Positions 1-64,000 of a stretch of 64,000 bases of DNA are shown here, piece after piece. A program made the translations under genes and the position numbers. Within the stretch, counting starts at the first letter, position 1. Every line of letters begins with the position of its first letter. Below the pieces are notes generated by a model. The model was not told the DNA's origin. It did no database searches and worked only from the letters and a program-made list of their open reading frames with translations. Source of the DNA: Cyclobacteriaceae bacterium (GTDB lineage Bacteria; Bacteroidota; Bacteroidia; Cytophagales; Cyclobacteriaceae); the NCBI GenBank assembly GCA_016786495.1, contig JAEUUJ010000005.1:17685-81684 (forward strand), given 5' to 3'.

Positions 1-729
1 TAGCTCCGAGGCCAGTCCATCTGAAATGTCAATCATGGAAGTGGGCCTAACACCAAGCTCTTCCAGTTCAAAAACAATGTCTGTACGTGCCATCGACCTG
101 AGCTGACGGCCAACAATGTATTCGTATTTCTCCAGCGAAGGCTGCATGTTCGGATCGGCCTGGAAAACCTCTTTCTCCCGTTCCAGAACCTGTAAGCCCA
201 TAAAGGCCGCGCCCAGATCGCCTGTTACACAAATGATGTCGTTGGGTTTTGCACCATCCCGATAAACCACCTTATCTTTTTTAACGCGACCCAACACGGT
301 AAGCGAGATCATCAACCCGGCACGCGATGAAGTTGTATCACCCCCTACCAGGTCAACTTGATAATGCTCACACGCAGCGCGGATACCTTCGTATAACGCA
401 TCAACCGCTTCAACCGAAAACCGGTTACTGATCGCGAGGCTTACCACAATCTGCTCGGCCTTGCCGTTCATCGCAGCAATGTCAGACACGTTTACCGATA
501 CAGCTTTGTAACCGAGATGCTGAAGCGGGGTGTAAGCCAAATCGAAGTGAACGCTCTCGGCCAGCACATCGGTCGACACGAGCAGGTAATCACCACCCGC
601 ATCAATCACAGCCGCATCGTCACCAATGCCCTTAACGGAAGTGGCGTTTTGCAGCGTAAAATTTTTACTGATCCGGTCGATTAACCCGAATTCTCCCAAA
701 TTGCTGATTTCTGACCTGTTTTCGCTCAT
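1..729 (-). CDS. thiL: Thiamine-monophosphate kinase ThiL (partial, C-terminus beyond window)
   Basis: ThiL phosphorylates thiamine monophosphate to the cofactor thiamine diphosphate with ATP in the cytoplasm. The 243 visible residues start at ATG 729 (MSENRSEISNLGEFGLIDRI) and carry the family landmarks in order: the acidic metal-binding stretch VKGIGDDAAV, the VSTDVLAESVHFD segment, a second acidic patch LVGGDTTSS, and a C-terminal MIDISDGLASEL stretch at the window edge. The frame is open to base 1, so about 100 residues are missing compared with the usual 320-350. It is divergent from the small lipoprotein gene at 865. Family assignment is firm from motif content; the end of the gene cannot be seen. 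Confidence 0.9.
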   Translation of the reverse strand, partial: MSENRSEISNLGEFGLIDRISKNFTLQNATSVKGIGDDAAVIDAGGDYLLVSTDVLAESVHFDLAYTPLQHLGYKAVSVNVSDIAAMNGKAEQIVVSLAISNRFSVEAVDALYEGIRAACEHYQVDLVGGDTTSSRAGLMISLTVLGRVKKDKVVYRDGAKPNDIICVTGDLGAAFMGLQVLEREKEVFQADPNMQPSLEKYEYIVGRQLRSMARTDIVFELEELGVRPTSMIDISDGLASEL

Positions 730-864
730 ACCGGTTGTCGTTGTAACCATCCCTTCAGCGACACCGCAGACGGTTTGGCAGGCAAAAATACGATTCTCGA
801 CCAATTTCAACCGCTTTCGCAGGTTACCCGGTATCAATACCCAAGCAACAAAACCCGTAACGAT

Positions 865-1023
865 ATGAGAAGGTTGATTTCGGTTTCTATTGTGGCATTA
901 ATCATTCTTTCATCCTGCGCGACTGAAAAGTCGTATTACCAAACACGCGTGGGTAAGCGCAAACTAAAATATTACAACGCAGTTCAATTCGGACAAAAGG
1001 ACGTGCCGAAACCGAAGTTCTGA
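865..1023 (+). CDS. Small predicted lipoprotein (52 aa)
   Basis: The protein begins MRRLISVSIVALIILSSCA, a short basic N-region, a hydrophobic core and a lipobox-like LSSC ending at Cys18. About 34 residues of basic, tyrosine-rich mature chain follow (KSYYQTRVGKRKLKYYNAVQ). The ATG at 865 is preferred over an in-frame ATG at 775, because only the shorter form puts the hydrophobic stretch at the N-terminus. No enzymatic domain is visible. I do not recognise the family; an envelope lipoprotein is the safest description. It is convergent with the epimerase gene, only 10 bases apart. Confidence 0.6.
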   Translation: MRRLISVSIVALIILSSCATEKSYYQTRVGKRKLKYYNAVQFGQKDVPKPKF

Positions 1024-1033
1024 CGTGCTAAGC

Positions 1034-1447
1034 TCACAACGCTTTATCAGCAATTTCCTGGCATAACTCGATTAAAACCCCACCCGTTGACTTAGGGTGC
1101 AGAAAGCAAATTAACTTGTTGTCTGCGCCTTTTTTTGCTTCCGGATTGATGAGTTCAAAACCCTGCTCTTGGTAATGCGCAATCGACTGTTTGATATCGT
1201 TAACCTCAAACGCAAGATGGTGTATACCCTCACCGCGTTTGTCGATAAATTTGGCAATAGGTGATGTAGCCGTACTGGCTTCCAGCAACTCAATTTTTAC
1301 ACCGTTCACGTTAAAGAACGATGTACGCACACCCTCGCTGGCAACCTCTTCAATTTTGTAATGTGCCTTACCCAGGAGTTTTTCAAACAGGGCATTGGCC
1401 TGGCCGAGGTTCTTCACGGCAATGCCGATGTGCTCGAGTTTTTCCAT
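1034..1447 (-). CDS. mce: Methylmalonyl-CoA epimerase
   Basis: A 137-residue protein of the vicinal oxygen chelate (glyoxalase) superfamily. It interconverts (R)- and (S)-methylmalonyl-CoA, linking propionyl-CoA metabolism to the mutase and succinyl-CoA. Two beta-alpha-beta-beta-beta modules are visible: the first starts LEHIGIAVKNL (metal His) and includes the KIELLE strand; the second has IHHLAFEV (metal His) and ends GVLIELCQE (metal Glu). Length is typical. The gene is divergent from the hypothetical at 1522. Assignment rests on the full set of VOC metal ligands and on overall similarity to the family. Confidence 0.9.
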   Translation of the reverse strand: MEKLEHIGIAVKNLGQANALFEKLLGKAHYKIEEVASEGVRTSFFNVNGVKIELLEASTATSPIAKFIDKRGEGIHHLAFEVNDIKQSIAHYQEQGFELINPEAKKGADNKLICFLHPKSTGGVLIELCQEIADKAL

Positions 1448-1453
1448 AATTGC

Positions 1454-1461
1454 TAAATTTG
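1454..1461 (+). promoter_or_regulatory. Candidate -7 box TAAATTTG
   Basis: TAAATTTG fits the Bacteroidota -7 consensus TAnnTTTG and lies 60 bases before the ATG at 1522, in the gap between divergent genes. No clear -33 TTTG is visible, so the call is tentative. Confidence 0.35.
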
Positions 1462-1521
1462 TCGGGAAAATGAGAACTTTTTGAGGGTAATGAAAGTTTC
1501 AAACCATGAATCTGAGGTAAA

Positions 1522-1932
1522 ATGATCGAAACGAACAGCGAAATCCACGTAGAAGCAGCCCGCATTCAGCAGGAGATAAAAGACTACCTGGGCACACGAA
1601 CCTCCGACCTCGTGTTTGAATATGCGCTTGCCGACGGGAAGGTAAAGCTCGATTTGATCACCGTAAATCCGCGGCATAAGCAGGCGTTCCTGTTCCATTC
1701 CGAAACCGGTATCGATAAGCTTGACGCCCTGCGCAAAATGCTGAACTACGTTCAGAATTATAAAGAGAAAGAAAACAGTTATACGATTCAGTGGGTTGCT
1801 AAAGGAGACAAAGAACTTCACACCTCGTATTTCAAGGCCGGAAACATCATGGATGCGTTACAAAAATTGTACTACGGCCGCGACATGAACACCATTACCG
1901 TTTTTAGTGTAGTATTGAACCCGATCTCTTAA
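1522..1932 (+). CDS. Conserved hypothetical protein (136 aa)
   Basis: A soluble 136-residue protein with no signal peptide or membrane segment. The sequence alternates amphipathic helix (EIHVEAARIQQEIKDYLG) and beta strands (KVKLDLITVN, YTIQWVAKG, NTITVFSVVLNPIS). I do not recognise a characterised domain. The stop lies 4 bases before the IscA-type gene at 1937, so the two are probably co-transcribed. A link to Fe-S assembly would be inference from position only. Confidence 0.7.
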   Translation: MIETNSEIHVEAARIQQEIKDYLGTRTSDLVFEYALADGKVKLDLITVNPRHKQAFLFHSETGIDKLDALRKMLNYVQNYKEKENSYTIQWVAKGDKELHTSYFKAGNIMDALQKLYYGRDMNTITVFSVVLNPIS

Positions 1933-1936
1933 GGTT

Positions 1937-2266
1937 ATGATTAGCGTTACCGATAAAGCAAAAGACAAAATCAGCGAACTCCTGCTGGCGGATGGCCGTA
2001 CTCCCGCTACGCACAACGTGCGTGTTTCTGTAAAAGGCGGTGGCTGCTCCGGGCTGATGTACGACCTGGATTTCGATGACAAAATAAACCCGGCTGATCA
2101 GGTGTTTGAAGACAAGGGCGTTAAGATCCTGGTCGACAAAAAGAGCTTATTGTATCTGTTAGGAACCGTGCTCGATTTCTCAGACGGCCTGAACGGTAAA
2201 GGATTTCAATTCATCAACCCGAATGCAACCCGTACCTGTGGGTGTGGCGAAAGCTTCGCGGTGTAG
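1937..2266 (+). CDS. IscA/ErpA/HesB-type iron-sulfur cluster assembly protein
   Basis: A-type carriers bind Fe-S clusters or iron and pass clusters to target enzymes. This 109-residue protein has the three conserved cysteines of the family: one in VKGGGCSGLMYDLDFDD and the C-terminal pair in TRTCGCGESFAV. Length is typical. It forms a two-gene unit with the hypothetical at 1522 and is convergent with the RidA gene. IscA, SufA and ErpA cannot be told apart from one sequence, so no symbol is given. Confidence 0.9.
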   Translation: MISVTDKAKDKISELLLADGRTPATHNVRVSVKGGGCSGLMYDLDFDDKINPADQVFEDKGVKILVDKKSLLYLLGTVLDFSDGLNGKGFQFINPNATRTCGCGESFAV

Positions 2267-2283
2267 GTTTCAGATTTTAATGG

Positions 2284-2694
2284 TCAGATCGTAGCAATGC
2301 ATTTCAATTCGATGGCGATCGGAGTCGGCAGCGCATTGATTTCGATCGTGGTTCTGCACGGCTGATTTTCCTTAAAATATTCCGCGTAGATTTTATTGAA
2401 GATTGGAAAGTCTTTCTTCATATTCGTGAGGAACACCGTTACATCCACCAGGTTCTCCCATTTCGAGCCTGAGGCTTCCAGCACATACCGAACATTCTGA
2501 AACACCGAATGGCATTGCTGTTCGATATCATACGAAACAATATTACCCTGAGTATCAAGTGTAACTCCGGGAATTTCTTTTGAACCTCGTTTCCGCGGGC
2601 CAACACCGCTTAAAAAAAGCAGGTTGCCAACCTTCCGCGCATGCGGATAGGCGCCAACGGGTTCCGGGGCTTTATCGGAATTGAGGATATTCAT
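2284..2694 (-). CDS. RidA/YjgF family protein
   Basis: A 136-residue member of the RidA family, cytosolic trimers that hydrolyse reactive enamines and imines. Family blocks are visible: APEPVGAYPHARKVGNLLFL near the N-terminus, LSGVGPR, and the C-terminal PCRTTIEINALPTPIAIELK. The arginine of PCRTT matches the conserved substrate-carboxylate-binding arginine. The insertion RKRGSKEIPGV is also seen in 2-aminomuconate deaminase-like members, so a specialised deaminase role is possible. It is the last gene of a four-gene operon and overlaps its upstream neighbour by ATGA (2691-2694). Confidence 0.88.
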   Translation of the reverse strand: MNILNSDKAPEPVGAYPHARKVGNLLFLSGVGPRKRGSKEIPGVTLDTQGNIVSYDIEQQCHSVFQNVRYVLEASGSKWENLVDVTVFLTNMKKDFPIFNKIYAEYFKENQPCRTTIEINALPTPIAIELKCIATI

Positions 2695-3245
2695 AGATCA
2701 AGCTTGAAATTTATTGGTAATACAAAATCGGACTTAACAGGAATACCACGCAGTTTCCCAGGGATCCACTTTGGAGAGGACCTGACAACCCTGATAGCTT
2801 CTTTGTTCAGGGATTCATAGCGGCCCTTTATAACTCGGATCGCAGAAATTTTGCCCTGAGCATCTACTTCAAATTTTACAAAAACACGGTCTTGCATTCC
2901 TGCTTGTCTGGCCTCAGGAGGATACTTTATATTTTTCTGAAGAAACCTCATCATTCCCTTAATCTCGCCCGGGAATACCGCTTGCTCGACTATCTCGTCA
3001 TATTTTATCAATTCATCCTTATAGGTCGATTCTCCCCGTAGAAATTGTCCCTTTTCATACCACTCCCTCGATAACACAGAATCCCCGGCGTTTATATACC
3101 AAACGGAATCGCGATAACCGCCAACAACCTTTCCCTTTTCAAATAATCCGGTATCAAAAAGATCTCCATCGTAAAACCCAAACCCATCCTTTACTAGCTC
3201 ATGTCCGCCAGCCCAATAACTGACGATTTTGAAAGAGTCGGTCAA
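2691..3245 (-). CDS. TonB C-terminal domain protein (probable 3' half of a split MORN-TonB gene)
   Basis: Residues about 95-184 form a TonB C-terminal domain (FLQKNIKYPPEARQAGMQDR, then VFVKFEVDAQGKISAIRVI and KGIPVK-like end). The first 90 residues look like MORN-type repeats (GFGFYDGDLFDTGLFEKGK). There is no signal peptide and no ATG; the only start is TTG at 3245, overlapping the stop of the upstream gene as TTGA. Proteins of this architecture in the phylum are normally one secreted polypeptide, so this is probably the second half of a gene split by a frameshift near 3245. Separate translation by coupling from the overlap is the alternative. Confidence 0.7.
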   Translation of the reverse strand: MTDSFKIVSYWAGGHELVKDGFGFYDGDLFDTGLFEKGKVVGGYRDSVWYINAGDSVLSREWYEKGQFLRGESTYKDELIKYDEIVEQAVFPGEIKGMMRFLQKNIKYPPEARQAGMQDRVFVKFEVDAQGKISAIRVIKGRYESLNKEAIRVVRSSPKWIPGKLRGIPVKSDFVLPINFKLDL

Positions 3246-3658
3246 AGAATTGTCTCCCGATAGAAATACTGAAGGGTTTGCTTGACCGTTCCGCTTTCAG
3301 TCCAATGAATGGCGTAACCGGTTTTCTGGCCCTTTTTATAAAAACCTTTTTCCTTAAGTCGTCCGTTCGGATGATAAACACTATATGGTCCTTCTGCATA
3401 GCCTTCGCGATAGAAGCGTCTGGAGCGAAGTGAACTTGTGCTTGTATAAAAAGTCTTGACTGTGTCCACATAAACTGTATCAATCCACTTGATTGTTTCC
3501 CCTCGTTGCATCAAAACTTTCTTTCCTGTTTCATAGTAGTGGCTGGTGCTGGCCTCGGTCGGCCTACCGTCTCTTGTAAAGTACTTTTTTACCGTCATTT
3601 GCCCGTTAGCAACCACGGATAGTAGCGACAGAACGATCAAGCCAACAACCTTCATCAT
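3242..3658 (-). CDS. Secreted MORN-repeat protein (probable 5' half of a split MORN-TonB gene)
   Basis: The 138-residue product starts MMKVVGLIVLSLLSVVANGQ, a clean signal peptide, followed by MORN-like repeats (GPYSVYHPNGRLKEKGFYKK, KTGYAIHWTESGTVKQTLQY). It stops at TGA 3242-3244 inside a repeat, and the next open frame carries on the repeat pattern before a TonB C-terminal domain. An extra T in the TTT run at 3244-3246 (minus strand) would fuse the two. It overlaps pepP upstream by ATGA at 3655-3658, so it is in the pepP operon. The likely intact role is an envelope protein of unknown partner. Confidence 0.7.
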   Translation of the reverse strand: MMKVVGLIVLSLLSVVANGQMTVKKYFTRDGRPTEASTSHYYETGKKVLMQRGETIKWIDTVYVDTVKTFYTSTSSLRSRRFYREGYAEGPYSVYHPNGRLKEKGFYKKGQKTGYAIHWTESGTVKQTLQYFYRETIL

Positions 3659-4953
3659 TTCGAGTTCATTAAGTCTTCAATTTCTTCCGCTTCAACCGGG
3701 ATGTTTTTCATTAAGTCGCGCACACCATTCTTTTCAATCACAACATTGTTTTCCAGTCGCACGCCCAAACCCTCTTCTTTGATATAAATGCCCGGCTCAA
3801 CCGTCCACACCATACCCGCCTGCATTTTGCTGTACATATTACCGGTATCATGAACGTCCAGCCCCAGGTGATGGCCCGTTCCATGCATAAAATACTTCAT
3901 GAACAAGGGTTTGGCTGGATTCTGATTTTTCACGTCCGTTTTATCAATCAGCTTAAGCTTGATCAGTTCTGCTTCAGTGATTTTCTGTACTTCTTTATGA
4001 TAGTCGTAGTACAACACCCCGGGCTTCAGCAATTTTATCGCTGCACGTTTAATCCGCAGCACAGCGTTGTACACATCCTTCTGGCGTTTGGTGAACGTGC
4101 CATTCACCGGAATTGTGCGCGTCATGTCGGCATTGTAATTTCCGTATTCAGCGCCTACGTCCAGTAACAAAACGTCTCCCGCCTTACACACCTTGTTATT
4201 TTCCACGTAATGAAGAACGCATGAGTTCGCTCCGCTGGCAATAATCGGCTCGTAGGCAAAACCACGCGAGCCGTTTCTTAAAAATTCGTGAATGAACTCA
4301 GCTTCAATCTCGTATTCCTTCACTCCGGGGTTCACAAACTTTAAAACTCTCCTGAATGCGTTGTTCGTGATATCACACGCCACCTGCATCTGCTCAATCT
4401 CCTCCTTCGATTTCACCGCCCGCAACTTCGACAAGATGGGCGCAACACGTTCGTATTTATGCAACGGATACTTCTCTTTACACCATTGAATAAAACGTGA
4501 GTCACGGGTTTCCACAGCAACCTCCGCCCGGTAATGCTCATTCGTATTGAGATAAATAAACTCCGCCCCCCCCATCGTCAGCGCTGTGTTCAGCACACGG
4601 TGAAAATCGGTTGTCCAAAGAATCGTTTCAATGCCACTCAAGGCACGCGCTTCGTCCCGGGTGAGTTTATGTCCCTCCCAGGTGGCAATCAGCTCACTTG
4701 TTTCGCGAAGGAATAACACCTCTCTGAATTTCTTCTCGGGATGATCGGGAAACAAAAGAAGAATCGTTTCCTCCTGATCTACACCGGTCAGGTAAAACAA
4801 ATCGCTATTCTGCCGGAAGCGCATCGTACCATCGGCATTGGTAGGCATGATGTCGTTCGAATTAAACACGGCCACCGAACCTGATTTCAGTTCGGCTGCA
4901 AGCCGTTTCCGGTTGTTCACAAAAAGTGACTTGTTGATTTGCTTATAGCGCAT
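3655..4953 (-). CDS. pepP: Xaa-Pro aminopeptidase (aminopeptidase P)
   Basis: Removes N-terminal residues that precede proline. The creatinase-like N-terminal domain covers about residues 1-165; the C-terminal pita-bread domain holds all five dinuclear metal ligands: the two Asp in LLLDVGAEYGNYNADMTRTI, the His in MHGTGHHLGLDVHD, and the Glu residues in VEPGIY and VRLENNVVI. I choose ATG 4953 (MRYKQINKSLF, 432 aa), not the in-frame TTG at 4971, because the family starts with MRY. It leads a four-gene operon in which every junction overlaps by 4 bases. Confidence 0.93.
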   Translation of the reverse strand: MRYKQINKSLFVNNRKRLAAELKSGSVAVFNSNDIMPTNADGTMRFRQNSDLFYLTGVDQEETILLLFPDHPEKKFREVLFLRETSELIATWEGHKLTRDEARALSGIETILWTTDFHRVLNTALTMGGAEFIYLNTNEHYRAEVAVETRDSRFIQWCKEKYPLHKYERVAPILSKLRAVKSKEEIEQMQVACDITNNAFRRVLKFVNPGVKEYEIEAEFIHEFLRNGSRGFAYEPIIASGANSCVLHYVENNKVCKAGDVLLLDVGAEYGNYNADMTRTIPVNGTFTKRQKDVYNAVLRIKRAAIKLLKPGVLYYDYHKEVQKITEAELIKLKLIDKTDVKNQNPAKPLFMKYFMHGTGHHLGLDVHDTGNMYSKMQAGMVWTVEPGIYIKEEGLGVRLENNVVIEKNGVRDLMKNIPVEAEEIEDLMNSK

Positions 4954-4968
4954 GAAGTTGATTTTGCT

Positions 4969-4976
4969 CAAAAATA
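4969..4976 (-). promoter_or_regulatory. Candidate pepP -7 box TATTTTTG inside the upstream terminator's T-tract
   Basis: On the minus strand TATTTTTG matches TAnnTTTG and ends 16 bases before the pepP ATG, leaving a very short leader. The same bases are the T-run of the terminator behind the DUF4199 gene, so terminator and promoter share sequence. No exact TTTG is seen at -33. Confidence 0.4.
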
Positions 4977-5008
4977 AAAAACCTGCTACGGTTTATGCGC
5001 AACAGGTT
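4971..5008 (-). terminator. Rho-independent terminator after the DUF4199 gene
   Basis: On the minus strand AACCTG pairs with CAGGTT around a 17-base loop, and a T-rich run follows (TTTTTTATTTTT). It lies 25 bases past the DUF4199 stop. Confidence 0.55.
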
Positions 5009-5032
5009 TATGTATTTTACCGGAGGAGAATC

Positions 5033-5491
5033 CTACGTTGTTTCGGTTGGTTCGTCTGTTTGCAGATAGTTGATCAGCACGAACGTCACCAGCAGGCCTG
5101 AAAACAATCCTTCCAGCGCCACGATGAATGACACAATATAGGGATTCAGGAATCGGCCCATGGGTTCATTCTGCTGAAGCCAGACCATGAAGTCAGAATC
5201 AATGTGAACATAGATAAACAGAAATATGGCAAAGAGCACTGAGCCGATCGCGCCCGTGACCACGCCTACTACCAGCGCGCGGAAGTAATTAATGTGCTTT
5301 CCATGGGTCTCTTTGAACTTTCGCAACGCGAGATAAATACCCGCCACGAGAATAAAGATGTTGAGCATTCTCAGTTCAACGATGTGGAAAAACCCGGTAA
5401 ACTTCATGAGCAGAAAGAAGGCTGTTACACCAATGCCGATTCGGATACCGTAATCTTCGGGAATTCTCTTTGGGTCGTTGAAAATTATCAT
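5033..5491 (-). CDS. DUF4199-like four-helix membrane protein
   Basis: A 152-residue integral membrane protein with four predicted helices: roughly residues 20-38, 43-57 (MLNIFILVAGIYLALRKF), 70-95 (VVGVVTGAIGSVLFAIFLFI) and 118-140 (VSFIVALEGLFSGLLVTFVL). The start MIIFNDPKRIPEDYGIRIGI and the helix 2-3 loop KETHGKHINYFRALVVG resemble DUF4199 proteins, two more of which lie at 23394 and 23936. Function is unknown for the family. It is a single-gene transcript ending in the terminator at 4971. Confidence 0.65.
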   Translation of the reverse strand: MIIFNDPKRIPEDYGIRIGIGVTAFFLLMKFTGFFHIVELRMLNIFILVAGIYLALRKFKETHGKHINYFRALVVGVVTGAIGSVLFAIFLFIYVHIDSDFMVWLQQNEPMGRFLNPYIVSFIVALEGLFSGLLVTFVLINYLQTDEPTETT

Positions 5492-5615
5492 GGTTCAAGG
5501 GTTTGGTTTCTTAAATTTTACAATTTCCCCACATAATTTCAATCGTTTGAAAGGTATATTTTTCCTAATTTGTCAGGATATCCCCTAAAAACGCGTTAAA
5601 CCAAACTCCACACGT

Positions 5616-6623
5616 ATGCTGAAGAAAATTCTAATCGGCCTCGCTGTACTGATCGTAGCCTTGCTGCTGATCGGTTTTTTGCTTCCGGGAAAAATGGAAG
5701 TATCGAAGACCACGATGGTAAACGCTTCCGCGGAAGCCGTTTTTGAAGAATTGAACGACCTCCGAAACTGGCAGGAATGGCAGTACTGGAATACACTCGA
5801 CAAACCAGGCGAATCAACGATTACGTATGGCGAAAAAAGTGCAGGCACCGGAGCCAGCTATACGTGGGATGGTAAAAATACCGGCAAAGGAAAAATCACC
5901 ATCACCGAGAGCATTCCCAACAAATCGGTTGCCAGCGACATCGAGTTTACCGGCAGCGGCTCAGCCAAAGGACTTTACACCGTTGAACCGCAAGGCGACA
6001 GCACGAAAACCACATTGAACTTTTCGTTCGACAATGGAATGAATCCCATTGGCCGCTGGATCAGCGTGTTCATGAAAGGTGAAATTGAACGAGCCTTTGA
6101 CTACGGCCTTCAAAAAATAAAAGAACGGGCCGAAGCAAAACCTAAGTTCACAGTCGACATTACCGAAGTTACCACACCTGTCGTTTATTATGTCGGAATC
6201 GAATCGAAAGGCGTAATCGCTACCAGTAATGAGGTTAATGAACTCATGACCAAAACCTATGGTCAAATCGCTACCGATCTGAACAAAGCCAAGGTACCTA
6301 CAACCGGTGCGCCATTTTGCCTGATCACCAAGTGGGACGATGCCACAAAACAAATGGACATGATTTGCGCATTCCCGGTGGATGAAAAAGCGAAGGTTCC
6401 ATCCAAATACAAGGTTCAACAAATACCAGCCGGTAACGCCGTGAAAGCAATTCACCGCGGTGACTACCGAGCCATGGAGAAAACTCACATTCAAATCAAT
6501 CAGTATATCGGCATGAAACAGCTCTCCATAAACGGAGCGCCGTGGGAAAGTTATCTCACCGATCCGATGATTGAAAAAGATACCACTTCATGGGTGACGG
6601 AGATTTACTATCCCGTCCAGTAA
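5616..6623 (+). CDS. SRPBCC-domain protein fused to a GyrI-like effector-binding domain
   Basis: Residues 1-24 are a single hydrophobic anchor (LIGLAVLIVALLLIGFLLPG). Residues about 30-165 form a START/SRPBCC fold (TTMVNASAEAVFEELNDLRN, WQEWQYWNTLD). Residues about 180-335 resemble the GyrI-like or AraC effector-binding domain (VTTPVVYYVGIESKG, AIHRGDYRAMEKTHIQINQY, ending VTEIYYPVQ). Both halves are small-molecule pockets, so a membrane-anchored ligand-binding protein is likely; the ligand is unknown and no DNA-binding domain is present. It is a single gene followed by a strong terminator. Confidence 0.82.
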   Translation: MLKKILIGLAVLIVALLLIGFLLPGKMEVSKTTMVNASAEAVFEELNDLRNWQEWQYWNTLDKPGESTITYGEKSAGTGASYTWDGKNTGKGKITITESIPNKSVASDIEFTGSGSAKGLYTVEPQGDSTKTTLNFSFDNGMNPIGRWISVFMKGEIERAFDYGLQKIKERAEAKPKFTVDITEVTTPVVYYVGIESKGVIATSNEVNELMTKTYGQIATDLNKAKVPTTGAPFCLITKWDDATKQMDMICAFPVDEKAKVPSKYKVQQIPAGNAVKAIHRGDYRAMEKTHIQINQYIGMKQLSINGAPWESYLTDPMIEKDTTSWVTEIYYPVQ

Positions 6624-6648
6624 ATTTGTTCTTCATCATTTCTCAATG

Positions 6649-6693
6649 AATTCCGGGCTTGCGGTTTAAAAATTCCGGCCCGGAATTTTTTTT
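6649..6693 (+). terminator. Rho-independent terminator after the SRPBCC-GyrI gene
   Basis: AATTCCGGGC (6649-6658) pairs with GCCCGGAATT (6678-6687), followed by eight T. The T-run abuts the stop codon of the convergent gene at 6692. Confidence 0.75.
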
Positions 6694-7660
6694 AGTCATC
6701 CGCTTCCGGCCTCACGTTAAATCGCTGCGCCTTCCAATCGTCAAGGCTCTTCTTTCGCTGTGCCAATTCCGCTTCTGTGGGGACATAGTCAATCAAGGCT
6801 TTTAAATCCGGCTGACCGGCATCCACCCAGGCCGTGTACCAGAAGTCGCCAATCATTTTTATGGCATCGCGCATGCGCTGCTCAACCATTCCGTTCAACG
6901 CTTTGTGATAGGCTTTCGAAAATTCAACCGAATAGACTTTAATCGTTTGCTTGCCTTTTGTTTCAAACGAAAACTTCTTCTCACCGAATTTTTTGGTTAG
7001 TCGCTTTTCGAGTAACAACACCGAATCAAGATGAAGGTGAGAACCTTCAATAGCTTTCCAGGCTGCCAGCTGCGGGTTGGTGATGTACGCTGCGCGACCC
7101 GTAAAAAAGTCGTAGTTGCCTGCGAATAATTCAGGTAATCGTGATTCCCAGAAACCATGAATACCTTCCTGACCGGTCAATTGACCGTTATAATTTTCGG
7201 TGGTATGAAGCGGAACATGGGCGTCTGCGATGTAGTGCCCTAACTCGGCAGAATGCAATAGAATCTTCGCGGGATCGCGCAGCATAAATGCATCCCGCAA
7301 CCGAAAATACATCGTGTTGATGTGCCACGGCACAATTCCATAGGCCTTCAGGGTATCTTCGGTGTATCGCGTCACCGCGTCTTTCCAGTATCGCGGCATC
7401 TTGTACAGGGCACTGTCGCCATAATGATCCACATCCAAATAATGCCGGGCAGCTTCATCGGCTACGGTGTACCGCCTGCGGTCGGGATTTACAGCAGCCT
7501 CGCTGATATACCGGATGTTCTTTTTGTAGAAGCCGATCATTTCCGGGGGCAGCGTAAAAACCGCCAAACGATTGATTTGCTGGTGGCCAAAGAAGCCCCA
7601 ACCGCTCGACAAAACACCTGTAAAAACCAGCAAAACAATATAAAAATGACGTTTTTGCAT
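6692..7660 (-). CDS. Secreted zinc-dependent S1/P1 nuclease or phospholipase C-like protein
   Basis: After the signal peptide (MQKRHFYIVLLVFTGVLSSG) the mature chain would begin WGFFGHQQINRLA. An N-terminal Trp followed closely by His is the hallmark of the S1/P1 nuclease and zinc phospholipase C superfamily, where the Trp amine and the His bind zinc. Further ligands are apparent in ARHYLDVDHYGD, HSAELGHYIADAHVPLHTTE and the HGFWESRLPE helix. I take ATG 7660 (322 aa); the longer in-frame start would overlap rpsT and lacks signal-peptide character. Nuclease and lipase cannot be separated from sequence alone. Confidence 0.8.
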   Translation of the reverse strand: MQKRHFYIVLLVFTGVLSSGWGFFGHQQINRLAVFTLPPEMIGFYKKNIRYISEAAVNPDRRRYTVADEAARHYLDVDHYGDSALYKMPRYWKDAVTRYTEDTLKAYGIVPWHINTMYFRLRDAFMLRDPAKILLHSAELGHYIADAHVPLHTTENYNGQLTGQEGIHGFWESRLPELFAGNYDFFTGRAAYITNPQLAAWKAIEGSHLHLDSVLLLEKRLTKKFGEKKFSFETKGKQTIKVYSVEFSKAYHKALNGMVEQRMRDAIKMIGDFWYTAWVDAGQPDLKALIDYVPTEAELAQRKKSLDDWKAQRFNVRPEADD

Positions 7661-7720
7661 CCTGAGAATATAGGACTCTAAAAATCTCAAACGCAGAATC
7701 CAAAATCTGAAATCTTTCGC

Positions 7721-7728
7721 TACCTTTG
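7721..7728 (+). promoter_or_regulatory. rpsT promoter -7 box TACCTTTG
   Basis: TACCTTTG is an exact match to the Bacteroidota -7 consensus TAnnTTTG, 22 bases before the rpsT ATG, which implies a leader of about 15 bases. No exact TTTG was found near -33. Confidence 0.65.
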
Positions 7729-7750
7729 CAGTCCTTTTTATCAAGAAACC

Positions 7751-8005
7751 ATGGCAAATCACAAGTCAGCAGAAAAGAAAATCCGTTCAAGCGCAGCCAA
7801 GCGTGACAAGAACCGCTACCAGCACAAAACAACCCGTACCGCGATCAAGAATTTGAAAGCCGTAACCGGTAAGTCAGAAGCAGAAGGTCAGTTGAAAACT
7901 GTTTCCGCTCAAATCGACAAGCTGGCAAAGAAGGGTGTGATCCACTGGAAAAAAGCAGCAAACCAGAAATCAAAGCTCGCTAAAGCTGTAAACAAGCTGA
8001 AGTAA
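7751..8005 (+). CDS. rpsT: 30S ribosomal protein S20
   Basis: An 84-residue, very basic, all-helical protein starting MANHKSAEKKIRSSAAKRDK, the standard S20 N-terminus. It binds 16S rRNA in the body of the small subunit. Length matches the family. It has its own -7 box at 7721 and a strong terminator at 8037, so it is a single-gene transcript as in many bacteria. Confidence 0.97.
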   Translation: MANHKSAEKKIRSSAAKRDKNRYQHKTTRTAIKNLKAVTGKSEAEGQLKTVSAQIDKLAKKGVIHWKKAANQKSKLAKAVNKLK

Positions 8006-8036
8006 GCTTTCATCGCTTTCTATAAAGTATTCAAGG

Positions 8037-8068
8037 CCCGGAGTTTTAAAACACTCCGGGTCTTTTAT
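8037..8068 (+). terminator. Rho-independent terminator after rpsT
   Basis: CCCGGAGT (8037-8044) pairs perfectly with ACTCCGGG (8053-8060) around a loop containing TTTAAAA, followed by TCTTTTATTTTT. Confidence 0.8.
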
Positions 8069-8077
8069 TTTTATACG

Positions 8078-8776
8078 ATGAACAGCAAACGCGACTTTCT
8101 CAACATTAAAGATTGGGCAGCAGAAGACAGGCCGCGTGAAAAGTTAACACTCAAAGGGAAAGCCGCACTTTCCGATGCAGAACTGATAGCCATATTGCTG
8201 GGCACAGGTACGGCCCGGCTTAGTGCCGTTGATCTCGCCAAGAATATTCTGCTGTCTGTAAACAACGACTTGAATGAACTGGCCCGACTGTCGGTCAAGG
8301 ACCTGATGAAGATAAAAGGTATCGGTGAAGCTAAGGCGATCACGGTTATCAGTGCGCTGGAACTCGGGCGAAGAAGAAAAGATTTTCACGCGGAAGAACG
8401 GCCGCGCATTATGGGATCGGCCGATGTGTATGATCTTTTGAAAGCCGATCTGTCCGATATTCCGCATGAAGCATTCTGGATAATCTTGCTCAACCGCGCT
8501 AATCGCGTAATCAAAAAGCACCAGGTGAGTCAGGGAGGCGTTGCCGGAACGGTGGCCGACCCAAAAATTATCTTTAAAGCGGCTGTGGATGAACTGGCAA
8601 GCGGGATTATTCTGGCCCATAACCACCCCTCCGGGAACCTTACCGCCAGCCAGGCCGATATTGATCTGACAAAAAAATTGAAAGAGTCGGGTAAATTGCT
8701 CGACATTCAGGTACTGGACCACGTGATCATTGCGGGCAAAACCTATTTCAGCTTTGCGGATGAGGGTCTGTTATAA
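8078..8776 (+). CDS. radC: RadC family JAB/MPN protein
   Basis: The 232-residue protein has an N-terminal helix-hairpin-helix part (residues about 10-95, VKDLMKIKGIGEAKAITVIS) and a JAB1/MPN metalloprotease-like domain (about 105-232). The JAMM zinc motif is intact: HNHPSGNLTASQAD, with a downstream Asp and the upstream Glu in AVDELASGI. The family was first linked to DNA repair, but its biochemical role is unsettled. It may share transcripts with the DUF1684 gene 3 bases downstream. Confidence 0.93.
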   Translation: MNSKRDFLNIKDWAAEDRPREKLTLKGKAALSDAELIAILLGTGTARLSAVDLAKNILLSVNNDLNELARLSVKDLMKIKGIGEAKAITVISALELGRRRKDFHAEERPRIMGSADVYDLLKADLSDIPHEAFWIILLNRANRVIKKHQVSQGGVAGTVADPKIIFKAAVDELASGIILAHNHPSGNLTASQADIDLTKKLKESGKLLDIQVLDHVIIAGKTYFSFADEGLL

Positions 8777-8779
8777 ATT

Positions 8780-9394
8780 ATGAAACCGAAAAACATCATA
8801 CTGATTATCATTGTGGCTGCCGTGGTAGCCGGCTTTTACTATTCCTTTACGGGATCGGATACAAGCGAAGCGTACGTAGCACGGATTGAACAAGTGCGAA
8901 CTGAAAAAGATAACAGCTTTCGCTCGGCCGATGATTCACCCTTTGGCGACAGCATTGAATTTACAGGCCTTCACTATTTTCCGATTGATGCACGTTACCG
9001 GGTCAACGCCAGGCTTACCGAGATCAATCCAAAAAAGCCGGTCGTGCTGCCCACAAGCGATGGTCGGGAAAAAAGTTATCTGGAATATGCTTACGCAGAG
9101 TTCACCCTTGACGGTGTACAAAACAAACTGTTGATTCTCGAGATCATGGACATGGGCCCGTATCGCGGCACGTTGTTTCTCGCGTTCGCGGATAAGACCA
9201 GCGCCAATGAAACGTACGGGGCCGGGCGGTACCTTGATGTGAAGAAAGTTCCGGGCGCAACCTCGATCACACTCGACTTTAACGAAGCCTACAATCCGTA
9301 TTGCGCGTACAACGATACCTACTCCTGCCCTTTCCCGCCGAAAGAAAACGTCCTCGCGGTTGAAATTAAAGCCGGAGAAAAAACCTATCATTGA
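8780..9394 (+). CDS. DUF1684 domain protein
   Basis: A 204-residue exported or membrane-anchored protein: an N-terminal hydrophobic segment (NIILIIIVAAVVAGFYYSF) followed by a DUF1684 domain. Family blocks include FTGLHYFPIDARYRVNARL, the TSDGREKSYLEYAYAEF stretch, YGAGRYLDV and the C-terminal DFNEAYNPYCAYNDTYSCPF with FPPKEN. The family has no assigned activity. It follows radC by 3 bases and its stop overlaps the region of the next start, so the three genes are probably one transcript. Confidence 0.85.
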   Translation: MKPKNIILIIIVAAVVAGFYYSFTGSDTSEAYVARIEQVRTEKDNSFRSADDSPFGDSIEFTGLHYFPIDARYRVNARLTEINPKKPVVLPTSDGREKSYLEYAYAEFTLDGVQNKLLILEIMDMGPYRGTLFLAFADKTSANETYGAGRYLDVKKVPGATSITLDFNEAYNPYCAYNDTYSCPFPPKENVLAVEIKAGEKTYH

Positions 9395-9396
9395 AT

Positions 9397-10371
9397 ATGA
9401 AAAAGATCATCACCCTGTTATGCATTGTTTTATCTGCCGCAGCATTTGGTCAGGTAAAACCATCTGAACTCGCCCACACATTTTCCATTGTCGCCCGTGA
9501 TGCGCGCACTGGTGAAATGGCGGTAGCGGTTCAAAGCCACTGGTTCAGCGTGGGTACAGTGGTATCGTGGGGTGAAGCTGGCGTTGGCGTTGTGGCCACA
9601 CAATCTTTCGTAAACAAATCGTTCGGCTTGCGCGGGCTTGAACTACTCAAGCAGGGAAAAACTCCGCAGGAAGCTCTTGATCTGCTCCTGAGTGATGATG
9701 CGGGCAGAGAATTCCGTCAGGTAGCTATTCTCGACACAAAAGGCCGGGTGGCTACGCATACGGGTAAGAACTGTCTGGAAGCAGCCGGTCACTTGAATGA
9801 CGAAGATTTCTCGGTTCAGGCCAACATGATGCTCAACGACAAGGTTGTTCCTGCCATGGAGAAAGCCTGGAAAGAACACGAAGCATTGCCGCTCGCGGAA
9901 CGCATGATGGAAGTGTTAAAGGCAGCACAAAAAGCAGGTGGCGATATCCGCGGCAAACAGTCGGCCGCGTTGCTCGTGGTCTCACCAACCAATACCGGCA
10001 AGCCGTGGGACGACCGCCTGATTGACCTCCGGGTAGACGATGCCAGTGATCCGATCACCGAATTATCGAGGCTGCTCAACGTATCCCGTGCGTACGAACA
10101 CATGAATCGGGGCGACCTATATGTTGAGAAAAATGAAATGGCAAAGGCGATGGATGAGTACAATGCAGCTATGAAAATGTTTCCGGCCAATCTGGAGATG
10201 CAGTACTGGACAGCCATCACCCTCGCGAACGGAAAAGAAGTTTCGAAAGCCTCCGCCATGCTGCAAAAAATCTATAAGCAGGATGCTCACTGGCGCGAAC
10301 TCACGAAACGTCTTCCCAAGGCCGGCCTGCTCACCGTATCAGACACTGAGTTGAAAGAATTAACGAAGTAG
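9397..10371 (+). CDS. DUF1028 (Ntn-hydrolase-like) secreted protein with C-terminal TPR-like region
   Basis: A signal peptide (MKKIITLLCIVLSAAAFGQ) precedes a DUF1028 domain of about 200 residues: HTFSIVARDARTGEMAVAVQ, SHWFSVGTVVSWGEAGVGVV, ATQSFVNKSFG and KQSAALLVVSP are typical blocks. Residues about 215-324 hold two or three TPR-like helical pairs (LEMQYWTAITLANGKEVSKA). DUF1028 proteins have an N-terminal-nucleophile fold but no settled substrate. The ATG at 9397 is preferred to the TTG at 9391 because it gives a standard signal peptide. Confidence 0.85.
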   Translation: MKKIITLLCIVLSAAAFGQVKPSELAHTFSIVARDARTGEMAVAVQSHWFSVGTVVSWGEAGVGVVATQSFVNKSFGLRGLELLKQGKTPQEALDLLLSDDAGREFRQVAILDTKGRVATHTGKNCLEAAGHLNDEDFSVQANMMLNDKVVPAMEKAWKEHEALPLAERMMEVLKAAQKAGGDIRGKQSAALLVVSPTNTGKPWDDRLIDLRVDDASDPITELSRLLNVSRAYEHMNRGDLYVEKNEMAKAMDEYNAAMKMFPANLEMQYWTAITLANGKEVSKASAMLQKIYKQDAHWRELTKRLPKAGLLTVSDTELKELTK

Positions 10372-10412
10372 CCGGTTGCGGTTCGCACACGTGAACCAAC
10401 TCCTAAAGGCTG

Positions 10413-10871
10413 TCAGAACTTCTGATTAAGGAGCGTTAGCAATTGCTCATTGAATTGCGGAACCTTCGCGCCCAATGCATCAAAGAACGTTTTATCGAAT
10501 GCCTCAACGGCTTTCACCGCCTGCTTAACCAGTTTCTTACCCTGATCGGTTAGCGTAACAGTTTTCGCTCGTGTGTCGGTTAAATGTTCCTGACGCTGCA
10601 GCAGCCCTTTGGTTTGAAGTGTGCGCAAAACAGTTGACGTAGTCATCGGGTCAATCTTCGTGTGCGATGATAACAAAATTTGCGTTACCTCCAGGTTATT
10701 CAGCGTAAGCCAGTGTGTGCTTGCCAACAGCACGAATTGAGAATGCGTGAGATCGAAGGGCTCTAACGCTTTCCGGATTTCGCGCTGCCAGAGATTTGTG
10801 ACCTGCCAGAGCAAAAATCCTGAACTGTCTTCGGCCTTTGCAACACTGAATGGATTATCCTTTGACTTCAT
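10413..10871 (-). CDS. MarR family transcriptional regulator
   Basis: A 152-residue winged-helix protein. The recognition region reads LEVTQILLSSHTKIDPMTTS with the preceding FVLLASTHWL helix, and the wing holds the DTRAKTVTLTDQGKKL motif typical of MarR. Dimerising helices lie at both ends. It overlaps the start of its neighbour SRPBCC gene by ATGA and is the second gene of that pair. It may repress the pair from the AT-rich gap upstream of 11287, where a 10-base direct repeat is seen. Confidence 0.9.
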   Translation of the reverse strand: MKSKDNPFSVAKAEDSSGFLLWQVTNLWQREIRKALEPFDLTHSQFVLLASTHWLTLNNLEVTQILLSSHTKIDPMTTSTVLRTLQTKGLLQRQEHLTDTRAKTVTLTDQGKKLVKQAVKAVEAFDKTFFDALGAKVPQFNEQLLTLLNQKF

Positions 10872-11287
10872 AGTGCTTTTGCAGCGCGGATCTGTTGCTG
10901 CACGTCGGCCGGCAAATTATCGACTATTTTCTGCGCAACAACTTTACGCCAAAAAAAACCGAGCGGACCGGTCACGGTGATGGTATTTGTAATTCGTAAA
11001 CCGTCAGGGGTCTGCTCAAATGTGTGCTGGTCGTACATTTTTGCTAACGGAAATCGGGTGACGTCAAGAAACATCTCATTCTCGACCGTTTCGAGAAGTT
11101 CAATTTTCACGTTGGGTCCGCCCTTGGGCCGAAGGGTAAAGAAGTTCCCTTTTTCAAAGCGCCCCTCCATCCGGGCAAACTCAATCCCGGTATCCCAAGT
11201 ATGCCAATGATTCACATCGGCAAACAGTTTCCACATTTGCTGTGCGGTAACATCTTTCGTTACCACCGAATAACTTTTTGACCACAT
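10868..11287 (-). CDS. SRPBCC (polyketide cyclase-like) protein
   Basis: A 139-residue START/SRPBCC-fold protein: VTAQQMWKLFADVNHWHTWD is the characteristic first helix after strand one, and the chain ends with the long C-terminal helix KVVAQKIVDNLPADVQQQIR. These proteins bind hydrophobic small molecules. It is the first gene of a two-gene unit with the MarR regulator, an arrangement often used for sensing and handling toxic lipophilic compounds (inference). The leader upstream is markedly AT-rich. Confidence 0.82.
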   Translation of the reverse strand: MWSKSYSVVTKDVTAQQMWKLFADVNHWHTWDTGIEFARMEGRFEKGNFFTLRPKGGPNVKIELLETVENEMFLDVTRFPLAKMYDQHTFEQTPDGLRITNTITVTGPLGFFWRKVVAQKIVDNLPADVQQQIRAAKAL

Positions 11288-11303
11288 CTTATAACAGGTT
11301 TAA

Positions 11304-11328
11304 TATAATATGTACAATTATAATATGT
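11304..11328. promoter_or_regulatory. Direct repeat TATAATATGT x2, candidate MarR operator
   Basis: TATAATATGT occurs at 11304-11313 and again at 11319-11328, a 15-base period, just upstream of the SRPBCC-marR start and containing the palindrome TGTACA. Binding by the adjacent MarR protein is inference; the repeat is direct, not the usual palindrome. Confidence 0.35.
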
Positions 11329-11440
11329 GTACTTATTATTTACAACTACCCACTCCTTTTTTTTGTGATTTTGATTCAGCCTGCCGCCAGGCATCCGTAC
11401 AACGGCATTTCAATAGCTTTCAATACAGCCCCATTTTCCT

Positions 11441-11448
11441 TACTTTTG
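11441..11448 (+). promoter_or_regulatory. pheT promoter -7 box TACTTTTG
   Basis: TACTTTTG matches TAnnTTTG exactly, 19 bases before the pheT ATG. Confidence 0.6.
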
Positions 11449-11467
11449 CTGTCTTTAAGCATTAGCA

Positions 11468-13903
11468 ATGACCATTTCCTATAACTGGCTGAAAGACTAC
11501 ATCGATATTCCGGAAACACCGGACGAATTGGGCCAGCTGTTAACCTCTACCGGGCTCGAAGTTGAACACGTAAACGCCTTTGAGACCGTAAAAGGCGGCC
11601 TGAAAGGACTGGTTATAGGCGAGGTACTCACCTGCACCAAGCATCCCAATGCCGACAAGCTCTCCCTGACAACCGTTGACGTGGGCGCGGAAAAACCGTT
11701 GTCGATCGTGTGTGGCGCAGCAAACGTGGCGGCCGGACAGAAAGTGGTTGTCGCGACCGTGGGAACCACCGTGCACCCCACCAAGGGCGAACCATTCTTG
11801 ATTAAGTCGGCCAAAATCCGGGGCGAGCAATCCGAAGGAATGATTTGTGCGGAAGATGAGATCGGTCTCGGGGAAAGTCATGCCGGAATTCTGGTTTTGA
11901 ATACCACGGCAAAAAACGGTACGCCAGCCTCAGAATATTTCAAAATCGAATCGGACTATTCACTCGAAATCGGCTTGACGCCCAACCGCGTTGATGCAGC
12001 TTCGCACATCGGTGTGGCGCGCGACATCAAAGCATCAAAAGGCAGAACGCTTAACAAACCCTCGGTTGATCAGTTTAAAAAAGACGATAGTGCCCTGACG
12101 ATCCAGGTTGAGGTAGAAAATACGTCAGCCTGCCCGAGGTATTCAGGAGTAACGCTCACCAACGTTACGGTTGGGGAGTCTCCGGCCTGGCTGAAAAACC
12201 GGCTTATTGCGATTGGTCTGACGCCCATTAATAACATCGTTGACATCACGAATTATGTATTGCATGAAACCGGTCAGCCCCTTCATGCATTTGATGCCGA
12301 TCAGATTGCAGGAAAGAAAGTGGTGGTAAAAACACTTCCGGCAGGAACGAAGTTTACTACGCTCGATAACAAAGAGCGTGAACTCACCGCCAATGATTTG
12401 ATGATCTGTTCAGGAGGCGATGGCGTATCGGCTAACGAGGCGGGAATGTGCATTGCGGGAGTATTCGGGGGCGCTAAATCCGGCATTACCGAACAGACAA
12501 AAAATGTTTTTCTGGAAAGCGCTTACTTTTCTGCGGATTACATCCGCAAGACCTCGATGTATCACGGATTAAAAACCGATGCATCCTTCCGGTTTGAGCG
12601 CGGTACCGATCCAAACGGAACGATCTACGCGTTGAAGCGCGCGGCCCTGCTCATGCAACAACTTGCAGGCGCTAAAATCTCATCGGACATCACCGACATT
12701 TATCCGGCAAAAGTTGAAAACAAAATTATCCTGGTTCGCGATAAGAATATCAACCGCCTGATCGGAAAAGTTATTCCGCGGGAAAAGGTGTTCGCCATCC
12801 TGGAGGCACTTGACATTCAGATCGCCGATAAGAAGGACGATAGTTATACGGTATCGGTTCCACCCTATCGGGTTGACGTTACGCAGGAGGCCGATATCTC
12901 AGAAGAAATTCTGCGCATTTACGGCTTGAACAACATTGAATTAAGTGAATTCGCGGGCTCGGATTTCATTGCAGAGTTTCCAGAAAAAGACATCAACAAG
13001 TTCCGGAACACCATCAGCGAAATGCTTGTGGCGAACGGATTTTACGAAATCTGGACCAATTCGTTAACCAACGCGGCCTATCAGCAAAAACACAACCTCA
13101 GGTTTGCGGGCGAGCCGGTTGAAATCCTGAACAAACTCAGCGAAGAACAAGGAATTCTGCGTCAGACGATGCTTTTTACAGGCCTCGAGGTGTGTGCACA
13201 CAATATCAACCGCAGGCAGAAAGACCTGAAGCTGTTCGAGTTTGGTAAGATCTATTTCAAAGCGAACGGAAAGTACATCGAAGAAGAGCGTCTGGCGCTG
13301 TACGTTACCGGAAACATTGAAACCGAAAACTGGCAGAACAAAACGCGCGCAACAACCTACTACGACCTGGCCCAGCATGTAACGCAAGTGATTCAAAAAT
13401 CGGGTATCGGCAACGTGAAGCAGGAGGTTGGGAAAGACCAATTGTTTGAGTACGCACTGCAACTCTCGGCCGGCAATAAAATAATCGGCACAGTAGGAAA
13501 AGTAAAACCCGCTTTATTAAAGGATTTAGGCATCAAGCAGGAAATTTTTTATGCAGAGCTACTGACGACCTTGCTTTTCAATTCGGCAAACCCTATGTTA
13601 GTTGCGCAGGAAATACCAAAGTTTCCGGAAGTAAGACGCGATTTGTCTCTGGTGTTGGATAAAGGTGTGAGCTTTGACGAAATCCGGAAAATGGTATTGA
13701 ATACAGAGAAGAGGTTGATCCGCGACATCATTGCATTTGATGTGTATGAGGGAGATAACCTTCCGGCAGGAAAAAAGGCTTACGCGCTTGGATTTACCCT
13801 GCTGGATGAGGCCAAAACCCTGACGGACGAAGAGATCGACAAAACGATGACCCGGCTGATGAACGCATTTGAGCAGACATTAGGCGCGGTTATTCGCAAA
13901 TAG
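11468..13903 (+). CDS. pheT: Phenylalanine-tRNA ligase beta subunit
   Basis: Beta subunit of the alpha2beta2 cytosolic enzyme that charges tRNA-Phe. At 811 residues the length is normal for the full bacterial form. Domains in order: N-terminal MTISYNWLKDYIDIPETPDE; a tRNA-binding (EMAP-like) domain at about 40-150 (VVGEVLTCTKHPNADKLSLT-type block); the B3/B4 editing region (LTPINNIVDITNYVLHETGQ, DASFRFERGTDP); B5; the catalytic-like core; and a C-terminal anticodon-binding FDX-ACB domain (VYEGDNLPAGKKAYALGFTL). pheS is not adjacent here, which is common in this phylum. Confidence 0.97.
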   Translation: MTISYNWLKDYIDIPETPDELGQLLTSTGLEVEHVNAFETVKGGLKGLVIGEVLTCTKHPNADKLSLTTVDVGAEKPLSIVCGAANVAAGQKVVVATVGTTVHPTKGEPFLIKSAKIRGEQSEGMICAEDEIGLGESHAGILVLNTTAKNGTPASEYFKIESDYSLEIGLTPNRVDAASHIGVARDIKASKGRTLNKPSVDQFKKDDSALTIQVEVENTSACPRYSGVTLTNVTVGESPAWLKNRLIAIGLTPINNIVDITNYVLHETGQPLHAFDADQIAGKKVVVKTLPAGTKFTTLDNKERELTANDLMICSGGDGVSANEAGMCIAGVFGGAKSGITEQTKNVFLESAYFSADYIRKTSMYHGLKTDASFRFERGTDPNGTIYALKRAALLMQQLAGAKISSDITDIYPAKVENKIILVRDKNINRLIGKVIPREKVFAILEALDIQIADKKDDSYTVSVPPYRVDVTQEADISEEILRIYGLNNIELSEFAGSDFIAEFPEKDINKFRNTISEMLVANGFYEIWTNSLTNAAYQQKHNLRFAGEPVEILNKLSEEQGILRQTMLFTGLEVCAHNINRRQKDLKLFEFGKIYFKANGKYIEEERLALYVTGNIETENWQNKTRATTYYDLAQHVTQVIQKSGIGNVKQEVGKDQLFEYALQLSAGNKIIGTVGKVKPALLKDLGIKQEIFYAELLTTLLFNSANPMLVAQEIPKFPEVRRDLSLVLDKGVSFDEIRKMVLNTEKRLIRDIIAFDVYEGDNLPAGKKAYALGFTLLDEAKTLTDEEIDKTMTRLMNAFEQTLGAVIRK

Positions 13904-13973
13904 AAAGAATTGGTGCGGTTGAGAATAAATAAAAACACTAACTAGGCCCCTGAAGCCAAGAAAAATTGTTTCC

Positions 13974-14270
13974 ATGGAACAAGACATTCTGAAAACCAAC
14001 CTGAACGGACTTGAGCGCAAACTTCTCGTGCTCATCAGCGAACACAAAAGTCTGAAAGAGGAAATCAAGAGTTTAAAAACTGAAAATCAGGAGCTTAAAT
14101 CGGGGCTGAAGAGCCGCGATGAGCAGCTTTATAATTTTAAAAATCAAATTAAAATATCTAAAATTGTAGATAATATAAATCCGGAAGACGGAAGTGTTTC
14201 GGAGCTGAAGAAGAAAGTAGACGATTACATTCGGGAAATTGACAAGTGCATTGCCTATTTGAGCCGATAA
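13974..14270 (+). CDS. Small coiled-coil protein upstream of zapA
   Basis: A 98-residue protein, almost entirely heptad-patterned helix (residues about 8-65: LISEHKSLKEEIKSLKTENQ, ELKSGLKSRDEQLYNFKNQI), with a short C-terminal tail. It has no signal peptide or membrane segment. It sits 20 bases before zapA on the same strand. Position and coiled-coil character suggest a divisome or ZapA-related partner (ZapB-like in type only); this is inference. Confidence 0.7.
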   Translation: MEQDILKTNLNGLERKLLVLISEHKSLKEEIKSLKTENQELKSGLKSRDEQLYNFKNQIKISKIVDNINPEDGSVSELKKKVDDYIREIDKCIAYLSR

Positions 14271-14290
14271 CTGACCGTAAGACTTAATTC

Positions 14291-14578
14291 ATGGACGAAC
14301 TTTCAATAAAAATCAGGATAGCCGAGCGCGAATACCCCATGAAGGTAAAACGCGATGATGAGGAACGTGTGCGGACGGCAAGCAGGCTTATCAATGAAAA
14401 ATTAAAATCTTACAAGGACCAGTTTGGAATTGACGATAAACAGGATTTACTGGCTATGGTTGCATTCGACAGTCTGGTTGAAAAGATGACTGCCGAAGAA
14501 AGCCGCCAGGGAATTGATCAAACTGTGCTCGAAAAGGTTTCGCATCTCAATCAACTCGTCTCTCAGTCTATTTTGTAA
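14291..14578 (+). CDS. zapA: Cell division protein ZapA
   Basis: ZapA cross-links FtsZ filaments at the division site. The 95-residue protein begins MDELSIKIRIAEREYPMKVK, a beta-hairpin of the ZapA globular head, followed by EERVRTASRLINEKLKSYKD and the central DKQDLLAMVAFDSLVEKM block, then a C-terminal helix. Length is typical. It lies between a coiled-coil gene and rny. Confidence 0.87.
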   Translation: MDELSIKIRIAEREYPMKVKRDDEERVRTASRLINEKLKSYKDQFGIDDKQDLLAMVAFDSLVEKMTAEESRQGIDQTVLEKVSHLNQLVSQSIL

Positions 14579-14662
14579 GGCCTCGTTCGGCCTGTTCTTC
14601 GCTTAAAAATCCTTCCTGCTGCATAAGCCTCCGGGTTATTCATAAACCCCAACTGTACCATT

Positions 14663-16231
14663 ATGCAACAGATACTTATCATAGCAATCAGCTGTACCTT
14701 CGCCACCATTTTGCTGAGCATGCTGTTTGGAAATTTCCTGTACAAACGCAAAGCCCGGAAACGTCAGGCAGCAGCCGAAGACAAAGCTGCCCTGATTCTC
14801 AAAGAGGCTGAGATTACTTCTGAAACCATCAAGAAAGATAAAATTCTTGAGGCTAAGGAGAATATCATGAAAATGAAAAGCGAGTTCGAGGAAGAAGCGA
14901 ACCGCAAGAAAAATCAGATCATCGCCAACGAGCAAAAGATCAAGCAGCGTGAGCAGCAGATCAACAAAGAACTCGAAAGCCTGAAGCGCAAAGAAGCCGA
15001 TACGGTCGAAATGCAACAAAACCTTGCCCTGCAGCTTGAAAATGTAAAGAAACGCAAGGAAGAGCTCGACAAATTCAACCAGCAAAAAGTTCAGGTCCTG
15101 GAAAGCATCTCGAAGCTTAGTGCTGAGGAAGCGAAAGATCAATTGATGGCTTCATTGAAAGAAGAGGCCCAGGCCAAAGCCAACTCGATGATCAAAGACA
15201 TTCTCGAACAAGCCAAGCTTTCAGCAACCAAAGACGCGAAGAAAATTGTGGTTGAAACCATTCAGCGCACCGCAACCGAACATGCGATCGAGAACTGTGT
15301 ATCTGTATTCAACATCGAAAGCGATGACATTAAGGGTAAGATTATCGGGCGTGAGGGACGAAATATCCGCGCCCTGGAAGCCGCTACCGGTGTGGAGATT
15401 ATCGTAGATGACACTCCGGAAGCCATTATCATTTCAGGTTTTGATCCGGTGAGAAGAGAGATTGCACGCTTGTCGCTGCACCGTCTGGTGCAAGACGGCC
15501 GTATCCACCCGGCCCGCATTGAAGAGATCGTTGCCAAAACAACAAAGAACATTGAAGACGAAATCACCGAAACCGGTGAGCGGACCGTAATCGACCTGGG
15601 CATTCACGGCCTCCACCCCGAGCTTGTGCGCATGGTGGGCCGCATGCGTTTCCGTTCGTCTTACGGTCAGAACTTATTGATGCACTCCCGCGAAGTAGCG
15701 AACCTGTGCGCCATCATGGCAAGCGAACTCGGACTCAACGTGAAACAGGCCAAGCGGGCAGGACTTCTACACGACATCGGAAAAGTGTGGCCGGAAGAAC
15801 TCGAAAAACCGCATGCAATTGTCGGCATGGAGCTTGCGCAGAAGTACAAAGAGCATCCGGTAGTGTGTAACGCAATCGGAGCACACCACGATGAGATCGA
15901 GATGACCAGTATCCTCTCGCCCATCGTTCAGGCGTGCGATGCGATCAGCGGTGCCCGTCCGGGCGCAAGACGCGAGGTGATGGAACAATACATCAAGCGT
16001 TTGCGCGACCTGGAACAACTGGCCATGAATTTCGATGGCGTTGAAAAATGTTACGCGATTCAGGCGGGTCGTGAACTGCGGGTTATCGTGGATGCTGAAA
16101 ATGTTACAGACGAACGTGCAGGTCAGCTCAGCTTCGAAATTTCACAAAAGATCGAGCGCGACATGCAATATCCGGGGCAAATTAAAGTAACCGTGATCCG
16201 CGAAATGCGGAGCGTTGCATATGCCAAATAA
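14663..16231 (+). CDS. rny: Ribonuclease Y
   Basis: RNase Y is a membrane-anchored endoribonuclease that starts mRNA decay. The 522-residue protein has all parts in order: an N-terminal membrane helix ([20 protein letters not shown]), a long coiled coil at about 35-205, a KH RNA-binding domain ([20 protein letters not shown]), and an HD domain with the metal motif LLHDIGKV and the block [11 protein letters not shown], then a C-terminal conserved region. Length and order match the family. It may be co-transcribed with zapA, 84 bases upstream. Confidence 0.96.
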
Positions 16232-16239
16232 GAAAGATT

Positions 16240-16524
16240 ATGGAAATTAAGTTTGAGGAGGGTGAAACAAAAGGAGCTTTCTACATCGAAGAAGGCGGAA
16301 AGCGCGTGGCTGAAATGACGTTCAGCAAAGCGGGCGGAAACATTTTCATTATTGATCACACGCAGGTGGATGATGCATTGCGCGGAAAAAATGCTGGAAA
16401 GCAACTCGTGGAAGCTGCAGTGAACCATGCCCGCGCACATCAATACAAAATCATTCCCTTGTGTCCGTTTGCCAAATCCGTTTTTGAACGGGTCAAGGAC
16501 TTTCAGGACGTTTTAAACCAGTGA
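16240..16524 (+). CDS. Small GNAT-type N-acetyltransferase (YjdJ-like)
   Basis: A 94-residue protein of the short GCN5-related acetyltransferase group. The acetyl-CoA pyrophosphate loop is visible as VDDALRGKNAGKQLVEAAVN (the R/Q-x-x-G-x-G/A signature), followed by the last strand and helix IIPLCPFAKSVFERVKDF. The short form lacks the N-terminal helices of full GNATs. Substrate unknown. It follows rny by 8 bases, probably the same transcript. Confidence 0.85.
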   Translation: MEIKFEEGETKGAFYIEEGGKRVAEMTFSKAGGNIFIIDHTQVDDALRGKNAGKQLVEAAVNHARAHQYKIIPLCPFAKSVFERVKDFQDVLNQ

Positions 16525-16610
16525 TGGGTAAACCCTCATTGGTTTATTTCTGTTAGCATCGTGAAGGATACCGGGAACTCTGTATCCGGACATGCGGTGA
16601 AGGAGTGTCG

Positions 16611-17597
16611 CTAACGCGTGTATTGCGCAGCCTTCTGACGATAAACATTTCCTTCTTTACCCGGAAGTAATTCTCCGAGCCGGGCGTAAATCTCTGTACG
16701 GGTTGTATCGTAAGAAAGGGTTTCCTGATAGAACGGAATTGCGCGTTGCGTCTGCCCCTGAGTATCATAAATATAGGCCATCAGATGAGTAAGCTCGGCA
16801 TTTACAAATCCGCGTGAATACGCCCCCTCGTACCAGACGAGTGCCGAATCAAGCCGGCTGGAGTTATAAAAGCAGTCGCCAATCAATGCCATCGCTTCTT
16901 TGTATTCCGGGTCAACAGCAATCGCCTTCTTTACCACCGTTATGCCATCCTGGTACTGTTTTCGATTGAAGTGAATCAACCCAATGTTATAAAACGCTTC
17001 CTTGTAGTCGGGATTCAACCGTAATGATTTCGTGTAGTCAAGCATCGCGGAATCGTACTGGCTGTTATTCAGAAAAGCATTTCCCCGTTCGAGATATAAC
17101 TCGGCATTCTCGGGCTCATTAGCAATAGCAAACCGATACAGGTACGCGGATGAATCGTACACACCGCTATTGTAGAGTTCGCGGGCCCGCCGGAGGTTTT
17201 CAGTGGCTTGTTCAGCAGAACCGTCAGACAACATCACCGGTACGAGGATCGAAAGAAATACCAATCCCGCGAAAACCACCAGCACGATTTGAACCAGGCG
17301 TTTCGTGGTGGTGGGGGTTGACTGCACCTTGCTTTGATTGAACAGATTTCGGACGTCATCCCAGAAAGAACGCTGGTTAGCGTACGGTTGCTGATATCGG
17401 TTTCCGAATTCAGGTTGAGCTTTTGTGAACTTCAGGTTGCGTAAAACCATGTACAGGCTGAACGCTGAAAATCCGGCCAGAATGTATAAAATGGATCGGT
17501 CGACAGCCCAGAAGGTTGCCAGCGCAAACAGTGAAGCAACAAAAACGATGAGCCAAGTTTTTCGTTTTCCGGCTTTATCGTCTGTTTCTTCCATCAT
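16611..17597 (-). CDS. TPR-repeat membrane protein
   Basis: A 328-residue protein. Two membrane helices occur near the N-terminus (about 13-45), with a third at about 98-120 (IVLVVFAGLVFLSILVPVML). From about residue 130 on, at least five TPR motifs follow (ELYLERGNAFLNNSQYDSAM, EAFYNIGLIHFNRKQYQDGI, KEAMALIGDCFYNSSRLDSA). This suits a scaffold facing the periplasm or cytoplasm. It overlaps the upstream gene by ATGA (17594-17597). Partners are unknown. Confidence 0.82.
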   Translation of the reverse strand: MMEETDDKAGKRKTWLIVFVASLFALATFWAVDRSILYILAGFSAFSLYMVLRNLKFTKAQPEFGNRYQQPYANQRSFWDDVRNLFNQSKVQSTPTTTKRLVQIVLVVFAGLVFLSILVPVMLSDGSAEQATENLRRARELYNSGVYDSSAYLYRFAIANEPENAELYLERGNAFLNNSQYDSAMLDYTKSLRLNPDYKEAFYNIGLIHFNRKQYQDGITVVKKAIAVDPEYKEAMALIGDCFYNSSRLDSALVWYEGAYSRGFVNAELTHLMAYIYDTQGQTQRAIPFYQETLSYDTTRTEIYARLGELLPGKEGNVYRQKAAQYTR

Positions 17598-18370
17598 TGC
17601 ATGAGGGTGATGATTTCCTGCTCTTCGATCCGGATGTCGTCTTCACCAACATCATCGAATGGATTCTCGAGGTGATCCTGGATATTGTCGAGACTCACCA
17701 GAATGAAACTGTACAGGATCGGCATAACATATTCGAGATGCGCGGAGTAATCCTTAAACGTGCTCGCGAAGTACGGACCATAGATGATCGGAAAAATGTA
17801 AATGAACACCTTACTGTATGCACGCAGCGTTACCGGAGTGCGGTACGTGTGAATAATTTTCAGGTTATCGAACGCGATAATCATCTTGCTCACATACTGG
17901 CTCACGCGGGAGATTTCACCGCTTTGAACGCCATGCTGGCGCATCTCCATCGTTAGCGCAGAAAGTTTGGAAAACAGTTCGTATATCTTTTTCTCGTTCT
18001 CGGCCCATTCTTTCTCATGGTCGGCATTGAACATATACCGGATACGCACCAGCAGGTCGCGAACCAACTCCCGGGTGCGGTTAGGCAGTTCATTGTCTTT
18101 GTCGGCTGTCCAGTCGCGCGTGGCGTAATAAATCGCGATAGCGTGGCCTTTAAAGTCGGAGAAGCGCTGCAAGGCGGTTTCCCGTCGGGTGTAGGCTGCG
18201 CTGATGGAGAATACTACCGGGAACACGATTGCAACCCCCACGAGCATGTCGGGGAACTTCGCCAGGAACCCAAGGTGAAAGCATACATACGTGGAGATCA
18301 CCGCCAGGGCAGTAATGATCAGCGTTTTGTAATTAATGATCAGGAAGAAACTTCGGAGGACACGGGGCAT
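17594..18370 (-). CDS. Predicted membrane protein, bestrophin-like
   Basis: A 258-residue protein with two N-terminal helices (about 10-60), a charged helical middle (KIYELFSKLSALTMEMRQHG) and two further helices (VFIYIFPIIYGPYFA, YVMPILYSFILVSLD). The C-terminal HLENPFDDVGEDDIRIEE resembles the conserved acidic stretch after the last helices of bestrophin chloride channels, and RTPVTLRAYSKVF matches the position of their PI-rich motif. Similarity is weak, so the channel role is a suggestion. It is co-transcribed with the TPR gene (4-base overlap). Confidence 0.55.
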   Translation of the reverse strand: MPRVLRSFFLIINYKTLIITALAVISTYVCFHLGFLAKFPDMLVGVAIVFPVVFSISAAYTRRETALQRFSDFKGHAIAIYYATRDWTADKDNELPNRTRELVRDLLVRIRYMFNADHEKEWAENEKKIYELFSKLSALTMEMRQHGVQSGEISRVSQYVSKMIIAFDNLKIIHTYRTPVTLRAYSKVFIYIFPIIYGPYFASTFKDYSAHLEYVMPILYSFILVSLDNIQDHLENPFDDVGEDDIRIEEQEIITLMQ

Positions 18371-18392
18371 GGGGAGAAGAGATTAAAGCGGT

Positions 18393-18908
18393 TTAGTTAA
18401 TTAGTAGTTTCTCGTACGTAGGCAGATTTGTTTTGAAATCTGTGCCGAAAAATTCCACATACGCTACTTTTGGCCACCACCCGTCTTCGGCTACCTGCAC
18501 GAATATTCTGACAAGTTTAGACAATTTATTGTCAATTTTCATAAGTGCGGTAGCCTGACCCTTCTCATCGAGGTAAACATCAATGGTGCGCTCTTTCTTT
18601 GCCACGAAGGAAGCGTGATATTTTCCGTTGCCCAACGGCTGCGTTTTCAACCCGTACGCGAACGTGCGCTCCATGTAGTTCAACTCCTTGTATTTGTTCT
18701 TTTCCCCGATTCTTATCCAGTAAATCCGGAAGGGATTTTCGGGATCGATAGCACCTTTATCGGTGAGGTTTACCTCATACACCACGGAGTGGTTGTTGAG
18801 GTTCCGGTGGATATAGAAAAGTGACTTCTTAGTATGTGGCGGAACCGGGAATTCGGAGGAAGCAGCGCTAAAAAGAATCGCCACGCAGATGAATAATACA
18901 GCCTTCAT
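18393..18908 (-). CDS. DUF4833 secreted protein
   Basis: A 171-residue protein with a signal peptide (MKAVLFICVAILFSAASSEF) and a DUF4833-type domain: KSLFYIHRNLNNHSVVYEVN, PFRIYWIRIGEKNKYKELNY, and VAYVEFFGTDFKTN. The family is of unknown function and common in Bacteroidota. It lies 22 bases upstream of the bestrophin-like gene on the same strand, so a three-gene transcript is possible. Confidence 0.78.
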   Translation of the reverse strand: MKAVLFICVAILFSAASSEFPVPPHTKKSLFYIHRNLNNHSVVYEVNLTDKGAIDPENPFRIYWIRIGEKNKYKELNYMERTFAYGLKTQPLGNGKYHASFVAKKERTIDVYLDEKGQATALMKIDNKLSKLVRIFVQVAEDGWWPKVAYVEFFGTDFKTNLPTYEKLLIN

Positions 18909-18963
18909 TCAATTATTCTATTCGACCGGTTTAGTTTACAAATTTTGATAAATTGGCCTTTCG

Positions 18964-19632
18964 ATGCCCATGATTTCTTCCGCGCTAGCTGCCTGGCGAT
19001 CTGCCCTGCAAGGTAAAAGTTTTCGACTCAAATTAATAGTAACGGCCACGCTCCTGCTGGTATGTGCCTGGCTTGCGCCAATCGTATTTCAATACGCAGA
19101 ACAACGTCCGGGAGTTCTCCTCCCCGACATTATTTTATATTGGCTTACCGCGAGAGACCTGTCGCTGGTCATCTTCATTGTGATGGATGCACTTTTGATC
19201 GCCAGCGTTGCAGCACTCCTCACAAAACCCGATCATTTTTTGGTTGTTCTGCAGGCGTACGTGATTTTAACCCTCGTCCGGTTCGTGACCATCCTGCTGA
19301 TACCGCTTAACGCACCTGAGAACCTGATACTTCTGCATGACCCCATCACCGACCGGTTTTTTTACAAGGGTGCGGTGATTACCAAAGACTTGTTTTTTTC
19401 GGGCCACACCAGCATCCTGATGCTAATGGCTTTCGGGCTTCCCTTCCGGACGCTGAAGGCATTTTTGCTTGCAGGAGGCATTTTGGTTGGCGTGATGCTG
19501 CTGATTCAGCATGCCCACTATACCATCGATGTACTGGCAGCCCCGCTGTTCGCTTGGTTGGCATTAGCCGCCAGCCGGAGAATCCATCCCACCCTGGAAA
19601 AAGAGGCTTTAAAGGCCCCGGAAAGCGCCTGA
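18964..19632 (+). CDS. PAP2-type phosphatase, sphingomyelin synthase-like
   Basis: A 222-residue membrane protein with about six helices. Two motifs fit the PAP2_C (sphingomyelin synthase-related) group: DLFFSGHTSILMLMAFG, with the first active-site His, and HAHYTIDVLAAPLFAW, with the second His and Asp. Such proteins transfer or hydrolyse phosphate head groups of membrane lipids. The RFxKG-like block ITDRFFYKGAVITKDLFF precedes the first motif. Substrate is not evident. A hairpin follows the gene at 19652. Confidence 0.82.
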   Translation: MPMISSALAAWRSALQGKSFRLKLIVTATLLLVCAWLAPIVFQYAEQRPGVLLPDIILYWLTARDLSLVIFIVMDALLIASVAALLTKPDHFLVVLQAYVILTLVRFVTILLIPLNAPENLILLHDPITDRFFYKGAVITKDLFFSGHTSILMLMAFGLPFRTLKAFLLAGGILVGVMLLIQHAHYTIDVLAAPLFAWLALAASRRIHPTLEKEALKAPESA

Positions 19633-19651
19633 ATTACCCATTTTTGCCCGC

Positions 19652-19679
19652 AACAGGGTATTCCTGACGCAACCCTGTT
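19652..19679 (+). terminator. Hairpin after the PAP2-like gene
   Basis: AACAGGGT (19652-19659) pairs perfectly with ACCCTGTT (19672-19679). The following bases AGTTTGG are a poor T-tract, so termination may be weak. Confidence 0.45.
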
Positions 19680-19697
19680 AGTTTGGTAATATTGCGG

Positions 19698-19705
19698 TAA
19701 ATTTG
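19698..19705 (+). promoter_or_regulatory. Candidate -7 box TAAATTTG before the PhyH gene
   Basis: TAAATTTG fits TAnnTTTG, 62 bases before the ATG at 19768; no -33 element at the right spacing was found. Confidence 0.4.
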
Positions 19706-19767
19706 CGCCCGTAAACGCGGCTAAAACGCCAGAATCCACGTTAAATACCGAAAAAGAACCCAAACAG

Positions 19768-20586
19768 ATGAAATTGAACGATTATCCGATTTTTGAATTT
19801 ACCTCCCCCCTGAAGCCAGAACACATCGATTTTTTCGAAGAACATGGCTTCCTCCACTTCCGGGGATTCATCAATGAGGATACGGTTGCACTTTTCAAGC
19901 GTGAAATGCGTGCAATTGAGACGAAGTGGGCAGAACAAAATGTAGAAAAGGTTAACGGTGTACCCATCAAGTGGGGCAAAGACATTGACGGCCGCAGAAT
20001 CGTTCAGCGATTCGCGTTCAGTTCGCAGCACAGCGATGTACTTCATGAGTTCATCCAGGATCCACGCTTCACAGCCTTGTTCCCGCTGCTAGGACCACAT
20101 GCAAAAAATCCCCGCATGGGTGAAAATGAAAAAGATGGTTTGGTAATCAATCACTATATCAATATCGACAGCAGTAACTTCTCGCGTCTGGGCTGGCATA
20201 CCGACTCTTTGCGGGATGTATTCTACGGCAAGCGCATCATGCCGATGCTGAATGTTGGCGTGCACCTCACGGATGCCGTTCCCAACAACGGTGGCTTGAA
20301 AATTCTTGCCGGAACGCATAAACAAGGTCTGTTTAAGTTGCTGTTCCGGAAACGGTATTTCATGGATCACAATCCTGATAAGAATGAAATGAGCCTGATG
20401 ACAAAAGCGGGCGATTTAACCATTCACGATGGTCGCTTGTGGCACCGCGTGGAGCAATCTTCCGTAGTCGGTGAAACAAGCCGCAGGCAGGTAATGTACG
20501 TGCCGGTGATTTGTGGCGAGTACATGATCAAAAACGAAAACAGCAAAACGCAATTCTATCAGCGTTTCCAAAAGATGGCGAAATAA
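19768..20586 (+). CDS. Phytanoyl-CoA dioxygenase (PhyH) family oxygenase
   Basis: A 272-residue Fe(II)/2-oxoglutarate-dependent oxygenase. The facial triad is visible: His and Asp in SRLGWHTDSLRDVF and the distal His in DGRLWHRVEQSS. The N-terminal block FFEEHGFLHFRGFINEDTVA is typical of PhyH. The substrate is unknown. The downstream SDR gene overlaps the stop codon (TAATG at 20584-20588), so the two enzymes are translationally coupled and could act on one compound, hydroxylation then oxidoreduction (inference). Confidence 0.88.
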   Translation: MKLNDYPIFEFTSPLKPEHIDFFEEHGFLHFRGFINEDTVALFKREMRAIETKWAEQNVEKVNGVPIKWGKDIDGRRIVQRFAFSSQHSDVLHEFIQDPRFTALFPLLGPHAKNPRMGENEKDGLVINHYINIDSSNFSRLGWHTDSLRDVFYGKRIMPMLNVGVHLTDAVPNNGGLKILAGTHKQGLFKLLFRKRYFMDHNPDKNEMSLMTKAGDLTIHDGRLWHRVEQSSVVGETSRRQVMYVPVICGEYMIKNENSKTQFYQRFQKMAK

Positions 20587-21368
20587 TGAAGCAGGCAATC
20601 ATTACCGGTGCGAGCAAGGGTTTGGGTAAAGCCCTTGCGCATCAGCTTGCTGCAAAAGGTTATGAGCTTCTGCTCGTAGCCCGTTCCGAAAAAATGCTTA
20701 CCGCGCTGGCGGAAGAAATTACCGCCACCAATCAGGTGAAAGCTGTCAGCCTTGCGCTGGACCTGAGCGATGCCCAATCGTCACGGACAATTTTCGAATG
20801 GTGTCAGAAAAATCAGTTTGCCGCCTCTGTTTTGATTAACAATGCCGGGTACGCCTGCTGGGGTTTTTTCGAATCGATGCCAATCGATCAGCAGGAAAAA
20901 ATGCTTCAGGTAAACACCGGTTCGCTCGTTAACCTGACGCATGCCATGCTTCCGGTTCTAAAGAAACATCCTGCCGCATATATTATGAACATCGCGAGCA
21001 CGGCAGCCTACCAGGCTGTTCCAACTATGGCGCTGTATGCCGCGAGCAAAGCCTTCGTAAAATCATTCTCGCGCGGACTGCGGTATGAACTGCGCAACAC
21101 GAATGTTTCGGTAACCTGCCTGAGCCCGGGCCCGATGGCTACCAACTTTATTCAGCAGGCTGGAATGGAAGCTATGCAGGAAACTGCCAAGAAATTTGAA
21201 ATGCCGGCCGAGGTGGTTGCCAAAAAAGGACTGCAAGCGATGTTCAATAAGAAATCGGAAAGCATTCCGGGTGTGGTAAACTATCTCACCGTCAAGTTCT
21301 CGAATATTCTGCCGGATGCGTTGCTCGAAAAAATTGCCGCGAATCTCTACCTCACCAAGCTGAAGTAA
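20586..21368 (+). CDS. Short-chain dehydrogenase/reductase
   Basis: A 260-residue classical SDR. The NAD(P) motif TGASKGLGKALAHQLAAKGY is at the N-terminus, NNAGYACWGF follows, and the catalytic Ser-Tyr-Lys is in IASTAAYQAVPTMALYAASK. The start ATG 20586 shares its A with the stop of the PhyH gene; an in-frame upstream start would overlap that gene by 75 bases and is rejected. Substrate unknown. Confidence 0.92.
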   Translation: MKQAIITGASKGLGKALAHQLAAKGYELLLVARSEKMLTALAEEITATNQVKAVSLALDLSDAQSSRTIFEWCQKNQFAASVLINNAGYACWGFFESMPIDQQEKMLQVNTGSLVNLTHAMLPVLKKHPAAYIMNIASTAAYQAVPTMALYAASKAFVKSFSRGLRYELRNTNVSVTCLSPGPMATNFIQQAGMEAMQETAKKFEMPAEVVAKKGLQAMFNKKSESIPGVVNYLTVKFSNILPDALLEKIAANLYLTKLK

Positions 21369-21371
21369 GCG

Positions 21372-22334
21372 TTACGCTTTTGAAAAGATCTGTTTCAGGA
21401 ATCCGGAGCCATAGCCGGTAAGCTGAATAAATGCTGCAGGAATACTCAATGCCGCCACGTACAAACTGTTATTGACCCGGTAAGCATCGAGGAAGATTGC
21501 CAGAAAATAAAGAACATATCCTGCAAGTGCTGCGATTGCCAACGGCAAACTAAATGGCAATACAATTAATGGCGAAAACATCCCCACCAAAAACAACGCG
21601 GGAAACCAGTGCGTGAGTTTCACTTCACCGGGATGCGCTTTACCCACCTGCACTCGTCCTTTCCCGAACGATGAAACCTGGTGGTAGAATTGTCGCAGCG
21701 TGGTTCTTCTTTTGTGAAACACAAATGCCTCTGCCAGCAGTACCACGTTAAAGCCAAGCTTCCGCATGCGGATGCTCAGTTCGATATCTTCCGCCAGGCG
21801 GCTGAATGAAAAGCCTTGTGTTTTATCGTAAACGTTGCGCGAAATACCCATGTTAAAACTGCGCGGCTGGAACGAACCTACACTATTCTTCTTGCCGCGA
21901 ATGCCGCCCGTTGTGAGTACAGACGACATCGTGAAGGCCATTGCCCGCTGTAGTGGGGTAAAGTTTTCGTGCGCACGATCCGGTCCGCCCCATGCATCAA
22001 ATGGTTGGCGACTCAACGCGTCATCAACTATTTTAAAATAGTCGGGAGGGATAATGCAGTCGGAATCAAACACTACGAAATAGTCGCCCTTTGCCTGAGC
22101 ATAGCCAACATTCCGGCTTGGGCCGGGACCTGAGTTTTGTTTAAAAATGTACTCGAGCTGAAGCTTATCGCGATAGTTGTCGACTATATCCCGGCATGGA
22201 TTTGTTGATCCGTCTTCGACAATGATAACCTCAAAGTTCCGGTATTGCTGAACCGTTAAGCTGTGCAGCAGTTCGTTTACCTCCTCCGGTCGGTTGTAAA
22301 CAGGAACAATAACGGAATACTTCGGATGCTGCAT
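21372..22334 (-). CDS. Family 2 glycosyltransferase with C-terminal membrane helices
   Basis: A 320-residue GT-A enzyme: YSVIVPVYNRPEEVNELLHS opens the nucleotide-binding fold, VEDGSTNPC holds the first Asp, and FVVFDSDCIIPPDY contains the DxD metal site. Two or three hydrophobic helices lie at about residues 245-300 (ALFLVGMFSPLIVLPFSLPL). A membrane-bound transferase for cell-surface glycan is likely. It is convergent with the SDR (3 bases) and lies 60 bases past the next glycosyltransferase. Confidence 0.88.
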   Translation of the reverse strand: MQHPKYSVIVPVYNRPEEVNELLHSLTVQQYRNFEVIIVEDGSTNPCRDIVDNYRDKLQLEYIFKQNSGPGPSRNVGYAQAKGDYFVVFDSDCIIPPDYFKIVDDALSRQPFDAWGGPDRAHENFTPLQRAMAFTMSSVLTTGGIRGKKNSVGSFQPRSFNMGISRNVYDKTQGFSFSRLAEDIELSIRMRKLGFNVVLLAEAFVFHKRRTTLRQFYHQVSSFGKGRVQVGKAHPGEVKLTHWFPALFLVGMFSPLIVLPFSLPLAIAALAGYVLYFLAIFLDAYRVNNSLYVAALSIPAAFIQLTGYGSGFLKQIFSKA

Positions 22335-22394
22335 GACCGCGCTTTCTGTTTTCCCGGCAAAGTTAGTGGTTATCTGATACCGTGCGAAGTATCG

Positions 22395-23393
22395 TCAGTG
22401 GTTGACGCGTTCAGCTTCTTCCATCCCAACCTTGCTGATCACGAGGTAATCGCGTGAGGACAGCGATTGCATCGCCAGCATTTCGGCCAGGAAGCCGGTA
22501 AGAAACAATTGTACACCGATCACCACTGCCACCAGGGCCACGTAAAACAGCGGCTGGTCGGTAATGGCGCGCTTCAGCGGCTCATGCACGATGAAGTATG
22601 CATAAAACTTGTTCCAGAAAATTGAAAGCGTGATGAAAAATCCAACCAGAAATGAGAGCGTTCCCAACAGCCCGAAAAAGTGCATCGGCTTTTGACGGAA
22701 CTTACTTACGAACGTGATGGACAATAGATCCAAAAAGCCATTCATAAAGCGTTCCCAGCCGAACTTGGTTGTACCGTACTTTCTCGCACGATGTTCAACA
22801 ACTTTCTCTCCGATCTTTTTGAAGCCAGCCCATTTCGCAATCACGGGGATGTAGCGGTGCATTTCACCGTACACGGAGATATTCTTGATTACTTTTCTGT
22901 CGTAGGCTTTCAAACCGCAGTTAAAGTCGTGCAGTTTAATGCCGGAGATCATGCTGGTGACTTTATTGAAAAATTTTGACGGGACGGTTTTTGAGAGTGG
23001 GTCGTTGCGTTTTTTCTTCCAGCCGGAAACCAGGTGATAGCCGTCTGTTTTAATCATCTTATACAGTTCGGGAACTTCATCCGGACTGTCCTGCAGGTCG
23101 GCATCCATGGTAATGACCACATCGCCCTGTGCAGCCCGGAAACCGGTTTGCAACGCGGCCGACTTGCCATAATTCCGGTTAAACCGGAATCCCTTTACAT
23201 GCGGATCTTCCTGCGAGATTTTTTCGATGACATCCCACGTATTGTCGGTGCTGCCATCGTCTATGAAAATAACTTCATAGGAAAAGCCGTGCGGGGTTAG
23301 TGCACGGCTTATCCATTGGCTAAGCTCGGGGATTGATTCATCCTCGTCTTTAGCCGGTATAACAATTGAGATGTCGTATTTGCTTTTTGGCAT
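22395..23393 (-). CDS. Polyprenyl-phosphate glycosyltransferase (GT2, DPM/GtrB-like)
   Basis: A 332-residue GT2 of the dolichol-phosphate mannosyltransferase/GtrB type: ISIVIPAKDEDESIPELSQW, FIDDGSTDNTWDVI, and VITMDADLQDSPDEVP with the metal-binding Asp residues. The acceptor-loop block RARKYGTTKFGWERFMNGFL is also typical. Two C-terminal membrane helices lie at about 235-260 and 275-300. These enzymes load a sugar onto undecaprenyl phosphate. It starts directly after the stop of the DUF4199 gene, as the last of a five-gene overlapping operon. Confidence 0.92.
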   Translation of the reverse strand: MPKSKYDISIVIPAKDEDESIPELSQWISRALTPHGFSYEVIFIDDGSTDNTWDVIEKISQEDPHVKGFRFNRNYGKSAALQTGFRAAQGDVVITMDADLQDSPDEVPELYKMIKTDGYHLVSGWKKKRNDPLSKTVPSKFFNKVTSMISGIKLHDFNCGLKAYDRKVIKNISVYGEMHRYIPVIAKWAGFKKIGEKVVEHRARKYGTTKFGWERFMNGFLDLLSITFVSKFRQKPMHFFGLLGTLSFLVGFFITLSIFWNKFYAYFIVHEPLKRAITDQPLFYVALVAVVIGVQLFLTGFLAEMLAMQSLSSRDYLVISKVGMEEAERVNH

Positions 23394-23924
23394 TTAGAAG
23401 GTAGGGGTGGGATTTTTCTTCTGCGTAAATATTGTAACGATCAGAACCATAATCATACCGAAGAACAAACCCATAAAAATAGCCAATGGCCAAAACAGGT
23501 TTTTGGTCCATGTGGCAGCCATTTCTATAGCTTCTTCAGGCTGACCCTGCTCCTGCATCTTCGCCAATTGTTCATCTAACATGAGCTGCATCGGACTATA
23601 GTCAACAAAATTGATGTACACATACATCACCGCTAGGCTAATAAGAGAAGATATCAGTATAAACCAAAACCCAACGCCAACGCCTTCTCCGTAAGACATA
23701 AAACCGTTTCCGGAATCTTTGAATTTTTTGTGTGCTAAAACTAAAAGAACAATTGACGCCACCGTTCCGATATAGTTTAGCCCACCTCCGAACGGATTAA
23801 GGGCGGCCAAAGAAATCCCAACAAATATTATTGCAGAAACTAGTCCTGAATAAAGGCCATAAGTCATTCCAATTGAACGCCCAGAGACAGGAGTTTCTTG
23901 CTTAGAATCGAGTGCGTTTTCCAT
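23394..23924 (-). CDS. DUF4199 membrane protein (second copy of pair)
   Basis: A 176-residue protein with four membrane helices (about 22-42, 49-65, 84-105 and 142-165). The block YGLYSGLVSAIIFVGISLAA and the loop KFKDSGNGFMSYGEGVGVGF are typical of DUF4199; a charged insert MQEQGQPEEAIEMA precedes the last helix. Function unknown. It lies 11 bases after its paralogue and abuts the glycosyltransferase start, which suggests that the pair acts with glycan assembly (inference). Confidence 0.85.
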   Translation of the reverse strand: MENALDSKQETPVSGRSIGMTYGLYSGLVSAIIFVGISLAALNPFGGGLNYIGTVASIVLLVLAHKKFKDSGNGFMSYGEGVGVGFWFILISSLISLAVMYVYINFVDYSPMQLMLDEQLAKMQEQGQPEEAIEMAATWTKNLFWPLAIFMGLFFGMIMVLIVTIFTQKKNPTPTF

Positions 23925-23935
23925 AGTTTTGTTGT

Positions 23936-24463
23936 TTAGATTTTGGGTTGCTTTCTTAAAATTATTGATAAAATAATACTTACGAAAAGACCAATGATAA
24001 GACTTTGTGCAAAGTGCTGCTTAGCCATTGATCGCCCATTAGTCGCAGGAATATTCTCCAAAATTACACGCAGGCCGTTTTTTTCCGTTTCCGTAGATGC
24101 CTGCGCATATTGAATTTTAGCAGACTCTAACCCCTGTTTGATAAATTCAGTGATAAAGTCCGGCTGCAATTCAGCAAAAGCCCAAACCAATAAAGCAGAC
24201 AAAACTGCTGCCGTCATGATCATTATAAAGCTTCCCACCATGCCCTGAAAGAAATGTAAAATGCCTTCTTGGTAAGAGTCTCTGAATTCTTTTAACGTAA
24301 AAAAAATGAATATCCCGAAAAGCACCACCCTGAAATCAGCATAAGGCATAATCAGCATCGGATGACGTCCGATATAAAAAAGGGCAATCAACAGCACCGC
24401 GGCCAGAATCCCGGCAATCAGTCCGTTGCGTAAACTAATTCCTACTAAAGGTGATTTTTTCAT
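23936..24463 (-). CDS. DUF4199 membrane protein (first copy of pair)
   Basis: A 175-residue membrane protein with four helices. The opening VGISLRNGLIAGILAAVLLI and the loop KEFRDSYQEGILHFFQGMVG match the same family as its neighbour, with the same charged segment before helix four. Its start codon overlaps the stop of the dihydroorotase-like gene (TAATG, minus strand, around 24463). Tandem DUF4199 genes beside a DPM-type glycosyltransferase seem a set; function unknown. Confidence 0.85.
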   Translation of the reverse strand: MKKSPLVGISLRNGLIAGILAAVLLIALFYIGRHPMLIMPYADFRVVLFGIFIFFTLKEFRDSYQEGILHFFQGMVGSFIMIMTAAVLSALLVWAFAELQPDFITEFIKQGLESAKIQYAQASTETEKNGLRVILENIPATNGRSMAKQHFAQSLIIGLFVSIILSIILRKQPKI

Positions 24464-25722
24464 TACAAGTCAAGCCATTGCTTGTCGTTATTGAAAACCG
24501 CCACCGCTTTCCCGGTAAGCGTTTGGTTAAACCAGGGCGAGTTTTTCGATTTCGAAAAATTGCTTTTGTCATCAAGCCTCCACTCCCGGTTTGGATCGAG
24601 CAGGGTGAGGTTTGCTTTCGCTTCTACGTCAATTACGGGCTGATCCAGGCCAAGTACCGTGCGCGGGCCGCTCGTTACTTTTTCGATGAGCACATCCCAC
24701 TTCACATCCTGTGCAAGTGATACCAGGTTGGCCGCGAAAGTCTGAAGATTAATGATACCGGCATCGGCATGATCGAACTCAATGCTCTTGCTTTCTTCAT
24801 CTTGCGGAGTATGGCCTGAACAGATCACATCGATTGTTCCGTCTTTTAGCGCCTTAATGAGGGAGTCGTTGTCGCTTTTCGTGCGCAACGGAGGATTTGT
24901 CTTATAATTCGTATCGAACCCGGCCAGCATGCTGTCGTCAAGCAGGGGCTGATAGGCCGCGATGTCGCACGTGATGTTCATCTTCTTTTTTGCCGCACGC
25001 ACCAGTCCGATCGACTTAGAAGTTGATAGTCGGGAAAGATGAAGCCTCCCGCCTGCGTAGGTTAATAATTTTATATTCCGGCTGATCGCAATCTCTTCGG
25101 CAATTGAAGGCATTCCTTTCAACCCGAGCAGTGCGCTGTTCAGGCCTTCGTGCATCTGCCCGAACATGTTCAACCAGATGTCTTCAGGATGATCAATCAG
25201 TACACCGTTAAACTTTTGCAGGTATTGAAGCGACTTGAGAAAGATGTCGGTATGCCAAACCGTCTTCAGGCCATCGGTAAAGCCCACGGCACCGGCTTCG
25301 TGCAGGTCGATCATTTCGGTGAGGTCTTCACCTTTATTGTTTTTTGTGACCGAAGCCAGTGGGTGAATCTGAACGAGCCGGTTGTTGTTACCGCTCATCA
25401 GGTATGAAACGTCATTTTTGGTTTGAATACTCGGTGACGTGTTGGGAAGCGTTGCAATTTCGGTGAACCCGCCTGCGGCCGCGGCCTTTCCCACCGACTC
25501 GAGGTCTTCTTTGTGCTCAAGTCCGGGATCGCCCACGTAGGTTCCCAGATCAAACCAGCCTGTGGAGAGGATCATCCCTTCGGCTTTTATAACCTTATCG
25601 GCCTGGAAATTCTTATCGCCAATGTCGGCAATCCGGCCATTTTGGATGAGAACGTTTTTTTCTTTTTTGTGAAATGGAGAGTTACTGTCGAGGATTTTGG
25701 CGGCCTGGATGAGTATCTTCAT
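24463..25722 (-). CDS. Dihydroorotase-like protein lacking metal and catalytic residues
   Basis: A 419-residue amidohydrolase-fold protein clearly related to class I dihydroorotase (GKAAAAGGFTEIATLPNTSP, LHLSRLSTSKSIGLVRAAKK, FAANLVSLAQDVKWD). However, the His-x-His metal motif is replaced by Gly60-Thr-Tyr62 (FDLGTYVGDPG where enzymes have DMHVHLREPG). The metal His of the HVST block is Arg (LSRLST), and the catalytic Asp of TDHAP is Gly (CSGHTPQDE). It is therefore probably not an active dihydroorotase, but a PyrC'-like structural or repurposed protein. It overlaps the BatA-like gene by ATGA and the DUF4199 gene by TAATG. Confidence 0.85.
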   Translation of the reverse strand: MKILIQAAKILDSNSPFHKKEKNVLIQNGRIADIGDKNFQADKVIKAEGMILSTGWFDLGTYVGDPGLEHKEDLESVGKAAAAGGFTEIATLPNTSPSIQTKNDVSYLMSGNNNRLVQIHPLASVTKNNKGEDLTEMIDLHEAGAVGFTDGLKTVWHTDIFLKSLQYLQKFNGVLIDHPEDIWLNMFGQMHEGLNSALLGLKGMPSIAEEIAISRNIKLLTYAGGRLHLSRLSTSKSIGLVRAAKKKMNITCDIAAYQPLLDDSMLAGFDTNYKTNPPLRTKSDNDSLIKALKDGTIDVICSGHTPQDEESKSIEFDHADAGIINLQTFAANLVSLAQDVKWDVLIEKVTSGPRTVLGLDQPVIDVEAKANLTLLDPNREWRLDDKSNFSKSKNSPWFNQTLTGKAVAVFNNDKQWLDL

Positions 25723-27722
25723 TTTAAGAATCGGATCAGGAGAATCTCAGCCAAAAGGAAGCAAAGAGCCAGAATCAGCGCATGCTTCCACAATGGTTTC
25801 CCCAAATATCTCGCTTTTATTTCGTTGCTGAAAGCCTCTTCCGAATTTGCTTCAAAAATACTGACGGTTTGCGGGTTGCCGAGTTGTTGTTTTACCGCTT
25901 CACCGGAGTATTGGCCGAGTAACGATTCGTATTTATTCAGGTTAAATGCGAGCAACCCAACCGTGTCGGCTTCGTGCACCACCTTGTAAAAGCCGGCATT
26001 CATGCTGAACCGGGGCAAATCCATTACCACCTGGTCGGCCAGCTTGCGTTGCGCGGGAACGATTTCCTGCTCACCCACGAGCTTCATGGGCTGCTCGCCC
26101 GAAATGCTGTCGAGCCTGAGGGAAATGAACGGATCGTTCAGGGAGTAATACGGCTTTACTTCACTTTTCTTTCCGGAGGCCGCCATCCGGTACATGATCG
26201 GAACAAACAACGCTGAGTTATGCAGGGTGGTAAATTCGTTTTGCAGCGGAGCGGCCAGCAAGTAAACCTTGCCCTGCTGACGGAACACCGAAAGATACGG
26301 TTGCTCATTCTTGAATTTCAGGATTGCATTCCGGTCGGAACCCCAGTCGATTGTTTTGGCGGCCTGAGGCATCGCCAGGCGTGCCGTGCGTTCTTCAAAA
26401 ACATTTTCGAAGAAGGGATTTTTAAAATCAGGATAATCAAGTTCTGATAATGGTGTGGCTTTAACCGGGTTTAACGTAGCGATGTGCAGCAGGCTTTTGT
26501 ACGAAGAAGCGTCCGGTTCGATTCCAGGTATAACGAACAACGCCCCGCCCCCGTCAACAAAGGTTCTGAGCGAAGCGGATAGCGAAGCATCGAACCGGTC
26601 GATGCCGTTTACAACCACCAGGTCGGCCTCATTCAGGAGACTGTAATTAAAATTGCTGACCGTAAAACTTCGGAAAGCAAAAACCTGCCGATTGCCAAAA
26701 ACGGTTTCAATCGGAGTTACCTCCGTTCTGTTTTTGATTTCGAGTACGCGGATCTTTTCCGAAAAATTAAGCGCGAGATAAAACTCATTGTCGAAACTGA
26801 CCGGGTAATCGTTAAAGCTGACCGTTGCGCGGCTTACGCCGTTCAGCCCGGTAGTTAAGTCAAATGCACTTTCAGCAACTCCCTTTGCTGCGATGGTTAC
26901 TGAAGCAGTGCCGGTCTGAATTCCGTTGACCGAAAGTTTCACGAGAAGTTGTTCAACAGGTTTGCTGCCATCGTTCCGCATGCGGATATGAAGCGTGTTT
27001 TTTTCACCTCCCACAACGAACGGATTTTCCAGGTAAGCTGTGTCGATAAAGATATTGGTATTGTTTTGATACGTCAGCGGAACCAGGTGCCAACGCTGCG
27101 TAGAATCGATCAGGGAAGCATCCAAGAGTCCGAGGGTGGATTGTTGAAAATCCGAAATCCAGAACACTTCTCCGTCAGACTGCCCTCTCGCAAGATTTTT
27201 GATACGGTCTTTTATCTCCGGTAAGCTCCGGCTGACAGGCGACAGCCGTACTTGTGTAAGCAGATCGGTAACTTCCGCTTTTGTTTTGTAGGAATTCGAG
27301 AAGGGAGCAAAATCGTTTGTGATCAGGCGGTATCGCGTATCGGGTGGAAATACGTCAACAATTCTTTTCACGTAACCAATACCTGCGTCAAGCGCACTTG
27401 TTTTTTCTCCGACGGGAACCGACATGCTTAACGAATTATCGAGGTAAATCGAAATATTACGGTTGGCCGAAAACTCTTCACTTGCCGGAATAATTGGTTG
27501 GGCGAAGGCGAGCACGAGAAACAGCAAGAACAGAATCCGGGACGCCAGGATCAGGTACTGTTTGAGTTTGCGTTTGGCGGTGGTGGCTTCCTGCACCCGT
27601 TGCAAGAACCGGGTGGTCGAGAAATAGATGCGTTTGGTTTTGCGGAAATTAAACAGGTGAATGATCACCGGGATGGCCAGGGCGGTTAACGCCCACAAAA
27701 ACGCAGGATACAAAAAACTCAT
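25719..27722 (-). CDS. BatA-type membrane protein with vWA-like domain
   Basis: A 667-residue protein. The N-terminal BatA domain (MSFLYPAFLWALTALAIPVI, IHLFNFRKTKRIYFSTTRFL) has two membrane helices. A vWA-like domain follows with a MIDAS-type sequence ISIYLDNSLSMSVPVGEKTS. The large periplasmic part continues to a C-terminal helix (LILALCFLLAEILLIRFLK). BatA-type proteins are tied to aerotolerance and envelope complexes in Bacteroidota, but the exact role is unknown. I choose ATG 27722, where the BatA motif begins, over an upstream in-frame start. First gene of the five-gene operon ending at 22395. Confidence 0.88.
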   Translation of the reverse strand: MSFLYPAFLWALTALAIPVIIHLFNFRKTKRIYFSTTRFLQRVQEATTAKRKLKQYLILASRILFLLFLVLAFAQPIIPASEEFSANRNISIYLDNSLSMSVPVGEKTSALDAGIGYVKRIVDVFPPDTRYRLITNDFAPFSNSYKTKAEVTDLLTQVRLSPVSRSLPEIKDRIKNLARGQSDGEVFWISDFQQSTLGLLDASLIDSTQRWHLVPLTYQNNTNIFIDTAYLENPFVVGGEKNTLHIRMRNDGSKPVEQLLVKLSVNGIQTGTASVTIAAKGVAESAFDLTTGLNGVSRATVSFNDYPVSFDNEFYLALNFSEKIRVLEIKNRTEVTPIETVFGNRQVFAFRSFTVSNFNYSLLNEADLVVVNGIDRFDASLSASLRTFVDGGGALFVIPGIEPDASSYKSLLHIATLNPVKATPLSELDYPDFKNPFFENVFEERTARLAMPQAAKTIDWGSDRNAILKFKNEQPYLSVFRQQGKVYLLAAPLQNEFTTLHNSALFVPIMYRMAASGKKSEVKPYYSLNDPFISLRLDSISGEQPMKLVGEQEIVPAQRKLADQVVMDLPRFSMNAGFYKVVHEADTVGLLAFNLNKYESLLGQYSGEAVKQQLGNPQTVSIFEANSEEAFSNEIKARYLGKPLWKHALILALCFLLAEILLIRFLK

Positions 27723-27739
27723 TGTGGCGAAGTTAGCGG

Positions 27740-27806
27740 ATTTTCCCCTCACCCCAGCCTCTCTCCAGAGGGAGAGGGATATCCGAAAGACAGGGTGAGG
27801 GAAAAA
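27740..27806. repeat. Nested palindromic intergenic repeat
   Basis: Outer imperfect arms read ATTTTCCCCTCACCCC and, on the other side, CAGGGTGAGGGAAAAAT; an inner hairpin CCTCTC/GAGAGG (27759-27764 with 27773-27778) sits between. The C/G-rich wording resembles dispersed intergenic repeats found in many bacterial genomes. Copy number cannot be seen here. Confidence 0.6.
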
Positions 27807-27821
27807 TTATTTGAGCGGCAT

Positions 27822-27853
27822 AAAAAAAGGCTGCCCAAATTTCTCCGGCAGCC
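27822..27853 (-). terminator. Rho-independent terminator after ssb
   Basis: On the minus strand GGCTGCC (27853-27847) pairs with GGCAGCC (27835-27829), followed by seven T. It lies 26 bases past the ssb stop. Confidence 0.8.
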
Positions 27854-27878
27854 TACCTCAAATGGATGAGTCTTCTTC

Positions 27879-28214
27879 TTATTGTTTACCTCCGAGCAGT
27901 ACGAGGTCGTTTACGGTAATCTCGGTGATGTAGCGCTTTTCTCCTTTGTCGGTTTCATAATCGCGGTGCACGAGTTTACCCTCAATGGCAACTTCCTGAC
28001 CCTTTTTGAGATATTTTTCGGCAACGCCAGCCAGCTTGCCCCAGATCACCACGTTGTGCCACTGGGTATCCTCCACCTTCTCGCCTTTTGCGTTCTTGTA
28101 CGAATCAGACGTAGCGATCGAGAATGAAGCTTTCTTTTTATCGCCAAACATTTTTACTTCCGGATCCTTGCCCAACCGACCGATCAACTGCACGCTGTTT
28201 CTTAGACTTTTCAT
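27879..28214 (-). CDS. ssb: Short single-stranded DNA-binding protein
   Basis: A 111-residue OB-fold protein: RNSVQLIGRLGKDPEVKMFG at the N-terminus, then FSIATSDSYKNAKGEKVEDT, QWHNVVIWGKLAGVAEKYLK and KGQEVAIEGKLVHRDYETDK. The fold is complete, but it ends INDLVLLGGKQ, so both the glycine-rich linker and the acidic DDDIPF-like tip used to recruit repair and replication enzymes are absent. It is probably a secondary SSB, with a full-length one elsewhere. It is a single gene with a strong terminator. Confidence 0.9.
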   Translation of the reverse strand: MKSLRNSVQLIGRLGKDPEVKMFGDKKKASFSIATSDSYKNAKGEKVEDTQWHNVVIWGKLAGVAEKYLKKGQEVAIEGKLVHRDYETDKGEKRYITEITVNDLVLLGGKQ

Positions 28215-28265
28215 AACTGTACTATTTTAATTGTTTAACATACACTTCCATTCACGTTGAACCTT

Positions 28266-28303
28266 GTGTCATGCTGAGCTTGTGGAAGCATGCGTTTTGA
28301 CAC
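28266..28303. repeat. Dispersed-type intergenic repeat with inverted ends
   Basis: The element opens GTGTCA and closes TGACAC, with inner arms CATGC (28270-28274) and GCATG (28288-28292); the core TGCTGAGCTTGTGGAAGCA is a wording I associate with repeats scattered in Bacteroidota genomes. It lies in the 233-base gap upstream of ssb. Confidence 0.55.
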
Positions 28304-28447
28304 TCACCGTGATGCCAACCATTTGTCCGATTGACGATGCAAAAGTGTGGGGAGAAAAATGGGGCAGTTGTATGATAATCGGTTACTTTCGATTACATTC
28401 ATTTGTAAACGCTTACGAACGGATAAACATCAGTTAAAAGCAGTAAA

Positions 28448-28822
28448 ATGATGGTGAAAAGTCCAGAAAAAAAGTGCCTTGAATGCGGTGACAAACTTGT
28501 TGGTCGGGCCGATAAAAAATTTTGCTCCGATCCATGCCGGATCAGTTACAACAACAAACTGAACAGCGATGAGACTAACTATGTACGTAACGTGAATAAC
28601 GCGTTGCGCAAAAACAGGCGTATTCTGACCGAGTTGAACCCCACCGGAAAAACCGTTTCGGTAAGCCGTCAAAAGTTGTTGGAAAAGGGATTTGATTTTA
28701 GCTATTTAACAAGCCTGTTCACGACCAAAGAGGGAAAGATTTACAAATACTGCTACGAACAAGGGTATCTGGAAATGGACCGAGACTATTACCTGCTGGT
28801 CGTAAAGAAAGACTCGTTGTAA
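28448..28822 (+). CDS. Zinc-finger hypothetical protein (124 aa)
   Basis: The N-terminus carries a four-cysteine zinc finger, KKCLECGDKL with FCSDPCRISYNNK (CxxC-x14-CxxxC). The rest is helical and ends with strands GYLEMDRDYYLLVVKKDSL. The C-terminal sequence KTVSVSRQKLLEKGFDFSYL recurs, as far as I recall, in small Bacteroidota proteins of unknown role. There is no signal peptide. DNA or RNA binding is plausible but not shown. Confidence 0.75.
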   Translation: MMVKSPEKKCLECGDKLVGRADKKFCSDPCRISYNNKLNSDETNYVRNVNNALRKNRRILTELNPTGKTVSVSRQKLLEKGFDFSYLTSLFTTKEGKIYKYCYEQGYLEMDRDYYLLVVKKDSL

Positions 28823-28864
28823 CTGGCAAGCTCTTTGTTAAATTTCAATAACAACTCCAACCTA

Positions 28865-29554
28865 ATGAGAATTTTAATCTTAACAGCAGTTTTCACTTTC
28901 GGAATTACGCTTAGCGGTTTAGCGCAAGACGTGCGCGTGGTACTGAAAAGTGGGGAAACAAAAACCGAAGAACTACAAGCATTCTCAGGCACTAAACTTT
29001 TTCTTAAAAATGGTCCGTTAGAAATTAGTTCTTTGCAATCGATCGCTTTTGCATCGGAGGATGCGATAAACAAAAACCTCAAGAATCACCTTATTCAAGC
29101 TGGCGTCAAAATTGTCTTTTCCGATGACCTGATAAAACCCGAAGCGCTCGCAAAAAGCGATTACCCAAAACAGGATGATCATATCATCGTTTTAACTTGT
29201 CAGGATTCTGCGTCAGCACTTTTCAAACGAATCAGCCAACACCTCGTGCTGAAAGGTTACGCGATCGATTATTCCAGTAATGAACTTCGGGTCATCAAAA
29301 CCGGCTTTCGGGCTACTTCCAGGCTCCGTTACAATTATTACCTCAACATTGTTGTGGTCTCCAACCAGGTTATTATTACTTCACAGTGGAAAATCACACG
29401 GGGTAATTTGGCGTGTTGGCGCAGATCCGGAATTTTTGATTGGCACTTCTGTTATAAGAAAATGAATTTTAAACATCGCGTTGGACAAGTTCTGCATGCA
29501 GACGTCATGAAAAAACTTGAGGATTTTGACAGAATTAGAATCGACTACCGATAA
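28865..29554 (+). CDS. Exported hypothetical protein (229 aa)
   Basis: A signal peptide (MRILILTAVFTFGITLSGLA) is followed by a strand-rich domain VRVVLKSGETKTEELQAFSG and a second domain after about residue 80. ATG 28865 is preferred to an upstream in-frame start because it heads the signal peptide. Between 29395 and 29445 the +1 frame also reads like protein (GVIWRVGADPEF) while the annotated frame becomes Trp/Cys-rich, so a pair of compensating indels at GGGG and TTTTT is possible. I do not recognise the family. Confidence 0.55.
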   Translation: MRILILTAVFTFGITLSGLAQDVRVVLKSGETKTEELQAFSGTKLFLKNGPLEISSLQSIAFASEDAINKNLKNHLIQAGVKIVFSDDLIKPEALAKSDYPKQDDHIIVLTCQDSASALFKRISQHLVLKGYAIDYSSNELRVIKTGFRATSRLRYNYYLNIVVVSNQVIITSQWKITRGNLACWRRSGIFDWHFCYKKMNFKHRVGQVLHADVMKKLEDFDRIRIDYR

Positions 29555-29609
29555 TTTCGCCCGTTTTCTGTCGTAGTAAAGAGGAAGATGTCATACCTTT
29601 CTTTTGATA

Positions 29610-29993
29610 ATGCGAACGTCTCATCTCTTTTTCCTTTTGCCGGTTTGGTTGCTTTGTTCGTGCTCCGGAAGCCGCATGATCCAAACAGACTTGTACTTCG
29701 GGCAATCCCGGCCTGACGGTACCGTGATAACCGAAGCCGAATGGCAAAGCTTCAAAATCGAGCAACTATCAAGGGTATTTAAGGAAGGCAGCACGACCAT
29801 AAGCGCTACCGGAAACTGGTACGACCCGGAACGTCATACGCTGATCACCGAGCCAACATATGTAGTTGTACACCACTACAAAAAGTCGCGGCAGAAATCT
29901 GCGCAGATCGACAGCCTGGTAAACGTTTACAAAGTCATGTTCAAACAACAATCTGTTTTGCGTGTCGATACGAAAGTAAAAGCAAAGTTCTAG
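29610..29993 (+). CDS. DUF3574 lipoprotein
   Basis: A 127-residue predicted lipoprotein: the signal MRTSHLFFLLPVWLLCSCSG has a lipobox ending at Cys. The DUF3574 domain follows with IQTDLYFGQSRPDGTVITEA, EWQSFKIEQL, the GNWYDPERHTLITEPTYVV block, and a C-terminal helix. The ATG at 29610 is chosen over a TTG two codons upstream. The family has no known function. Confidence 0.8.
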   Translation: MRTSHLFFLLPVWLLCSCSGSRMIQTDLYFGQSRPDGTVITEAEWQSFKIEQLSRVFKEGSTTISATGNWYDPERHTLITEPTYVVVHHYKKSRQKSAQIDSLVNVYKVMFKQQSVLRVDTKVKAKF

Positions 29994-30008
29994 CTTAACT
30001 ATTTCCCT

Positions 30009-30647
30009 ATGCCGTCTAGGTATTCACAGCCCGAACCGCAAGCATTGATAATTTCCGCAATACTGGCATGCTTCATCATTTCCTGTACGGGCAATAAAAC
30101 GTCTTCGGAGTCTGCGGATACTGTACGTTCAGTAACACTCGCTCAAACCACTCCAGATACCGTTCACCGTAACGCTGACCCATCCCGCGGCTACGATACA
30201 CTTATGGAAACCGATGATGACTGCGTTTTCAATAACGATTTTAAAGGACTCACCACCGACTGGCTTGAGGAACTTAAAATCAACGATTTTATCTGGCGCG
30301 ATGACCTTAAAGGTGCGCTGATACCTGCGGGTGAAGACACCGTTTTTCTCTCGAAGGGAGGTTGCTCGCATTTCGGAACAAGCGTAGAACTTTGGATACA
30401 CACAGAAACGCCTGATCTAATTGATTCAACTTTTTGGATATCGAAAGCGCTGGAACTGGCTGATCAATACGAAATGACCGATTATGCCGAACTAATCAGA
30501 AAGCGCAAACTCAAAATATCTAATTTGGAAGAGGACCGTTTATGGTTTGAGGTATTTCCCGACAGAGACACTGAAGTTTACGAGGGCATCAATATCATTA
30601 TTGATAAAAAAATCAAACGACTAAGTATAAGTAAGTACTCTTACTAA
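30009..30647 (+). CDS. Hypothetical lipoprotein (212 aa)
   Basis: An N-terminal hydrophobic stretch ends in a lipobox-like IISCTGN (residues about 14-28), then a Ser/Thr-rich linker and a mixed alpha/beta domain with two cysteines (DDCVFNNDF and SKGGCSHFGTSVELW) that could pair in the periplasm. I do not recognise it. It is 6 bases upstream of the GH36-like gene, so the two may be co-transcribed. Confidence 0.6.
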   Translation: MPSRYSQPEPQALIISAILACFIISCTGNKTSSESADTVRSVTLAQTTPDTVHRNADPSRGYDTLMETDDDCVFNNDFKGLTTDWLEELKINDFIWRDDLKGALIPAGEDTVFLSKGGCSHFGTSVELWIHTETPDLIDSTFWISKALELADQYEMTDYAELIRKRKLKISNLEEDRLWFEVFPDRDTEVYEGINIIIDKKIKRLSISKYSY

Positions 30648-30653
30648 AACATT

Positions 30654-32324
30654 ATGAAACGCAGACACTTCATCCGGGCAACAGGCCTTTCGTTAGCAGC
30701 CACCCTGCTTTACGACAACGTATTTTCCGCCACGGGTGAGCGCATCACCACCATCGCGCTCCCCAACCGCGTTTCTGCCATCGTTGACAATCAACGGGTA
30801 GAGTTTTCAAAAGCCGGTGACCTGTGGATTTACCAGGATGTGGCCGTAAACTTTGAAACAACAAAAGGTGTGCTGGCTGTTTTCATTCAGGCACCGGATG
30901 TGTTGCTGAGTGAAGTCACGCTGACCTGGGAAACTCCGCGGTCTGGAACGACCGTATTGAACGATCAATGGGAACGTACGTATGGCGATGCCTCGTGGCA
31001 TCAGCCGAAAGAAGGTGAACGCTTTCCGTGGTATTTTATGGAACACAGTAGCGCTGGAACAAGCGGTATGGGTGTTAAAACAAATGCGTCATCGTTCTGC
31101 GCGTGGGCGATTGACAACGGTCAGCTTTCCCTAACCCTTGACACGCGTTCGGGCGGCAATGGCGTGAAACTCGGCAACCGAAAATTGAAAGCGGCTGAGC
31201 TTGTCAGCATTACGTCAAAAGGCGATGAAGCTCCGTTTCACACCGCACGCCGGTTCATGAAGTTAATGTGCAACAAACCCCGGATGCCAAAACAACCCGT
31301 GTATGGAATCAACGACTGGTACTTCAGTTACGGAAACAATTCGGCAAGGCTGATTATGGAACATACCCGGCTTATTGCACCGGCCGCAGCCGGATTAAAG
31401 AACCGGCCATTCTCGATGATTGATGACGGCTGGTTCAAAACATCACCCTGCGGTCCGGAAGGAAAATGGACGTGGGGTGACGACATGATAACACCCAACA
31501 CCAACTTTCCGGATATGAAGCAGCTTGCCGATGATATCCGCAAAGAAGGCATGCGTCCCGGATTGTGGATACGGCCGCTTAGCATCAAGGCCGGGACAAA
31601 AGAAACGTTGTTGCTTCCCGACAGCAACACCAGACGCAGCGACATGCCTGTGCTGGATCCCAGTATCCCGGAAAACCTGGAAACAATTAAAAACTACTTC
31701 AAGGTTTATCACCAATGGGGCTATGAGATGGTGAAGTTCGACTATACAAGCTGGGACATCTTCGGAAAATGGGGCATGCACATGACACGCGACAATGCCA
31801 TGACTCAGTCCGGCTGGAGCATGTACGACACATCAAAGACCAATGCCGAAATTATTTCGGGCATGTACAGCGCGATTCGGGAAGCTGCGGGCGACATCTA
31901 CGTCATCGGCTGTAACACATTTAGTCATTTATCGGCCGGATTGTTCGAACTTAATCGTATTGGTGACGACACCTCCGGCAATGAGTGGGACCGCACACGC
32001 AAGATGGGCGTGAACACACTTGCGTTTCGCGGAATCCATCACGGGGCATTTTATGCGGCTGACGCAGACTGCGTGGGGCTTACTACAAAAGTACCCTGGG
32101 AGAAGACGGTCAAGTGGCTTGAGCTGGTCGCGAAAAGCGGAACTCCACTGTTTATTTCCGCACAGCCGGAGGCCACGAAAGAAGCACAACTTAAATCGAT
32201 CACAGCATGTTTCAAGCTTGCTTCACAGGAATTGCCGCTGGGGGAACCGCTCGACTGGCTTGAATCTCACATTCCAACGCGATGGAAACTAAACGGAAAA
32301 GTTGAGATGTTCGATTGGGACTGA
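30654..32324 (+). CDS. GH36/alpha-galactosidase-like glycoside hydrolase
   Basis: A 556-residue exported enzyme. The start MKRRHFIRATGLSLAATLL resembles a Tat signal (two Arg before a hydrophobic core). An N-terminal beta-sandwich precedes a TIM barrel from about residue 220. The likely nucleophile is Asp363 in MVKFDYTSWD, at the K-x-D position of clan GH-D; the acid/base is Asp438 or 439 in NRIGDDTSGNEWDR. The block SMIDDGWFKTSP and GMRPGLWIRPL fit the same clan. Exact substrate is uncertain. The Crp-type regulator follows by 12 bases. Confidence 0.8.
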   Translation: MKRRHFIRATGLSLAATLLYDNVFSATGERITTIALPNRVSAIVDNQRVEFSKAGDLWIYQDVAVNFETTKGVLAVFIQAPDVLLSEVTLTWETPRSGTTVLNDQWERTYGDASWHQPKEGERFPWYFMEHSSAGTSGMGVKTNASSFCAWAIDNGQLSLTLDTRSGGNGVKLGNRKLKAAELVSITSKGDEAPFHTARRFMKLMCNKPRMPKQPVYGINDWYFSYGNNSARLIMEHTRLIAPAAAGLKNRPFSMIDDGWFKTSPCGPEGKWTWGDDMITPNTNFPDMKQLADDIRKEGMRPGLWIRPLSIKAGTKETLLLPDSNTRRSDMPVLDPSIPENLETIKNYFKVYHQWGYEMVKFDYTSWDIFGKWGMHMTRDNAMTQSGWSMYDTSKTNAEIISGMYSAIREAAGDIYVIGCNTFSHLSAGLFELNRIGDDTSGNEWDRTRKMGVNTLAFRGIHHGAFYAADADCVGLTTKVPWEKTVKWLELVAKSGTPLFISAQPEATKEAQLKSITACFKLASQELPLGEPLDWLESHIPTRWKLNGKVEMFDWD

Positions 32325-32336
32325 AAGACATCACGC

Positions 32337-32894
32337 ATGTTAAGCGAATTCATCAAACTTGGCCTTACCGAATCACAGGCGCAGATTTTGTTCAGCGCTT
32401 TTGTTGATCATAAAAAACTGGCCACTGGCAAATTCTTTATAAAGGAAGGCAAGGTTTGCCATGAAATCGGGATTGTCACCAAAGGCAAATGCCGGCATTT
32501 TTACAACACCAGTGATGGCGAGGTAACCCGATGGATCGCGCTGACAAATGAATTTGTGACCTCGCTTTCGAGTTTTGTTTCGCAGCAACCTGCAAAAGAA
32601 AATATTCAGGCGATGGAAGCCACCGAAATTCTCGTCATGCCGCGCGCTCACTGGGTTAAGCTTTACGCGGAACACGATTTTATCCGTCAATTTTATACCC
32701 GCACCATGGAAGCAAACTACATCGGCATGGAAGAGCGGGTATTTAACCTGATCGCCAAGTCGGCCGAGGAGCGGTATCAATGGATGCAGGAGAACCAGCC
32801 ACGGTTTATTCGCGAAGTGCCTGACAAGTATCTCGCTTCGATGCTGGGTGTCCATCCCCGTCACCTGAGCCGCATCCGCGCCCAGCGGAAATAG
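32337..32894 (+). CDS. Crp/Fnr family transcriptional regulator
   Basis: A 185-residue protein with an N-terminal cyclic-nucleotide-binding-type beta roll (residues about 20-115; IKEGKVCHEIGIVTKGKCRH) and a C-terminal helix-turn-helix (VPDKYLASMLGVHPRHLSRI). There are no clustered N-terminal cysteines, so it is not a typical FNR redox sensor. The roll lacks a clear cAMP-type Arg-Ser-Ala motif, so the ligand is unknown. A palindrome lies between this gene and the outer membrane protein gene at 32957. Confidence 0.88.
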   Translation: MLSEFIKLGLTESQAQILFSAFVDHKKLATGKFFIKEGKVCHEIGIVTKGKCRHFYNTSDGEVTRWIALTNEFVTSLSSFVSQQPAKENIQAMEATEILVMPRAHWVKLYAEHDFIRQFYTRTMEANYIGMEERVFNLIAKSAEERYQWMQENQPRFIREVPDKYLASMLGVHPRHLSRIRAQRK

Positions 32895-32918
32895 ACAAAT
32901 GTCCACGTCAGGGACAGC

Positions 32919-32953
32919 GTTTTGTCCGTTCATGCATTCAAAAAAGACAAAAC
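32919..32953. promoter_or_regulatory. Perfect 8-bp inverted repeat GTTTTGTC/GACAAAAC before 32957
   Basis: GTTTTGTC (32919-32926) and GACAAAAC (32946-32953) are exact reverse complements, 19 bases apart, ending 3 bases before the ATG at 32957. A further GACAAATGTC lies at about 32894-32903. It could be a binding site for the upstream regulator or an mRNA hairpin hiding the start (inference). Confidence 0.45.
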
Positions 32954-32956
32954 GTT

Positions 32957-33607
32957 ATGAAAAAAATTCTCCTCCCCTTGTTTGCGTTTACTGTTTCGAT
33001 CATCGTTCACGCACAGGAATCGAAAAAGCCCGAAGTGAGCCTCGTATTCGGGTTAAATCAACCGTTGGTTACAAAAGGTTTCAATTTTGAAGTTGATTAC
33101 TGGACTAAAAAATTCGTGTTCGACTATTCACACGGATTCGGGCTTGAGTTTACCGACAACCTGATCACAAAAGAAGCACAGGATCAACACCTATCCTTTA
33201 ACATCACGCACTCGGTCGGATTTGGTGTTGGCTATCGGTTCACCGAAAAATTCAATGTTCGCGTAGAACCCAAGATGCACGTATGGGAAATGTACTACGA
33301 TGACCAATTCAAACAGGAAGACAACCGGATTAAAAAGTACACCACGTATACGCTTGGGCTGGGCGCCTATTATCGCTGGACTCCATTCGAGAACAAACAA
33401 AACGCATTGCGCGGATTAACCATCGTGCCGAATGTAAGGTGGTGGCCTAACGTGGGAAGTTCATTGAAAGACAACACATACACCTACTTCAACGAACGCA
33501 CGCAGCAAACAGAAACGCACAAAGCCAACAACATCGGAATATCAAACACGCCATTTTTCTTCAATGTCAGTGTAGGCTATACGTTTAATCTCCGGCCACG
33601 CGCCTAA
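32957..33607 (+). CDS. Outer-membrane beta-barrel-like protein
   Basis: A signal peptide (MKKILLPLFAFTVSIIVHAQ) precedes about 195 residues of alternating amphipathic strands (VSLVFGLNQPLVTKGFNFEV, VGFGVGYRFTEKFNVRVEPK, VSVGYTFNLRPRA at the end), typical of a small outer-membrane barrel. No catalytic motif is visible. It follows the Crp-type regulator on the same strand with the palindrome at 32919 between them. Confidence 0.75.
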   Translation: MKKILLPLFAFTVSIIVHAQESKKPEVSLVFGLNQPLVTKGFNFEVDYWTKKFVFDYSHGFGLEFTDNLITKEAQDQHLSFNITHSVGFGVGYRFTEKFNVRVEPKMHVWEMYYDDQFKQEDNRIKKYTTYTLGLGAYYRWTPFENKQNALRGLTIVPNVRWWPNVGSSLKDNTYTYFNERTQQTETHKANNIGISNTPFFFNVSVGYTFNLRPRA

Positions 33608-33685
33608 TGCCTGCAGCAGGTGAAAGTCCTTTTTCATCTGCTTTTTTGGCTTTCCGGAAAACGGAAATTGCGCTACATTTTCCGT

Positions 33686-34006
33686 ATGGAAATTTCAATT
33701 CAGCAAGCCAAACAAACACTTATCGCCAGCAAGTCCGTTTTCACTGAACTGTTCAGGCACGGAACGCTGGCGGTTGAGTTTTACAAACCTGATAAAATCG
33801 ACCATCAAAAGCCCCACGATCGCGATGAAGTGTACGTGGTGGTTTCGGGCACCGGCACGTTCTTTCATTCGGGAAAGCGATGGAATTTCCATCCCGGTGA
33901 TTTCCTGTTTGTTCCCGCGGGAGCGGAACATCGATTCGAGAATTTTACGGAGGATTTTTCCACCTGGGTGTTTTTCTACGGGCCGAAAGGTGGAGAACAT
34001 GCTTGA
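33686..34006 (+). CDS. Cupin domain protein
   Basis: A 106-residue single-domain cupin. Motif 1 is HDRDEVYVVVSGTGTFFHSG and motif 2 is FHPGDFLFVPAGAEHRFENF, together supplying His/Glu metal ligands. The ATG 33686 is used; an upstream in-frame start adds a non-conserved basic extension. Role unknown; small cupins may be isomerases, dioxygenases or sensors. Confidence 0.85.
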   Translation: MEISIQQAKQTLIASKSVFTELFRHGTLAVEFYKPDKIDHQKPHDRDEVYVVVSGTGTFFHSGKRWNFHPGDFLFVPAGAEHRFENFTEDFSTWVFFYGPKGGEHA

Positions 34007-34115
34007 TGATTATTCAAATTGAGAACGAGCCTGATCTCGAATCGGATTGATTTTTTTTCTAAATTCAAAACATTGAGTTCGAGGTGTTCGTACAACCGCC
34101 TTCACCACCATAACC

Positions 34116-34529
34116 ATGGAACTGCATTACACCCTTACCGACAACGAGTTTGAACAACTGTTTGCCTCCGCTACGCTGGACCCTGCAGTTTTTTCGCATG
34201 AAGCGCATTTGCGGCTTGCCTGGATTCATTTGAACCGGTATGGCCTCGAAACAGCCATCCAAAACATTACGGGTCAGTTACGAAACTATACGCGGGGGGT
34301 TGGCGCGGCCGACAAGTACAACGAAACAGTAACAATCGCTGCTATTCACGCAGTCAATCACTTTAAAAAGAGATCTATCTGTACGGACTTTGCGAGCTTC
34401 ATTGCTCAGAACAGCCGTCTGAAAACCAATTTCAGAGACCTGATGAACGCGCATTACCAAACTGACATTTTTAAGTCCGCATCTGCGAAAGCAACTTACC
34501 TGGAACCCGAACTTTTGGCGTTCGATTAA
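34116..34529 (+). CDS. Conserved hypothetical protein with FSHEAHLRLAW motif
   Basis: A 137-residue helical protein. The striking blocks are FSHEAHLRLAWIHLNRYG and DKYNETVTIAAIHAVNHF, whose His, Glu and Asn residues could form a metal or active site. No signal peptide or membrane segment. I recall similar stand-alone proteins in many bacteria but know no function. Its stop overlaps the stop of the convergent ABC permease gene by 4 bases. Confidence 0.7.
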   Translation: MELHYTLTDNEFEQLFASATLDPAVFSHEAHLRLAWIHLNRYGLETAIQNITGQLRNYTRGVGAADKYNETVTIAAIHAVNHFKKRSICTDFASFIAQNSRLKTNFRDLMNAHYQTDIFKSASAKATYLEPELLAFD

Positions 34530-35329
34530 ATATCGGCTTTCTTGAGGCGGAGATAAGCGAGGTAATTAAAGATTACCGTCCAGCCTACAGCAATTGCCAC
34601 CGAACTAATTTTAATGTAATCCTGAATCTCCATAAACGCGTATCGATAAAACGGGAACGGTACGAGTCGGGTGATTGATTCCAACGGAAAGAAAGGAATC
34701 GCATCCGGGAAATAGTCATCCACGTTCAGCTTGATGATCAGTTCAAGCATGCTCGATAGTAACAGCAAAATGATGGTCAAGCCAGACCGTCTGATAAGAA
34801 TACCCAGCAACAAGGCAAACGAGAGGTATTCAAAAATTTCCAGAAAGTATGCGAGGTAAAACTCCATGTCGGTAAACACATACTTCCATTGGATTTCAGG
34901 GGTATAAATAAATCCGGTAATGAGTGCGATCACAAATATGAGTGCTACGCTCATCAGGCTTAGAAGAATGTTGAGCAGCATTTTAGAACCAATGAATTCC
35001 CAGCGGCTGAGCCCGTCAATAATGTTCTGGCGAATGGTGCGGTACGAATATTCGTTGGTGATTGAAATAACCACCATGATCCCCAGTAAAACTTTAAACA
35101 GGCCGCTCCACCACACGAGGTTTAGCCACACATCCGGAAAGTGATAAAGGGGGATACGATCAATGTTCAGCTCTTCGCCAAAACCATCGATAAAAGACGC
35201 AAGCCATTTCAAAAACTCCATACCACTGGCGGTAGAGAAGCCGATTGTAATAAAATATAATCCACACACTACCCAGAACGTCCGGTAGTCGCGCATCTTC
35301 TTAAGTTCTATTTTCAGCAGGTGCAGCAT
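34526..35329 (-). CDS. ABC-2 type transporter permease
   Basis: A 267-residue membrane protein with six helices: a first at about 18-38, then LFKVLLGIMVVISITNEYSY, ILLSLMSVALIFVIALITGF, YLSFALLLGILIRRSG and a final pair at the C-terminus. The N-terminal MLHLLKIELKKMRDYRTFWV and the TNEYSYRTIRQNIIDGLSR block are typical of ABC-2 permeases. It lies 5 bases after the ATPase gene. Cargo unknown. Confidence 0.9.
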   Translation of the reverse strand: MLHLLKIELKKMRDYRTFWVVCGLYFITIGFSTASGMEFLKWLASFIDGFGEELNIDRIPLYHFPDVWLNLVWWSGLFKVLLGIMVVISITNEYSYRTIRQNIIDGLSRWEFIGSKMLLNILLSLMSVALIFVIALITGFIYTPEIQWKYVFTDMEFYLAYFLEIFEYLSFALLLGILIRRSGLTIILLLLSSMLELIIKLNVDDYFPDAIPFFPLESITRLVPFPFYRYAFMEIQDYIKISSVAIAVGWTVIFNYLAYLRLKKADI

Positions 35330-35334
35330 GTCGG

Positions 35335-36240
35335 TTATTTTTGCGGGTTACTGGAAAGGATGTCAAGAAACTGTTGCTCGAGACTTTTCTTTTTCGTTAC
35401 GAGATGCGAAGCAACCACGTTCCGGTCGAACAAAAAACGGTTGAGGTCGTTACTGCGGAAGCCGTCACGCATGGACACACGATAGAAACCACTTTCTTTC
35501 GTGATGGTAGACGTTCCCGAAAACTCCATCAGGATTTCGTTCAGGTTGTCGACCTCTGCATTTACCTCAACAGTTTCCGTGCCGCGACCTACTTCATCAA
35601 CCGGACCCGTGTGGATCAGGTTACCGCGTTGCAGGATCGCAAAGTGCGTACATACTTTTTGTACTTCATCGAGCAGGTGACTGGCCAGGATGATTGTTTT
35701 TCCATTGGCGGCAATTTTCTTGATGATGTCACGAATCTCGGCAATCCCCATCGGGTCAAGTCCATTGGTGGGCTCGTCCAGAATCAGAACGGCTGGATCG
35801 TTCAACAATGCCGAAGCAATCGCCAGGCGCTGCTTCATCCCCAGCGAATACGTTTTGTATTTATGGTCCTTGCGTGCAGTGAGTTCAACCAATTCAAGCA
35901 CGTTCGGGATGTTCTCAACCGGACATTGCTTGATCATTGCATTTAACTCCAGATTTTTTTGCCCACTCAGGTAGGGATAAAAAATCGGGTGTTCGAGTAC
36001 CGCGCCAATCTTCTTTCGAACGTGATGCGTTGGCGTTTCTCCGAACCAGGTGAAGTTGCCAGCCGAAGGATTTACAACCCCCATGAGCATACCCAGCGTA
36101 GTGGTTTTACCGCTGCCATTCGGCCCCAGCATTCCAAATACCTGCCCGGTTTTTACCTCGAGCGCGAGATTGTTTACAGCGCGGATCCTGCCAAAGTCTT
36201 TGGTAAGTCCGTTAACAGAAAGTACAGTTTGCACAGGCAA
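35335..36240 (-). CDS. ABC transporter ATP-binding protein
   Basis: A 301-residue ATPase with Walker A GPNGSGKTTTLGMLMG, signature YSLGMKQRLAIASALL, Walker B AVLILDEPTNGLDP and switch His in ILASHLL. It partners the permease just downstream to form a two-gene exporter. The start is TTG 36240, with an in-frame GTG at 36234 as alternative; there is no ATG near the N-terminus. Confidence 0.93.
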   Translation of the reverse strand: MPVQTVLSVNGLTKDFGRIRAVNNLALEVKTGQVFGMLGPNGSGKTTTLGMLMGVVNPSAGNFTWFGETPTHHVRKKIGAVLEHPIFYPYLSGQKNLELNAMIKQCPVENIPNVLELVELTARKDHKYKTYSLGMKQRLAIASALLNDPAVLILDEPTNGLDPMGIAEIRDIIKKIAANGKTIILASHLLDEVQKVCTHFAILQRGNLIHTGPVDEVGRGTETVEVNAEVDNLNEILMEFSGTSTITKESGFYRVSMRDGFRSNDLNRFLFDRNVVASHLVTKKKSLEQQFLDILSSNPQK

Positions 36241-36286
36241 TGTGATTATAGATAATGAGTCGGGCGTGTGTTACGGGAATTACAGC

Positions 36287-36793
36287 TTAGTTGCCTTTAT
36301 TCATCAGGCTCTTGATTTTCTGGCCGATGTCGGAGCTGCTATCTACCGTTGAGAAAAGGCTGGTGATTTTATTCAGCGCCACTTTTCCGACAATATCCAT
36401 CACCAAAACATTCTCGCCATCATCAGCAGTAATCACTACACCTTTTGTATCGCCGTCTTTCTCTTTGATATACGCATTCAGGTTTTTTCCCTGAAACCGG
36501 GTGGTCAATATCTCTTCAAAGCTTTCTGCCTTATAAGAAGCAACCAGTTTTTTATACTGCTCCGCGCCAAAGTTCTTTTCGCGCTTACTCACCCACACAA
36601 CCTTCAGTTTTTCAATATCCTTAATCAGTTCATCAAAGGCCTTGTCACCTTTCTGGTTGATCATCCGAAGGGTATTGTTATACAGGAAAAACGTGTGTGA
36701 AGAATAGTTGCGATCAAGTTCGTTCGTGGTTTCCGTTTGAGCGAACGCGCAGAACGACAGCAGTAAGAATGCAAAAGCCAAAATATTTTTCAT
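36287..36793 (-). CDS. DUF4252 secreted protein (second of pair)
   Basis: A 168-residue protein with signal peptide MKNILAFAFLLLSFCAFAQ and a DUF4252 domain: MINQKGDKAFDELIKDIEKL, VWVSKREKNFGAEQYKKLV, and VMDIVGKVALNKITSL. The family is common behind ECF sigma factors in Bacteroidota and has no known activity. ATG 36793 is chosen at the signal peptide. An attenuator-like hairpin separates it from its paralogue at 36871. Confidence 0.85.
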   Translation of the reverse strand: MKNILAFAFLLLSFCAFAQTETTNELDRNYSSHTFFLYNNTLRMINQKGDKAFDELIKDIEKLKVVWVSKREKNFGAEQYKKLVASYKAESFEEILTTRFQGKNLNAYIKEKDGDTKGVVITADDGENVLVMDIVGKVALNKITSLFSTVDSSSDIGQKIKSLMNKGN

Positions 36794-36812
36794 AACGAGG
36801 GATTTAAAAAGT

Positions 36813-36849
36813 AAAACCTCATGCACCGGGTTGTCCGAAGCATGAGGTT
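36813..36849 (-). terminator. Hairpin between the two DUF4252 genes
   Basis: On the minus strand AACCTCATGC (36849-36840) pairs with GCATGAGGTT (36824-36815) around a 15-base loop, followed by TTTTACTTTTT. It is a probable terminator or attenuator inside the sigma-factor operon. Confidence 0.6.
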
Positions 36850-36870
36850 AATATACGCGGTGAGATCGAA

Positions 36871-37401
36871 TTAGTTCTTCTGCTCACCCATTTTCTCAAG
36901 CTTGTCGAGGCCGCCTACATTCATCTTACGGCCAATCTTGGAAATTTGTTTCAGGTCAATTTCACCAAACAGGCTGATGATCATGAATTCCGAGTTACTT
37001 CCAATCAGCATCACAAACTCACCAATTTTACCCGGGGCAGTTTCCTTGATGTAGAATTTCATGTCTTTGTCTTTGTCGCGAACCGACATAAGTTCGTCAT
37101 ATTTATTCTTGGTTACCACACTCAGTGCTTCGGTGTAATACGTGCGGGCACCGTTGGTCTTATCTTTTCCCAGAATGCGAAGCCCCTTCAGCTTCGAAAT
37201 TGCGTCAATAACCTCTTTGTCTTCCGCTGTGGTTGCTTCCATGTTGGTAAACAGACTGAACATTTTGCTGGAAATGGTTGCCTGTGTAGTGAACGACTCG
37301 TCTGTCGCATACTTGTCGAAAAACTTCGTAACCGCTTCGCCCTGCGCAAATGCTCCTGTCGCTGCGGTGATTAATGCCAATACTACGATTATCTTTTTCA
37401 T
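36871..37401 (-). CDS. DUF4252 secreted protein (first of pair)
   Basis: A 176-residue protein with signal peptide MKKIIVVLALITAATGAFAQ and a DUF4252 domain (ATISSKMFSLFTNMEATTAE, VIDAISKLKGLRILGKDKTN, FVMLIGSNSEFMIISLFGEI). It is similar in layout to its neighbour at 36287. It lies 23 bases after the anti-sigma-like gene and is likely part of the same operon, possibly a target of the sigma factor. Confidence 0.87.
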   Translation of the reverse strand: MKKIIVVLALITAATGAFAQGEAVTKFFDKYATDESFTTQATISSKMFSLFTNMEATTAEDKEVIDAISKLKGLRILGKDKTNGARTYYTEALSVVTKNKYDELMSVRDKDKDMKFYIKETAPGKIGEFVMLIGSNSEFMIISLFGEIDLKQISKIGRKMNVGGLDKLEKMGEQKN

Positions 37402-37424
37402 ACGGTTGTTATTTCAAATTCGGT

Positions 37425-37907
37425 TTATAAATTCTTTTTTTCTTTCACTTTATCTTCAGCTTCGTTCAGGACGTTGATTTTCTTTGCCTGCTCTTCTGCT
37501 GTACTGAATCCTTTTGAGATCATCATCAGCGCCTTTTTGGTTTCTTCCAGTGCCTTTTGCGGGTCCTCAATGGTTGCCATATCGGGCTTCTCCTGAATTT
37601 CCTGCTGCACGAAGAAGATAGCTGCTGCTACTACCGCAATTCCGGCTGCAATTTTGAGTGAGGTTTGCCACAAGCCGACCACCCTGCCTTTCGGTGCGAT
37701 TATCTTTTTGATAACCTCTTTTTCGAATTGTGCTCCGGTTGCTTTCTGCTTCTGCTCATCAAAATAACTGAACAGCTTCGCGGTGTCTTTAAACCGTTCC
37801 GGCACTTCGTGCGTGCGGAACCACTCGCGCAACCGCTCTTCCTCTTCCAGGGATGTTTCGCAATCCCAGTACTTTTTGATCAGCGTTTCGAGTTGACTAT
37901 AGTCCAT
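37425..37907 (-). CDS. Predicted membrane anti-sigma-like protein
   Basis: A 160-residue protein: a cytosolic N-terminal helical region (ETLIKKYWDCETSLEEEERL), a single membrane helix at about 85-105 (IAAGIAVVAAAIFFV) and a charged periplasmic tail of about 50 residues. It overlaps the 3' end of the ECF sigma gene by 11 bases. The order sigma then single-pass protein fits an anti-sigma factor, but no zinc-binding HxxxCxxC motif is present, so the call rests on topology and context. Confidence 0.65.
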   Translation of the reverse strand: MDYSQLETLIKKYWDCETSLEEEERLREWFRTHEVPERFKDTAKLFSYFDEQKQKATGAQFEKEVIKKIIAPKGRVVGLWQTSLKIAAGIAVVAAAIFFVQQEIQEKPDMATIEDPQKALEETKKALMMISKGFSTAEEQAKKINVLNEAEDKVKEKKNL

Positions 37908-38409
37908 ACGCGTTCATCTTCAATAACTTTTCCTTTACCGAGTTGCGGGCACGGAACAGGTTTACTTTCACCTGATTCATATCGATCTCCATGATCTCGC
38001 AAATCTCATTATACGTGTACCCTTCTACATCCCGAAGGTGAATTACCTGCCGTTGCTTTTCAGGCAGTGCTGCGATTAATTGACTTACGTGTTGCATACT
38101 TTCACCCAGTTCAGTTTTAACATCCGGTGTTTTATCTGAGCCCAGCACATGAAAGCTTTTCTCGAGTGATTCGGTCGCCTTTCGCTGGTTAGCCCGGAGC
38201 TTATCGAGCGAGAGGTTTTTCGTGATCCGCATGCACCATGCCTCCATATTTTCGATGGTATGCATCTGCTCCCGGCCATTCCAAACCCTGATCAAAACTT
38301 CCTGCACCACATCCTTCGCATCATCGTCATTACCCAGCATTCGCAGGGCAAACCGAAAAAGCTTGTTTTTAGCAGGTAAAACACGGTTTTGAAAAGCCTC
38401 GAGGTTCAT
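37897..38409 (-). CDS. ECF RNA polymerase sigma-70 factor
   Basis: A 170-residue sigma factor with region 2 (LFRFALRMLGNDDDAKDVVQ, EVLIRVWNG, MEAWCMRITKNLSLDKLRAN) and region 4 (ALPEKQRQVIHLRDVEGYTY, NEICEIMEIDMNQVKVNLFR). It directs polymerase to a stress or envelope regulon. It is the first gene of an operon with the anti-sigma-like gene and two DUF4252 genes. Its start codon overlaps that of the divergent sulfotransferase by two bases. Confidence 0.93.
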   Translation of the reverse strand: MNLEAFQNRVLPAKNKLFRFALRMLGNDDDAKDVVQEVLIRVWNGREQMHTIENMEAWCMRITKNLSLDKLRANQRKATESLEKSFHVLGSDKTPDVKTELGESMQHVSQLIAALPEKQRQVIHLRDVEGYTYNEICEIMEIDMNQVKVNLFRARNSVKEKLLKMNAYGL

Positions 38410-39394
38410 GTATTCAATTCCAATAAGCAGACGCCAGGCTGTCCCGATTGTTACACCGGAAAGAAAACTTTTTGATGCCTTTCATCGAAAATACGACCGG
38501 GGGCAGCGCAAGCGGCCTTATGTTTGGGAAAAATACAGATTCGTGGGTTATATCCGGAAAGTTCTCAAACTCCTGTCATCCAAATTACTACCGGGTCATG
38601 ACCCGTCCTTTATGATTATTGGGGCTCAGAAGGCTGGAACAACCTCGTTACATTATTATCTCGATCAACATCCCAAACTGGCGGGCTCTTACCCAAAAGA
38701 ACTCAACTATTTCTCGCGAGACATTTTACTGGGCAAGGACCTGAACTGGTACCGGCAACATTTTACATCGCTTACCAAGCCGGATGCCCTGTTCTTTGAA
38801 TCGACACCGAAATACATGAATCTTGAGCCGGTAGCACAGCAGATTGCGACCGCCTACCCTAACATGAAATTGATCATGATATTGCGTGAACCGATCGCAC
38901 GCGCCTATTCCGGATGGAACATGTACCGCAGCTATTCGGCCAAACAAGTCGCGCGAAAAACAGCCGACAGCACCGGGCACAACGTAAACCGCGTTTACCA
39001 GTACCTGTTTGACAAGCGTACCACGTTTCCTTCTTTCCGCGAAGTTGTGGACCTGGAGCTCGACTTTATTTCACGCGGCAGCGAAGACGGACCGTTCATT
39101 CTCCGGAAAGGTCTCTATGCAGATCAAATAAAAATGTATTACCGGTATTTCGATCCCGGCCAAATTCTTATTCTTGGATTCCGCGATCTGGTGAACAACC
39201 CGCAACAAAACTGCAACCGGGTACTGGAATTTTTAGGGGTAGCCGGTCCTCCGTGCAACTTCAACCCTGAACCCAAGAACAAGCGCGACTATTCTGATAA
39301 GATTGCGGACGATGACAAACGTATTCTGGAAGAATTCTATCGCGAACCCAATCGCCAGTTGAAGGAACTGTTGGGTATGGACCTGAACTGGTAA
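38408..39394 (+). CDS. Sulfotransferase family protein
   Basis: A 328-residue PAPS-dependent sulfotransferase of the heparan-sulfate type. The 5'-phosphosulfate loop is FMIIGAQKAGTTSLHYYLDQ, the 3'-phosphate site LREPIARAYSGWNMYRSYS, and there is a C-terminal YLGVAGP-like block (FLGVAGPPCNF). No signal peptide, so it acts in the cytoplasm, transferring sulfate to a glycan, lipid or small molecule. The ATG 38408 shares two bases with the divergent sigma start; a later in-frame GTG would still leave the domain intact. Confidence 0.87.
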   Translation: MYSIPISRRQAVPIVTPERKLFDAFHRKYDRGQRKRPYVWEKYRFVGYIRKVLKLLSSKLLPGHDPSFMIIGAQKAGTTSLHYYLDQHPKLAGSYPKELNYFSRDILLGKDLNWYRQHFTSLTKPDALFFESTPKYMNLEPVAQQIATAYPNMKLIMILREPIARAYSGWNMYRSYSAKQVARKTADSTGHNVNRVYQYLFDKRTTFPSFREVVDLELDFISRGSEDGPFILRKGLYADQIKMYYRYFDPGQILILGFRDLVNNPQQNCNRVLEFLGVAGPPCNFNPEPKNKRDYSDKIADDDKRILEEFYREPNRQLKELLGMDLNW

Positions 39395-42088
39395 CTACCG
39401 CTTGCGTTTTGACTTGACTTCCCGGATAAGGTTCGCCTCAACATTCTCCTTTACAACAGCAGCGTAGTTTCCGTTACCCAACTGCGCCAATCGCTCCAGC
39501 ACTTTACCGGAACCTGATCCGCTTCCAAAATTGAAGATGGTCAGGTAGATGTCTGCCTTTGCAAATTTCTTAATCAGTGCTTCTGTTTCTGGTGAGATCG
39601 GAAACTCGCCATCAGTTGCCAGCACAATCCGGTTGTTGCCGGCCCGAATGTAGTTTTCATCTGCCACTTCGTAAGCAAGCGCCAGCGCTGCGTTTCCATC
39701 GGTGGTACCCTTCGAATCAAGTTTATTGATTGCCTTCCTGATGGTTGTTTGTTCTTTAAAAGAAACCGGTTCAAGTAAAATCTTCGGTTTGCCAGAAAAA
39801 ACAACTACAGCCAATTCATCCTCTTCCCGCATCATATCGAGCAGTTGCAGCACAGATTGCTTTAACAGCGGAAGTTTATCCGCCCGGCTCATAGAACCTG
39901 AAACATCCAGCAACAACACCAGGTTGTTTGTAGCATACCCCTCCATGTTACGCGATAAGTCGGGGTTACGATCAAGCCAGATGGTATCGTGTTTCTCAAT
40001 ATAAATGGTATCCCGCGTGTTCGTATTCTTCGAATCATCCGTCACAGAAGAACCAGATTGTGGTGTGTAAACGGTTAATGGCGGGTTGTCAGGCGCTGGA
40101 TTACTCTGAACCGGAGGATTAGTTACGGTCGCCTGTCGGTTACCCCGTTCTAACATGAATAACTCTGGTTCGTAAATAGTTTGAAGCAGCGGCACGGGCG
40201 ACAGCTCGCAGAATTTGTTATAGTTCCTGACCACGTTATTGAACATGTACACGTAGTTATGATACGGGTGACTGTAACTCAGGGGCGACAAGGTTGAAGA
40301 TTTGAACTCAGGCTCCGTAAATTTTTTCGAGTCATTGGCCAGGTCTTCATACGGAGTGTACGGGCAATTCCCGTTATAGCGTCCCAGCTTTTCAATGCCT
40401 TTCAGGTTAGCATACTCATCCGAAATTACCGATCGAATCAGTGCCTGAATTTTTTCGGGATCAGGCTTTTGGGATGGGTCACCGGTGTAAAATAACGTTG
40501 CTTTCAAAAGTTCCTCCTTATCGGCATCAGCCAGGCGAAGCAAAGCCTTTCCTGACACATGCCATGAACTTGCCGGGTTCGATACCTTAAAACTTTCAAA
40601 AATACTCCTGACATCCGCGTACAGTATTTCCTTTCGGTCATGAAAAACATCCCAGATTGTTTTGAATCGAAGCACAAGCTCATCAAGATGTTTCAGGTTA
40701 TCACGTTCGTAGTTTTTCTGTTCGGTCTCCTGATCAAGCGCTATACTCAACTGATTCATTTCGATCATGATGCGGTTCAGTACTTCTGCCTGATCGTTCA
40801 ATGATTTTCGGTATCCTTCCGGAATCGATTTACTCTCTGCTACGGCTTTTTGCCCGTACGAGACAGGGATTTCAAAGTCTTTAAAATCAAATGTCAGACC
40901 GCCCTTGCCTTTAAACGATGTCAGATCGCGGTAGCCGGCAGTGCTTCCCCACAAATTGGCATACAATCGCTGCAAGTGATCGGTCTGTCGCACGCACTCA
41001 TTGATATAGTCGATGTAGTTTGAAAGCGCCTTAAAGGTTGCCGGAGAAATCGACCCGGCCTGAGGCTTAATCGACAATGTCGCATGCGCGATATCCTGAA
41101 ATGGCTGGATATCCGTCTGGATCGCTTTTACATCGTTACGAATGTCAAAGGCGGGCACGTACGTCATGGCCAGCAGGCCGGCATAGTTGTTATTCGCATA
41201 CCCGATAAATGTGTTGTAAAATGAAATCAACACTCCGTTGTAGAGGTTGATCAGTTCGAGATACACCCCGTTGCTATGTTCATCTGATTTTTGTGCTTCG
41301 TAGGTGTAACCATCCAGACCGTTTCGTTTCGTTTGCTGCAACATCACGAGGCCTTCTTCGAATGATGGAATCATGGAAGACGCAGGGTACTGGATACCGG
41401 CAGCGGCAATCTTCTTTTCAACAAGTTCCTGTGTTTCCAGAATATGACTTTTGAGCAGCTCAACCGGCCAGCCGGAATGAATCTTTGCGTTGAAATTGTA
41501 ATTCCATGAATTCAGTAAGATCATTTCATGTGCAATACGATCCTGCATCTGCCTGAGCGCAACAGCGTAAGGACCGGCTTTGGATGTTTGAAGTTTTGCG
41601 TACACACTCCGGACCGCATCATACAAACTGTTTCGCTTTGCCCGATACTCCGCAAACAGGCCCACCATCTGCACCATAATGTCCTCTCCCTTCTTATAAT
41701 CGTCTGTTTTGTAATCTTCCAGTTTGTGATACGTATCAAGTGCCTTAAGTTGCTGATCGATAGCCTCGGCTGATTTTCTAAGGGCAGCTAATTTTGCTTT
41801 CAACGTGGCGTCATCCGTACCCACCTTGCGCTGGAGAGCCGTTGTATAGTAATAATCCTCAAGCTGAAACGTATAGCTAAACCGGACGGGCTGCTTGTAT
41901 TTTGCCGTCCGGTAGCGTTGTAAATTATCGTAGTAGTCGCGGACGAGTGCAAACGATGCCCGGGCTTCTTCGCCCGACTTATTCATGTATTCAACGTAGC
42001 TGTTGAGTGCTTTTTGCTGGGAAGCCGTAATCTGGCCGTTTGTCAGCAATGGAATGAGCAATAGCGTTACGATAAGGCTTCTAACCAT
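39395..42088 (-). CDS. Large secreted protein with C-terminal vWA domain
   Basis: An 897-residue protein. A signal peptide (MVRSLIVTLLLIPLLTNGQ) is followed by about 640 residues of helical sequence without a known domain (tyrosine-rich blocks such as YRTAKYKQPVRFSYTFQLED), a proline/asparagine-rich linker, and a vWA domain from about residue 720 (NLVLLLDVSGSMSRADKLPL). The MIDAS is complete: DVSGS, the Thr of SKGTTDGN and the Asp of ATDGEF. This suits a metal-dependent adhesion or complex-assembly protein. Convergent with the sulfotransferase. Confidence 0.8.
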   Translation of the reverse strand: MVRSLIVTLLLIPLLTNGQITASQQKALNSYVEYMNKSGEEARASFALVRDYYDNLQRYRTAKYKQPVRFSYTFQLEDYYYTTALQRKVGTDDATLKAKLAALRKSAEAIDQQLKALDTYHKLEDYKTDDYKKGEDIMVQMVGLFAEYRAKRNSLYDAVRSVYAKLQTSKAGPYAVALRQMQDRIAHEMILLNSWNYNFNAKIHSGWPVELLKSHILETQELVEKKIAAAGIQYPASSMIPSFEEGLVMLQQTKRNGLDGYTYEAQKSDEHSNGVYLELINLYNGVLISFYNTFIGYANNNYAGLLAMTYVPAFDIRNDVKAIQTDIQPFQDIAHATLSIKPQAGSISPATFKALSNYIDYINECVRQTDHLQRLYANLWGSTAGYRDLTSFKGKGGLTFDFKDFEIPVSYGQKAVAESKSIPEGYRKSLNDQAEVLNRIMIEMNQLSIALDQETEQKNYERDNLKHLDELVLRFKTIWDVFHDRKEILYADVRSIFESFKVSNPASSWHVSGKALLRLADADKEELLKATLFYTGDPSQKPDPEKIQALIRSVISDEYANLKGIEKLGRYNGNCPYTPYEDLANDSKKFTEPEFKSSTLSPLSYSHPYHNYVYMFNNVVRNYNKFCELSPVPLLQTIYEPELFMLERGNRQATVTNPPVQSNPAPDNPPLTVYTPQSGSSVTDDSKNTNTRDTIYIEKHDTIWLDRNPDLSRNMEGYATNNLVLLLDVSGSMSRADKLPLLKQSVLQLLDMMREEDELAVVVFSGKPKILLEPVSFKEQTTIRKAINKLDSKGTTDGNAALALAYEVADENYIRAGNNRIVLATDGEFPISPETEALIKKFAKADIYLTIFNFGSGSGSGKVLERLAQLGNGNYAAVVKENVEANLIREVKSKRKR

Positions 42089-42139
42089 GTGTTAAACTTA
42101 CGTTTTTTAAGTTTTGATTGGAAGTAATAAATTAGAAGG

Positions 42140-42537
42140 GTGAAGCAGGATAAGGAACAAGATAAAATCATCGTATTCCGCGAGTATGAAAACTCAATAG
42201 ACGCTCACGTAGCCAAAACCAAACTGGACGCTTACGATGTACCGTGTTTTCTGACGCAGGAAAATCTCAACACCCTCATGGCTCAGAATCCGTTCCTCTT
42301 CCGGATTAAACTCCACATTTTTGAAAAAGATACGGTACAGGTCAGGAAGGTTCTTGACGAGCTTTTTGATTACGATTCGCCCATAACGTGTCCGCATTGC
42401 GGATCATCAGAAATCATCTATGCCGAAAGCAGAAAGGATTTAACAAAATTGCAGCCGTTGCCTTTTCAGTCCTGCTTCATTTGCCCATGAAAGCCAAAGA
42501 GGTACACCACTGCCTCGACTGCAAAACCGAGTTCTAA
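42140..42537 (+). pseudogene. DUF2007-type protein with C-terminal zinc ribbon, frameshifted
   Basis: The N-terminal DUF2007 domain (IVFREYENSIDAHVAKTKLD) reads from GTG 42140 through ITCPHCGSSEI, then runs into a premature TGA at 42488. The +2 frame continues KIAAVAFSVLLHLPMKAKEV and HHCLDCKTEF to TAA 42537, supplying the second half of the CxxC...CxxC zinc ribbon. The shift is explained by loss of one A in the AAAA run at 42445-42448. The intact protein would be about 132 residues with a short hydrophobic segment before the last cysteines. It is a recent mutation or an assembly error. Confidence 0.75.
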
Positions 42538-42622
42538 GATTTCATCAAATCTTAACATCTGCTGCCCGCCTAACGCTTGTTATCAATTGGGAGGTCTTTA
42601 TTTTCGTTGATAACCGAAGTTT

Positions 42623-43129
42623 ATGGGCGCAAAAATTATTGTCGGGGTAATGGGTCCGGGTGAAACGGCAACTCCCGAGCAAAACGAACGTGCATTTGAA
42701 TTGGGCGCAGCGATAGCCAAACAAGGCTGGGTGCTGCTAACGGGGGGTCGGGCATTCGGAGTCATGGAATCTTCTATGCGCGGAGCCTCCGCCCACAACG
42801 GGCTCACCATTGGCATTTTACCCGGTGATACCGGACAAGCGTCATCACCTTATGCACAAATCCGGATTGTAACCGGAATGGGCAGCGCCCGGAACAACAT
42901 CAATGTATTAACAAGTCATGTAATCGTGGTTTGCGGAATGGCCTCCGGCACCGCATCGGAGGTGGCACTGGCCCTAAGGGCCAACAAACGCGTGATCTTT
43001 TTGAACCAGGACGAACTCACCGTTGAATTCTTCAAAAAGCTGGGCACACACCGCGTGGTTGCTGTGGAGTCAGTGGATGAAGTCATTGAGCAAATCAACG
43101 ACTTCATTTCCCTGAAACAGATTGTTTGA
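42623..43129 (+). CDS. TIGR00725/LOG-like nucleotide-binding protein
   Basis: A 168-residue Rossmann-type protein of the SLOG superfamily, near TIGR00725 and YvdD. It starts AKIIVGVMGPGETATPEQNE and holds the phosphate-binding GWVLLTGGRAFGVMESSMRG stretch and the IGILPGD and GSARNNINVL blocks. The lysine-decarboxylase-like PGGxGTxxE motif is altered to MASGTASEVAL. Members may hydrolyse nucleoside monophosphates; the true role here is unknown. Convergent with the OmpA gene. Confidence 0.83.
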   Translation: MGAKIIVGVMGPGETATPEQNERAFELGAAIAKQGWVLLTGGRAFGVMESSMRGASAHNGLTIGILPGDTGQASSPYAQIRIVTGMGSARNNINVLTSHVIVVCGMASGTASEVALALRANKRVIFLNQDELTVEFFKKLGTHRVVAVESVDEVIEQINDFISLKQIV

Positions 43130-44890
43130 TTACTTCTTTACGACTGTAAACTCCACCCGTCTGTTGTTGGCGCGGCCGGCCTCAGTGTCATTCGTATCAA
43201 TGGGCTTGCTTTCGCCATAACCGTGAGCTGTCAGGCGGAACCCATCAATGCCCTGGCTTACAATGTAATCCACGACCGATTGAGAACGTCCCTGTGAAAG
43301 GTTAAGGTTGTAATCGTCTGAGCCCTTGCTGTCGGTATGGCCCTCGATTTCAATTTCAACGGTAGGATTGCTCTTCAAAAATTCCACCACCTTATTCAGT
43401 TCCACAAACGACTCGCTCTTCAGGGTCGTTTTATCAAAATCGAAATAGATGTTCTTCAGGCGTACCGTTAAGCCAACTTCAATCGGCTGCAAATACAGAT
43501 CTTTAATAACGGGAGTTGTCTCTTCGTCCACCACTTCCGAGCTGTCGGTTGCATTCAGGTAGCCTTCCGCGGAAGCGGTAAGCCGGTAGGTTCCCAGGGC
43601 TTTAATCTCTTGTTCGTAGCGTCCTTCCGTGGCAGGCATTTTGAAATTAATACGCTTGTCATTTTTCAATACCGCATCAACCTTTGCCGTGATGGGCTTA
43701 TTTGTTTTACTGTCGTATACCGTTCCGGTAAGCAGCAACTTCTTTGCGATCGGTGTTAAATAGACGTCAACCACAACCGTTGTATCGTTTCCAAGGTCAG
43801 CCGGGAGTGTAAGCGCAATATCTTTAGGCAAATATCCCTGCTGGGATGCATTTATCGTATACGATGTTACTTCCGGAATCCGGGTTTCAAATTTCCCTGC
43901 AACGGACGACTTCAGGTTCGTTGGTTTATTCTGCCCGGGTGTAACCACGAGGTTCACCGGAATGGGTTGCTGGCTTTTCTCGTTGTAGGTGGTTCCGGTG
44001 ATCATGATTTTAATGTCACGCGGAATAAGTTTGAAGATATCAAGATTACCTCCGTCAAGCGTGCTGTTCGCGCGGCTGTTAAATACGTGACCTTCTTTGT
44101 CGATACAAAAATAAAATTCGTCAGCCGCGGTATTGATGGGCGACCCCATGTTCACAGGCGTGCTCCAGTTCTGCCAGGTGTCGTCCAGACGTGTCGTCTT
44201 GTATATGTCTGCCTTTCCCTTGCGGCCGGGAGCATTGCGATCGCTGGCGAAATATAATGTCTTGTCATCCACCGAAATAAACGGACCGAAGTCATCGTCA
44301 CGCGTTGAGATGTTCAACCGCTTGGGTGCAGTCCACTTGCCATCGGCCTCGAGGTTACTTACATAGAGTTGGCTCCGCGGGCCCTGCGGAGTGGTGCCAA
44401 AGAAAATAATCATGTGTTTTCCGTCCGAAGAAAGACTGGCTCCATAAAACTTGCCTTTGTTCAGTTCTTTAAAGTTGGGAACATCGAGCTCGCGAATTGA
44501 ATTGCCGGTGATGAGTGAAAAACCTTTCGAATCTTTACCCCGACCTCCTTTGATGAAAAGTGATCCGTCTGGCAATGCGCTGAACACCTGATTGCTATGA
44601 TGGATATTGAAAGGCGCCTGAAGATGTTTGGCGGTAGTCCATTCACCCTTGTCATCAAGTGTCGACATCCAAATGTCGTCACTGCCTTCCTTCCCAAACG
44701 TATTCTCCGGATGGTTATGAACAAAGAAGTATAGCTTCTTGCCATCTTGTGAGATAATCGGAGCAGCCTCATGATAATGCGTATTGATTCCCTTACCGAG
44801 CTTGACTAACTCGTACCGGGGAGCAAAATCCTGGGCGGCCAATGAAAGACTGAAGATTAAAGCAACTGCAAGAAGAACTTTTTGTTTCAT
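43130..44890 (-). CDS. OmpA-family protein with PD40 propeller
   Basis: A 586-residue envelope protein: signal peptide (MKQKVLLAVALIFSLSLAAQ); PD40/WD40-like beta-propeller repeats at about 40-290 (ISQDGKKLYFFVHNH, SVDDKTLYFASDRNAPG); two carboxypeptidase-regulatory-like beta domains at about 295-460; and a C-terminal OmpA domain with IEIEGHTDSKGSDDYNLNLS and SQGRSQSVVDYIVSQG, which binds peptidoglycan. The layout matches gliding-motility or secretion-associated OmpA proteins (SprE/PorE-like) in general form; the specific role is not established. Confidence 0.9.
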   Translation of the reverse strand: MKQKVLLAVALIFSLSLAAQDFAPRYELVKLGKGINTHYHEAAPIISQDGKKLYFFVHNHPENTFGKEGSDDIWMSTLDDKGEWTTAKHLQAPFNIHHSNQVFSALPDGSLFIKGGRGKDSKGFSLITGNSIRELDVPNFKELNKGKFYGASLSSDGKHMIIFFGTTPQGPRSQLYVSNLEADGKWTAPKRLNISTRDDDFGPFISVDDKTLYFASDRNAPGRKGKADIYKTTRLDDTWQNWSTPVNMGSPINTAADEFYFCIDKEGHVFNSRANSTLDGGNLDIFKLIPRDIKIMITGTTYNEKSQQPIPVNLVVTPGQNKPTNLKSSVAGKFETRIPEVTSYTINASQQGYLPKDIALTLPADLGNDTTVVVDVYLTPIAKKLLLTGTVYDSKTNKPITAKVDAVLKNDKRINFKMPATEGRYEQEIKALGTYRLTASAEGYLNATDSSEVVDEETTPVIKDLYLQPIEVGLTVRLKNIYFDFDKTTLKSESFVELNKVVEFLKSNPTVEIEIEGHTDSKGSDDYNLNLSQGRSQSVVDYIVSQGIDGFRLTAHGYGESKPIDTNDTEAGRANNRRVEFTVVKK

Positions 44891-44907
44891 ATCAGGGGTT
44901 GGTTCGA

Positions 44908-45336
44908 TTAATAAAATCCTCGTCCACTCATGTAAATCCCTAACAGGATCAAAAGGAAAGCGATCAGGTTAAAAATAAATACACGTTTGTGTTTGGCTGC
45001 GGCAGTCGGCAGTTTTTTTGACGTAATACGCGCCATCGTAATCAACACAACCGCGATGAGCATGATGGTAAGGTGCTCCACAGTCCAGTACCGGGTAAGA
45101 CTGTCTTTCATGGTTGTTTCGCCAAATCGCACTTGCGGACTAACTACATACAGGATCAAGCCCAGTAGCAGTTGAATATGCGTGGATATGAACAGCGACA
45201 GGTTGAGTTTATTGTCGGTATTCGTGTAGTCCTTTTTGCCCAGCCAGCCGGCCAGCGAGGTGACGATCACCACAATTAATAAAATGAGTACAACAAACCG
45301 GAGGTAGGAGTGTGTCGTGAGTAACGCTTGATACAT
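44908..45336 (-). CDS. Four-helix membrane protein, cytochrome-b-like
   Basis: A 142-residue membrane protein with four helices and regularly placed histidines (LTTHSYLRFVVL, ISTHIQLLLGLIL, VEHLTIMLIAVVL, AKHKRVFIFNLIA). Such spacing could hold heme, and similar small proteins are often labelled cytochrome B in this phylum, but heme binding is not shown. It lies 17 bases upstream of the OmpA gene on the same strand. Confidence 0.65.
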   Translation of the reverse strand: MYQALLTTHSYLRFVVLILLIVVIVTSLAGWLGKKDYTNTDNKLNLSLFISTHIQLLLGLILYVVSPQVRFGETTMKDSLTRYWTVEHLTIMLIAVVLITMARITSKKLPTAAAKHKRVFIFNLIAFLLILLGIYMSGRGFY

Positions 45337-45421
45337 AGGAGTAGATTTTACTTCGATTATAGTGTTGGACCCGAAAGTTACGAAGCATACCCCTGCTTTC
45401 GAAATAATCTTTAAAAAGCTA

Positions 45422-45429
45422 TATTTTTG
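45422..45429 (+). promoter_or_regulatory. Candidate -7 box TATTTTTG for the channel gene
   Basis: TATTTTTG fits TAnnTTTG, 15 bases before the ATG at 45445. A TTTC sits 21 bases further up (45397-45400) in the -33 position. Confidence 0.5.
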
Positions 45430-45444
45430 ACAATTCCCTAAACC

Positions 45445-46404
45445 ATGAAGCGATTTATCCCACTTTTAGTGCTGATTTTGACTCCATTCCTGCTTTTCGC
45501 GCAGGACGACTCAGAACCCCGGCCCGACACCGTGACCATTGGCGCCTACACGATCAGTATTCACGACATCGATTTCCACAACAAGGAATACACAACCCGA
45601 TTTTGGTTATGGGTTCTGTATAATAATAATGACAAGTTCGATTTTCCCAATCAGCTCGACATCCCCAACGCGAAATCAATCGACAAGCCAGAGGTGATTT
45701 CAGATACCGTAGATAATCGCGTGTGGCAGTTGATGAAAATGAAATGCGTGATGAAACAAAACTGGAAGGTGAAGGACTTCCCGTTTGATCAGCAACGTCT
45801 GGTGTTACATGTAGAGAACTCAATTTATGACCGGAACAGCCTCGTGTTCGTTCCGGATGAACTGGGAAGTACGTACGACCGCGAGCTTACGCTTGACGGC
45901 TGGAAAATCACAGACTTCAAAGTGACCACGAGCAACAGTGAGTACACTACCGTGTTCGGTGACCCGAGCAGCGACATGCTGCATTCGGAATACGCGTCAT
46001 TCAACATTGAGATCGACATTGAACGGAACGCATGGGGCTTGTTCATGAAAATTTTTATTGGCATGTACATTGCGTTCATGATTTCGGTGCTCAGCTTTAC
46101 AACACAACCGACAGAACTCGAACCCCGGTTTGGATTACCGGTGGGCGGCTTGTTTGCTGCCGTGGGTAACAAATACATTATTGACTCGCTCCTGCCCGAG
46201 TCATCGGCCTTCACGCTGGTAGACTCGTTGCATGCTGCAACATTCCTCGCCATTTTCTCAACCCTGTTGGTGTCGGCCGTTTCGCTGCGGTTCCATTATA
46301 AGGGCAATGTAAATACCTGTCAGAAAATAAATTACTGGGGATCGCGCGTTGTAATTGCTGCCTATGTGATTGTCAATACAACGCTCGTTTTCTTTGCTAA
46401 CTGA
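45445..46404 (+). CDS. Pentameric ligand-gated (Cys-loop type) ion channel
   Basis: A 319-residue membrane protein. A signal peptide (MKRFIPLLVLILTPFLLFAQ) leads into an all-beta extracellular domain containing the pro-loop signature KDFPFDQQRLVLHV (FPFD at 112-115), which prokaryotic pLGICs keep without the Cys pair. Four helices follow: M1 at about 200-222, M2 and M3 within PVGGLFAAVGNKYIIDSLLP and LVDSLHAATFLAIFSTLLV, and M4 at the C-terminus (VVIAAYVIVNTTLVFF). The M1-M2 RFGLPVGG region is typical of this bacterial group. The ligand is not deducible. The amidohydrolase gene starts 1 base after the stop. Confidence 0.88.
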   Translation: MKRFIPLLVLILTPFLLFAQDDSEPRPDTVTIGAYTISIHDIDFHNKEYTTRFWLWVLYNNNDKFDFPNQLDIPNAKSIDKPEVISDTVDNRVWQLMKMKCVMKQNWKVKDFPFDQQRLVLHVENSIYDRNSLVFVPDELGSTYDRELTLDGWKITDFKVTTSNSEYTTVFGDPSSDMLHSEYASFNIEIDIERNAWGLFMKIFIGMYIAFMISVLSFTTQPTELEPRFGLPVGGLFAAVGNKYIIDSLLPESSAFTLVDSLHAATFLAIFSTLLVSAVSLRFHYKGNVNTCQKINYWGSRVVIAAYVIVNTTLVFFAN

Positions 46405-46405
46405 T

Positions 46406-48046
46406 ATGCGTGCTCTTCCTTTACTTACTATCGTTTTTGTTGCCGTTCTTTTTCTAAACGGATCGAACGCCCCTGTTTACGACATTATCGTTCGCCAGGG
46501 AAATGTATATGATGGTTCGGGCAGTAAACCCGTTGTCACCGATATTGGGATTCGCGGAGACACAATTGCGTTTATCGGAGATTTGTCTTCTGCGATCGCA
46601 CAAAAAGAAATCGATGCAAAAGGGCTGGCCGTAGCGCCAGGCTTCATCAACATGCTCAGCATGGCGGAACGTTCGTTGTTACTGGACGGACGTTCGATGA
46701 GTGACATCATGCAGGGTGTAACACTGGAGGTTATGGGTGAAGGCTGGAGTGCAGGGCCGGTAAAAAGACGAAACAGTAAACCGGTTGACAGCCTGTGGAC
46801 CACGCTCGATGGCTATTTTAAATGGCTGACCATTAAGGGAACCAGCACAAACGTGGCATCTTTTGTTGGCGCCACAACCGTCAGAAATTATGTTTTGGGA
46901 TACGCCAACCGCAAGCCAACAGTCGCTGAACAGGACCAGATGAATAAGCTTGTTCGGGAAGCGATGGAACAGGGCGCAATGGGGCTGAGTACATCGCTCA
47001 TTTACGCACCGGCTGATTTCGCTTCCACGGAAGAAATTGTGTCGCTCGCCTCCGCGGCAGCGCAATACAAAGGGATGTACATCACTCACATGCGCAGCGA
47101 AAGTGATAACATCCTGAAAGCTCTCAATGAAACCTTTCGCGTGGCACAGGAAGCAAACATTCGCGTGGAAATCTTTCATTTAAAAATCAACCACGATCGC
47201 AACTGGAATAAAATCGATCAGGTACTGGCCAAGATCGATAGTGCACAAAAGGCCGGTTTGACGATAACCGCCAACATGTATCCTTACGCGGCCAGCAATA
47301 CCGCACTTACTGCACGACTTCCAAACTGGGTGCAGGAAGGTGGTGCCGCTGAAATGCGGAAGCGCTTAAGAAATCCGGTAACCCGGAAAAAAGTACTGGA
47401 AGAAATGCGCCTCGGTATTCCCACCAAAAACTCCGATCCAAAAGATGTTGTTATTCTTGGCTTTCGGCTCGATTCGCTTAACAAATTGTATCGCGGCAAG
47501 CGGCTCGATGAGGTAGCTGCCCTTCATGGCAAAGATGCAGACGAGACACTGCTCGACCTGCTGTTAAAAGACCGTTCACCCGGAGCGGCCGTGTATCATC
47601 TTCAAACGGAAGATAATGTTAGAAGAATTTTCAAGCAGCCTTACGTGAGCTTTGGATCGGATGGTGCCTCGTTTTCGGATTCAAAGATTTTTGATGAATG
47701 GGGTACTCATCCGCGTGCGTTCGGAACATTTGCGCGCGCTATTGGAAAATATGGCCGTGAGGAAAAACTCGTACCGCTGGAAGAACTTGTGCGGAGGATG
47801 ACTTCGTTGCCGGCAACCAATCTGAACATCACTGATCGCGGGCGGTTAAAGGTAGGATACTATGCCGACCTGGCAATTTTTGATGCAAATGAAGTCATCG
47901 ACAAGGCAACCTACGAAGAGCCGAAGCAGTACGCTGCAGGCATGCGCCACGTCCTGGTAAACGGAGTTCCCGTGCTCACTAATGGTTTGCATACCGGGGC
48001 CATGCCGGGTCGTATTGTGCGCGGACCAGGCTGGAAGAAAAAGTAA
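46406..48046 (+). CDS. D-aminoacylase-like amidohydrolase lacking the HxH motif
   Basis: A 546-residue exported amidohydrolase of the N-acyl-D-amino-acid deacylase/D-aminoacylase group: signal peptide (MRALPLLTIVFVAVLFLNGS), then DIIVRQGNVYDGSGSKPVVT. Where enzymes have DxHxH, this protein has Asn82-Met-Leu-Ser-Met86 (APGFINMLSMAER), so one metal site is missing. Other positions persist: YITHMRSESD, VEIFHLKI and FGSDGAS. Catalysis may use a single metal or be altered. The ATG 46406 follows the channel stop by one base, so the two are coupled; it might supply or remove the channel ligand (inference). Confidence 0.83.
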   Translation: MRALPLLTIVFVAVLFLNGSNAPVYDIIVRQGNVYDGSGSKPVVTDIGIRGDTIAFIGDLSSAIAQKEIDAKGLAVAPGFINMLSMAERSLLLDGRSMSDIMQGVTLEVMGEGWSAGPVKRRNSKPVDSLWTTLDGYFKWLTIKGTSTNVASFVGATTVRNYVLGYANRKPTVAEQDQMNKLVREAMEQGAMGLSTSLIYAPADFASTEEIVSLASAAAQYKGMYITHMRSESDNILKALNETFRVAQEANIRVEIFHLKINHDRNWNKIDQVLAKIDSAQKAGLTITANMYPYAASNTALTARLPNWVQEGGAAEMRKRLRNPVTRKKVLEEMRLGIPTKNSDPKDVVILGFRLDSLNKLYRGKRLDEVAALHGKDADETLLDLLLKDRSPGAAVYHLQTEDNVRRIFKQPYVSFGSDGASFSDSKIFDEWGTHPRAFGTFARAIGKYGREEKLVPLEELVRRMTSLPATNLNITDRGRLKVGYYADLAIFDANEVIDKATYEEPKQYAAGMRHVLVNGVPVLTNGLHTGAMPGRIVRGPGWKKK

Positions 48047-48047
48047 C

Positions 48048-48716
48048 ATGACTTTTGCAGACCACGTTCTGAAATTCTATCGGTCGCTCGACCTTTCCGG
48101 AACGAAGCTGCCACCCGGCGTTGACGTATTGAATCCGTATCAGGATTCCGCGGCATTCGATCTGACCGAGAAATTTTTCAGGAAATTTTATTCCGATAAT
48201 GATCCGCGAAGAATTATTATCGGTATTAATCCGGGTCGGTTTGGGGGTGGCACAACGGGCATTCCCTTTACTGATTCTATCCGGCTGGAAACCAACTGCG
48301 GCATCCCAAATAATCTCGCTAAAAAACAAGAGCTCTCCTCCGACTTCATTTACCGGATGATTGACGCCTACGGAGGACCTGCGAAATTTTATGGCCGGCA
48401 TTTTATCAGCTCAGTCTCTCCCTTAGGATTTACCCAGGACGGTAAAAACCTGAACTATTATGACATCCGCGAGTTGCAGTCAGCGCTTGAGACATTTATC
48501 ATCAGCTCCCTTCGCAAGCAAATCGCATTTGGTATTTCCACCGAGATTGCCTTTTGTCTGGGTGAGGGTGACAACTACAAAAACCTGAATGCCTGGAATA
48601 AAAAAGAGGAACTATTCAATGAAATAGTTCCTCTCCCTCATCCGCGTTTTATCATGCAATACCGCAGAAAACGGCTTGACGAGTTTATTGCGTTATATGC
48701 CGATCGCCTACGCTAA
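48048..48716 (+). CDS. SMUG2-type uracil-DNA glycosylase (DUF4918)
   Basis: A 222-residue protein of the uracil-DNA glycosylase superfamily. Motif 1 is GINPGRFGGGTTGIPFTD (residues 59-76) and motif 2 is PLPHPRFIMQYRRKR near the C-terminus, the pattern of the SMUG2 group. It would excise uracil or related bases from DNA. It begins 2 bases after the amidohydrolase stop and is convergent with the first GH30 gene. The shorter ATG at 48048 is chosen because an in-frame upstream start lies inside the previous gene. Confidence 0.87.
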   Translation: MTFADHVLKFYRSLDLSGTKLPPGVDVLNPYQDSAAFDLTEKFFRKFYSDNDPRRIIIGINPGRFGGGTTGIPFTDSIRLETNCGIPNNLAKKQELSSDFIYRMIDAYGGPAKFYGRHFISSVSPLGFTQDGKNLNYYDIRELQSALETFIISSLRKQIAFGISTEIAFCLGEGDNYKNLNAWNKKEELFNEIVPLPHPRFIMQYRRKRLDEFIALYADRLR

Positions 48717-48720
48717 CCTG

Positions 48721-50163
48721 TTACCAGGAGTAAGTTGCCACAGCACCACCCGGCAGCGTGGCGGTAGCGATATAACTTTTGTAAGCAATCGCAAAAGTTG
48801 CTGCATCATTATTATCGTTAACAACAATAAGTACTTTTTTTCCAGCGGGCGTCAGGTATGCCACGTTGTGCAAATTACCAACCAGGTTGCTGCCGATGCG
48901 AACCGACCCCGGAGGCACCAGTTTAGAAGCATGAGCGATAATGTAGTACGAAACATTCCGGCTTACAGCCCCGGAGGTATTGTTAATGGTTAACGCACCC
49001 TGACATAAGTTACAGCCCCCATCGTTGGTATGCGGATCAAAATTCTGGTCGGCTGCCAGATTCCACTCCAACACATTGCGGCTCCAGTTGCGCGGAGCGC
49101 CTACGATCAACGTTTTTACATGCCAGCGCAGGTCTCCTGCGAAATCCCCGTTTCCGCTTGTCCATTGTTCGGTGAAATACACACTCTTATCGGGATGTGC
49201 GTTGTGCACCGTTGTTAGTGCGCTGATATCACCCAGGTACATGTGGAAGGCTGATCCATCAACCATGGGCTTGGTGACCGGATCATTCAATATGGCAATC
49301 GGATAACCCGGATTGTCACAGTTGTGATCAAATACGATGATCTTGGTAGTGATTCCGGCAGTCTGAAATGCGGGGCCGAGGTGCGACTTGATAAATTCAT
49401 TTTGTTGCGAACTGGTCATGGTCATACTGGGCGTATTTCCCGGATGCTCAGGTTCATTCTGGATCGTAATGGCATCGATGGTAATACCTTCCGCGGCCAT
49501 GCCCTTAATGTATTTTACAAAGTACTGAGCATAAACCGGGTAATATTCGGTTTTCAGACTTCCGCCTTTTACTGCATTGTTTGTTTTCATCCATTTCGGA
49601 GCTGACCATGGGCTACCCATAATCTTAATAGCAGGATTCAGTGCGACAATCTCTTTTAGCACCGGGATCAGGTTAACCCGATCCGGATCGAGACTAAAAT
49701 GATCGAGGTTTACATCTGTTTCTCCGGCCGGCAAGTCGCTATAAGAAAAAACGGATGCATCCAAATCAGAAGCTCCAATACTCACCCGCAGGTAGCTAAC
49801 GCCAATTCCATTTTGTTCGGTCAAAAACAATTCACGCAGCAAGGCATTGCGGTTGGAAGGAGTCATCTTCTGTTTCAGCAACATGGCACTTCCTCCGGTG
49901 AGGGAATACCCAAATCCATCCATCGTTTGGTACCGCGTGGTTGTATCGACTGTGATTCTTGGCGCAGTAGATGTTGTTTGCTGGAATTGAAGCGGAGATA
50001 GGGCACTGAAAAGATATGAGCGATCGGGATAAGTAGCCCATACACTCACCTTAGGTCCGTTTTCACCACCCGGATTATTATTAATCGGTGGCAGGTCAGG
50101 TACAGACGAGCACGATAAAACGAAGATTAAAGCAAAGACTGTTATCGAAAGGAGTTTTTTCAT
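48721..50163 (-). CDS. GH30 family glycoside hydrolase lipoprotein (1)
   Basis: A 480-residue enzyme with a lipoprotein signal (MKKLLSITVFALIFVLSCSS). The TIM barrel runs from about 75 to 400; acid/base Glu237 is in AITIQNEPEHPG and nucleophile Glu332 in VYFTEQWTSG, both standard for GH30. A C-terminal beta domain follows (VLIVVNDNNDAATFAIAYKS). Likely a surface or periplasmic endo- or exo-beta-glucanase. It is the last gene of the SusCD locus, 11 bases after the other GH30 gene. Confidence 0.92.
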   Translation of the reverse strand: MKKLLSITVFALIFVLSCSSVPDLPPINNNPGGENGPKVSVWATYPDRSYLFSALSPLQFQQTTSTAPRITVDTTTRYQTMDGFGYSLTGGSAMLLKQKMTPSNRNALLRELFLTEQNGIGVSYLRVSIGASDLDASVFSYSDLPAGETDVNLDHFSLDPDRVNLIPVLKEIVALNPAIKIMGSPWSAPKWMKTNNAVKGGSLKTEYYPVYAQYFVKYIKGMAAEGITIDAITIQNEPEHPGNTPSMTMTSSQQNEFIKSHLGPAFQTAGITTKIIVFDHNCDNPGYPIAILNDPVTKPMVDGSAFHMYLGDISALTTVHNAHPDKSVYFTEQWTSGNGDFAGDLRWHVKTLIVGAPRNWSRNVLEWNLAADQNFDPHTNDGGCNLCQGALTINNTSGAVSRNVSYYIIAHASKLVPPGSVRIGSNLVGNLHNVAYLTPAGKKVLIVVNDNNDAATFAIAYKSYIATATLPGGAVATYSW

Positions 50164-50174
50164 TTGCGTGCTGA

Positions 50175-51653
50175 TTATTTTACAATAAAGGTACTGATTG
50201 AATGAGGAAGTGCTTTTGTTTTAACGGCTTGATTATCGATCCAAAGAAAATATGACACCTCTTTCGGAGTTTGATTCATGACAACGACCGCAAGACTTCC
50301 GTCCGGATTGAGGAATGCCGTGCTCAACAGATTGCTTCGGCTGGGAGCTGTCTGAACTCGCTTTGCTCCAGGTCTGATAAACTTCGAAAAATGCCCGATG
50401 TAATAAAATGCGTTGGTGTACACCAGTTCACCACGCTGCGTAAGGGCATGAACGGGTGCAAAACAGAAGTTCTTTACGTGATTGGGGCCTCCGGTTTCAT
50501 CCAGCAGAATGTTCCAATCGGTCCAGCCAACCGCTCCGGCATTAAAATCCTGAATCATCGACTTTCCATAACGCTCTCCGAGTTTCCAGTCGTTCAACTT
50601 ATTCAGGTCGAAAGGTGAATTGCACCCCTCTGTGAAAAGCAGATTGATATCGCTCCAATTTTCTTTCACGCGCAAAACGTTGTCATACACCTGATCGCCT
50701 CCACTCCAGTCTTCATACCAATGAAAACCAATACCCCAAAGGTACTTGGCTGCATCCTTATCGTTAAGGAGTGTGAACGCCCGCTGATAAATCAGGTCGC
50801 GGTTGTGATCCCAGGCAACAAGTTTCTTTTCCTGCAACCCTGACTTCTCAAGCGTAGGCCCGAGAAATTCCTTGATAAAGTCGCGCTCTTCTTCAGCGGT
50901 ATAAATGCAGCTTTCCCATTTTTGCGTAGCCATGGGTTCATTTTGAACAGTCAATCCCCAGATTGGAATTTGTTCAGCCTCATAAGCCTTGATAAACTTT
51001 ACATAGTAATCCGCCCAACTTTGCCTGAACTCAGGCAAGAGTTTGCCGCCCTTCAGCATGTTGTTGTTGTCTTTCATAAACGCTGGCGGACTCCACGGGC
51101 TCACATACATGGTCAGTTTACCTCCTGCAGCCTCAATCGCTTTTTTGATCATCGGAATGCGATACTGCTTATCGGGAGCGATATCAAATGACTCGAGTTG
51201 CTTATCACCTTCTTTCACATACGTGTAACTTGAGCTGCTGAAATCACAGCTGTTGATGTGCGTTCGGCCCAACGTGTACCCGATACCGCTTTGCGGATCG
51301 AAATAAGCTTTCAGCAGTTCAGCCTGCTTATCGGCAGGTAACTTTGCAAACGTCTCAGCAGCAGCATCCGTAAGCGCTCCACCAATGCCCAGCAAAGTTT
51401 GAAACGTTTTTTGAGGATTGATGAAAACACAGGTTTCTGTCTCTACCGGCTGGCCATGGCTCTCGAAGGCTACGGTGTCGGTGAGTGAAATCCGAAAATT
51501 ACTGGAATCCGCTGTGGTGTAGACCAGGACATTTTTCCCGGTAAGGGCAAATGCGGGTGTGTCGGTGGTTTCCGCTCTTTCCGGTTCGCTACAGGAAAAT
51601 GAAACGAGCAGAAGTGTACACAATACACCTATGCGTGATATTCGGTGCTGCAT
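50175..51653 (-). CDS. GH30 family glycoside hydrolase lipoprotein (2)
   Basis: A 492-residue lipoprotein enzyme (signal MQHRISRIGVLCTLLLVSFS followed by Cys). Acid/base Glu239 is in LTVQNEPMATQKW and nucleophile Glu342 in LLFTEGCNSP. Conserved GH30 blocks GIGGALTDAAAETFAKL and YVSPWSPPAFMK are present. ATG 51653 is chosen; a longer in-frame start adds a non-signal extension. It is distinct from the first GH30, so the pair probably splits endo- and exo-acting roles on one beta-glucan. Confidence 0.92.
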   Translation of the reverse strand: MQHRISRIGVLCTLLLVSFSCSEPERAETTDTPAFALTGKNVLVYTTADSSNFRISLTDTVAFESHGQPVETETCVFINPQKTFQTLLGIGGALTDAAAETFAKLPADKQAELLKAYFDPQSGIGYTLGRTHINSCDFSSSSYTYVKEGDKQLESFDIAPDKQYRIPMIKKAIEAAGGKLTMYVSPWSPPAFMKDNNNMLKGGKLLPEFRQSWADYYVKFIKAYEAEQIPIWGLTVQNEPMATQKWESCIYTAEEERDFIKEFLGPTLEKSGLQEKKLVAWDHNRDLIYQRAFTLLNDKDAAKYLWGIGFHWYEDWSGGDQVYDNVLRVKENWSDINLLFTEGCNSPFDLNKLNDWKLGERYGKSMIQDFNAGAVGWTDWNILLDETGGPNHVKNFCFAPVHALTQRGELVYTNAFYYIGHFSKFIRPGAKRVQTAPSRSNLLSTAFLNPDGSLAVVVMNQTPKEVSYFLWIDNQAVKTKALPHSISTFIVK

Positions 51654-51695
51654 GGTATAGCAAGGTTTTTGGTTTGGGTTAGGAAATAAGAGCGC

Positions 51696-51723
51696 GAGCC
51701 GTCCCGGGGGCAAAGGGCGGCTC
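51696..51723 (-). terminator. Hairpin between susD and the GH30 genes
   Basis: GAGCCG (51696-51701) pairs with CGGCTC (51718-51723) around a G/C-rich 16-base loop. On the minus strand TTATTT follows about ten bases on. A stem like this may attenuate or stabilise the polycistronic mRNA between SusD and the enzymes. Confidence 0.45.
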
Positions 51724-51744
51724 ACGTCTTCAAAACCGGTTGTT

Positions 51745-53208
51745 TTAATAACCTGGATTTTGCGAAAGGTTTACATTCTTATCAAGTTCAGCCTGAGGTA
51801 CGGGCCATACTAATCGCGTTTCTGTGAGATTATATCCCAAAGAAGCACCACTGCCGTCTTTAACAGCATTGATTACAGGAATAGCCCGGCCAGTCCTTCT
51901 TAAGTCAAACCAACGATGGCCTTCAAAAGCAAGCTCGAGTCTCCGCTCCTTTTCAATTGCCAAACGCATGGCCTCTTTTGAATTGGCCGGAGTTGGGTTA
52001 AGATCAACGCGTGCGCGGATTTGATCTACCAAACTCTTCGCTCCCGGAAGGTCACCCAGTTCGTTTAATGCCTCAGCTTTCAGCAACATGATGTCGGCCA
52101 GGCGAATAAAGATGTAGTTCTGATCGCTCGGACTAACAAAGTAACGATACTTATTCAGGAACGGATAATGATTTTGCGGCCAGTGGTTGTCGCTCCACTT
52201 ACCCGTAACATCCAGGAAAACAATGGAAGAGTTCTTCCGGATTGCATCTCCCTCTGCATCGAAGGCAGCTACCAGATCGTTTGTCGGAACATTGAATTTT
52301 TTCCAATCCAGTCCGCGAAACATTTGTGTCCCCCAGTTGTGATCCACGCTACCCCCGAAATAATTTACTTCAAAAATTGATTCTGCCGAATTCTCATGCT
52401 CATTATCCCAAAGATGATCGTATTCCGGTAGAAGGGAGTATCCTCCATCCATCACAGCCTGACAGTAGTCGTTCACTTTTTCCCAGTCATGCGGTTCCTG
52501 TGTGGCATAAACTTTTGCGAGAAGCGCGTTAGCGGCGCCTTTCGTTGCAAAACCCTTATGAACAGCCGTAGCTGGTGCCCCCGCAGCCGCAGTCTCAAGG
52601 TCGAGAATTATCTGCGCATAAATCTCCCCTGTCGAGGCTTTTGGTGGGAAGACTTGCTCGTATACTTCAGGAAGCGTTTCAGGACTCAAAGATTTTAAAT
52701 CTTTTAATTGCAGCGGTGCATCGCCCCACAATTGTACTATATGAAAGTAACAAAACGCGCGGATAAAAGATGCCTCGGCAACCATTTCCGTTTTCCTGCC
52801 TGCCGTTAATGCGGGATCAATAACCTTAGGAACATTGTTGACAACACGATTCGCTTTACCGATTGTGCTATATAGATATACCCAGTCGCGACTGACATTT
52901 CGATTTGTAGCGATGATCTTATAATCATCTATTTGAAAATTATCCGGGTTATCAGCTCCGGCATATGCATCGTCAGCCTGCGCATCGCCATTCACGAAGT
53001 AGTCGAGTTCAAAATATTCATTTTTAAAATCAGCATACGTGCCGCCCAACGCTGCCTCGGCCTCAGATGCAGTTTTATAAAGTACGGAATCTGAACTTGT
53101 GTTGTTCACTGGGATTCCGTAATTCTTAGGCTTAATGTCCAAAAAATCTTCACATGATTGCAACACGACTATTGCTGCCAGAAGATAGAATATATGTTTA
53201 ATTTTCAT
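51745..53208 (-). CDS. SusD/RagB family nutrient-binding lipoprotein
   Basis: A 487-residue surface lipoprotein with lipobox VVLQSCEDFLD near residue 19. TPR-like helices follow, and a C-terminal part carries the SusD signature KERRLELAFEGHRWFDLRRT and the NPGY ending. It forms the lid of the SusC transporter and binds glycan. It lies 11 bases downstream of susC. At 487 residues the length is typical. Confidence 0.95.
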   Translation of the reverse strand: MKIKHIFYLLAAIVVLQSCEDFLDIKPKNYGIPVNNTSSDSVLYKTASEAEAALGGTYADFKNEYFELDYFVNGDAQADDAYAGADNPDNFQIDDYKIIATNRNVSRDWVYLYSTIGKANRVVNNVPKVIDPALTAGRKTEMVAEASFIRAFCYFHIVQLWGDAPLQLKDLKSLSPETLPEVYEQVFPPKASTGEIYAQIILDLETAAAGAPATAVHKGFATKGAANALLAKVYATQEPHDWEKVNDYCQAVMDGGYSLLPEYDHLWDNEHENSAESIFEVNYFGGSVDHNWGTQMFRGLDWKKFNVPTNDLVAAFDAEGDAIRKNSSIVFLDVTGKWSDNHWPQNHYPFLNKYRYFVSPSDQNYIFIRLADIMLLKAEALNELGDLPGAKSLVDQIRARVDLNPTPANSKEAMRLAIEKERRLELAFEGHRWFDLRRTGRAIPVINAVKDGSGASLGYNLTETRLVWPVPQAELDKNVNLSQNPGY

Positions 53209-53219
53209 GATCTAAACTT

Positions 53220-56153
53220 TTAAAATTCCACATTCAATCCCAATATGACAGTGATCGCCTGAGGGTAGGTACCGTAATCAATCCCCATTGCAACAGGACT
53301 ATTTCCAAATGCATTTACTTCTGGATCTAATCCACTATACTTTGTGAAGGTTAACAGGTTTTGACCTGTCGCGTACACCGAAAGCCTGTTTATACCAATT
53401 TTTGACATCCGTTCAGTATCGAAATTGTACTTTAACGTAATTGCCTTTAACCTGACATACGTTCCATCTTCGATAAAACGAGTTGAATTATCAACATTCT
53501 TTGTGCCGCCACCTGCACGTGGGATATTTGTATTTCGGTTTTCAGTCGTCCAACGTTTGAGCACCGCGGTTGATTGATTTTTGCTATCAAACATCCCTTC
53601 CAAATCAATTCGGGTTGAATTAAAGATCTCATTTCCATAACTGCCTTGGAAAAAGACATTTAAATCGAAGCGTTTGTAGGACAACGTATTAGTAAATCCA
53701 AAGGTGAAATCAGGATTTGGATTACCGATAACCTTTCGGTCTCCAGGATCTTTATAGCCGTTTTTGTTAAGATCGCGATAAATAATATCTCCGGTATCCG
53801 GATCAACACCATCAGAAACATATCCATAGAACACGCCCATCGGATAACCTTCCCTAAACATGGAAACTGAGGTATTGTTACTGTAGATGGGCCCAAAATA
53901 TGACACAGGAGTGTACGTTAGATGAGCAACTTTATTCCGGTTGAATGAGATATTTAAGTCTGAATTCCATGAAAAGTTATTGCCCTCAACGTTAACCGAC
54001 GAAACCGAAAACTCAAGGCCCTTATTTTCTATTGCCCCACCATTGGTCAAAATATTATGAACATCCCCCACTGTTGCAGGCAAATCAATATCCAGAATAA
54101 GATCATTTGTTTTTTTGAAGTATGCATCCATTGTAAAAGATAACCGGGCATTCAAAACGCTAACATCTAAACCAATATTAGTTTGAGTGGTAACCTCCCA
54201 TCTCAGATACGGATTACCGATTGAATAAAAGTACGAATTGGGCCCCCTCGGTGGCTCAAGAGGATCACGCTCAAACCGAGTGTAGCGATACTGCCCAAAA
54301 GCAAGGTAATTATTAGGCAACCCATCTTGATTACCTGTTTTACCCCACGCAGCCCGGATCTTCAACTCATTTAAAAAATCAAAACTGTTCATGAAAGACT
54401 CAGAGGAAATTCTCCAAGCTGCTGAAAATGAAGGAAAGGTTTGCCATTTACTCGCAAGCTTAGACGATCCATCTCTTCTGATGCTGGCGGTGAATAAATA
54501 TTTCCCATCATAATCATACAACGCTCTGCCAAAAAAAGATGCTAACGCCCATTCATCCACATATGTCTCAGCTGTAACCACGTTGGCTCCAGAGAGCGTT
54601 TTCACGGATGTGTCCTCAATCAGATCAGTTCCTTGCGCATAAGAATCATAATAGCTGCTCTTAATCAAACCCGTACCGGCCATAACCGTTACATTGTTTT
54701 TTCCGAAGGCGCGATTGTAGCTGGCAAAATTTTCGAACGTCCAGGTATTTGCAGTACTCTTGTCCGCACGGACTACTCCATGATTATTCCTTCCATCGGT
54801 GGTACGGAACGGGTCCAGATAATAATCCCACCGGTGCGTGTTAAAATCCACAGCAAAACTACTTTTAAACGTTAGGCCCTCGACGATCTTTGCCTCGGCC
54901 ATTAAATTTCCGATGAGTCGATTGTCAACTGATTCCTGATCGGCACCGAACATGTACGCCTTCGGGTTTTCCCAGGAGTTTTGATACGGATTGGGATCGA
55001 ACTGTCCGCTGCCGTCACTTTTATAAACATGCATGAAAGGGGGTGTGTTAAACGTACTCATAATTACACCGCCACGTCCAGAACTTGCATTATCCGGGGT
55101 ATCTAATGTTTTTGAATTCAAGACATTTACATTGCTGCCAACCTTTAGCCAAGGTTTTAGCTGACTGTCAAAATTCAATCGGACTGAATATCGATCAAAA
55201 CTTGCCGGCGCAACTATTCCATCGTTTTTCAAGTAATTTGCAGAGGTCAGGAAATGTGATTTGTCTGTTCCACCTGAAAACGTCAATTGATAATTCTGAA
55301 CATAACCAGTTCCAAATACCTCACTGTTCCAGTCTGTATAATCTGTCCAGCTCGGATCAAGTTGCTGATTCATCTCTGACATTAAGTCACGGTACTCGGC
55401 AGTGTTAAGGGTCTTGATTTCCTTTCTAAGTTTAGAGAATCCACCGTAGGCTCCAAATTGCAATGTCTGCTGACCGCTTCTCCCGCTTTTAGTTGTGATC
55501 AGCACGACACCGTTAGCTCCCCGAAGACCATATATTGCGCTTGAGGCAGCATCTTTTAACACACTCATTGACACAATATCCTGCGAGTTAATACCGCGGA
55601 TATCAGTCATCGGAACACCGTCTACCACGTAGAGCGGATCATTTCGTAAAAGCACAGACGTGGCTCCACGCACACGAACAGATATGTCACCACCAGGCTT
55701 ACCGGAGGGCTGAGTAACCTGAACGCCTGCAGCTTTTCCTTGTAAGCCTTCTGCCAGGGAAACCATCGGACGATCCTTTAAAGCCTTTTCGTCAACAATT
55801 ACAATAGCTGTCGAAACATCCTTCTTTTTCTGCGCGCCATAACCGACAACTACAACTTCGTCCAATTGATTGGCAGATTCTTCCAGTACAACGTCTACGG
55901 TTGTCTGGTTTTCGATTACAACTTCCTTTGTTGTATACCCGATGAAACTGAATACCAGTGTACCGGTATTCATGCTAATGCGGTACGCTCCGTCAACATC
56001 GGTCGTAGTTCCGTTTGTGGTGCCCTTCACCACGATACTTACACCTGGCATTGGAGAACCCATGGCATCTTTAACAACTCCGGAAACGTCCCGTTCCTGC
56101 GCAAGCGAAAGTATGGGTAATGCCAACAATAAAATCAGTACATATTTTGCCAT
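53220..56153 (-). CDS. SusC/RagA TonB-dependent outer-membrane transporter
   Basis: A 977-residue protein: signal peptide (MAKYVLILLLALPILSLAQ), N-terminal carboxypeptidase-like domain (DVSGVVKDAMGSPMPGVSIV), a TonB-box region (LDEVVVVGYGAQKKKDVSTA), a plug domain (VRGATSVLLRNDPLYVVDG), then a 22-strand-type barrel ending NVEF. Imports glycan fragments with SusD using TonB-supplied energy. ATG 56153 is used; a GTG sits one codon upstream. Second gene in the locus, preceded by a terminator-like hairpin at 56282. Confidence 0.95.
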   Translation of the reverse strand: MAKYVLILLLALPILSLAQERDVSGVVKDAMGSPMPGVSIVVKGTTNGTTTDVDGAYRISMNTGTLVFSFIGYTTKEVVIENQTTVDVVLEESANQLDEVVVVGYGAQKKKDVSTAIVIVDEKALKDRPMVSLAEGLQGKAAGVQVTQPSGKPGGDISVRVRGATSVLLRNDPLYVVDGVPMTDIRGINSQDIVSMSVLKDAASSAIYGLRGANGVVLITTKSGRSGQQTLQFGAYGGFSKLRKEIKTLNTAEYRDLMSEMNQQLDPSWTDYTDWNSEVFGTGYVQNYQLTFSGGTDKSHFLTSANYLKNDGIVAPASFDRYSVRLNFDSQLKPWLKVGSNVNVLNSKTLDTPDNASSGRGGVIMSTFNTPPFMHVYKSDGSGQFDPNPYQNSWENPKAYMFGADQESVDNRLIGNLMAEAKIVEGLTFKSSFAVDFNTHRWDYYLDPFRTTDGRNNHGVVRADKSTANTWTFENFASYNRAFGKNNVTVMAGTGLIKSSYYDSYAQGTDLIEDTSVKTLSGANVVTAETYVDEWALASFFGRALYDYDGKYLFTASIRRDGSSKLASKWQTFPSFSAAWRISSESFMNSFDFLNELKIRAAWGKTGNQDGLPNNYLAFGQYRYTRFERDPLEPPRGPNSYFYSIGNPYLRWEVTTQTNIGLDVSVLNARLSFTMDAYFKKTNDLILDIDLPATVGDVHNILTNGGAIENKGLEFSVSSVNVEGNNFSWNSDLNISFNRNKVAHLTYTPVSYFGPIYSNNTSVSMFREGYPMGVFYGYVSDGVDPDTGDIIYRDLNKNGYKDPGDRKVIGNPNPDFTFGFTNTLSYKRFDLNVFFQGSYGNEIFNSTRIDLEGMFDSKNQSTAVLKRWTTENRNTNIPRAGGGTKNVDNSTRFIEDGTYVRLKAITLKYNFDTERMSKIGINRLSVYATGQNLLTFTKYSGLDPEVNAFGNSPVAMGIDYGTYPQAITVILGLNVEF

Positions 56154-56281
56154 CACGTATTCGATTAAATATTGAATTCTAAACTACTAATCTGATCGGG
56201 GTCTTTCTGCAAGGGCAGAGTTGTCCCAGCATTGTTTTGAGAAACAACTTTTTTTAAAAAGAAACTGAAATTGAGTTGGTT

Positions 56282-56314
56282 TAAAAAGCCAAGAGCGGAT
56301 AAATCCGCCCTTGG
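56282..56314 (-). terminator. Terminator or attenuator between the PKD lipoprotein gene and susC
   Basis: On the minus strand CCAAGGGCGGAT (56314-56303) pairs with ATCCGCTCTTGG (56300-56289) apart from one mismatch, followed by CTTTTTAA. The 179-base gap to susC is the largest inside the locus. Confidence 0.65.
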
Positions 56315-56335
56315 AACAAATTAAACCTAATCGAA

Positions 56336-58141
56336 CTATCTAACGAGAATGAATGACCATGAAGCAGTGCCGTCTTTTGCACCAGAGATATCACAAGCTA
56401 CATACAGATACTCTTTTGTTGCATTTTTAGCGTACGCAATAACTTCATATTGTACTGAAGTCGCGCCACCATTAGCGGCATTTGCTGTGTTCGTGTTCTC
56501 ACCACCATAGTAAGCTTTGTAGAAGCCTATGAACGCTTTAGCATCCGCTGCGCCATCGGTAACTACGATTTTCGCACGGTCTCCGCCGGAAGCTGCAGTG
56601 AAGGTGTAGGTGTGATTAGCAAACGTTCTGAATTTCTTACCATCGTTGGTAGAAGTAGCCAACTGAGCGTCTGTATAACAGCCGTTCGGATCGATACCTG
56701 CGAAGTAACCGTCATCTCTAACGTCTCCTTTTGTATCGTAGCTGTAAACGCCGCCTGCGCTGAACTTAAATTCATCGTTTGCGAGACACTGCCAGCCGTT
56801 GGTTAACAGGTCAACCTTAGGAACTACATACCACTCATAGCTACCCATGGCCGGTCCAACGAACAGTGACAATTCGTCAGCACGAACCTTCCAGGCTGCG
56901 CCCTGCAGTAATGCATCGGTCAGAGCCGGAGTAGATGCGTTCGCCACAAACAACTTTCTCACCGTATTTGCACCGCTGGCATTGGTTGCCGTCAGTGTCA
57001 CGTTGTACATACCATCGTTGGTATAGGTATGTGTAGGCGCAGCAGCAGTTGACGTACCACCATCTCCGAAATCCCATGCGTAGCTAACAGCTCCCTCTGT
57101 ATCGTTGGTCAATGTTAACTGGTTTCCTGCCATAACACCCGAGAATGCAACGGTTGGCTTGTTTCCTGGAATTGGTGGCTCATCTCCTGGATTGTCATAG
57201 TGAACAAAGGTGAACATCCAGTAAGCCGTCGGAACAGCATCTGCAGGCACGTTCTTATAATTCACTCTAACAATTAGTGTATCCACGGTACCATCGTATA
57301 ATTTTTCGATATCATATGTTAGTGAGGCCTGAGGTGCAGTCACCTCTCCATTCGAGCCTACTTTTTCTATACCCATATAAGCACCGAGGCCGTCAATTGT
57401 TAACTTGTTTGGTGTTCCGGGAGTAACCGAGAACGTTCCGTTGAAATCGCCCCAAACCGCAAGGCTGGCACCTGTCTCAAAATCTTTCATGTTATTTGGA
57501 TCAGTCGTGTCGAAGCACTCATTTTCAATCGGGAAGCGACCTTTTGTACCGTGGCCTTCACCCCACATAGCGCCATTTAGATTTCTTTCGAAAGTCAATC
57601 CCGCACGGGTGAAGGTATATTCATGGTTCAGCATACACGCGCGGGCAGCAATCTCATCATTATCGCGGCCCATGCCCCACCACTGGCCGTCGATTGTCGT
57701 GCCGTCCTTAAGCGGACCAACCAACAATGGATATCTGCCTGTGCTGGCGTCTCGTATCAGCTTCCAGGTTTTGGACTCTGTTCCAGCCAACGCATCAAGA
57801 ATTGCGTTCGGATTTTCGATCACAACTTGCTGCTGGAAGGTTGCTGTACCACCCGAACCGGTAGCAGTCAAAACAACCGTATACGTTCCATCTTCTGCAT
57901 AGGTATGCGAAGGATCCTCCTCAGAGGAAGTTGCAGTCGCATCACCGAAATTCCACGTTACGGACGAGAAGTTCTTAGAGAAGTTGGTAAAATGAATCGT
58001 CTTGTAGTTCGCCTCATCCGCTTCATAATTAAAACTTGCGATTACCTTGCCTGAATCCTCGTCATCCTTACAGGAGATGACTTGCGTGGCCAAAATCGCG
58101 ATGGCCGCAAACCCCAGGAGTTGATTAAGTAGTTTTTTCAT
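56336..58141 (-). CDS. PKD-domain surface glycan-binding lipoprotein
   Basis: A 601-residue lipoprotein (signal MKKLLNQLLGFAAIAILATQ, lipobox VISC). Two PKD domains are visible: about residues 25-110 (SSVTWNFGDATATSSEEDPS) and about 320-405 (SYAWDFGDGGTSTAAAPTHT). Two related modules follow each PKD domain and could bind glycan: both have the layout of a WxxY-like sheet ending in PNGCYTD or ENECFDT blocks. It is the first gene of the SusCD/GH30 operon, so a surface glycan-binding role is likely. ATG 58141 chosen. Confidence 0.82.
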   Translation of the reverse strand: MKKLLNQLLGFAAIAILATQVISCKDDEDSGKVIASFNYEADEANYKTIHFTNFSKNFSSVTWNFGDATATSSEEDPSHTYAEDGTYTVVLTATGSGGTATFQQQVVIENPNAILDALAGTESKTWKLIRDASTGRYPLLVGPLKDGTTIDGQWWGMGRDNDEIAARACMLNHEYTFTRAGLTFERNLNGAMWGEGHGTKGRFPIENECFDTTDPNNMKDFETGASLAVWGDFNGTFSVTPGTPNKLTIDGLGAYMGIEKVGSNGEVTAPQASLTYDIEKLYDGTVDTLIVRVNYKNVPADAVPTAYWMFTFVHYDNPGDEPPIPGNKPTVAFSGVMAGNQLTLTNDTEGAVSYAWDFGDGGTSTAAAPTHTYTNDGMYNVTLTATNASGANTVRKLFVANASTPALTDALLQGAAWKVRADELSLFVGPAMGSYEWYVVPKVDLLTNGWQCLANDEFKFSAGGVYSYDTKGDVRDDGYFAGIDPNGCYTDAQLATSTNDGKKFRTFANHTYTFTAASGGDRAKIVVTDGAADAKAFIGFYKAYYGGENTNTANAANGGATSVQYEVIAYAKNATKEYLYVACDISGAKDGTASWSFILVR

Positions 58142-58480
58142 AGTTAGGTTACTGTTAATTGTTCTACACAATTACAAGTCTAACCAACTTTCCAATAATA
58201 GCAAAGTAACTGACTGATAATGAATGGTATGCATCGCGTAATACGCTTCAATCGCATGCAAAAAAACCGCAAATTTGGCTCAAAATCCAAATGTTTGTGC
58301 TGTTTAGCGCAATCGATTGATACGCACGGGCGGGCGGAAACGATTTCGGGCTTTTTCACTAACTACCTGATTATCAGAAGTGTTTTCTGAAAAGCCTCCA
58401 CGAAATAATTTGAAAAAAAAATCGCGATTCTGTCAAACTCACTAATAATCAAGCGGATAAAGTCGCTTTAAAACGAGAAT
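58142..58480. other. Intergenic region upstream of the PUL (339 bases)
   Basis: No gene is apparent. It carries a near -7 box on the minus strand, TTACTTTG (58209-58202), and an inverted repeat ATTTGG (58273-58278)/CCAAAT (58287-58292) about 130 bases before the PKD gene start, a candidate operator. It also holds poly-A tracts and a short G/C-rich stretch near 58328. No terminator after the receptor gene is evident. Confidence 0.4.
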
Positions 58481-60421
58481 TTACCCCTCTATAATGATCG
58501 ATTTCCACCCCGTTTGGAAAAAATTGGGGTTTCTTCTCCGTTTTTCGTTCAAAAGCGCCTTGATACGGGAGCTGTAATGCCAGCAGGTGCTCTGCCGGAT
58601 GCTGAGAATTTCGGATAGCTTATAGGAAGAAATGCTCCCCCTTGAATTGTATACCAGGAAGATCATGTAAAGTGCTTTGCCAAGCGGCAAACGCGTATTC
58701 TGTAACAGGGTGTACGCAGTAACCGACTCGTCATAACCGCATTTGGTACATCTGCGACTATGCAGACTCCTTCCGGCCCCGTATAGCTCGTTGCGGCACT
58801 TTCGGCACGCATATCCGTCAGCCCACTTTACATCGGCAAGAAATTTCATCCAGCTTTCCTCGGTTGGATGTGTGGCGCTGAATTCTTCATAGTCAACCTC
58901 TTTCGAAAGAACCCGCGCCTCCTTCACCTCCGCTACATCGTGTTGCAGTTTCACATTGTCGCGCTCAAGCAGGATATTGATTTCTGCAATCTCACGAGCC
59001 TGGGTTTCCAGTTGCTTGTTGGCAGCTTCAAGCTGTGCGTTCTGCTCCTCAATGTGGGCAGACTTCTGGATCAACTCGGCCGTCTTTATCAATACTTGTT
59101 CTTCCAGTGTTTTGTTGAGGTTATCCTTTAACTGCTGATTCTCATGCAGCTGCTCGATCATGTTTTCACTGGCACGTGTCTTTTCCAAACTCAGTACGCG
59201 GATCTTGTCACTGATCGCAAACGACAACAAGAGCATCTCTGCCACAAAGCTGAAGCCGAGTGTGTAATGCGACAACTCACCGAACGGTTTCCACTCGATT
59301 CCAAAGTATTGCACCACTTTATAAAAGATCCCCAGTGCCACAAAGGTGTAAGCAGCTACGAGAAAGCGCGCGGGTGAATAACGCTGGGCAAAATAGCTTC
59401 GAAAACTGGCGTAATAGATTACCGCAAACGGCACAATTTCAATAAACCGGTACCGGAACAGTTCGGGATTAATCACCAGGCTCATCAACAGAAAAACGGT
59501 TCGAAGCGCGAACGCGTACACGAATAGACGATAGACCTTTCGGTCGTTCCTTCGCAAATTCAGCAGTGAACCGGAGAATACAAGCGCAGTAGTGGTTGCC
59601 AGGTACAGGAAAATTCCCGGGGCATAGTAATTCAAACCCGGTGAACCCGGCCAGAGATATTGAAATGCAATTCCATCGGCACTCATCTCGTATAATCCAA
59701 CACACAGAATGTAGAGGAAATAATAGAGGTAATGACTTTCCCGCACGGCAATGAACATCAGCAGGTTATAAAAACCGAACACCAGGATCATGCCGTAGAA
59801 GATCCCAAAGAAAAAATACTCATCGAGGGCATACTGAAATAACCAGTCGCGCGAACGAAGAACAACTAATATATCTGCTTTTTGACTCGATAACACCCGG
59901 ATGTAGTACACTACCTCGCGATCTTGCTGGGGCGTCAGATTAACAATAAAGTTTTTGTGTTTCGTGTCACGCGAATCAAACACAGCCTCATCGCCCAAAA
60001 GCACACGTGAATAACGGATTGAATCAATCGGCTCATAAAACTCCAGGTGGTCGATTGTTTGATCAAAAAATTCAACCACCCAATCCTTTTTGGTCCTGGG
60101 ATCATGCTTGATTTTGATCCGGTACCAATAAGCTGATTCGCGGTTGGGATTCGTGGGATTAAAGGCAGTGTTTTGCTGAAAGCGAGAATGATATTCAGGT
60201 GAAGTAATCTCACCAATACTCAGCGTCCGGGTAGCATCTTCCAGGTACTCAATCTCCTGAAAAGAAAAGATGTGTTGATCAATGCTGTCTTCAATAACCA
60301 CCGACTGCTGGGCAACTACCGGCGAAACGAATAGTAAGCACAACAACCCAACGTGCATCATGCGCCTGATCGCATGATCGAACCAACCGGGCTGAAAAGC
60401 AGGTAACCTTTTGACTGTCAC
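58481..60421 (-). CDS. 7TM-DISM receptor fused to an IS1595-like zinc ribbon and HTH
   Basis: A 646-residue protein (from GTG 60421; ATG 60361 would give 626). Signal peptide HVGLLCLLFVSPVVA; a periplasmic 7TMR-DISMED2-like beta domain at about 40-180 (YWYRIKIKHDPRTKKDWVVE); seven helices at about 205-405; a coiled coil at about 410-510; then a zinc ribbon (Cys539/542 and Cys558/561, YACRKCRNEL and RCTKCGYDESVT) and a helical domain NTRLPLGKALYMIFLVYNSR with SSYKLSEILSIRQSTCWHY. This tail matches the N-terminal zinc ribbon/HTH region of IS1595-type transposases; no DDE core follows. It is likely a membrane-bound DNA-binding sensor next to the glycan locus. Confidence 0.85.
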   Translation of the reverse strand: MTVKRLPAFQPGWFDHAIRRMMHVGLLCLLFVSPVVAQQSVVIEDSIDQHIFSFQEIEYLEDATRTLSIGEITSPEYHSRFQQNTAFNPTNPNRESAYWYRIKIKHDPRTKKDWVVEFFDQTIDHLEFYEPIDSIRYSRVLLGDEAVFDSRDTKHKNFIVNLTPQQDREVVYYIRVLSSQKADILVVLRSRDWLFQYALDEYFFFGIFYGMILVFGFYNLLMFIAVRESHYLYYFLYILCVGLYEMSADGIAFQYLWPGSPGLNYYAPGIFLYLATTTALVFSGSLLNLRRNDRKVYRLFVYAFALRTVFLLMSLVINPELFRYRFIEIVPFAVIYYASFRSYFAQRYSPARFLVAAYTFVALGIFYKVVQYFGIEWKPFGELSHYTLGFSFVAEMLLLSFAISDKIRVLSLEKTRASENMIEQLHENQQLKDNLNKTLEEQVLIKTAELIQKSAHIEEQNAQLEAANKQLETQAREIAEINILLERDNVKLQHDVAEVKEARVLSKEVDYEEFSATHPTEESWMKFLADVKWADGYACRKCRNELYGAGRSLHSRRCTKCGYDESVTAYTLLQNTRLPLGKALYMIFLVYNSRGSISSYKLSEILSIRQSTCWHYSSRIKALLNEKRRRNPNFFQTGWKSIIIEG

Positions 60422-60447
60422 GATAGTTATTGAATCAACAAATTATT

Positions 60448-60480
60448 CAAAAATAACACAATTGACGGCCTAAAAACAAA
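60448..60480 (-). promoter_or_regulatory. Promoter for the 7TM receptor gene
   Basis: On the minus strand, TTTG (60480-60477) at -33 and TATTTTTG (60455-60448) at -7 are 21 bases apart, a good fit to the Bacteroidota consensus TTTG-N19/21-TAnnTTTG. Initiation near 60441 would leave 20 bases before GTG 60421 or 80 before ATG 60361. Confidence 0.6.
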
Positions 60481-60503
60481 AAGGTCTGCTTTCGCAGACC
60501 TTC
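60474..60503 (-). terminator. Rho-independent terminator of the SET/ATP-grasp operon
   Basis: On the minus strand AGGTCTGC and GCAGACCT form a perfect 8-bp stem with a GAAA tetraloop (60483-60502), followed by TTTTGTTTTT. It lies about 20 bases past the last gene and overlaps the next gene's -33 box. Confidence 0.8.
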
Positions 60504-60523
60504 ACGCATGTGTATAAGCCGTA

Positions 60524-62011
60524 CTATTTAGCCTTTGACTTTACCGGTCCTGAATAAATTGGGATTTTTATTCTCCGGCCGTTGGCTTTCGTAATGGAGT
60601 TCTCTTTTTTACCAAACACCACTCCGCGGCAATTGTCTGAGCCGCATTGGCAGTTGAAAGGTTCAATATTATGATCGAGAAATAAGGCGTAATCGAGGGT
60701 TAATTCTTCACCTTCTGAAATATTGCGAACGGCCACTACGTCCAGTCCATTGTACGCAGTATTCGCATCACAACTATGATTCTGAGGCGACCAGTTTACA
60801 GGGTTTTCATCCCAAAGAATATAAACTTCTTTACTGATTGGATACGCATAATGCTTGAAGTCGTTCTTCTGCCGGTCATTCCAGTTGGCATCTACAAACT
60901 TCTTCGAGATAATACGCTGCGACTTTCCTTCGCCTGTAAAAATAATCTCGCCTTTCTTCAGGTTTCGCGCGGCAAAAATTCCGTAACCGGAAACCGGACT
61001 GCCCTTCAGAATATATTTTCTTTGCTTTGCCTTATGGCGCGCAATACCCTCGTTGATAATATTTTTTAAGAATCCGCTTTTTCCGGCAGGGTCAAAATTC
61101 AGCACAAAATCTGCCGAGCCTTGGTAGTCATCTTCATAAAACGCAGAGCATGTAAAATTGACTTCCAGAAAGTAGATGTCGTTGTTTTCATCCATCCGGA
61201 AATCCATTCGCGCATAGCCTACGCCGCCAAAAGCTGTAAAGACTGCCTCTGCCGCTTTGCGTAATGCTTTTTCTGTTTTAGTATCCTTACACGGAACGTT
61301 GCAATCGGGATGCAACTCCGAAGTTTTCAATGAGTAGGTTTTGAATGCCCTTCCCTTGGGGAACAGGTATTCAACTGGTTTATAACTGATGCACGACTTG
61401 CCATCTGCATTTGCCGATACCAACACGGTAAATTCCCGGCCGGCAATGTATTGTTCAACCAAAAGCTCCGGATACTCGGCCAGCGTGGCATTGATCTTGG
61501 TCTTTAGTTCCTCCTCAGAATTAACAAGTGACTTTTCGTCCACGCCGAGGCTGTCGCCTGCTTTAGCGGGCTTAACAAACATCGGGAAACTCAACTTGGT
61601 CAACACTTCCTTCACATCCTTAATCGATGTTACTTCAACCGCGGCAGGTGTTTTTACTCCCGCACAGTACGCCACATACTTCATCAACGGCTTTGGCGGA
61701 TCGTACAAAACGGCGTTTGGGCCGGTGTACGGCAGGTTAAGTAAATCAAGTGTATTGATTACATCAATCGAAGGCACCTCCCATTCCAGGTAGCCTTCGC
61801 AAAGGTTTACAAAAATGTCGTAGCCCTTCGTGCTGAGCTCTTTCAGTTGTTTGTAAGTTGTGAGCTTATTCAGGGACACATGATCCACCTGGTGCTGGGG
61901 CAACAGGCTTGACAAATTACGTTTAGGATCGTAGTTCTTGTAATCAACGTTTGTCGTGGAATAGTCAGGCTGAAGTACGCAAACTTTCATACGTTTTTGC
62001 AGATTGATCAT
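60524..62011 (-). CDS. ATP-grasp ligase fused to a C-terminal SET domain
   Basis: A 495-residue two-domain protein. Residues about 8-325 are a D-Ala-D-Ala-ligase-like ATP-grasp fold: MKVCVLQPDYS start, MFVKPAKAGDSLGV (145-157), LLVEQYIAGREFTVLV (183-198) and the metal block ARMDFRMDENNDIYFLEVN (267-285). Residues about 335-465 are a SET methyltransferase domain: GYGIFAARNLKKGE, PQNHSCDANTAYNG (NHSC 411-414), ELTLDY (Tyr441) and the post-SET FNCQCGSDNC. ATG 62011 overlaps the upstream stop as ATGA; ATG 61990 is an alternative. Substrate unknown; it should ligate an amine to a carboxylate and methylate an amine. Confidence 0.9.
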   Translation of the reverse strand: MINLQKRMKVCVLQPDYSTTNVDYKNYDPKRNLSSLLPQHQVDHVSLNKLTTYKQLKELSTKGYDIFVNLCEGYLEWEVPSIDVINTLDLLNLPYTGPNAVLYDPPKPLMKYVAYCAGVKTPAAVEVTSIKDVKEVLTKLSFPMFVKPAKAGDSLGVDEKSLVNSEEELKTKINATLAEYPELLVEQYIAGREFTVLVSANADGKSCISYKPVEYLFPKGRAFKTYSLKTSELHPDCNVPCKDTKTEKALRKAAEAVFTAFGGVGYARMDFRMDENNDIYFLEVNFTCSAFYEDDYQGSADFVLNFDPAGKSGFLKNIINEGIARHKAKQRKYILKGSPVSGYGIFAARNLKKGEIIFTGEGKSQRIISKKFVDANWNDRQKNDFKHYAYPISKEVYILWDENPVNWSPQNHSCDANTAYNGLDVVAVRNISEGEELTLDYALFLDHNIEPFNCQCGSDNCRGVVFGKKENSITKANGRRIKIPIYSGPVKSKAK

Positions 62012-63177
62012 TGATGTTTGGACTGATACCGCGCAACAGCATCTTCCAGAATTTCTACGATTAAGTGCGTAAATGATTTTCCATCAAAGCGCAGAATTGC
62101 GCCAATAGAAGTGTAATCTTCGTCTTCGCTTAAGCCGCACTGGGCATTTACCTCCAGCACATAAAACTTGCCGGTATTCTTATCCATGCGGATGTCAAGG
62201 CGGCCGTAGCCCATACCCCCTACCGACCGGAATGCCTTGATGCTGATATCTTTCAGCGTCTCGATAAGTTCCTCGTCAGCTTTCTTGTAGTTGTAGAGAA
62301 AACCTTCTGCCTCTATGGGTTTCTCGTTATCGTACGTTTCCCAAAGGCGGTCGAACGAAAGGAATTGCTCCTTTTCCGGCAACGAACTGTGAAACACTCG
62401 TTCAATCGGTGTGTAGCAGTGCAGTGACTTTGGTTTGGTGGATGAACCTACAACCAGTGTGGTGAACTCGCGTCCGTTTACAAACTCCTCCACGAAAATG
62501 CCGCCCGTATCAAGCTTCCAGCCACGATAGCCATTGCGCATTTCGCCAACGATCGCTTCAAACTCCCCCTGCGTGCTGACTACGTTCTTCACCGTCAACC
62601 CCATGCTTCCTGCTGACACGGCAGGCTTAACGATCAGCGTTTTGCCAATCTCTTTAAAGATCGTGTTATAATCTTCTTCGCCCGATTCAATCACCTTCCA
62701 TTTGGCAGTAGGCACCTTGCGCAGGTCGAAAGCCTGCTTCATCGGAATTTTTGAGGTGGTTATTTCATAAAAGAAATCGTCAGCACCGGTATAAATGAGG
62801 TTGTGCTTTTCCAGCTCGGCAATAACCGATAAGCCCGGAACCGCGTTCGACTCATCCCCATCACACAGGTTAATAACGATCGTTTTCTTGGTAGTCGGAT
62901 AGTTCTTGATCCGCAGGATTGATTTCTCGATATCCTTAATGGTCACATTCTGCCATTTCCATTCACAGCCCACCTCTCCGAACACCTTCGTGTATTCGGC
63001 TATGCTCTGTGTATAGTCGTAGTAGAATTTGAGATTCGGATCATCCGTTTCCAGAAAGGGGGCAAGAATCCATACGAGGTATTGATCCTTGTTTTCGAGA
63101 AAGCCCGTTTTTTTTCTGCGGCCTGAGCGCTGAACCGGAGCTACGGCCACGTTCAGATCAGCCTTAACTTTATTCAT
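62008..63177 (-). CDS. ATP-grasp ligase, D-Ala-D-Ala-ligase-like
   Basis: A 389-residue cytosolic ligase. The N-terminal lobe has the INLCDGDESNAVPGLSVIAE block; the ATP-grasp core shows LIVKPAVSAGSMGLTVKN (182-198), FVEEFVNGREFTTLVV (228-243) and the metal-binding GRLDIRMDKNTGKFYVLEVN with NAQCGLSEDED. It differs from housekeeping Ddl in length and in having a basic N-terminal extension (KADLNV, GRRKKTG). It lies 2 bases after the SET gene and overlaps the ATP-grasp-SET gene by ATGA. The two ligases look like diverged paralogues, which suggests two ligation steps on one product. Confidence 0.9.
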   Translation of the reverse strand: MNKVKADLNVAVAPVQRSGRRKKTGFLENKDQYLVWILAPFLETDDPNLKFYYDYTQSIAEYTKVFGEVGCEWKWQNVTIKDIEKSILRIKNYPTTKKTIVINLCDGDESNAVPGLSVIAELEKHNLIYTGADDFFYEITTSKIPMKQAFDLRKVPTAKWKVIESGEEDYNTIFKEIGKTLIVKPAVSAGSMGLTVKNVVSTQGEFEAIVGEMRNGYRGWKLDTGGIFVEEFVNGREFTTLVVGSSTKPKSLHCYTPIERVFHSSLPEKEQFLSFDRLWETYDNEKPIEAEGFLYNYKKADEELIETLKDISIKAFRSVGGMGYGRLDIRMDKNTGKFYVLEVNAQCGLSEDEDYTSIGAILRFDGKSFTHLIVEILEDAVARYQSKHQ

Positions 63178-63179
63178 AA

Positions 63180-63716
63180 TCAGCTTTTTGAAGCCAGTTT
63201 TTGTTGTATAAAGTCGGTAAACCGGTACTTTCTGAGTTGAGTATCCGTCAGGTATTTAGCACCCTTTACGGTACCAATGCAGTTCTTCGCACCGCAGTTG
63301 CATTCGAAAGGCTGGTCCATGTCCCACTCGGCTGAAGGATAAAAGAAACGCATCTCTTCTCCTTCGTGGATTGGCTTAAGCGCAACCAACTGAAGGGTAG
63401 CTGTGTCGAAAAAGCAATTCGGATCGCAGCCATGGTTAATGCACTCGAGGTATTCAGGGAAGAGTTCAACGTGTTCGGTTTCGCTTAACTGAACGGTTAA
63501 GTAGCTGGGCTCTGAATACATCGCGCGCCAGCCAAACTCTGAGATGATTTCACCGGCAGCGAAGTTCTTGCGTGAGAAAAGCGAACGATTATTAGCCAGG
63601 ATGTCCGTTCGTACTTCGGCAATTTCGGTGGGAACTACAGCAGTAATCACATTAGAATGATTGGATTCTGCTTTTTTCTGGGCAGGGGCGTTGCCCTTAC
63701 CTGTTTTAAAGCTCAT
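63180..63716 (-). CDS. SET-domain protein-lysine methyltransferase-like protein
   Basis: A 178-residue SAM-dependent methyltransferase. After about 35 disordered, Lys-rich residues, the SET domain reads NNRSLFSRKNFAAGEIISEF, CINHGCDPNCFF (NHGCDPN 94-100; the usual Ser is Gly), MRFFYPSAEWDMDQPFECN with the catalytic-type Tyr126, and a post-SET zinc site from Cys139, Cys141 and Cys146. Bacterial SET proteins methylate lysine side chains or related amines. First gene of the three-gene operon; the second SET domain is fused to the downstream ligase. Confidence 0.9.
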   Translation of the reverse strand: MSFKTGKGNAPAQKKAESNHSNVITAVVPTEIAEVRTDILANNRSLFSRKNFAAGEIISEFGWRAMYSEPSYLTVQLSETEHVELFPEYLECINHGCDPNCFFDTATLQLVALKPIHEGEEMRFFYPSAEWDMDQPFECNCGAKNCIGTVKGAKYLTDTQLRKYRFTDFIQQKLASKS

Positions 63717-64000
63717 GGGTTGTAGTGGTTGAGTGAACTTTGATCAACTAGTAAGCAAACTTTTATAGACATACTATCCGCTTTAAGATAAACTTTCAGT
63801 TGAACGTAGTGGTCTATACTATAAATGTACGTGTATAGATTGTGTTTATCCAAATTATGAAGCGTGAATTATCAAATGATCAATAACTTACGTTAATTAA
63901 TCACATATAAACATGATAAACTATTAACGCATGTTCTTCAAGTGATACTTGACATGCAACATTAACGCACCAACGAACGAAGTGATGCATAACTTCAACA
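63717..64000. other. Upstream region of the SET/ATP-grasp operon
   Basis: The 284 bases to the window end hold no clear gene. TCTATAC (63813-63819) and GTATAGA (63833-63839) are exact reverse complements, 13 bases apart, about 100 bases before the SET start codon, a candidate operator. CAAGTGATACTTG near 63939 is a second small palindrome. No exact TAnnTTTG box was found on the minus strand. The region is clearly AT-rich. Confidence 0.4.

Follow-up and report, generated by a model that had tools for sequence, protein, structure and literature searches.

A conserved unit of three genes combining SET domains and ATP-grasp ligases in Bacteroidota: a possible pathway to a small methylated compound

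Three adjacent genes of a Cyclobacteriaceae bacterium, called A, B and C here, are conserved as a unit and retain intact motifs at their active sites. Together they encode two SET domains and two ATP-grasp ligases, one of each being fused in C. On balance, and with moderate confidence, A-B-C can be regarded as a unit dedicated to the biosynthesis of a small methylated compound of peptide-like character. The unit lies near one end of the window (the whole 64,000-nucleotide stretch of DNA that was analysed) and includes the following features:

63180-63716, minus strand: gene A, SET protein of 178 aa (open reading frame; Pfam SET; structural model)
62008-63177, minus strand: gene B, ATP-grasp ligase of 389 aa (open reading frame; Pfam Dala_Dala_lig_C; tree clade beside C)
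60524-62011, minus strand: gene C, ATP-grasp-SET fusion of 495 aa (open reading frame; both Pfam domains; structural model; full-length relatives)
61022-62011, minus strand: ATP-grasp half of C, residues ~1-330 (Pfam match 131-285; Foldseek match to Ddl)
60587-61015, minus strand: SET half of C, residues ~333-475 (Pfam SET 342-441; NHxC and CxC-x4-C motifs)
60480-60503, minus strand: terminator-like hairpin and U-run, 20 bases past the stop codon of C

The original prediction described 60524..63716 as an operon of three overlapping or 2-base-spaced genes, and the reading frames, whose starts are mechanical calls, agree: A and B are separated by a 2-base gap and B and C overlap by 4 bases. Its count of two ATP-grasps and two SETs, one fused to a ligase, is matched by the Pfam domains, and the terminator that it placed after the unit is borne out by a hairpin and U-run in a 54-base stretch of -18.8 kcal/mol (z -4.2), a stability equalled by none of 200 shuffles. 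A consensus scan gave no region-wide excess of terminators (4 found versus 4.2 expected). Upstream of A, only 284 bases are readable in the source genome because the contig stops at base 64000 of the window; no Bacteroidota-type promoter motif was seen in them. Between 58000 and 64000 the window has no Rfam match.

C has 308 relatives, of which the best-scoring 80 were kept as loci, a non-random selection that includes three contigs from a single MAG (L056, L059 and L060). B adjoins C on the same strand at 78 of these best 80 loci, B genes cut by contig ends being counted as present. A accompanies B-C at 55 of the 80, adjoining B at 54 and joined to it in one natural A-B fusion, with SET first (L051). 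When 11 genomes drawn from the 25 loci without A beside B-C were searched, A was found elsewhere in eight and was missing from three. The genes are likewise kept though unlinked in G345, G265 and the genome of L087. Co-occurrence was assessed in 395 genomes of the phylum, the surveys of A, B, C and an ABC-exporter-type gene being treated as one sample since they share size, scope and matching handles. Presence thresholds were set after the scores had been viewed (C >430, B >500, A >100 and ABC gene >450 bits) and dropped weaker matches in 11, 69, 2 and 16 genomes, respectively. B occurs in all six genomes with close-type C and in none of the 389 others (Fisher p 2e-13), and A in 15 of the 17 C genomes and one of the 378 others (p 4e-24). 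Because nine of the 17 C genomes belong to one genus, a genus-level test was also run (p 3e-11 for B, 4e-10 for A). Linkage and co-occurrence both show the genes to be conserved together across genomes, and the original prediction is not refuted on this ground.

A is absent from two of the 17 C genomes, and B was found neither in C-bearing green sulfur bacteria nor in G018 (94% complete) and G010 (81%), so C can do without B. Within the source genus, C occurs in just four of 17 genomes. These absences count against the proposed pathway. Named carriers are Terrimonas pollutisoli (L080) and Terrimonas ginsenosidimutans (L093). No relative of C was found on viral contigs. Among plasmids, 500 records match C, none over >80% of its length, and the best 15 of the 500 are 26-32% identical across the ATP-grasp half.

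The assertion that the motifs of all four domains are intact held on alignment. The checked catalytic residues (Lys, Glu, Arg, Asp and Asn of the ATP-grasps; NHxC, Tyr and zinc Cys of the SET domains) are invariant across 82 C, 78 B and 55 A rows with few exceptions: in B, gaps at K184 and E230 in two partial rows and G for R277 in one row; in A, S for N100 in one row. The source proteins are 95-97% identical to those in two same-genus genomes, with dN/dS of 0.02-0.04 for A and B, so that the genes are no product of chance; for C, synonymous sites are saturated.

The original prediction called both ligases D-Ala-D-Ala-ligase-like, a term that fits their fold but misleads as to function. B and C match Pfam Dala_Dala_lig_C (5.2e-15 and 4.9e-24) and pass the PF07478 cut-off for Ddl-type ATP-grasps (55.9 and 85.4 bits, respectively; 24 required), but both fail the NCBIfam Ddl model TIGR01205 (69.9 and 94.2 bits; 245.65 required). 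In the tree, B and the ATP-grasp half of C are sister families that together form a clade (support 100/100) separate from seven rows labelled Ddl, one of which (L010) grouped with rows labelled 'other'. As judged by sequence, neither B nor C is a D-Ala-D-Ala ligase and the pair constitutes a clade of its own. In Ddl, the metal-binding Asn is followed by proline; in every B and C row the following residue is Cys. Other fixed residues, unlike those of Ddl, lie near the putative second-substrate site. In this pocket B has the invariant residues D352/E353 and C the invariant D301; its acidity was considered as a hint at a basic substrate and, since C residues 293-295 vary, was kept as a guess only. 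The ligases might instead form an altered D-Ala-type dipeptide for peptidoglycan, as their fold and Pfam family would allow. However, their distance from Ddl in score and tree and the presence of another Ddl-like gene in the source genome (G000:C60) make such a cell-wall variant barely credible; moreover, SET enzymes are not known to have a role in peptidoglycan precursor synthesis.

A matches Pfam SET at 4.4e-8, through the C-terminal half of the model only, and shows the features of the fold: the Pfam match and the structural model are of SET type, and NHxC, the catalytic Tyr and the zinc Cys are conserved in the 55 rows. The AlphaFold model has a mean pLDDT of 90.6 (alignment of 38 sequences) and is low solely in the first 20 residues. 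A profile of 38 sequences retrieves BurB at 3.8e-18, with the runner-up at 2.4e-8, and BurB occupies the first three Foldseek ranks. By sequence and by predicted fold, BurB is the nearest solved structure to A. The SET half of C (Pfam SET 2.8e-11; pLDDT of the C model, 84.4) carries the same NHxC, Tyr and zinc Cys in 82/82 rows. It matches MLL1 (48.6 bits) and BurB (47.1 bits) almost equally, a near tie that counts against a small-molecule role.

SET enzymes are known mainly for action on proteins, their canonical target being protein lysine. It could thus be imagined that B and C attach amino acids to some protein, in the manner of RimK or TTL, and that the SET domains methylate its lysines. 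The similarity of the C SET half to MLL1 is in keeping with this idea, as is the human SET/ATP-grasp fusion TTLL12, which sits in a protein-tailing family (PMC3520985). Nevertheless, the ATP-grasp halves are of Ddl type: neither B nor C has a TTL match (PF03133) up to E 0.1 or a RimK match in Pfam, and the NCBIfam RimK match of B is weak (20 of 143 bits). The proximity of A to BurB, the ABC genes 3' of C and the lack of a recurring target protein beside the operon also speak against protein tailing, which seems unlikely.

An ABC membrane-domain gene lies 3' of C in 32 of the 80 loci. Its own form (>450 bits) occurs in 3 of the 395 genomes, each of which also has A, B and C. Green sulfur bacteria carry A, C, a full ABC exporter and a third SET. 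The N-methyl-bacillithiol pathway of green sulfur bacteria was considered and rejected: its NmbA is a class I enzyme, not SET, and the term 'SET domain' is absent from the available part of the text (PMC12719100). No exporter gene was found in the source genome, in four other A-B-C genomes (G008, G011, G345 and G147) or in three genomes with C only (G010, G264 and G393), and the Bacteroidia form, in two proteins, lacks the ATPase domain; both observations count against export of a product. Other conserved neighbours of C, presumably a helicase and mnmG-like, SSB and nadD-like genes, look like syntenic housekeeping genes, and apart from these no candidate target protein recurs. Rfam matches at the 80 loci included no riboswitch, only tRNA (10/80).

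The ATP-grasps and SETs could also modify a ribosomal precursor peptide, possibly encoded elsewhere. Graspetides are indeed made by ATP-grasp ligases, and part of the loci have the ABC membrane gene. However, a comparison of 1869 ORFs (20-99 aa, no more than 1 kb from the operon) revealed no small conserved ORF inside it; of the similarity groups, the 12 largest listed reach 11 of 82 loci at best and sit where neighbouring genes lie. A RiPP-type system is therefore very unlikely. Of the two inferences made originally, that of a small molecule, ligated and methylated, has more in its favour than protein tailing, although both remain putative: BurB is the closest solved relative of A, exporter genes are present and no conserved precursor peptide was seen.

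In such a small-molecule pathway, the BurB-like A would use SAM to methylate a free amino acid or amine. With ATP, B and the ATP-grasp half of C would each convert a carboxylate into an acyl phosphate and couple it to an amine, so that the product would resemble a di- or tripeptide. The SET domain fused to the ligase in C may methylate an amine on substrate or product, adjacent to the ligation site, and in many lineages the ABC-exporter-type membrane protein probably carries the product out of the cell. As a guess, the ligation partner is basic and lysine-like. Beta-lysine as a building block is weakened as a candidate: the lysine 2,3-aminomutase family is absent from 13 of the 14 C genomes tested, which speaks against it, and also from both genus mates without C.

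A product retained in the cell, a methyl analogue of acetylated-lysine solutes, has some attraction. The next-best ATP-grasp scores against the C model (107-116 bits) include tandem pairs, the tandem pair is followed in 4/4 tandem loci read by genes for a GNAT and a lysine-2,3-aminomutase-like enzyme, and the set resembles the acetyl-beta-lysine genes. The rarity of the aminomutase in C genomes and the exporter genes pointing outward at many loci nevertheless make compatible-solute synthesis decidedly unlikely. In the profile scores, one member of each tandem pair and seven single genes reach 97-115 bits, the second tandem member 77-97 and the Ddl and other rows 47-78. These scores favour a sister relationship of the tandem ATP-grasps to B+C, on which the unrooted tree gives no verdict; the proposal was not retained.

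The linkage of the three genes at most loci read, with strictly conserved active sites, points to a metabolite that has seemingly never been named. Tentatively, Bacteroidota, including green sulfur bacteria, may possess a type of pathway not described so far: SET domains, known as protein-lysine methyltransferases, would have been recruited as amine methyltransferases and wired directly to Ddl-type ligases (A with B, fused in L051, and the two halves of C), and N-methylated small peptides would be made and exported. SET enzymes have been viewed chiefly as methyltransferases of proteins and histones; if these SET domains act on small molecules, the class would gain a second biosynthetic use beside that of BurB. 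The physical pairing of SET and ligase makes the question of substrate directly testable with three genes.

B and C share the ATP-grasp fold and catalytic residues with the Ddl/Van ligases. The tandem Ddl-like ATP-grasp, GNAT and aminomutase-like clusters (L193, L194, L195 and L198), for which the libraries used hold no name, resemble A-B-C in having two related ATP-grasps adjoining a putative amine-capping enzyme; they differ in having an acetyltransferase where A-B-C has SET, and their ATP-grasps fall outside the B+C clade. BurB (PDB 9l4t, 9l4v) and A are both stand-alone SET proteins of similar size, about 24% identical, in which the H-x-C-x-P-N motif, the Tyr and the CxC...C...GAxxL tail align. 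BurB is a methionine S-methyltransferase of dimethylsulfoniopropionate synthesis acting on free Met, and the available part of its description mentions no ATP-grasp partner (PMC12542666), whereas A has ATP-grasp neighbours. The substrate of A may be something other than methionine.

The A-B-C gene set was not found in published literature, so that the claim that nothing similar had been described stands for the operon, as far as the literature was searched. It does not stand for the fusion, since TTLL12 is a known SET/ATP-grasp fusion protein (PMC3520985), the only one found in the literature. Like C and the L051 A-B fusion, TTLL12 combines SET-type and ATP-grasp-type domains in a single chain. 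Its SET domain comes first, as in L051, whereas C has the ligase first; its ATP-grasp is of TTL type, unlike B and C, and in this comparison it is the bacterial proteins whose motifs are intact. If the pathway class proposed here is real, TTLL12 would represent a parallel to, or a distant echo of, the pairing of SET with ATP-grasp.

Three adjoining minus-strand genes, here A, B and C, lie at the position claimed in the original prediction, and the domains assigned to them by Pfam are as follows:

63180-63716, minus strand: A, SET domain
62008-63177, minus strand: B, ATP-grasp of the D-Ala-D-Ala ligase (Ddl) type
60524-62011, minus strand: C, Ddl-type ATP-grasp fused to SET

They are separated by one 2-base gap and one 4-base overlap, and a hairpin with a U-run is found downstream of C. 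The window (G000:C50:17685-81684) ends where its contig ends, which hides the sequence farther upstream from A. A 7TMR-DISM sensor is encoded at 58481-60421 (minus strand); its C-terminal part includes a CxxC...CxxC stretch which by eye resembles transposase zinc ribbons and where no Pfam domain is named. A third SET gene (163-aa frame) is located elsewhere in the same genome (G000:C25:11159-11473).

The set is real and conserved as a unit under selection, and it pairs a ligase domain with a methyltransferase domain twice, as A with B and within C. An alignment of C scanned against 84,980 species genomes found 308 relatives, the best 80 of which were retained. Of these 80 loci, 78 have B next to C in the same orientation, 74 of them with 100 bases or fewer between the two genes; of the other two, L059 starts at C and the genome of L087 carries B and A together on another contig. 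A adjoins B in 54 of the 80 and is naturally fused to it in one more (L051, 4261-5931, plus strand, 556 aa, SET followed by ATP-grasp). For 11 of the 25 loci with no A beside B-C the whole genome was searched: A is present elsewhere in 8 and was not found in 3. Other genes also occur nearby: B and C are separated by a DNA N6/N4-methylase gene in L107 (4337-5323, plus strand), a kynureninase gene (Pfam) lies immediately upstream of B-C in two loci (L144, 10032-11312; L058, 3583-4863) and, in G264, genes for a glutathione-synthetase-like ATP-grasp, a MATCAP-family peptidase and an N-formylglutamate amidohydrolase lie in the vicinity of a C-type fusion (L138, 3041-8792, minus strand).

Co-occurrence was checked in an even sample of 395 genomes from across the phylum, chosen independently of A, B and C. 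With cut-offs of >430 bits for full-length C, >500 for B and >100 for A, C is present in 17 genomes, B in 6 and A in 16. The B genomes are exactly the 6 with close-type C (0 of the remaining 389 has B at >500 bits); A accompanies C in 15 of 17 genomes, being absent from G264 and G393, and occurs in 1 of the 378 genomes without C (G312, 103 bits). Fisher p values for co-occurrence with C are 2e-13 (B) and 4e-24 (A), or 3e-11 and 4e-10 by genus. Separation does not entail loss: A is distant from B-C yet retained in G345, and in G265 A-B, C and an ABC gene are split over three contigs, all retained. C is found in 73 of 244 genomes and 37 of 101 genera in the family of G345, and in 4 of 17 genomes of the window's own genus, 3 of these 4 with the full set.

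Comparison with two copies from the same genus gives dN/dS values of 0.035-0.037 (A) and 0.020 (B); for C, dN is 0.03 and synonymous sites are saturated. The catalytic motifs, originally predicted to be intact, hold across 82 C, 78 B and 55 A rows with few exceptions. In C numbering, ATP-grasp residues K147, E186, R268, D270, E283 and N285 and SET residues N411, H412, C414, Y441, C454, C456 and C461 are constant in all 82 C rows. Their counterparts are constant in B, save G for R277 in one protein (two partial rows are gapped at K184 and E230), and in A, save S for N100 in one.

When a model of C was matched to solved structures, the 50 nearest ones listed were D-Ala-D-Ala ligases and related D-Ala ligases (16-23% identity), and both B and C score far under Ddl cut-offs. 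Judged by sequence, B and C are old duplicates of one another with fixed signatures of their own, since a tree of 61 ATP-grasp domains unites them with full support, separate from Ddl rows and tandem ATP-grasps; one such signature is a Cys three residues past the metal-binding Asn in all B and C rows. In each of the 4 tandem loci read (L193, L194, L195, where the GNAT at 5669-6172 was assigned by eye, and L198), a pair of Ddl-like ATP-grasps precedes a GNAT acetyltransferase and a radical SAM enzyme resembling lysine-2,3-aminomutase, and this cluster may be a separate pathway.

For A, the best profile match among solved structures is BurB, a SET-domain methionine S-methyltransferase (68.8 bits, 3.8e-18; next structure 36.9), and three BurB chains also rank first in Foldseek (E 1.4e-8; MLL1 next, 1.4e-6). 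The substrate that BurB methylates is free methionine (PMC12542666). Another SET domain linked to small amines occurs in L191 (G256:C65, minus strand), in a 617-aa fusion with S-adenosylmethionine decarboxylase and spermidine synthase (6465-8318); the next protein (483 aa, 4989-6440) has a SET domain at its N-terminus and matches nothing else in Pfam or NCBIfam. Most likely, A would methylate a free amino acid or amine, B and C would carry out two ATP-driven couplings, C would perform a second methylation, and the product would be exported where an ABC gene is present. Next to the operon there is no conserved small ORF that would point to a precursor peptide. It is also possible that A-B-C acts on a protein, by post-translational tailing and methylation, mainly because the SET half of C, less clear-cut than A, resembles a protein methyltransferase as much as BurB (MLL1 48.6 bits, BurB 47.1).

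The putative export step of the small-molecule route would involve an ABC membrane-domain gene found downstream of C on the same strand in 32 of the 80 loci; the two proteins scanned match Pfam ABC_membrane_3 and lack an ATPase domain. Called at >450 bits, its own form occurs in 3 of the 395 genomes, each with A, B and C, and distant relatives (at most 137 bits) in 16 further genomes; no such gene was found in the window's genome. In one green sulfur bacterial genus, where the FMO protein was found in all 5 genomes tested, A is followed by C, then by a full ABC exporter and a third SET; the exporter was read in three loci (L139, L141, L142). The 395-genome sample includes 9 C genomes of this genus: all 9 carry A, with one copy cut, 8 carry the third SET, and B was found in none of them.

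Amidoligase and ATP-grasp systems were reportedly surveyed about 2009. Of two papers that mention both a SET domain and ATP-grasp, one concerns the human protein TTLL12 and the other appears, from its listing, to be unrelated. Passages on Chlorobium mention SET genes but assign them no function (PMC3980110, PMC10117894). No description of the A-B-C set was found among the matches listed in the open-licence literature, and so far as this literature was searched the system is undescribed; an account in a subscription journal is possible. A-B-C is a new combination of known enzyme families, and the nearest solved relative of A, by profile score and by fold, is BurB.
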